21,360 nucleotides of DNA, from positions 1 through 21,360 of IMG/VR virus record IMGVR_UViG_3300048592_000285; one strand, 5' to 3'. The DNA comes from a virus. Both the position numbers and the translations under genes were made by a program. Under the pieces are notes generated by a model. It had not been told where the DNA came from. It searched no databases and worked only from the letters and a program-made list of their open reading frames with translations. Position 1 is the first letter of the stretch. Each line of letters starts with the position of its first letter. Of the stretch, positions 1 through 21,360 are shown piece by piece.

Positions 1-92
1 TCCGTGAACCGCGCCATGGGGTCCTCGCCCTGCGGTTGCGCCGCGTCCAGGACGCTCAGGAAGATGCGCGGGGCGCCGTCCGGGAGCGGCAT
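1..92 (-). CDS. Probable baseplate hub (gpD-like) protein, 3' end outside window
   Basis: The ATG at 90-92 directly follows the TAG of the LysM gene, with a weak GGGG stretch about seven bases upstream. Thirty complete codons are visible before the edge, beginning MPLPDGAPRIFLSVLD and passing an in-frame Met at residue 26. The opening P-R-I-F-L-S-V is the kind of first strand seen in gpD/gp27-like hub proteins. In contractile tails the hub commonly follows the LysM protein. The identity is thus a position-based guess with little sequence behind it. Confidence 0.45.
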   Translation of the reverse strand, partial: MPLPDGAPRIFLSVLDAAQPQGEDPMARFT

Positions 93-431
93 CTAGTGCC
101 CCGCCCGCTGGCCATCGGAGAAGAGCTCGAGGCGCACCAACCGGGCCGAGGGGATGACCACCACCGCGCCCGCCGGAATGACCACGGTCGGATCCACCAC
201 GGGCTGCGGCTGGAACTCGCACAGGGCCCACCACAGCCCGCTGGCCCGCTCGAACATCGGGAGGTAGCGCTGGGCCAGGCCCCACCACGTATCGCCCTCC
301 TGCGCCGTGTGGTGCACGTTGTCGGGCTGCGCTCGGTAGCGGAACGGCTCGCGCTCGTCGAGGTACGGCCGCCCGGCGGCGTCGGCATAGGAGCGGTTGT
401 AGCGGTAGCGGCTCAGCGGGTAGGTGGCCAC
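93..431 (-). CDS. LysM-domain baseplate protein (P2 gpX / T4 gp53-like)
   Basis: The start is a GTG at 429-431, one base after the preceding TGA at 433-435, and the product has 112 residues. Residues 40-58 (HHTAQEGDTWWGLAQRYLP) and 85-95 (IPAGAVVVIPS) are the two conserved parts of a LysM fold: the G-D-T-xx-x-LA-RY helix and the closing P-x-G-xxxxIP strand. In baseplates this small domain joins the tube to the hub and spike rather than binding cell wall. An aromatic, basic N-terminal arm (YPLSRYRYNRSYAD) precedes it. The TAG at 93-95 is followed directly by the ATG of the next gene. Confidence 0.88.
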   Translation of the reverse strand: MATYPLSRYRYNRSYADAAGRPYLDEREPFRYRAQPDNVHHTAQEGDTWWGLAQRYLPMFERASGLWWALCEFQPQPVVDPTVVIPAGAVVVIPSARLVRLELFSDGQRAGH

Positions 432-432
432 G

Positions 433-1023
433 TCAAGTCCCCCAGGACCGGAACGATCCGGTTTGCAGGACGCTCTCGGCCGTGATGCGGCCCATGGGCG
501 CCTCGGTCCACTCGGTTTCGGCGCGCCAGGTCAGCACGCGCCCGCGGCTATCGCAATCGGCGAACGTGAAGCTCAGGGCGGTCAGCCGGCAGCGGGCCGT
601 GAACACCCCGGGCAGGCACACGAGCAGCGCGGCCGGGCTGCACCCGAACTGCGTGGGCACCGGCTCCGGCGGCACGGTATGCGCCTCGAGGAACCGGCGC
701 GCCTGCTCGATGCGGTCGATGGCCCCGGCCAGGTCCTCGCCCCCGGGCAGCGCCCCCTGGCCCGCGAGCAGCATGTGGGCGTTGGCGTAGAGCTCAAAGG
801 CCCACGTCACGGCCTTGCCGCCCTGGTACACCTGATAGTCGTGGGACATGCCCAGCGGGGCCGCGCTTTGGTAGCCCATGCCGTGGCGCTGGCGCACCTC
901 AGCCGGCCGGAACGGGAACGTGAGCAGGTTCTCGGTGCCCAGCGGCCCGGCGGCCAGGCCCTCGGATCGGGCGTAGCCCTTGAGGCTCTGCGGCACGTCA
1001 TCGGGGCAGATCGTGAGCGGCAT
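433..1023 (-). CDS. CIS-tube / T4 gp53-like baseplate protein
   Basis: The ATG at 1021-1023 overlaps the tape measure TAA as TAATG. The 196-residue product reads like the tube-domain protein that precedes the LysM protein in contractile tails and injection systems: LTFPFRPAEVRQRHG, a GKAVTWAFELYANA strand, the helix GAIDRIEQARRFLEAHT, then SPAALLVCLPGVF, a LTALSFTFADCDSRG strand pair and a V-LTWRAETEWTE ending. Such proteins start the tube and dock to the hub. The downstream LysM protein supports this reading, because in several systems the two form one polypeptide. By-eye family match only. Confidence 0.65.
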   Translation of the reverse strand: MPLTICPDDVPQSLKGYARSEGLAAGPLGTENLLTFPFRPAEVRQRHGMGYQSAAPLGMSHDYQVYQGGKAVTWAFELYANAHMLLAGQGALPGGEDLAGAIDRIEQARRFLEAHTVPPEPVPTQFGCSPAALLVCLPGVFTARCRLTALSFTFADCDSRGRVLTWRAETEWTEAPMGRITAESVLQTGSFRSWGT

Positions 1024-3479
1024 TAGAAGGCCCCCTGCGGCGCGGGCGTGAAGCCCTCCTCATACCCGCGGCTTTGGTCGCTTTCGGTAACCAGGGCCAT
1101 TCCGCGGCCAACCTCCGATACGGTGATGGTGGCGTTTACCCGCGGAGCGGGCTGGCTTTGCACGATAGCCTTAACCTGCTCCGCTGTGAGGCCCGCGTTC
1201 TCGCCGGTTGCGTCGGAGAAGGCCCGCAGCGCGTTGCCCGCGCCAGTGGCCGCGCCACGGAGCATGCCTCCCTTGGGGGCGTAGAAGTCGGCGTAGTTCC
1301 CACCGATGCCGGTGGCCCCGGTGGTGACGGCTTCGCCTAGCTGCTGCCACGGCGCCTTCACGGGCTCCATGATGCCGCCCCAGATTTCGCCCAGCGTCTG
1401 CTTTACGCCGGGGGTTCTGTTGCCGCTTAGCACGTCGAAAAATCGGCCCAGGGTTTCGGGCACGCCGCCCGCTAGGCCCTTGAGCGCCTTGATGACCTCA
1501 GCGATGGCGTCCCGCACCCGGAAGAAGGTGTCCGCGACGAGCGTCACCTTGCCCGCCATGGGGCCCAGCACGTTCTCGCTCCACCAGGCCATGTGGCTAA
1601 TCACGGGCCCGATGACGGCGGCCAGCGTGCGGAACGCCGCCACGAAGGAATAGATGCCGTCCGCGATGTCCTGCGAGGACACGTCCCCAAGCTTGGTCGC
1701 GAGCCGCTGGCCCAGGTCCACGAGCGCGGTCATGGCCGCGATCCCGTACTCCCCAAGCTGCGCCAGGATAGCCCCGGCCCGCTCGCCCGCCGCCGTGGCG
1801 CTAGCCAGGCCGTCCGTGGCCTCGCCGCCGAGCGTGGCCCCGATGAGGCCGATCTTCTCAAAGAGCTTGTCCAGCGCCGGGCCCAGCTTAGCGAGGCCGC
1901 GGTCGAACCCCGCCGTGAGGCCGCTCCAGAACGCCTTGATGCGCTGTATCCAGCCCTCGGCCCGGGCCAGGAACGCACCCACGCCCCGGTTTTCGGCCTT
2001 GCCCAGCTCATTCTGTACGCCCTGCGACAACTTGCCCGATCCGATGAGGTCCGTGAGGCCCTGCCAGCCGAGCTTGATCTTGCGCACGGTGTCCTGCCAG
2101 GTGTCCCCCGCCGCGCCGACGTGCTTGGTAATGGCCCTAAATGCCGCGACCATGGCGATCCCAAAGCCCGCGAACAGGATGGACAGCGGGATCATGATGC
2201 CCACGATGATGCCGAGCGCCGCGGCCACGGTGGTCAGCGAGATGCCCAGGAGCGAGAGCCCGCCGACGAGCACGCCGATGCCGCCCACGCCCGTGAGCAG
2301 GCCCGCGATGCCGCCGACCACCGCGATGATGGCCTTGCGGGCCTCGGGCGGAATGGCGTCCGCAAGCTGCGCAAACGCCCCAGCCAGTTTGCTAATCAGA
2401 CCGACAAACGGCTCAAGCATATCGTTTGCCGTGCGCCCAAAAAGCACATCGATAAACTTCATGGTTTGATCGAGCACCTTGCGATGATGCTCCATCGTTG
2501 CGGACATCTTGGATACTGCCGCATCCGCAGCGCCGGTTCGATCCCGCATCTGATCCATAATGTCGGCAAAAGTTTTTCCACCGTTGGAGGCCAGCGCCAC
2601 CATGGTGTTATACGCCTCAATGGACCCGAACAGCTTAGTCATGGAGTCGGCGTTGAAGCCCGCGGCGCTGGTGACTCCGGTCAACCACTTCTCCCAGCCC
2701 TGCGCCCGCACGGCCGCTGCGCTGTACTCCACGCCTAGCCGCTTTGCTTCCGCTATGGCGACATCCTGCGGTTTGTTGAGTAGCGAGAACGCCGCCTTGA
2801 GGCCAGATACCGCTTCGGAAGTCTGAATGCCGCCCTGGGTCACGGCCGCGATGGACCCGAGCAGTTCGTCCATGGACACGCCGAGCACGTTAGCGCCCGA
2901 CGCCACCTTGCCAACGCTGGAGGCCAATTCCTCGGCGGTGGTCTTTCCCACGCGGATCGCCGTAAAGAACGCATCGTTGACGTCGTTCACGTCGAGTTGC
3001 TTATCCCGATAGGACAGCAGCACGTTCGTCAAGCCGTCCGCGGCGATGGAGGTGCTGGTCAGCCCGCCAACGGCCAGGCGGTTTGCCGCATCCATGGTTT
3101 TTTGTGCAGCCGCCGCGTCCGTGATACCGGCCGAGATGATCTGGTACAACGCGCGGGCGTTATCCTGCGCCTCGGTGCCGTACAGCAGGGACGCCCGCTG
3201 CGCCGCGGCCCGGATGTCGGCCTCCGGAAACGCCTCCTCGCTAATCAGCGTAGACACCTCGGCCACCGCGGTCTGGAGCTGCGCCGCGCTGGTCATGGCC
3301 TGCTCGAGGCCCCGGGCGATGCCCACGCCCGCGCCCACCATGGCCGCGCCGAGCACGCCCGCGGCCCGCTGCGCCGCCTGGACGAACTCGCCAAAGTTCT
3401 TGTTAACCTTGCCGATGGTCTGCGATGCCTGGTCGTCGGCCCAGATGGTGAATCCGGCGCCGAATTCGTTCATAGCCAT
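1023..3479 (-). CDS. Tail tape measure protein
   Basis: I start at the ATG at 3477-3479 (818 residues), with GGAGG ten bases upstream; an ATG two codons later is an alternative. Residues about 40-370 are the TP901-type tape measure core: a helical LQTAVAEVSTLISEE segment, a YGTEAQDNARALYQIISAG stretch, LGVSMDELLGSIAAVTQ and GGIQTSEAVSGLKAAFSLL. Residues about 383-449 are strongly hydrophobic, with several potential membrane-spanning helices, as in tape measures that insert into the host membrane during DNA entry. The rest is helical with amphipathic stretches. It sets tail length and is threaded in the tube. At about 1.5 angstrom per residue it would fit a tail of roughly 120 nm (inference). 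The stop overlaps the next start as TAATG. Confidence 0.93.
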   Translation of the reverse strand: MAMNEFGAGFTIWADDQASQTIGKVNKNFGEFVQAAQRAAGVLGAAMVGAGVGIARGLEQAMTSAAQLQTAVAEVSTLISEEAFPEADIRAAAQRASLLYGTEAQDNARALYQIISAGITDAAAAQKTMDAANRLAVGGLTSTSIAADGLTNVLLSYRDKQLDVNDVNDAFFTAIRVGKTTAEELASSVGKVASGANVLGVSMDELLGSIAAVTQGGIQTSEAVSGLKAAFSLLNKPQDVAIAEAKRLGVEYSAAAVRAQGWEKWLTGVTSAAGFNADSMTKLFGSIEAYNTMVALASNGGKTFADIMDQMRDRTGAADAAVSKMSATMEHHRKVLDQTMKFIDVLFGRTANDMLEPFVGLISKLAGAFAQLADAIPPEARKAIIAVVGGIAGLLTGVGGIGVLVGGLSLLGISLTTVAAALGIIVGIMIPLSILFAGFGIAMVAAFRAITKHVGAAGDTWQDTVRKIKLGWQGLTDLIGSGKLSQGVQNELGKAENRGVGAFLARAEGWIQRIKAFWSGLTAGFDRGLAKLGPALDKLFEKIGLIGATLGGEATDGLASATAAGERAGAILAQLGEYGIAAMTALVDLGQRLATKLGDVSSQDIADGIYSFVAAFRTLAAVIGPVISHMAWWSENVLGPMAGKVTLVADTFFRVRDAIAEVIKALKGLAGGVPETLGRFFDVLSGNRTPGVKQTLGEIWGGIMEPVKAPWQQLGEAVTTGATGIGGNYADFYAPKGGMLRGAATGAGNALRAFSDATGENAGLTAEQVKAIVQSQPAPRVNATITVSEVGRGMALVTESDQSRGYEEGFTPAPQGAF

Positions 3480-3480
3480 G

Positions 3481-3642
3481 CTATCGTCCCCTCCGGGCCT
3501 TGCGCAGGGCCGCGTTGTCCTCATCCCACCGGGTCTTGAGGCCCTTGAGGAGGGACAGCGCCTCGCCCACGGGCAGCGCGGCCGTCTCGGCCCAGGTGAG
3601 GGCAAAGCGCCCATAGTGCGGGGAGTGCCAGGCCAGGGACAT
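3481..3642 (-). CDS. Small tail ORF / frameshift extension of the chaperone
   Basis: This frame codes for 53 residues from the ATG at 3640-3642, which has a perfect AGGAGG (3648-3653) five bases upstream, so it can be translated alone. The same frame is also open back into the chaperone gene and can be reached by a -1 slip at CCCTTTT, adding 86 residues. The stretch before the ATG (GLTADQVQEVR) continues naturally into the visible MSLAWHSPHYGRF, which favours the fusion. The remainder is helical and charged (GEALSLLKGLKTRWDEDN, then KARRGR). In lambda G/GT and P2 E/E' the equivalent extension binds the tape measure. It lies directly before the tape measure gene. Both modes of expression may occur. 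Confidence 0.7.
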   Translation of the reverse strand: MSLAWHSPHYGRFALTWAETAALPVGEALSLLKGLKTRWDEDNAALRKARRGR

Positions 3643-3668
3643 CCGAACCTCCTGCACCTGGTCCGCGG

Positions 3669-4469
3669 TTAGTCCGCCGAGCAGGCCGCCCGGCGCCGCG
3701 CCCGCGCGGCCACCAGGGCCGGTCGGGTGAACGCCGCCGTAAAAGGGAGCGTGATGGTGAACCCGTGCCCGCACTCGCTGCGGGGGCAGGTCAGCTCCAC
3801 GTCGCTGTCCAGCCCGCAATCGTGGGCGTCCAGCGCCGCCTCGAGCAGGTCCACGTCCCCCATGAGCAGGCCAGGGTGGGCCGCCTTGGGGTTGCCGCCG
3901 TCCAGCCAGTCCAAAATCTCGTGCGCCTCGATGCCGGCCACGGATCGCAGGCGGGCCCGGATCTTGTTCCCGGGGCGGCCCGGGTGCTGCTTCTCGTTGC
4001 GCTCGCGCAAGCGCTCGGTCGCGGGCGTGGGCAGCCCGAAGGCCACCTCCCGCCCGTCGATGGTGCAGGTCAGGGGCGCCCCGGTGCGCACATGCTCCGC
4101 GCCCGCCGCGTCCAGGGGCCGCCACAGGAGATCCTTGCGCAGGTCGATATCGTAGCCGCTCGCGGCCCGGCACGCCGGGCAGCGCACCCCGGCCACCTCG
4201 TAGTGGTCCCCGGCGGGGTAGGACAGCGCCCGAAGCTCGACGAGCGCGGCCCACTGGTCGCCCATGAGGGCGGTTTCCCAGAACGTCGCAGGGTCGGCCG
4301 GGGTCGGGTATGGATCGGGCTCCAAAATGGCCACGGTGCACGCCTCGACCATGCGTTGCACGGTCTGCCGGCCGCTGCCCTTGGCCAAGATGGCCTCCTC
4401 GGAAAGGCGCAGGGGCCGAAGGGCCACCACGCACCCGCTGGGCAATGTGACGGGGGTCGCGTCGGACAT
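3669..4469 (-). CDS. Tail assembly chaperone / T4 gp26-like baseplate family, zinc-binding
   Basis: The ATG at 4467-4469 lies 23 bases after the tube stop and has only a weak ribosome binding site. The 266-residue product begins T-LPSG-VVALRPLRLSEE, as in tail assembly chaperones of contractile phages. Two cysteine pairs, C97-P-A-C100 and C228-P-R-S-E-C233, are about 130 residues apart and probably fold into one zinc site around a helical insert that contains RNEKQHPG and HEILDWLD. The gene lies between tube and tape measure, where such chaperones occur and often make a second, frameshifted product. A CCCTTTT slippery heptamer occurs in the correct phase at codons 241-243. The product is probably lost from the finished virion; I am sure of the position, less of the family name. 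Confidence 0.75.
   Translation of the reverse strand: MSDATPVTLPSGCVVALRPLRLSEEAILAKGSGRQTVQRMVEACTVAILEPDPYPTPADPATFWETALMGDQWAALVELRALSYPAGDHYEVAGVRCPACRAASGYDIDLRKDLLWRPLDAAGAEHVRTGAPLTCTIDGREVAFGLPTPATERLRERNEKQHPGRPGNKIRARLRSVAGIEAHEILDWLDGGNPKAAHPGLLMGDVDLLEAALDAHDCGLDSDVELTCPRSECGHGFTITLPFTAAFTRPALVAARARRRAACSAD
3741..3747 (-). promoter_or_regulatory. Candidate programmed -1 frameshift site CCCTTTT
   Basis: On the minus strand the chaperone reads CTC CCT TTT ACG at codons 241-244. The heptamer C CCT TTT is in the X XXY YYZ phase required for a tandem -1 slip, after which CCC TTT TAC is read. The -1 frame then stays open for 86 codons to the TAG at 3481-3483, giving a 329-residue fusion instead of the 266-residue product. 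GC-rich sequence follows closely, including GCGGC at 3733-3737 that can pair with GCCGC at 3706-3710. Slip efficiency cannot be judged from sequence. Confidence 0.6.
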
Positions 4470-4492
4470 GCTACACTACACTTCTGCCCGCG

Positions 4493-4957
4493 CTACGCGG
4501 CGGGCGTGACGTCGTACCGGTCGAACTCGAACACCAGGGACTCCATCGAGACCTCGTTGGCGTCGTTGTCCCAGCCGTTGATCCGGTACTCCTTGCACCA
4601 GGCGTTGTACAGCGTGAATCGGCGCTTGACGCTGCCGTCCATGTCGAGTTGCACGATTGACACCGTGCGGTACAGCGCGGGCAGGTTCTGCCCCGTGGCC
4701 GCCGCGGCATCGTAGGTGCTGCGGAACCAGTTGAGCAGGTCCGTGTCGTCGCCCTCGGCCACGCCGCGCTCCAGGGTGATGGGCTCGAAGGACACCAGGC
4801 CCGGGGCCTTGTGCGGATGCCGCCGGCCGCCCTCGCGATACTCGATGGTCTCGGCAATCGCGGCGAGGTCCGTGGCGGACTTGAACGCGGCGCGCTCCAC
4901 CCCGTCGATTTCGACGAGGAAGGCAAAGCGCTTGTACCAGTTGGTCGGGGTTGCCAT
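4493..4957 (-). CDS. Tail tube protein (T4 gp19-like)
   Basis: The ATG at 4955-4957 has a perfect AGGAGG eight bases upstream and follows the sheath stop after 15 bases. The 154-residue product matches the gp19-like tube family. It opens NWYKRFAFLVEIDGVE and continues F-KSATDL and IAETIEYREGG, with the KAPGLVSFEPITLERGV strand that is the hallmark of the family. A loop D-TDLLNWFR, the RRFTLYNAWCKEY strand and the closing MESLVFEFDRYDV complete it. Six copies form each ring of the inner tube through which DNA passes. The sheath-then-tube order is standard for contractile tails and for related contractile injection systems. Confidence 0.93.
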   Translation of the reverse strand: MATPTNWYKRFAFLVEIDGVERAAFKSATDLAAIAETIEYREGGRRHPHKAPGLVSFEPITLERGVAEGDDTDLLNWFRSTYDAAAATGQNLPALYRTVSIVQLDMDGSVKRRFTLYNAWCKEYRINGWDNDANEVSMESLVFEFDRYDVTPAA

Positions 4958-4972
4958 GGTCCGAGCCTCCTA

Positions 4973-7213
4973 TCAGGCGTCTAGCGCCCGGGTGTCCTGC
5001 GTGACGGTCAGCACGATGTACTCGGCCGGCTTGTTGGTGGCGAGGCCCACGCGGGCCGTGAGGATGCCCAGCCGCTCGTTGGCGGGCGGGTTGAGCTGGT
5101 CGCTCACGTCCACGAAGAACGCCAGCGCCGGATCGGTGCTGCGGAACGCGCCCTTGGCCATCTCGCCCGCGAGGTACTGCGTGATGGTGCGGCGCACGGC
5201 ATCACGCACCGTCGCGTTGTTATAGCGGTGCTTGAAGTTGACCATGAGGGCCTTGAGGGCGGCCTCGATGGCAATCACGCCCCGGCGCTCGCCCACGTTG
5301 GGGAAGCTCCCGGTGCTGCGCAGCGTGCGCCCGCCGTCCACGTGGATCGCGGTGCCTGGTAGCTTGGTGATGGGGTTGATCCGCTTGGGATACACGAGAT
5401 CCCGGATGGCCTCATCGACGACCTGGTGCGTGGTCGCGCCCAGGGGGTCGGCCTCGAAGCCGACCACGCCCGGGATGCTGCCCCAGCCGCTGCCCACGCC
5501 CGCCGGGCTCTGGTACACGCCGCCGGCCTTCTGGTCGTTCTTGGCGTAGAGCCCCGCGATGAGCCCGGACGGGGCCACCTCGATGGTGGACGCCGATCCG
5601 AACACGCTGGGCTGCGGGTTGGCCACCTGCACCCGGGGCCAGTAGATGGCGCCGAGCTCGCCGGTGGCGGCCTCGAGCAGGTTGTTCGCGGTCACGAAGG
5701 TGACCATCTGCTGCGCCGTCTGGCCCGCCGGGGGGTCGAGCGGACAGAAGAGCCCATTGTTCTTCACGGTGGCGCTGTAGTCCAGCATGGCGAGCTGCAC
5801 CGTGGCCGAGCTCACGCCCGGGACCAGAAGCAGGGTGCCATCGGTCACGATGTCGAAGGCGTAGAGCCCGGTCTTGCCCGCGCTGTTGCCGATGTAGTCC
5901 GCATCGGCCAGGGCCGCCAGGCCGTCGTCGCCGGAGGCCAGGAAGGCCGAGGTGCCGTTGGCCGGGCGCTGCACCGTAGGCGATCCCGCGACGTCGAGGT
6001 CGGTCACGGCCACCAGGTTGGAGCCGCTGTTGACATCGTTGACCACGGTCTCCACGAACCGGGCGGCGGTATCGTCCATGGTGACGTTCGGGAAGGTCTC
6101 GACGATGACGCCGGCCTGCGAGATCGCCAGGTTAAACTCGGAGGCCGTCCCGCTGGTCGCGGCGCTCACAATGGCGCGCACGGCGGCGGTGTAGGCGCCC
6201 GGGGTTTTGCCATCCACACGCAGGGTGTTGGTCGGCGCGGCCGCGGCGCCCACGTGGGCATCGCCATCCAGGCCGAAGTCGTAGGTCGAGGTGCCAAGCA
6301 CCTGGATTGCTGCCCCGGCGCCCGTGGCGACGGTGGAAATGATCATGTGGTCCGTGCCGTCGAAGGTCACAGCGGTGCCGGCCACGGCAGCCTCGATGAC
6401 CGTCTCGGCCTCGGCCGCAGTCACCTCGTGGATGTTTCCCACGTTGCCCGTGCCGGCGCTGGCCACGGTCGGGAAAAGCAGGATCGCGTTCAGCGTCCCG
6501 CCGGTGGTCACGTGGATGCTGGCATCCGTACCCAGCACGTCCGTGGTGATCTTGACCTGCCCGCCATCGACCACCGCATGGGCACCAGCGATCTGTCCGT
6601 TGATCAACGCCGCCACGGCTTCCGCGGTGGTTTCGCCACCTGCCGCCGTGATGGTCTGCTCCGCGCCGCCGTTGGCGCCCGCCACGGTGATGCCCATGGT
6701 TTGCGCTACCAGGGCCGCAATCGGATAGGCCACCGTATCGGTGATGGTCCCCGCGGCTGCGTTGAACGTGGCGGCCACGCTGCCCGCGCCGAGGTCGAGG
6801 TCGATGTGATCCGCCGGGTCGAGCCGGAATGGGGCCACGTCGGTTCCCGGCCCAACCACGGCTGGGGTCGCCAGGCTGCCGGTGTTCTGGAGGTTGATCG
6901 TGCCCTTGACGGCGGTGTACGCCGTGCGGGTGGTCAGGTCGGTGTAGTGGCAGATCCGGTTGCCGTAGCAGTAGGATCCGCCCGCGTTGAAGAACGCATG
7001 CGCCGCGAGGGTCGCGTCGGCCGAGGCCGTGAACCCGCCGAACACCCGCACCCACTCGGAGAACGAGGTGCATAGCTGGGGATCATTGATCGGGCCCCGC
7101 TCCATGATGCCCTCAATCAGGGCGATGGCGGACGGGAGCGCCTGTGCGGCCGGGATCTGCGGGTCCTCCTCGAGGACCACCACCTTGGAGGCGAGCAGCA
7201 ACGTCGAAGCCAT
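4973..7213 (-). CDS. Contractile tail sheath protein
   Basis: The ATG at 7211-7213 has AAGGAG six bases upstream. The product is 746 residues, long against the roughly 390-500 of P2- or Mu-type sheaths. The N-terminus shows sheath features: ALPSAIALIEGIMERGP and the S-F-S-E-W-VRVFGG segment with an A-x-A-A-H-AFF-NGG-like continuation. The core resumes near 360 (FNLAISQ, TFPNVT, AARFVETVVND). The C-terminal 180 residues are the conserved domain IV: TKLPGTAIHVDGGRT, then R-RGVIAIEAALKALMVNF, RRTITQYL, LNPPANERLGI and AEYIVLTVTQ. About residues 112-318 are an Ala/Thr/Gly-rich insertion with two related modules. Sheath proteins wrap the tube and contract on infection; the tube gene is next. This gene defines the phage as a myovirus. 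Confidence 0.95.
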   Translation of the reverse strand: MASTLLLASKVVVLEEDPQIPAAQALPSAIALIEGIMERGPINDPQLCTSFSEWVRVFGGFTASADATLAAHAFFNAGGSYCYGNRICHYTDLTTRTAYTAVKGTINLQNTGSLATPAVVGPGTDVAPFRLDPADHIDLDLGAGSVAATFNAAAGTITDTVAYPIAALVAQTMGITVAGANGGAEQTITAAGGETTAEAVAALINGQIAGAHAVVDGGQVKITTDVLGTDASIHVTTGGTLNAILLFPTVASAGTGNVGNIHEVTAAEAETVIEAAVAGTAVTFDGTDHMIISTVATGAGAAIQVLGTSTYDFGLDGDAHVGAAAAPTNTLRVDGKTPGAYTAAVRAIVSAATSGTASEFNLAISQAGVIVETFPNVTMDDTAARFVETVVNDVNSGSNLVAVTDLDVAGSPTVQRPANGTSAFLASGDDGLAALADADYIGNSAGKTGLYAFDIVTDGTLLLVPGVSSATVQLAMLDYSATVKNNGLFCPLDPPAGQTAQQMVTFVTANNLLEAATGELGAIYWPRVQVANPQPSVFGSASTIEVAPSGLIAGLYAKNDQKAGGVYQSPAGVGSGWGSIPGVVGFEADPLGATTHQVVDEAIRDLVYPKRINPITKLPGTAIHVDGGRTLRSTGSFPNVGERRGVIAIEAALKALMVNFKHRYNNATVRDAVRRTITQYLAGEMAKGAFRSTDPALAFFVDVSDQLNPPANERLGILTARVGLATNKPAEYIVLTVTQDTRALDA
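6269..6631 (-). repeat. Two related modules inserted in the sheath protein
   Basis: Residues 195-244 (6482-6631) and 265-315 (6269-6421) look like two versions of one alpha/beta module: T-x-AEA followed by a helix, then AG-A-VV or AG-AVTF, a KITT or IIST strand, a G-(T/A)-x-(A/G)-(S/A)-I-(H/Q)-V strand, and a T-G-G-T or GTST turn. This kind of small module is common in virion proteins of phages and prophages. The two copies differ strongly, so it is an old duplication. Confidence 0.6.
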
Positions 7214-7216
7214 GGA

Positions 7217-7531
7217 TTACTCCTTCGCGCCGCGACGCCGCGCGGCCTTTGGTGCGGGCGCGCTTGCGGGCGCGGGGGTTGCGTGCGGGTAGTGGACCTT
7301 GCAGGCCCCCCGGCGCACGGCCGCTTGCACGGTGGGGCTCAGGGCCCACGCCGCGGGCAGGGTCTGCGTGGCCGCCTGCGTGCCGTGCGGCGCCAGGTGG
7401 ATGCAGGCCCATGCGCCCGTGCCGCGGTGGCACAGGCAGCGGCCCAGGGCCTTGCACACCGTCGCGTGCGGGGCGCTGAGCTCCAGCATGCGGCGGGTCA
7501 GGTTTTGAATCTTGATCTGGTCGTTAGTCAT
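7217..7531 (-). CDS. Cysteine-containing small protein before the sheath gene
   Basis: The ATG at 7529-7531 overlaps the previous TGA as ATGA and gives 104 residues. After an N-terminal helix (IKIQNLTRRMLEL) come four cysteines and two histidines, C26, C32, C34, H35, C43 and H45, which could bind a metal ion or an iron-sulfur cluster. A further Cys-x-Val-His lies near residue 77-80. The C-terminus is a disordered Ala/Pro/Lys/Arg tail. I know no family with this exact pattern. Its TAA is three bases before the sheath ATG, and the AAGGAG of the sheath gene lies within its end. A small tail-assembly or neck protein is the likely context. Confidence 0.55.
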   Translation of the reverse strand: MTNDQIKIQNLTRRMLELSAPHATVCKALGRCLCHRGTGAWACIHLAPHGTQAATQTLPAAWALSPTVQAAVRRGACKVHYPHATPAPASAPAPKAARRRGAKE

Positions 7532-8481
7532 AGTCCTTGTCCGTCCAGGGTGGGCGTGGCAACGGTCCACCCCTGCTCAATGACGATACCGGGTTCGTCC
7601 GCGAGGTGCACCCCGCGGACTAGGACACCAGCGCGCCAGCCGAGCAGGTCGTCGGTCGCCGGGGCCATGGCGGCGAAGTCCGGGTGGTTCTCCCACTCGA
7701 CCTCGACCTGGTGCCGCTCCGTGGGGCTCCCGGGCGTGGTCGGGTCGATGGCAATGGCAAGCCAGGGGTGCTGCCGAAAAAGCAGAAGCACCTGTTGGGC
7801 CAGGTTATGCAGGTGCCAGGGGTTCTGCGCCCATCCGAGGATCTGGTAGCTCAAATCCACCGTCACGGAGCGCGTGAAGCGCTGCCAGGTCACGGCCCCG
7901 GTGGCGGCCGTATCCGCGGCGTAGTCCGCGCTGTCGAAGCGGTTAAGCCGCGCGACCGGGCCGACCAGGTACAGCGCGGGCAGCGTGGCGGGGGCGCGCG
8001 CGGCGGTGCCCGTGGTGTCGTCGTAGTCCCGCCCGGCCAGGATGTGCACGTTGGGCAGCACGTGGCGCCGTAGCTGCTCGACCAGGGCCGTGGTGGCGCC
8101 CTGCAAGCGGCGCTCCGATGCCAGCCCTGGACGGCCGTAGGTATAGCCGCCGGTGCGCGTCACCGTCTCGGTAGGGATGGCCACGCCCGCGTCGTCGAGG
8201 TTGGCCAGAATCACGTCCACGGCCAGGGGCAGCGTTGCGGACAGGCTGCCGGCCCACGGGGGCACACGCACCATGGCTTGCGTCGCGGTCAGGGCGTGCG
8301 CCCACGTGCTCGCGACCCCGGCGAACGTGACGCGGATCGTCTGCTGCGCCGCGCCGCCCTGGTAGCCGGTGGCCGGGGGCGTCGGCGGCACGCGAAAGTT
8401 GGTGCCGGTTAGGGTGACGACGTTATCCCCGCGGGTCAGGCCCGTGGCGGGGGAGACGGCGGTCAGGGTGGGGATCGCCAT
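7528..8481 (-). CDS. IPT/TIG-domain protein fused to a tail-terminator-like domain
   Basis: I start at the ATG at 8479-8481 (317 residues); the longer frame upstream is shadow within the neck gene. Residues 3-115 form an IPT/TIG Ig-like domain, recognisable from P-TLTAVSPATGLTRGD, then VVTLTGTNF, VTFAGVAS and ATQAMVRVP. From about 120 a helix (TTALVEQLRRHVLPNV) leads into a mixed alpha/beta part with RSVTVDLSYQILGWA, an LAQQVLLLFRQHP helix and a VEVEWENHPDF strand. That size and its place after the neck gene and before the sheath fit a tail terminator. The IPT domain would then project from the top of the tail. Terminator identity is by synteny; the IPT call is better supported. Confidence 0.7.
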   Translation of the reverse strand: MAIPTLTAVSPATGLTRGDNVVTLTGTNFRVPPTPPATGYQGGAAQQTIRVTFAGVASTWAHALTATQAMVRVPPWAGSLSATLPLAVDVILANLDDAGVAIPTETVTRTGGYTYGRPGLASERRLQGATTALVEQLRRHVLPNVHILAGRDYDDTTGTAARAPATLPALYLVGPVARLNRFDSADYAADTAATGAVTWQRFTRSVTVDLSYQILGWAQNPWHLHNLAQQVLLLFRQHPWLAIAIDPTTPGSPTERHQVEVEWENHPDFAAMAPATDDLLGWRAGVLVRGVHLADEPGIVIEQGWTVATPTLDGQGL

Positions 8482-8483
8482 GG

Positions 8484-9140
8484 TTAGAAGCTCCGGCGGA
8501 TCATCCGCGTGTTGACGGTGCGGCGCAGCGCGGCGAGCACCTGCGCGTTGAGGCGATCCTCGGCGCCCTCGCTCCACTGCTCAAAGGGCGGGCGCAGGAA
8601 CGGCCGGGCCGGGATGCCGGGGTGCCGAATGATGCGGGTCGCGGCGCTCATGCGGCGCGGGAAGATGCCCTGCTCCGCCATGGCGTTGAACCAGCCCCGC
8701 AGCTTTGGCGTCACCGGGATCGTGTAGGGCTTGGTGCCAAACTCGTGGATCTCGGCGATGTTGGCCAGCCGCTGCCCGGCCTTGCCGATGGCCGTGCGAT
8801 GCACCCCCACGAACCGGGCGATCAAGCGATTGGCCAGTCGCACCTTGGTCGTCGTGATGCTGGCGATGAGGTCGCCCTTGTCGATGAGCGCCTTGCTCGA
8901 TCCCTTGAGCGCGATGGTGGAGGCGGCAAGTGGCGTGAACCGCTGCCCGGCCGGGGCCTGCGTGCGGATACCCGTGCGGATGGCCCGGGAGAGCAGCAGC
9001 GCCTCGCGGTCGATGCCCTGAGATACCGCGCCATGGATGGCCTGCGCCAAGCGCGCCAGCTCCGCGCCCACGTGGTCGCGGTCCTCGAACCGTGCGCCCA
9101 TGCGGATCGTCGGCATGCGCGTGGGGGGCCGATTGGCCAC
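8484..9140 (-). CDS. HK97 gp10-like neck / tail-completion protein
   Basis: The GTG at 9138-9140 overlaps the TAG of the head-closure candidate. The 218-residue product shows the layout of the HK97-gp10 and Mu gpG-like virion morphogenesis family. A long N-terminal helix (AELARLAQAIHGAV) is followed by an APAGQRFTPLAAST segment, a K-G-DLIASI-T strand, and the sequence IAEIHEFGTKPYTIP that in this family carries the H-E-(F/Y)-G motif. The C-terminal PGIPARPFLRPPF matches the family's I-P-x-R-PFL signature. These proteins join the neck to the tail and are needed to attach finished tails. The TAA is followed after two bases by the start of the IPT-domain gene. Confidence 0.8.
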   Translation of the reverse strand: MANRPPTRMPTIRMGARFEDRDHVGAELARLAQAIHGAVSQGIDREALLLSRAIRTGIRTQAPAGQRFTPLAASTIALKGSSKALIDKGDLIASITTTKVRLANRLIARFVGVHRTAIGKAGQRLANIAEIHEFGTKPYTIPVTPKLRGWFNAMAEQGIFPRRMSAATRIIRHPGIPARPFLRPPFEQWSEGAEDRLNAQVLAALRRTVNTRMIRRSF

Positions 9141-9643
9141 TATGCGCCACCCGTTCGCGAAATCTCACAATACACGAACACCAGGTTATTGCGCGGCGTG
9201 CCGAACGCGGCCAGGCCGTGGCCCGCGCGCTCGATGCCCACCACGAACAGGCCCGGCGGATCGAGAAAGGTCTCGACGATGGTCCCGTCGATCTGCTCGA
9301 GGGCCCCGATGCGGTCCCCGGCGTAGATGGCCGGGCGGCCGCTGGTCTCCATGAGGTCCAGCGCGACGAGGTCCGGCTCGTGCATGGTCAGGGTCAGGTC
9401 TATCTCGAGCTCGACGCCGCCGCGGGTGAGGCGGTCCTGCCCGAAGCGGCGCCGGTCCACCTGGCACGGGACGCGCACGGCGGCCCGCTCCCGGCGCGAG
9501 GGCGCCCCGGCCTGCGTGCCGTCCACCACGGGCTTGGGCCAGCCCCAGACACTGTCGTAGCCGCCGCCCACCACGGCGGCCGTGGCCGTCGCGTCGAGGC
9601 GGTACAGCACCGCGACGAACCGCTGAATCAGGCGGCCCCTCAT
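9140..9643 (-). CDS. Head-closure (neck) protein candidate
   Basis: The ATG at 9641-9643 overlaps the connector TGA as ATGA. The 167-residue product has a basic N-terminal half and a C-terminal beta barrel-like half: LEIDLTLTM, then the helix EPDLVALDLMET, a RPAIYAGDRIGAL strand pair and LFVVGIERAGHG. This is the size and layout of SPP1 gp16-like head-closure proteins, which bind the connector and seal the head. The family resemblance is weak by eye; the call leans on its place between the connector and an HK97-gp10-like neck protein. It ends with TAGTG, so its last base starts the next gene. Confidence 0.55.
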   Translation of the reverse strand: MRGRLIQRFVAVLYRLDATATAAVVGGGYDSVWGWPKPVVDGTQAGAPSRRERAAVRVPCQVDRRRFGQDRLTRGGVELEIDLTLTMHEPDLVALDLMETSGRPAIYAGDRIGALEQIDGTIVETFLDPPGLFVVGIERAGHGLAAFGTPRNNLVFVYCEISRTGGA

Positions 9644-10650
9644 ACCACCCCGCTGGGGATCGGGGCCATGAAGCCCTCGAGGATGGCGTCCACCTCCTCA
9701 TCCCCGGTCGCGCCCCACGCTGCGCTCGATGCGCTCGGGCTGGACAGGGAGTAGGACTGGTCGCGCGTGGTCTCGCCGGTCAGGCGCCGTTGGAGGCGGA
9801 TGTCGTCGCCCTGCCCGCCCGCAAGGGGGTAGGCAAAGCGCAGAGCCAGGCGCAGGCAGGCGTAGCGGATGAGATCGGGCGTGCCGCCGTAGGAGACCGG
9901 AATCTGCGAGCCCGCCACCGTCTCGGCCGGGGCTTCGGTGGGGCCGAGCTCGGTGTAGCCGAACACGCCCGTGACCGTGACCCGCTGCCGCCCGGGGAAC
10001 CACCGCCGCGCGCCGCGCTCGAGCGAGCCGATGCCGCTGGGGTAGTCGAACTCGCGCCAGGCCAGCCGGGGGTTGCGCCGGTCGTCCGGGTTGGTAAGCC
10101 CCTCGGTCAGGTGGCGGTTGTACACGCACAGGTCGGCCGGAGTAATCTCGTGGGTCGAGATGAACACGGACGTCGGCGCGATGATCGGCACGTTCAGGAG
10201 CAGGTCGCGGCCGGTGTTGGCGTCCAGGATATACGTGCGGGTCCGCGGCTCGAACCACTGGCCGGTCGCCCGGTCGATGGTGGCCGTGGCGCGCTCGAGC
10301 CCGATCATGGCCCGCGCATCGGTGATGGTGGTTGGCAGGCCCTCGTCGCGCAAATCGCCGATGGTGGCGTACACCGCCGCCGCGGCCCGCATGGGGTCCG
10401 ACTTGTCGGAGTAGGCCCCGGTCCCCGCGTGATAGTAGTCCACGCAGTACCAGTAGGCGGCCGATCCAGCGGTGTCGTCGTAGAGGTAGCTCGTGACGCC
10501 CGCGACCAGCGGCACGCGGGTAGCCACGCTCGTGATCTCGGCCCAGGGCCCCGTGGGTAGCGTGGTGGAGCGGTAGACCCGCTGCACCGTGAACAGGCTG
10601 CGGACGTTGTCGAGCTCGTCCACGCTCCATCGTACCTTGACCGTGGTCAT
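9640..10650 (-). CDS. Head-tail connector with N-terminal FN3-like domain
   Basis: The ATG at 10648-10650 overlaps the previous TGA as ATGA and has GGAGG seven bases upstream, giving 336 residues. Residues 1-90 look like a fibronectin-type III or related sandwich (KVRWSV, then VQRVYRST, SYLYDD, AYWYCVDYY and YSDKSDP). From about 95 the sequence reads as a gp6-like/DUF3199-type connector: YATIGDLRDEG, helices through ARAMIGLERATATIDRATGQWF, the strand RTRTYILDANTGRDLLLNVP, and a C-terminal ARLA-like helix. Connectors of this class dock under the portal and join head to tail, and the gene order after it is the usual neck order. A connector with an appended adhesive-type sandwich is unusual and is treated as a finding. 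Confidence 0.75.
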   Translation of the reverse strand: MTTVKVRWSVDELDNVRSLFTVQRVYRSTTLPTGPWAEITSVATRVPLVAGVTSYLYDDTAGSAAYWYCVDYYHAGTGAYSDKSDPMRAAAAVYATIGDLRDEGLPTTITDARAMIGLERATATIDRATGQWFEPRTRTYILDANTGRDLLLNVPIIAPTSVFISTHEITPADLCVYNRHLTEGLTNPDDRRNPRLAWREFDYPSGIGSLERGARRWFPGRQRVTVTGVFGYTELGPTEAPAETVAGSQIPVSYGGTPDLIRYACLRLALRFAYPLAGGQGDDIRLQRRLTGETTRDQSYSLSSPSASSAAWGATGDEEVDAILEGFMAPIPSGVV

Positions 10651-10874
10651 GGGCCCACCTCCGTTGCGGCGCCCGCGCGCGGGGCCAGGACTTGCGCCGC
10701 GATGGCAGCAGGCCGCAGCACGAGGCATTGCGTCGCGATCGGCCGATGGTAGCCGACCAGGATCGGGTTGTAGCGCTGCGCCAGCAGGGCCCATCGCCGC
10801 CAGGGGAGCAGCACGGTGCCGCCGCCGAGCGAGCCGCTACCGAGGATCGGGGTGTAGCTACTGAGCAGGGCCAT
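10647..10874 (-). CDS. Small hypothetical protein (75 aa)
   Basis: The ATG at 10872-10874 lies eight bases after the TAA of the preceding gene, with an AAGGTGAG stretch upstream serving as a modest ribosome binding site. The 75-residue product is hydrophobic and basic, with a Gly/Ser-rich turn (ILGSGSLGGG), Trp-Arg-Arg-Trp near residue 25-28 and an Ala-rich C-terminus. I recognise no family. The gene ends in an ATGA overlap with the head-tail connector, and the connector's Shine-Dalgarno lies inside it. It is accepted as a gene because it exactly fills the space between two sound genes. Confidence 0.5.
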   Translation of the reverse strand: MALLSSYTPILGSGSLGGGTVLLPWRRWALLAQRYNPILVGYHRPIATQCLVLRPAAIAAQVLAPRAGAATEVGP

Positions 10875-10882
10875 GACTCACC

Positions 10883-11452
10883 TTATGCCTTGGCGAACCC
10901 GAGGTTATTGTACCACACGGCCGGGGCGCGCGTGGCGGTGCAGGCCAGGTAGTAGCTCGCGCCCGCGGTCAATAGCGCCGAGGCGCAGGTGAACGTAAAC
11001 AAGCCGTCCCCGGTGTCCGCGCTATCCGTGCCCAGGTCGGCGACCTCCGTGCCGTCCGGGGCCCGCAGCACCGCCGCGACGCTGGTGATATCCGCCTGCC
11101 GCACGCCGTCGCGCTCGAGCCAGACCGAGAACGTCGAGGTGGTGCCGCCGTCCGCCAGCGTCAGGCCCCAGGTCAGCGCCGGCTGCGCCACGCGCACGGC
11201 GTCCGTGATGCGGTCCCCGGTCGTGGGGCTGTAGACCTCGAGGGTCCAAAGCCCGGCGGCCGTCGGCATGAACGTGACGGCGTATTCGCCCGTGGTGCCC
11301 TGCTCCGTGACGGTCGCGGCTACCGCGACGACGGCGTTGTCCCGCCAGACCGTGCTGACGAAGCCGCCGAGCCCGCTGCGCTTGGTGATGTAGTCCGCCT
11401 CGAACTGCGGGAAGTGGCCGACGTAGGCGGCGCCGAGATCGATGGTGTTCAT
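10883..11452 (-). CDS. Beta-sandwich (Ig-like) virion protein
   Basis: I start at the ATG at 11450-11452, which overlaps the zinc-ribbon TGA and has GGAGG about seven bases upstream (189 residues). The longer open frame upstream is shadow sequence within the zinc-ribbon gene. The protein appears to hold two Ig-like sandwiches: about residues 20-90, with a STVWRDNAVV strand and a G-x-Y-AVTFMPTAAGLWTLEVY hairpin, and about 95-185, ending in SYYLACTATRAPAVWYNN. Repeats of this type are common on phage structural proteins. No enzyme motif is seen. It sits four genes before the head-closure candidate, so a minor head or neck protein is likely, but this is inference from position. Confidence 0.65.
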   Translation of the reverse strand: MNTIDLGAAYVGHFPQFEADYITKRSGLGGFVSTVWRDNAVVAVAATVTEQGTTGEYAVTFMPTAAGLWTLEVYSPTTGDRITDAVRVAQPALTWGLTLADGGTTSTFSVWLERDGVRQADITSVAAVLRAPDGTEVADLGTDSADTGDGLFTFTCASALLTAGASYYLACTATRAPAVWYNNLGFAKA

Positions 11453-11721
11453 AGCTTTTCCTCCACGGCGACGGGTGCTACGGACGTGCGCGGCTTGGAT
11501 AGCGCGAGCTCGGGCGCGCGCACCACGCGATAGTAGACGTGCTTGACCACGATGGCGAGCCGCTGCCCGCAGGCCGGGCAGTCCTCGGCCTTGGCGCCGT
11601 CGCGGCCGATGTCCGCCATGGCGAAGCGGTCCACGAGGGCGGCGGCGACCTCGCGATCGAACGCCTTGCCGCACCACGGGCAGGCCACGGCCATCGGCTG
11701 GTCAGGGGTTGCAAGGCTCAT
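11449..11721 (-). CDS. Zinc-ribbon small protein
   Basis: The 90-residue product starts at the ATG at 11719-11721, overlapping the previous TGA as ATGA. Two cysteine pairs, C14-P-W-C17-G and C48-P-A-C51-G, have the spacing of a four-cysteine zinc ribbon with a 30-residue helical insert. A basic strand (IVVKHVYYRVVRAP) follows, then a Pro/Val/Lys tail. Zinc ribbons of this kind bind nucleic acid or act as small protein adaptors. Here the gene sits between fibre genes and neck genes, so a packaging, head-completion or regulatory role is open. Its TGA overlaps the ATG of the next gene. The metal site is a pattern reading. Confidence 0.65.
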   Translation of the reverse strand: MSLATPDQPMAVACPWCGKAFDREVAAALVDRFAMADIGRDGAKAEDCPACGQRLAIVVKHVYYRVVRAPELALSKPRTSVAPVAVEEKL

Positions 11722-11924
11722 TCAAAAACCATGTACTTTCGTCCGGCGGCGGTATTGACGGCGAGCACCGTGAGCGCCTTGGCCGTGCCTGCTGCGTTGA
11801 CCCAGACGCCAACGGCGCGCTTGCTTGCCCCGCTGACATTGACCCACAGGCCGGGCGCGGTGCCCGCAGACAGGACGACGTCCGCACCGGATGGCCCACG
11901 CAGGGCGATATCGGGAGCGGCCAT
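11718..11924 (-). CDS. Small hypothetical virion protein (68 aa)
   Basis: The ATG at 11922-11924 follows the TGA of the 648-residue gene after three bases. The 68-residue product holds two similar short units of the form VWVN-A-G-x-A-K and LAVN-A-G-x-K, the style of very small repeat-bearing phage proteins found among fibre and decoration genes. It ends with a strand KYMVFE. No further motif is visible. It overlaps the zinc-ribbon gene downstream by ATGA, so coupling is likely. Function unknown; the coding call rests on the tight junctions on both sides and on a composition that fits its neighbours. Confidence 0.55.
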   Translation of the reverse strand: MAAPDIALRGPSGADVVLSAGTAPGLWVNVSGASKRAVGVWVNAAGTAKALTVLAVNTAAGRKYMVFE

Positions 11925-11927
11925 GGA

Positions 11928-13874
11928 TCAGGTCGCTTTCCAGGGCGCCGACCGCCCCACGTGCGTTGCGTCCTCGTACACCTGCGAGTAGTGGTCCCGC
12001 GTTGAGTCGTAGATCGTCGCGGTGTAGCTCCCGCCCGCGCTGGCCGTCACGGTGTAGAGGTGCGCCGCGCTGGCGTCCTCGTGCACCTTGACCGTGACCG
12101 CTCCCGTTCCCGCGTAGCCCGTGACCGCACCAGTCGCGGTAAACGAGATCGTGTGGTAGGTGGTCAGGAAGTGCGCCATTCCGTTGCAGCGTGGACCCAT
12201 AAAGCGCCACTTGCGCGCCGTCTCGAGCGCCAGGCGCGTCGTATCGGGGTCGGCAGGGTGGCGCTGAAAGAGGGGCGTCAGGTCGTGCATCGACGGAAAC
12301 CACCCCGTCTCCGAATAAACGTTGTGGTCGTGCCGCCCGCACGCGAGCCACCCGTTGCCCACCGCGCCCGGCCCTTCGCCGGTCAGCAGCTCCGCACAGA
12401 ACGTTTGCCCCACCATGTTTGCGGCGCCGTTGTTCACGTGCCGAAGCACGAGGCCGTGCGCGACCACCGCGTAGGCGGTTTCGGGGAGGACCGGAGCGAC
12501 GGCGGCGATCTCGCGGTACTGCGTCGGGATTTCGGCGTCGTAGTCGCAGAGCTGGGAAACGACCGTGCGGGCGTGCGCCGGGCGCCCTGCCGCCGCAATG
12601 CCGCTTGAGTAATTCAGGTACAGCACCCCACAGATCCCCCGGTAGGATCGCTGTGCATCGCAGTAGACGGCGACGTCGATGCTGATGCGCCCGCGTGCGG
12701 CGAGCGTGATGCCCGCCCCTGCGTCCGATCCGCTGTCGAGCCGCTGCGTAAGCACCGCGCCGCCGTGCCCCGCGCCGATGCGCGGGCTGTACGATACCTC
12801 GGACTGCCCGCCCACCTTGACCGTCAGAATGTTATTGCCGCTCGCGGGACCTGGCGTCATGTAGAGTTGCACCCCGGACTGGAGTAGCGCGATGGTGTCC
12901 GGCTCCTGCACATCCACGATCACGCGTGCTACCGCGGCGTCGGCCGTCGCCGTCGCGCCCGGCCCGCCCAGGTAGAAGGGGATGCGGATCGAGTTGGTCG
13001 CGGCCGTGGTACTCGCAAGCGTGAACTCGTAGGTCACCACCAGCGTGATGGACAGATGCGCCCAGGCGTTTTGCGCGCACATCGCCTTGAAGGCGTGCGC
13101 CGCCGTCGTATCCGGAACCGCGCCCATCTGGCGCCAAATGAGCCGGTCAAAGCGCTCCGTCGCCAGCGCGCGCTCGAACGTCCAGGAGGTCGCGCCGTCG
13201 CTGTCCAGCGCCACGTCCAGCTGGAGGTCGGTGGCGCCACCGTCCGCCGACTCGTTGCCCTCGATCAGGAAAAAATAGTCGCGGATGGTCGGGCTATCCT
13301 CCTTGATGAACCCGCCCGCGCCGGTCAGCTGCGGCACCTGGTTCGTGCCCAACTCGGTCAGTGTGGACGTATTCAACCGCGCCGTGGGCGACTCCAGGGG
13401 AATCCACGCGGTAAGCATCTGCGTGGCGCTCGTGTCATCGTAGTCATAGGTGATGTGGAGCAGCGCCGTCGCGTTGCGCGCCCCAAGCGTGGTGCCGGTG
13501 CTCTGGACGATGTTCAGGCGGCAGTCCACGGTCGCGGTCGCGCCTGCGCCGAACGAGGCAGCAAACAGCGCGGTGAAGTCGTGCTGCACCGGCGTCACGG
13601 CGATATTTTCGCCGCTGTGCGTGATGTCGTCGGTTTCCGTAACGGTCGTGTATGCCGATCCCGCTACCGAGAGGCCCACGGCGTACTGGTTGATGGTGCC
13701 GCCAGTCGCGGTGATAATGTCCTGCCAGCCCACCTCGAGGATCACCGAGCGGAACGTGCGCGTTGTTTCCTGGATGGTGACCGTGATCTGCGTGAAGTCC
13801 TCATCCGCCGAGTCCGTTAGGTCGTCGGCCCGCATCGGAAAGGCGTAGGTGATGGTCTTCTGTGCGGTGCCCAT
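11928..13874 (-). CDS. Large beta-rich virion protein of unknown function
   Basis: The ATG at 13872-13874 follows the TAA of the collagen gene after three bases, with GAGG eight bases upstream. The 648-residue product is very rich in Thr, Ala, Val and Gly and is made of beta-type alternating segments with no clear catalytic motif, membrane segment or signal peptide. Two halves can be guessed: residues 1-330, with repeated strands such as ITVTIQETTRTF and ALLHITYDYDD, and 330-580, with scattered Cys and His. The last 65 residues look like a carboxypeptidase-regulatory-like or Ig-like domain (VTVKVHEDASA then a YTVTASAGGSYTATI hairpin). A structural adhesin that caps or accompanies the collagen fibre fits the context, but I cannot assign a family. 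Confidence 0.75.
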   Translation of the reverse strand: MGTAQKTITYAFPMRADDLTDSADEDFTQITVTIQETTRTFRSVILEVGWQDIITATGGTINQYAVGLSVAGSAYTTVTETDDITHSGENIAVTPVQHDFTALFAASFGAGATATVDCRLNIVQSTGTTLGARNATALLHITYDYDDTSATQMLTAWIPLESPTARLNTSTLTELGTNQVPQLTGAGGFIKEDSPTIRDYFFLIEGNESADGGATDLQLDVALDSDGATSWTFERALATERFDRLIWRQMGAVPDTTAAHAFKAMCAQNAWAHLSITLVVTYEFTLASTTAATNSIRIPFYLGGPGATATADAAVARVIVDVQEPDTIALLQSGVQLYMTPGPASGNNILTVKVGGQSEVSYSPRIGAGHGGAVLTQRLDSGSDAGAGITLAARGRISIDVAVYCDAQRSYRGICGVLYLNYSSGIAAAGRPAHARTVVSQLCDYDAEIPTQYREIAAVAPVLPETAYAVVAHGLVLRHVNNGAANMVGQTFCAELLTGEGPGAVGNGWLACGRHDHNVYSETGWFPSMHDLTPLFQRHPADPDTTRLALETARKWRFMGPRCNGMAHFLTTYHTISFTATGAVTGYAGTGAVTVKVHEDASAAHLYTVTASAGGSYTATIYDSTRDHYSQVYEDATHVGRSAPWKAT

Positions 13875-13877
13875 GCG

Positions 13878-15884
13878 TTAGGCCTCGTGCTTGATGTAGA
13901 GGGTGCCGTCCGGCGTGCTCGTAAAGCCTACCGGCGGGTCGCCCGTGCCGTAGTAGATCCCGACCACCTGCGGCGTGGTGCCGTCATTGTCGGCCGAGAT
14001 CGTAACGTGCGGCGCGGCCACGGTGCCCGTGAACGTGGGCGAGGCCAGAGCCGCCTTCTCGGCGTCGAGCTCCTCGAGGGCCAGCTGTACGTTCGCGGCC
14101 GCGATGTCCCCGGCCGGCGTAAACGCCACGCCCGATGCGGTGGTGCTCGTCGTGCCAGCCGCCTGCGGGAGCGACGACGCGCGCCGGTAGTCGTCCGCCG
14201 CGACAAGCGCTTGCACCACCCCGTCCGCACGCACAACCAGGCGATACAGCGGGCGCAGTTCGGGGCTCAGCCCCATGGCCGAAAGGTTCGGGAAGCCGAC
14301 CGCCCGCGCGTTGGCAAGGGAGCTATAGCCATTGGCCGTCGCGATGCCAGCGGGCACCGTCTCGGCAAAGCAGTAGGTCGGCGTGTGCAGGTCCTGCGTG
14401 CCGTAGATGAAGAAATTGAAGTAGCGGTTGACCGCCGAGTCGGCCTCGGTCAGCACGTACCCCGTTTCGTTGACGTAGGTCGGCCGTCCGTTTACCCCCG
14501 CGCGGAAGGGCACCGTGGAGGGCGCCGCGTCGAAGGCCTCGGTGAGCGCCCCGGTCTGATACCAGGTCCGCAGCGCGTGCGCGGTGGGATAGGCGCTCGA
14601 TGCGACCGCCGAAAAGACGATGTCCTCGTCCCAGAGATCCCCTCCGCTCATGGTGAACGTGGCCGCCGCCCCCGTGCCGGTCGGCACGAAGTCAAACCCG
14701 GAATAGTAGCGCACGCCTACGGTGCGGTGCGCCCACAGGTGCCAGGCGTGGTCGCGGTTGTACCCGTGCCGCTCGTCGCTCACGAGCCCGTAGTTGCTGC
14801 CGTTCCAGAACACGGTCGCGATGATGACGTTGTCCAGGTGCCCAAGGCCGGGAAACGCCTTGGTGGCGAGCAGCGTGCCCAGCGCCGCGTTGAAGTACAC
14901 GTAGTAAAGCCCAGCCGTCGAACCGCCCGCGCCGTCGTCGAGCGTGGCGGTCGTGTCCGCCGTCACGGCGACGAGGGTGCCCTGGTAGTAGTAGGAGATC
15001 GGGTTGGCGGTCGCGCCCAGCGTGAACGTCGTCGTCGTGAGGTGCGTCGGCAGGCAGTTCAGCCCCGGCGCGGTGCTGCGGGCGACAACGCCGTGGTAGC
15101 GCTTGAGCGTGCTGTAGTCGGTTGGGCCGGTCGGCCCGGTCGATCCAGTAGCCCCTGTCGCCCCATGCAGGCCCGTCGCCCCGGTCAGCCCGGTGGCCCC
15201 CGTTGGCCCGGTTGGCCCTGTCGCGCCGGTAGCGCCCGTAAAACCTGTTGGTCCCGTCGCGCCGCGTGGCCCGGTTGGTCCTGTCACTCCTGGCAATCCC
15301 GTAGGGCCGGTTGGGCCTGTAGCCCCGTCCGCACCTGTTGGTCCCGTCGCGCCTGTCGCGCCTGCGATACCCGTAGGACCCGTTGCTCCGGTCGATCCGG
15401 GTAACCCCGGCATGCCAGTAGCGCCCGTCGCCCCCGTTGCTGATGCCGTGCCCGGCAGGCCGGTCGCACCCGTGGCGCCGGTTGCTCCCGTGGCCCCTGG
15501 AAGGCCGGGCGTCCCCGGAAGGCCCGTGGCACCGGTCGCGCCCGTGGACCCGGTGGCGCCTGCTAGACCGGGAGTGCCGGGCAAACCGGTCGCTCCGGTC
15601 GCGCCCGTGGCGCCAGGCAGTCCCGGCGTGCCTGGCAGACCGGTCGCTCCCGTGGCCCCTGTCGCGCCTGTGGCTCCTGGTGATCCCGGCGTTCCCGGTA
15701 GCCCAGTCGACCCCGTGGCGCCTGTCGCTCCGGTTGCGCCCGTGGCCCCCGTCGCTGTGGCGGACCCCGGCAAACCCGTGGCGCCCGTGGCGCCGGTCGC
15801 GCCCGTGGCCCCGGCCCCGCCGGACGGGCCGGTCGCCCCCGTGGCCCCCGTGGCCCCCTTGATGCGCGGGTTGCTCAGCTGCAT
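13878..15884 (-). CDS. Collagen-like fibre protein
   Basis: The ATG at 15882-15884 lies inside the end of the glycosyltransferase gene and has GGAGG seven bases upstream. The 668-residue product has a nine-residue N-terminus, then 82 Gly-X-Y triplets (residues 10-255), mostly Gly-Ala-Thr, Gly-Pro-Thr and Gly-Leu-Pro. These should form a trimeric collagen triple helix without need for hydroxyproline. Residues 256-668 are a large globular beta-rich part. Near 598-612 is the widespread phage-fibre motif [13 protein letters not shown], followed by SPTFTGTV, which usually marks a trimerising fibre segment. Collagen-like proteins are known in phage fibres and in spore filaments such as BclA, where Gly-Pro-Thr triplets carry O-linked sugars. 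The likely role is a surface fibre; whether it stands on head or tail is unknown. Confidence 0.9.
15120..15857 (-). repeat. Collagen Gly-X-Y repeat region (82 triplets)
   Basis: On the minus strand this 738-base stretch encodes 82 consecutive triplets. All begin with Gly except the twelfth (TAT) and the forty-seventh (SAT). Triplets 13-47 show a higher-order unit of about seven: three or four GAT followed by GLP, GTP and GLP or a variant. Triplets 48-82 are richer in GPT. Synonymous codons vary from copy to copy, so the array is not a fresh expansion of one DNA unit. It is a protein-coding repeat, not a CRISPR or a satellite. Confidence 0.95.
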
Positions 15885-16777
15885 GGGTTCGCCTCCGGTG
15901 CGCTGCGAATGAACAGCACGTCTTCGTTAGTCGCGGTCGCCGCCCACGCGCGCCAGCGCGCGGCGTTCTTCGGCCCGCTCAGCGCCGCCATGAGGGTCAG
16001 CGCCTCGTGAAAGTTGGTGTTGATTTGGATAGCCCGCAGGCAGGCCGCGCGGGCCGCGTCCATGGCCCCGAGCTGCGCGTGGCAGCGCGCCTGCATGAGC
16101 CAGGCGTCGGCCATCTCCGGCGCCCACGTCGCCCGCGCCAGGTAGCGGTCGAGCTCGGCCAGCGCCGCGCGCCAGTGCCCGCGGTACCAGTGCTCCCGCG
16201 CGAGATAGTACCGCTCGCGGGTCGCCGCCGGGTCCTCGGCCACGGCCGCCGTCAGGATGCGCAGCGCGCGATCCGGGTCGGCCTGGTGCGCCGGGCTGTG
16301 CCCGTAGGTGATGCGCAGCGCCGTGCGCTCGCCCGTCGCGAGGGTCAAATAGTTGTGGCAGCGCCCGCGCCAGCGCGTCGTCGGCAGCCGCCGGAAGCAC
16401 CGGATCGAGGGGTGCACCTGCGTCGGGTGCCCCGCCGCCACGGTGTCGAAGTAGAGCGCATCCAGGGCCGTAGCCGCACAGGCGGCCCGCACCTTGGCGA
16501 TGCCGCCCGGCTCGAGCTCCTCGTCGGCGTCGATGACAAGCACCCAGTCCCCGGTGCAGCGGTCGAGGCTCTGGTTGCGGCTCCACGCGAAGTCGTCGCG
16601 CCACGCGAACTCCGGCCCCGCGTAGACCGTGGCCCCGTGCGCTTGCGCGAGGGCGATGGTGGCGTCCGTGCTCCCGGTGTCCACCACCACGATCTCGTCG
16701 GCCCCTTGCACCGAGGCCAGGCACGTCGCCAGCTGCGCAGCCTCGTTCTTGACGATCATGGAGACGGACAGCCTCAC
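15875..16777 (-). CDS. Family 2 glycosyltransferase with C-terminal TPR-like repeats
   Basis: I start at the GTG at 16775-16777, which overlaps the previous TGA as GTGA and gives the family-typical opening [13 protein letters not shown] (300 residues). The GT-A core shows the nucleotide-binding signature V-V-D-T-G-S-T-D at residues 31-38, an aromatic [12 protein letters not shown] block at 57-68 and the metal-binding DAD at 83-85. An RGRCHNYL segment near 140 matches the position of the acceptor-side histidine motif in SunS-like enzymes. Residues about 175-265 form helical TPR-like repeats. Known relatives move a sugar from a nucleotide-sugar onto proteins (SunS acts on a peptide cysteine) or glycans. 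The collagen-like gene starts inside this gene with a 10-base overlap, so the fibre is the obvious candidate acceptor. The family call is firm; the acceptor is inferred. Confidence 0.9.
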
Positions 16778-17181
16778 TGGCGCACCTCTGGTGCGGCCGC
16801 CACGGCAACCGCCTTCGGCTTCGCGATGATCGCCGCCGAGTCTATCTCCTTGGTCGGCGTCACCCGCGCACACTCCGGGCTGGACAGGCCCCCGCCGAAC
16901 ACGATGGTCGGGATGGCCTTGTCCTTAGCCTCCTTGTCCTTGATGGTGGCCTTGATGTCCTTGCGCTTGCCGCTCACGTCCACGGTGTTCCAGGTCGTGT
17001 AGGGGATCTTCTCTTTGTCCAGATAGCGGAGCTGGTCCGCGCTCACGCGGCAGAGGTAGGTCAGCACCTCGCCCTTGGTATCCGTCACCGGCACGCGGGC
17101 GTAAAGCTCGTCTTCTGCGTGGCCCTCTTTGACCTTCTCGATGGTGGCCGCTTCTAGGTAGACGTCGTAATAGACGGTCAT
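16774..17181 (-). CDS. Lysine-rich small protein of unknown function
   Basis: The ATG at 17179-17181 overlaps the TGA of the adhesin gene as ATGA, with GGAG seven bases upstream inside that gene. The 135-residue product begins with a strand-like MTVYYDVYLEA and has a compact N-terminal half with YARVPV and YLCRVS segments. A very charged central stretch of alternating Lys and Asp/Glu follows (KRKDIKATIKDKEAKDK, about 72-88). The C-terminal tail is rich in Ala, Pro and Val. I do not recognise a family. Its TGA overlaps the GTG start of the glycosyltransferase, so it probably shares translation with that enzyme. It could be a small structural protein, an adhesin chaperone or a partner of the transferase; nothing in the sequence decides. 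Confidence 0.65.
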   Translation of the reverse strand: MTVYYDVYLEAATIEKVKEGHAEDELYARVPVTDTKGEVLTYLCRVSADQLRYLDKEKIPYTTWNTVDVSGKRKDIKATIKDKEAKDKAIPTIVFGGGLSSPECARVTPTKEIDSAAIIAKPKAVAVAAAPEVRQ

Positions 17182-19835
17182 CGGTCGCTCCGGGACAAGC
17201 GCAAATTACCAACCAAGCAGGCGGGCTGGATCGTGCCGTCGAGCAGCTCCCCCACAAACACCCGCGTGATACCCGCGGGCACCTCGCAGGCGGCGTCCGT
17301 CGCCTCGCTGGCGTTGTCCACGTCGGCACTGGCGCTGTTCAGCCGCGCCCGCACCGAGAGCTTGCGGCGCACGTTGGCGGCGATGTCCGTACTGCCTGCC
17401 ATGCTCCACTGCGCAGACCCGTTGGCGGTCCCCACCGAGGCCAGCACGTCCGCAGCGGTTAGCCCGAGGGTCATGCGGTCGTTTGCGCTGATCCCAGCAT
17501 CGACGAGGTTCGCGGCGGCCTGCCGATTCACGTTCGGGTGCAGGATGTCGCAGTCCAGGCGGCAGGACTGATAACGGAAAAGCTGGTTAAAGCGCGCCCG
17601 CGCCAGGGCGGTGATGACCGCCTGATTCGTCGCGGCACCGGGCCAGGGCGCACCCGCGAGGCTCCACATAGCTGCATGCGCGATCTGGGGTGCGGATGTC
17701 CCCACGATAAGCGCCGCACTGGTCCAGGTAAGCGCGATCCCCGTGATGTCTGCCGATGGCGTGCCCGCTGCGATGAGGCCGTTGACCGCCATGTACGCCT
17801 TCTCGCTGCGGTCCATGCCCACGAAGACGTGATACCACTGCCCCGCGACCAGCGCAGTTGTATGCGTCAGGGTCACGAGCGAGCCTGTGCCGTCCCGCAT
17901 CTGGCAGGTGATCTGGCTTGAGGCGTTAGTCGCCAGTAAGATCCCGGTGTTCGCGGCGTAGGTCGTTAGGATTGTCTGCGAGGCCGTGGTGTCTAGCCGA
18001 AAGGTCGCCTCCAGGGCGGCGTCATTGGTGCCCGGCTGCGCCCACGTGGTGTCGGCGGCGGCGTGCGTGTTGCTGGCCCAGTAGCGCACCGTCCTATTCG
18101 CCCGGCTCACGGCATTCCACTGCCGCGTGGGGTTGGTACCTGCGCCCGTGAAGGCAAGGGTCTTCGCCACGTCGTGCCGTGAAGCCCACGTCCCGTCCGC
18201 TTGGATGTCATCGGCCACCAGGTAGGCGCAGGGCTGGTAGTCGCTCCCGCCGATGGTCAGGGATTGTGGCAGGTCGTCGATGTTGCCCACGATGGGGAGC
18301 CTGACGTTGGTGCTGAACTCGTCCTTGTTGCGCGTCACGGCAGCGGCGACGGTGGGGATGTAGGAGGACGGGAAGTGCTCGGTTACGGCCTCGACCTGCA
18401 CGCCCCACACGTAAGCATTCACCGTCGTGGCGTCCCCAGCGAAGGTGTTATCCGTATCCGCCTGCGCCACCCGTACCCCGTAGCTCTTGGCGTCCGCTGA
18501 CCCCGTGAACACGATCCAGCATCGAAAGAAATTGTTATCGTACGGCACGGTCTGGATGCTTGCCGCAGTCACCGCCGCGCCCTTGGTGCCCGTGCTCCCA
18601 CTGCCGATATTGAAGTAGCACGACACATTGGCAATCGTGGAATACAGCTCCACCCACGTCTTGTCCCCGCCACGCACATAGGCCGACAGGCAGTGCATGG
18701 TCGCAGGCAGGGTCAGGGACTGCGAAACGCCGTGCGTGGTATCCGTCGCGTTGGCCACGAGGCCGTCAGCGGTGGTTAGCCCGTTGGGGGCGGCGTGGGC
18801 GTTGGCGCTAATCGTGGTCAGCTCCTCCGCCGTCCAGGTCGTGGTCAGGTCTTCGGACTGCACGCACAGGTTAATGGCCTGGGGCTCTGACAGGTACGCC
18901 CGCACGCGCTGGGTGCCCGATGCCTGCTCGCAGATGCGGGGCCAGTGCGCGGACACCTGATGCAGCCGCCGCACGTAAAGGGACGGCACATACTTTTCCA
19001 GGTACGCGCTCGTCGCCCGCGTAAACGTGTTCCGGCCCTGGTTGCGGTCGGCTGTGCCACTGATGATGGCGAACCGCTCGCGGGCGATCTTGTCGAAGTA
19101 GGTGCGGTTCTTTAAGGCTCCGGGAAAGGGGTTGGTGGGGAGATTCCACATCGACATGTGTAGAACAGACCCGTCGAACAAGCTCCCGCCAAGCAAAGAA
19201 CCAATGAACAGATTCCCAAACGTGAGATCCCCGGTTACATTTGAAGTTGCTTCATAATTAGAAAATGCACCATTTTGATAAAAATAAAAGCCATCGGAAC
19301 GGTCGTTAAATATGACGGCATGGCATAGCGACCCCTCGGTGATTGTCGCAGTCGCTGTTCTGTTTATGGTGTTTGTCCCATCGCTCAAATAAATAGACAC
19401 GGACGTACCGGTCAGAAATAAATCAACGCCTCCACCTGCGGTCCTGGTCGCGAGAAGTCTTTTGCCAGTGGGAGCAACGGGCATGACGAATATAACGGAG
19501 ATTGCAAAATCTCCCGTAGTAATCTGCCCCCACGTCGTATCGCTCGCCGCGTGATATTTCGCCGCCGCGTACTTTACGGCGGAATTCTCGATGGCCGTAG
19601 CGTTGCCATAGGTCGGATCTGTGCCACTCCCGGCCACGCTCAGCGTCTTCGTCACGTCATGCCTCGAGGCCCACGCGCCCGTCGCAGGCACGATGTCATC
19701 CGCTACCAGATACGCACACGGCGGGTAGAAGACGCCATCAATCTCCAGGTTCCGGGGCAGGCGGTCCACGTTGCCCAGGGTCGTCTGGACGTGCAGGTCC
19801 CGGTTGCTCGTCGGGCTCTGGCGCGGGCGATACAC
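17178..19835 (-). CDS. Large adhesin/receptor-binding protein with two LamG-like modules
   Basis: I start this gene at the GTG at 19833-19835, which overlaps the previous TAG as TAGTG and gives 885 residues. The frame is open further upstream, but there it reads as Arg/His-rich shadow sequence. Residues about 21-258 and 517-752 are two related LamG-like modules, offset by 496 residues; both contain PCAYLVADDI and WASRHDV. Between them, about 315-508, lies the fibre domain common in phage proteins that begins NL-VQSEDL and closes with WGVQVEA, SSYIPT and VTRN, usually taken as a carbohydrate-binding module. Residues 753-885 are a separate C-terminal part. The protein probably binds a surface glycan. 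A segment at 19141-19560 is only about 48% G+C (my count), unlike its neighbours. No SGNH hydrolase or other depolymerase motif was seen. Confidence 0.8.
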   Translation of the reverse strand: MYRPRQSPTSNRDLHVQTTLGNVDRLPRNLEIDGVFYPPCAYLVADDIVPATGAWASRHDVTKTLSVAGSGTDPTYGNATAIENSAVKYAAAKYHAASDTTWGQITTGDFAISVIFVMPVAPTGKRLLATRTAGGGVDLFLTGTSVSIYLSDGTNTINRTATATITEGSLCHAVIFNDRSDGFYFYQNGAFSNYEATSNVTGDLTFGNLFIGSLLGGSLFDGSVLHMSMWNLPTNPFPGALKNRTYFDKIARERFAIISGTADRNQGRNTFTRATSAYLEKYVPSLYVRRLHQVSAHWPRICEQASGTQRVRAYLSEPQAINLCVQSEDLTTTWTAEELTTISANAHAAPNGLTTADGLVANATDTTHGVSQSLTLPATMHCLSAYVRGGDKTWVELYSTIANVSCYFNIGSGSTGTKGAAVTAASIQTVPYDNNFFRCWIVFTGSADAKSYGVRVAQADTDNTFAGDATTVNAYVWGVQVEAVTEHFPSSYIPTVAAAVTRNKDEFSTNVRLPIVGNIDDLPQSLTIGGSDYQPCAYLVADDIQADGTWASRHDVAKTLAFTGAGTNPTRQWNAVSRANRTVRYWASNTHAAADTTWAQPGTNDAALEATFRLDTTASQTILTTYAANTGILLATNASSQITCQMRDGTGSLVTLTHTTALVAGQWYHVFVGMDRSEKAYMAVNGLIAAGTPSADITGIALTWTSAALIVGTSAPQIAHAAMWSLAGAPWPGAATNQAVITALARARFNQLFRYQSCRLDCDILHPNVNRQAAANLVDAGISANDRMTLGLTAADVLASVGTANGSAQWSMAGSTDIAANVRRKLSVRARLNSASADVDNASEATDAACEVPAGITRVFVGELLDGTIQPACLVGNLRLSRSDR
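17580..18287 (-). repeat. LamG-like module B of the large adhesin
   Basis: This segment encodes residues about 517-752 and is the second copy of the module at 19061-19775. The conserved start GNIDDLP and the PCAYLVADDI block match the N-terminus of the whole protein, so an ancestral N-terminus now appears to sit inside the polypeptide. Its base composition is GC-rich like the surrounding genome, unlike part of module A. Confidence 0.8.
19061..19775 (-). repeat. LamG-like module A of the large adhesin
   Basis: This segment encodes residues about 21-258 of the large adhesin. It is related at protein level to module B (17580-18287). Shared landmarks are G-N-(V/I)-D-x-L-P, PCAYLVADDI, WASRHDV-KTL, HAA-DTTW near the middle and a closing PGA-x-N-x8-AR-RF. 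The two modules are almost equal in length (about 238 and 236 residues) and are spaced by 496 residues with no indel over their first 20 aligned positions. Confidence 0.8.
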
Positions 19836-20149
19836 TACTTGCCCCCAGCGGTCTGGAGGATGGTGATGGTCAGGTAACCCGTGTTGATTCTCCCGCGTGC
19901 TGCGATATAGGTGTCGCCGTGCATGGTGTAGCGCAGGTGAACGTCCTTCGTGAGCTTGTGAGACGTGCTCGCCGCCGTGGGAGCCGTGGCCCCGAAGGCG
20001 ATGTAGCAGTCCTCGTCCGCGTGCAGCTCCACCGTGGTCCCGTGCGGAATCGCATCGGCGGTCGGCGTGGAGGCCGCTGTGGAGAAGTTGATAATCTCGG
20101 GGTCTGCGTAGGTGGGCATCCCGTAGTCGATGTGGGTGATAACGCTCAT
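19835..20149 (-). CDS. Small beta-rich virion protein (104 aa)
   Basis: The ATG at 20147-20149 has AGGAGG (20156-20161 on the complementary strand) five bases upstream, overlapping the TAG of the preceding gene nine bases away. The 104-residue product has a central segment of the form ELHADEDCYIAFG followed by a TAP-TAAST run, the pattern of small phage beta-barrel proteins in which a loop bearing Ala/Thr/Ser caps two strands. It ends with a strand YLTITILQ and a short GGK tail. No signal peptide, membrane segment or catalytic motif is visible. Its TAG overlaps the GTG start of the large LamG gene (TAGTG), so the two are probably translationally coupled. A role as an adaptor or decoration protein for the following adhesin is inference from position. 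Confidence 0.65.
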   Translation of the reverse strand: MSVITHIDYGMPTYADPEIINFSTAASTPTADAIPHGTTVELHADEDCYIAFGATAPTAASTSHKLTKDVHLRYTMHGDTYIAARGRINTGYLTITILQTAGGK

Positions 20150-20158
20150 TCGGGCCTC

Positions 20159-20917
20159 CTATACGGGCGTGTAAACTTCCACTACGCCCACGGGTACCGG
20201 ATAGGTGCCTGCGGGCACAATCCGTCGTGCCTCTCGGTACAGGTCCGCGAGCACGTCCGCGTCGTCCTGGTAGGTGTCCCACATGCGCAGCAGATACACG
20301 GGGCACTGCGTGGTCGAGCCGAGGAGGGTATTCGTAGGCTCGTCTTCCAGGGTGTAGTTTGCATCGGAGGTGGTGGCGTCGGTCACAACGCCATTGATGC
20401 AAGTCGTGACATCAAACGTAGGGGCTCCAGCGTCATAGGCCACGCTGAGCACCACGTGCAGCATGGACCCCTTGTGCAAGGATGTCACCTCCTCATCGGA
20501 CAGGCCCTGCCACAGATAGTAAGAGTCCTCGAAATCGTAACCGGAAAAGGACGCCCACAGGGATACGGTCGTCTCCTCATCCGTACCCGGGGTCACCATA
20601 AACCCGATCTGCCAATCGCCCGCCATCAGCTGCGTCGTACCCACCGCATCCGATGCCGCTGCACCCAAATGCAGCATGTCAAGCGAAAGCAGCACCTCGA
20701 TGGTTGCGGCGGTCTGCCCTGTTAGCATCCAGTCCTGGTCGGCTGAATCCGCAGTGTACGTCAGCGCGGGCACGCCGTGTGCTAATTGGAAGGTCGGCGC
20801 AAACTTGACCCCTGCGAGGGCGTTGGCGTTGTTGGCGTAATTGCGCACGTCCCCGCCGTAGAAGCGGAAGTCCACCTCGGCATCGCGGATAAAATTTCTA
20901 GCAGGCGTCTGCGCCAT
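20159..20917 (-). CDS. LamG/concanavalin-A-like virion protein
   Basis: This gene codes for 252 residues. The ATG at 20915-20917 is preceded by a perfect AGGAGG (20923-20928) five bases upstream, which overlaps the TAG of the preceding gene. The middle of the protein has the rhythm of a jelly-roll LamG fold: a strand with an IEVLLSLD-type run, a stretch WQIGFMVTP, then MLHVVLSVAYDAG, a short hairpin and CINGVVTDA. The last strand is followed by a helix-like LADLYREARRI segment. Such folds in phages usually sit on head or tail fibres and bind glycans. No enzyme motif is seen. A similar domain type recurs in the gene at 17178-19835, so this cluster holds at least three LamG-like domains. The fold is inferred by pattern only; a profile search could move it to another beta-sandwich family. 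Confidence 0.65.
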   Translation of the reverse strand: MAQTPARNFIRDAEVDFRFYGGDVRNYANNANALAGVKFAPTFQLAHGVPALTYTADSADQDWMLTGQTAATIEVLLSLDMLHLGAAASDAVGTTQLMAGDWQIGFMVTPGTDEETTVSLWASFSGYDFEDSYYLWQGLSDEEVTSLHKGSMLHVVLSVAYDAGAPTFDVTTCINGVVTDATTSDANYTLEDEPTNTLLGSTTQCPVYLLRMWDTYQDDADVLADLYREARRIVPAGTYPVPVGVVEVYTPV

Positions 20918-20926
20918 GGAACCCTC

Positions 20927-21360
20927 CTACTTGCGGAAGCGCGTTAGCTCGATGGACGCGGAGCCGACCGTGCCGTCGATGATAATCTTGACCCACTGGA
21001 ACATGAGCGGCTCGCTCGTTTGATACGCCCCACTCACCGTCACCCGTGGAACACCCAACGCCAAAGCTGTGATGTCGTAGAAGTGCTTGGTCCCATCGAC
21101 ATAGTTCGTGCCAAACACCGTCACGTTGTCCGCCGCGTCCGTAAACGTTGCGGTCATCGAGAAGGCGTTATACCCATCGGCCAGCATCGGCTTGAGAATT
21201 TCCACGCTATCGTTGGCCAGACTCGCGATTGACCCGTCATTGCAATACATGGGCAGGCCCACAGCCACGGCCTTGGAGGCGTCCAGCGCAGCGTTGTAGC
21301 CCTTCGGCGGTCCCTCAATCTCCACGATATACTCGTCGGTGGCGGCGAAAGAGCCCAACG
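20927..21360 (-). CDS. Virion-associated beta-rich protein, 5' end outside window
   Basis: The reading frame is open to the right edge of the window and ends at a TAG at 20927-20929. About 144 residues are visible. A TTG at 21356-21358 could be a start, but no ribosome binding site can be seen past the edge, so I treat the gene as 5'-truncated by the window. The visible protein is rich in Thr, Val, Ala and Asp and shows alternating beta-type patterns, ending in a basic ELTRFRK tail. I recognise no catalytic motif or named family. Its place directly before LamG-like and fibre genes, in the same overlapping gene series, suggests a structural or decoration protein of the virion. Function is not established; the coding call itself is solid because the next gene's Shine-Dalgarno overlaps its stop codon. 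Confidence 0.7.
   Translation of the reverse strand, partial: LGSFAATDEYIVEIEGPPKGYNAALDASKAVAVGLPMYCNDGSIASLANDSVEILKPMLADGYNAFSMTATFTDAADNVTVFGTNYVDGTKHFYDITALALGVPRVTVSGAYQTSEPLMFQWVKIIIDGTVGSASIELTRFRK

Follow-up and report, generated by a model that had tools for sequence, protein, structure and literature searches.

The window, a 21-kb fragment (21,360 nucleotides) from the IMG/VR database, comes from a contractile-tailed phage. On its minus strand lie, in this order, genes for a tail sheath protein, a tail tube protein, a 266-residue protein, a -1-frame extension of the latter, and a tape measure protein (Table 1). The same sheath-tube-chaperone-extension-tape measure order is found in the relatives of the phage. 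Two overlapping ORFs are thus placed between the major tail protein and the tape measure protein, as in a G/GT-type arrangement. Elsewhere on the minus strand, the window encodes a likely tail fibre protein of 668 residues that includes an extended collagen-like Gly-x-y repeat (13878-15884), and a family 2 glycosyltransferase-like ORF is found within the tail and fibre region (15875-16873).

Table 1. Features of the tail region, numbered from the first nucleotide of the window
Feature	Position	Strand	Remarks
Tail sheath	4973..7213	-	phrog_17610 tail sheath match, 1.1e-46
gp19-like tail tube protein	4493..4957	-	PF06841, 8.1e-27
0-frame tail assembly chaperone (G-like), 266 aa	3669..4469	-	T4 gp26 / PF12322-like, two Cys pairs
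First Cys pair of the chaperone, C97 and C100	4170..4181	-	Invariant alignment columns
Second Cys pair of the chaperone, C228 and C233	3771..3788	-	Invariant columns, shortly before the heptamer-bearing LPF
Putative slippery heptamer C CCU UUU (0-frame CCU UUU; -1 re-pairing CCC UUU)	3741..3747	-	In phase
Chaperone stop TAA	3669..3671	-	Within the -1 reading (CTA ACC = L T)
Predicted -1 frame extension (T-like), 86 aa post-shift, stop 3483-3481	3481..3741	-	-1 reading conserved in relatives
AGGAGG-N5-ATG in the extension, possible internal start	3640..3653	-	Probably incidental; SD energy -11.0 kcal/mol, not conserved
Tail tape measure protein	1023..3479	-	PhageMin_Tail, 3e-20; TP901 tape measure, 2.9e-24

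The 0-frame around the heptamer reads ...ACG CTC CCT TTT ACG GCG... on the minus strand, so that an in-phase X XXY YYZ site precedes the chaperone stop, another feature of G/GT-type systems; 23 sense codons separate it from the TAA. A preliminary description of the window had reported an in-phase C CCT TTT near the chaperone stop, with products of 266 and 329 residues and a -1 frame open up to the segment directly before the tape measure gene. All its coordinates hold, as do both predicted sizes (the longer product being 243 + 86 residues, with an LPF/YGG junction), and no intact relative within the clade has lost the open -1 frame. In the window sequence alone, neither the heptamer nor the open frame is significant, since CCCTTTT occurs once where 0.6 occurrences are expected by chance, and the GC content of 68% leaves almost the entire chaperone gene open in the -1 frame (a 317-residue ORF; the upstream part of the gene contains no -1 stop). 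Their significance comes only from the relatives.

The chaperone belongs with T4 gp26 (Pfam T4_baseplate, PF12322). The window protein alone did not match PF12322; 12 of 13 aligned members matched it at E<1 (best, 3.9e-10), copies from Myxococcus reached or exceeded its cut-off (31.4 and 24.5 versus 24.5 bits), and relatives were placed in the PHROG family phrog_150, "baseplate hub." The family profile aligned with T4 gp26 over 170 columns that cover most of gp26 and contain both Cys pairs (hhalign probability 84, E 7e-6). An AlphaFold2 model of the window chaperone (pLDDT 92.4) gave the SP-15 hub subunit as its best BFVD match (6e-15), together with T4-like hub assembly proteins (3e-11), and a fold search of the PDB with this model returned no significant match. 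The predicted model and the profile match thus point to a fold and Cys pairs shared with PF12322 and T4 gp26. No match of the chaperone to G-type chaperones was found in Pfam or PHROG. T4 gp26 and gp51 are both listed as hub assembly chaperones (PMC3004832). Gene 26 of T4 differs from the gene described here in that it occupies another place, where it is divergent from gene 51, and stops soon after the second Cys pair, without a T piece. T4 gp51 was considered as the partner, a candidate that was unsupported (probability 3; genes 26 and 51 divergent).

Relatives were collected in several ways. Searches with the sheath and the tape measure protein yielded loci whose sheaths are mostly 41 to 56% identical or whose tape measures are approximately 42% identical to those of the window. 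A chaperone profile search gave 44 loci, some of them duplicate fetches, and one prophage copy used as a query gave 39 chromosomal loci, nearly all in Myxococcota. A scan of viral contigs with the single chaperone sequence returned no match. Some myxobacterial genomes contain two or three copies of the tail module on different contigs (loci L065-L103).

Exactly one in-phase CCCTTTN was present shortly after the second Cys pair in 92 of the 101 records with a chaperone ORF. The nine exceptions are five phages with a +1-frame extension (L002-L006), one locus with T TTT TTC (L064), one in which the heptamer is present and the upstream frame is broken (L061), and two prophages that are rearranged (L099 and L100). 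The latter were rejected as loci devoid of the arrangement, because they are rearranged after or before the site. The preliminary description had noted that the heptamer varies between phages, which is true in general but not within this clade, where the comparison of relatives that it had proposed showed that all intact members keep it. The frame change might also have been introduced by faulty sequencing or assembly into a gene that encodes all 329 residues in one frame, as the window is a single metagenomic contig. Yet the same frame relation recurs in dozens of independent metagenomes and in isolate genomes, which refutes this explanation, and we give it virtually no credence.

Clustering yielded 21 representatives at 50% identity, 34 at 70%, and 55 at 90%. 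With the exceptions listed above, representatives were chosen for holding CCCTTT and are mutually related, so the figures given below indicate strength rather than exact probabilities. Among the 21 representatives, the site reads CTC CCT followed by TTC (13), TTG (4), TTT (2), or TTA (1), or GTC CCT TTC (1). The Pro codon is CCT in all 21, compared with 9.7% of the other Pro codons of the same genes (log10 P of -24, with heptamer-selected, related representatives), and the preceding Leu or Val codon ends in C in all 21, compared with 36% elsewhere (log10 P of -10, with the same restriction). These data bear on the possibility that a conserved Leu-Pro-Phe protein motif yields the heptamer as a by-product, the small ORF being in the -1 frame by chance. 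LPF is indeed nearly invariant in the chaperone protein, and open frames come cheaply in GC-rich DNA. However, the site always has the same synonymous Pro codon, compared with a background of 9 to 10%, TTN is kept throughout even though Phe became Leu (TTG or TTA) in 5 of the 21 representatives, and the change from Leu to Val retains GTC. The retention of TTN where Phe was replaced indicates a constraint on the nucleotides. Conservation of the LPF protein motif accounts for part, but not all, of the conservation of the site.

The coding pattern of the -1 frame argues against the chance part of the same explanation. Between the heptamer and the chaperone stop, none of 573 -1 codons is a stop, versus 120 of 4599 upstream (approximately 3e-7, among related representatives), and the frame relation is identical in all -1 loci of the clade. 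A -1 stop 6 to 12 nt upstream of the heptamer in several loci locates the shift to this place. Beyond the 0-frame stop, substitutions in 41 unique loci of identical geometry are distributed over the three -1 codon positions as 5499:3670:11293, and -1 codons with a single change comprise 4841 nonsynonymous and 10781 synonymous cases, versus 13864 and 3320 in the control phase. The same -1 coding pattern is found from the 0-frame stop to the core motif (1403:455:2504). By these comparisons, the -1 frame beyond the chaperone stop is under strong purifying selection, and the by-product explanation is close to refuted. Slippery site and second-frame coding, conserved together as in G/GT-type systems, are thus established by sequence comparison along with gene order and family membership, and we consider it very likely that C CCU UUU is a site of programmed -1 frameshifting.

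An identical fusion would result from transcriptional slippage on short runs of C and T. Transcriptional slippage usually takes place on runs of 8 or 9 bases, and the runs of three C and three or four T in the heptamer are far shorter. Moreover, the X XXY YYZ codon phase is kept, which only a ribosome would need. We therefore regard slippage by the RNA polymerase as very improbable.

The preliminary description had also suggested that the extension may be made alone, from an ATG preceded by AGGAGG. The motif is present in the -1 frame (AGGAGG at 3653-3648, 5 nt ahead of the ATG at 3642-3640), but a start with a strong Shine-Dalgarno (SD) sequence before the core motif is found in just three of the 34 representatives, each time at another codon (ATG in the window, TTG in L045, and GTG in L049). 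The internal ATG corresponds to Met only in the window and in L009, where no SD sequence is found, and to Lys, Arg, Gln, or similar residues elsewhere. Alignment of the residues between heptamer and ATG, which had been proposed as a check, showed that the peptide ahead of the ATG, straddling the chaperone stop, is conserved (LLGGLTADQVQEVR in the window and VLGGLTAENILDLR in L009), and the AGGAGG itself corresponds to codons for Gln-Glu-Val in a conserved stretch (LLGGLTADQVQEVRM and VLGGLTAENILDLRM, respectively).

A separate 53-residue gene starting at this ATG, alone or beside frameshifting, is in our estimation unlikely, though less so than the other alternatives. The SD energy of the putative start (-11.0 kcal/mol) compares with those of the tube (-10.2) and tape measure (-10.0) genes, and the T piece is called as a separate ORF in annotated distant phages. 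Against this, no conserved start codon with a ribosome binding site was found among the 34 representatives, and nine of them (L008, L011, L013, L014, L026, L029, L032, L040, and L091) lack any start codon ahead of the core. The 0-frame stop of L011 and L029 lies at or past the conserved core, which, like the conserved residues ahead of the ATG, argues against a separate gene. Such a gene would also leave the heptamer unexplained. As it is not conserved, the internal start is probably incidental; it may work weakly in this phage and is no feature of the system.

We looked for elements that might stimulate frameshifting. Folding of the 60 or 100 nt downstream of the heptamer gave a mean z of -0.4 among the relatives, the same as for control stretches of the same genes, and a z of +0.5 for the window; no RNA stimulator was found in these stretches. 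AGGAGGT is frequent at -13 to -7 from the heptamer in myxococcal members, a position at which an SD sequence could favour -1 slipping. It was rejected as an upstream stimulator, as it is confounded with codons for conserved Gln-Glu-Val residues and is missing in the window.

We infer the occurrence of slippage, its efficiency, and the roles of both proteins as follows. Most ribosomes would pass C CCU UUU unshifted and terminate after 266 residues, releasing the G-like chaperone. In a minority, the Pro and Phe tRNAs would slip back by one base, from CCU UUU to CCC UUU, and these ribosomes would cross the UAA in the -1 frame and yield a G-T fusion of 329 residues. If the two parts act as in lambda G/GT, coating of the tape measure protein would fall to G, and recruitment of the tube or sheath protein to T. 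With such roles, the ratio of G to GT would be important for the assembly of the tail.

Homologous chaperones and T pieces are found in the same gene order in more distant phages, including Bacillus phage SP-15, Listeria phage LIS04, Streptococcus phage GXN1, five Streptomyces phages (BRock group), and Microcystis phage Mel-JY01, none of which contains C CCT TTN; LR756508 also has a homologous T piece. Unlike in the clade of the window, the T piece of all these loci (L002-L006, L104-L106, L108, and L109) is in the +1 (or -2) frame and remains open past the stop codon of the chaperone. Annotations either list it as a small ORF of its own or omit it. Comparison of the T profiles of this clade and of the SP-15 group (probability 94, E 2e-7) shows that the extension of the window and the +1-frame T pieces, among them that of SP-15, are homologues. 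In the Streptomyces phages, T coding is conserved from before the chaperone stop codon. Candidate slip codons of this group are UUU C or UUU U in an FF motif just downstream of the place of LPF. Three other loci, L064, Agrobacterium phage Atu_ph07 (L110), and LR756511 (L107), have a -1 T piece and an in-phase T TTT TTC at a Phe-Phe motif, again downstream of the LPF place. According to the preliminary description, relatives that lack the heptamer and keep the small ORF would speak against frameshifting. Such relatives do occur among the distant phages, but their ORF is out of frame with the chaperone and open across its stop, in the +1 frame or in the -1 frame with T TTT TTC, and is no free-standing gene. 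The C-terminal part of the frameshift extension has been called as a separate ORF in phrog_20255 (63 residues, matched by the T piece of L042).

In contractile-system loci of Myxococcota, the equivalent piece is DUF6760 (PF20546), located directly after a PF12322-like chaperone and in the -1 frame across its stop. Three of these loci (L120, L121, and L135) have T TTT TTG or TTA 19 nt before the chaperone stop, and in eleven others (L114-L119, L123-L126, and L128) DUF6760 is in the -1 frame, mostly without a standard heptamer. An almost invariant GGGGAATC[GA]TAAGCTACCC spans the junction between chaperone stop and DUF6760 in these eleven loci. In L122, a gp26-like chaperone and a DUF6760-like end share one frame of 294 residues, an apparent natural fusion. 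The T piece of the window did not match PF20546, and weak matches were limited to the T pieces of L064 and BRock (E 0.15 to 0.2). DUF6760 carries no functional annotation in Pfam, and no mention of it was found in the open-access literature. We consider it slightly more likely than not that all T4-gp26-like chaperones, of phages and bacterial contractile systems, are counterparts of lambda G and are generally extended by frameshifting into T, DUF6760 being one form of it. The slip site would have moved along the LPF...FF segment and the direction would have changed (-1 at C CCU UUN or U UUU UUC, +1 near UUU), with some pairs fused in frame and T lost in T4.

The mechanism is of a known kind. 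Lambda G/GT and P2 E/E' differ from the present system both in protein family, ours being T4 gp26-like with two Cys pairs, and in their slippery sequence, which is C CCU UUN here. A CCCUUU-type slippery run is found in the tail chaperone gene of coliphage 9g (PMC4276943), a siphophage in which the sequence is CCCUUUUUUU and the shift is -2 (PMC4276943). The presence of frameshifting in this chaperone family and at this site appears unreported in the open-access literature, to which our search was confined, so that the absence of an earlier report is not proof.

By these observations, genes that carry the label "baseplate hub" or "hypothetical" in many phages and Myxococcota genomes would act as tail chaperones and encode an overlooked fusion protein. 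G/T frameshifting is widespread in long-tailed phages, with T4 as the stated exception (PMC5009743); our findings suggest that T4 gp26 is a G part without T. They also offer a single family of homologous genes within which a programmed frameshift would have switched direction in evolution.
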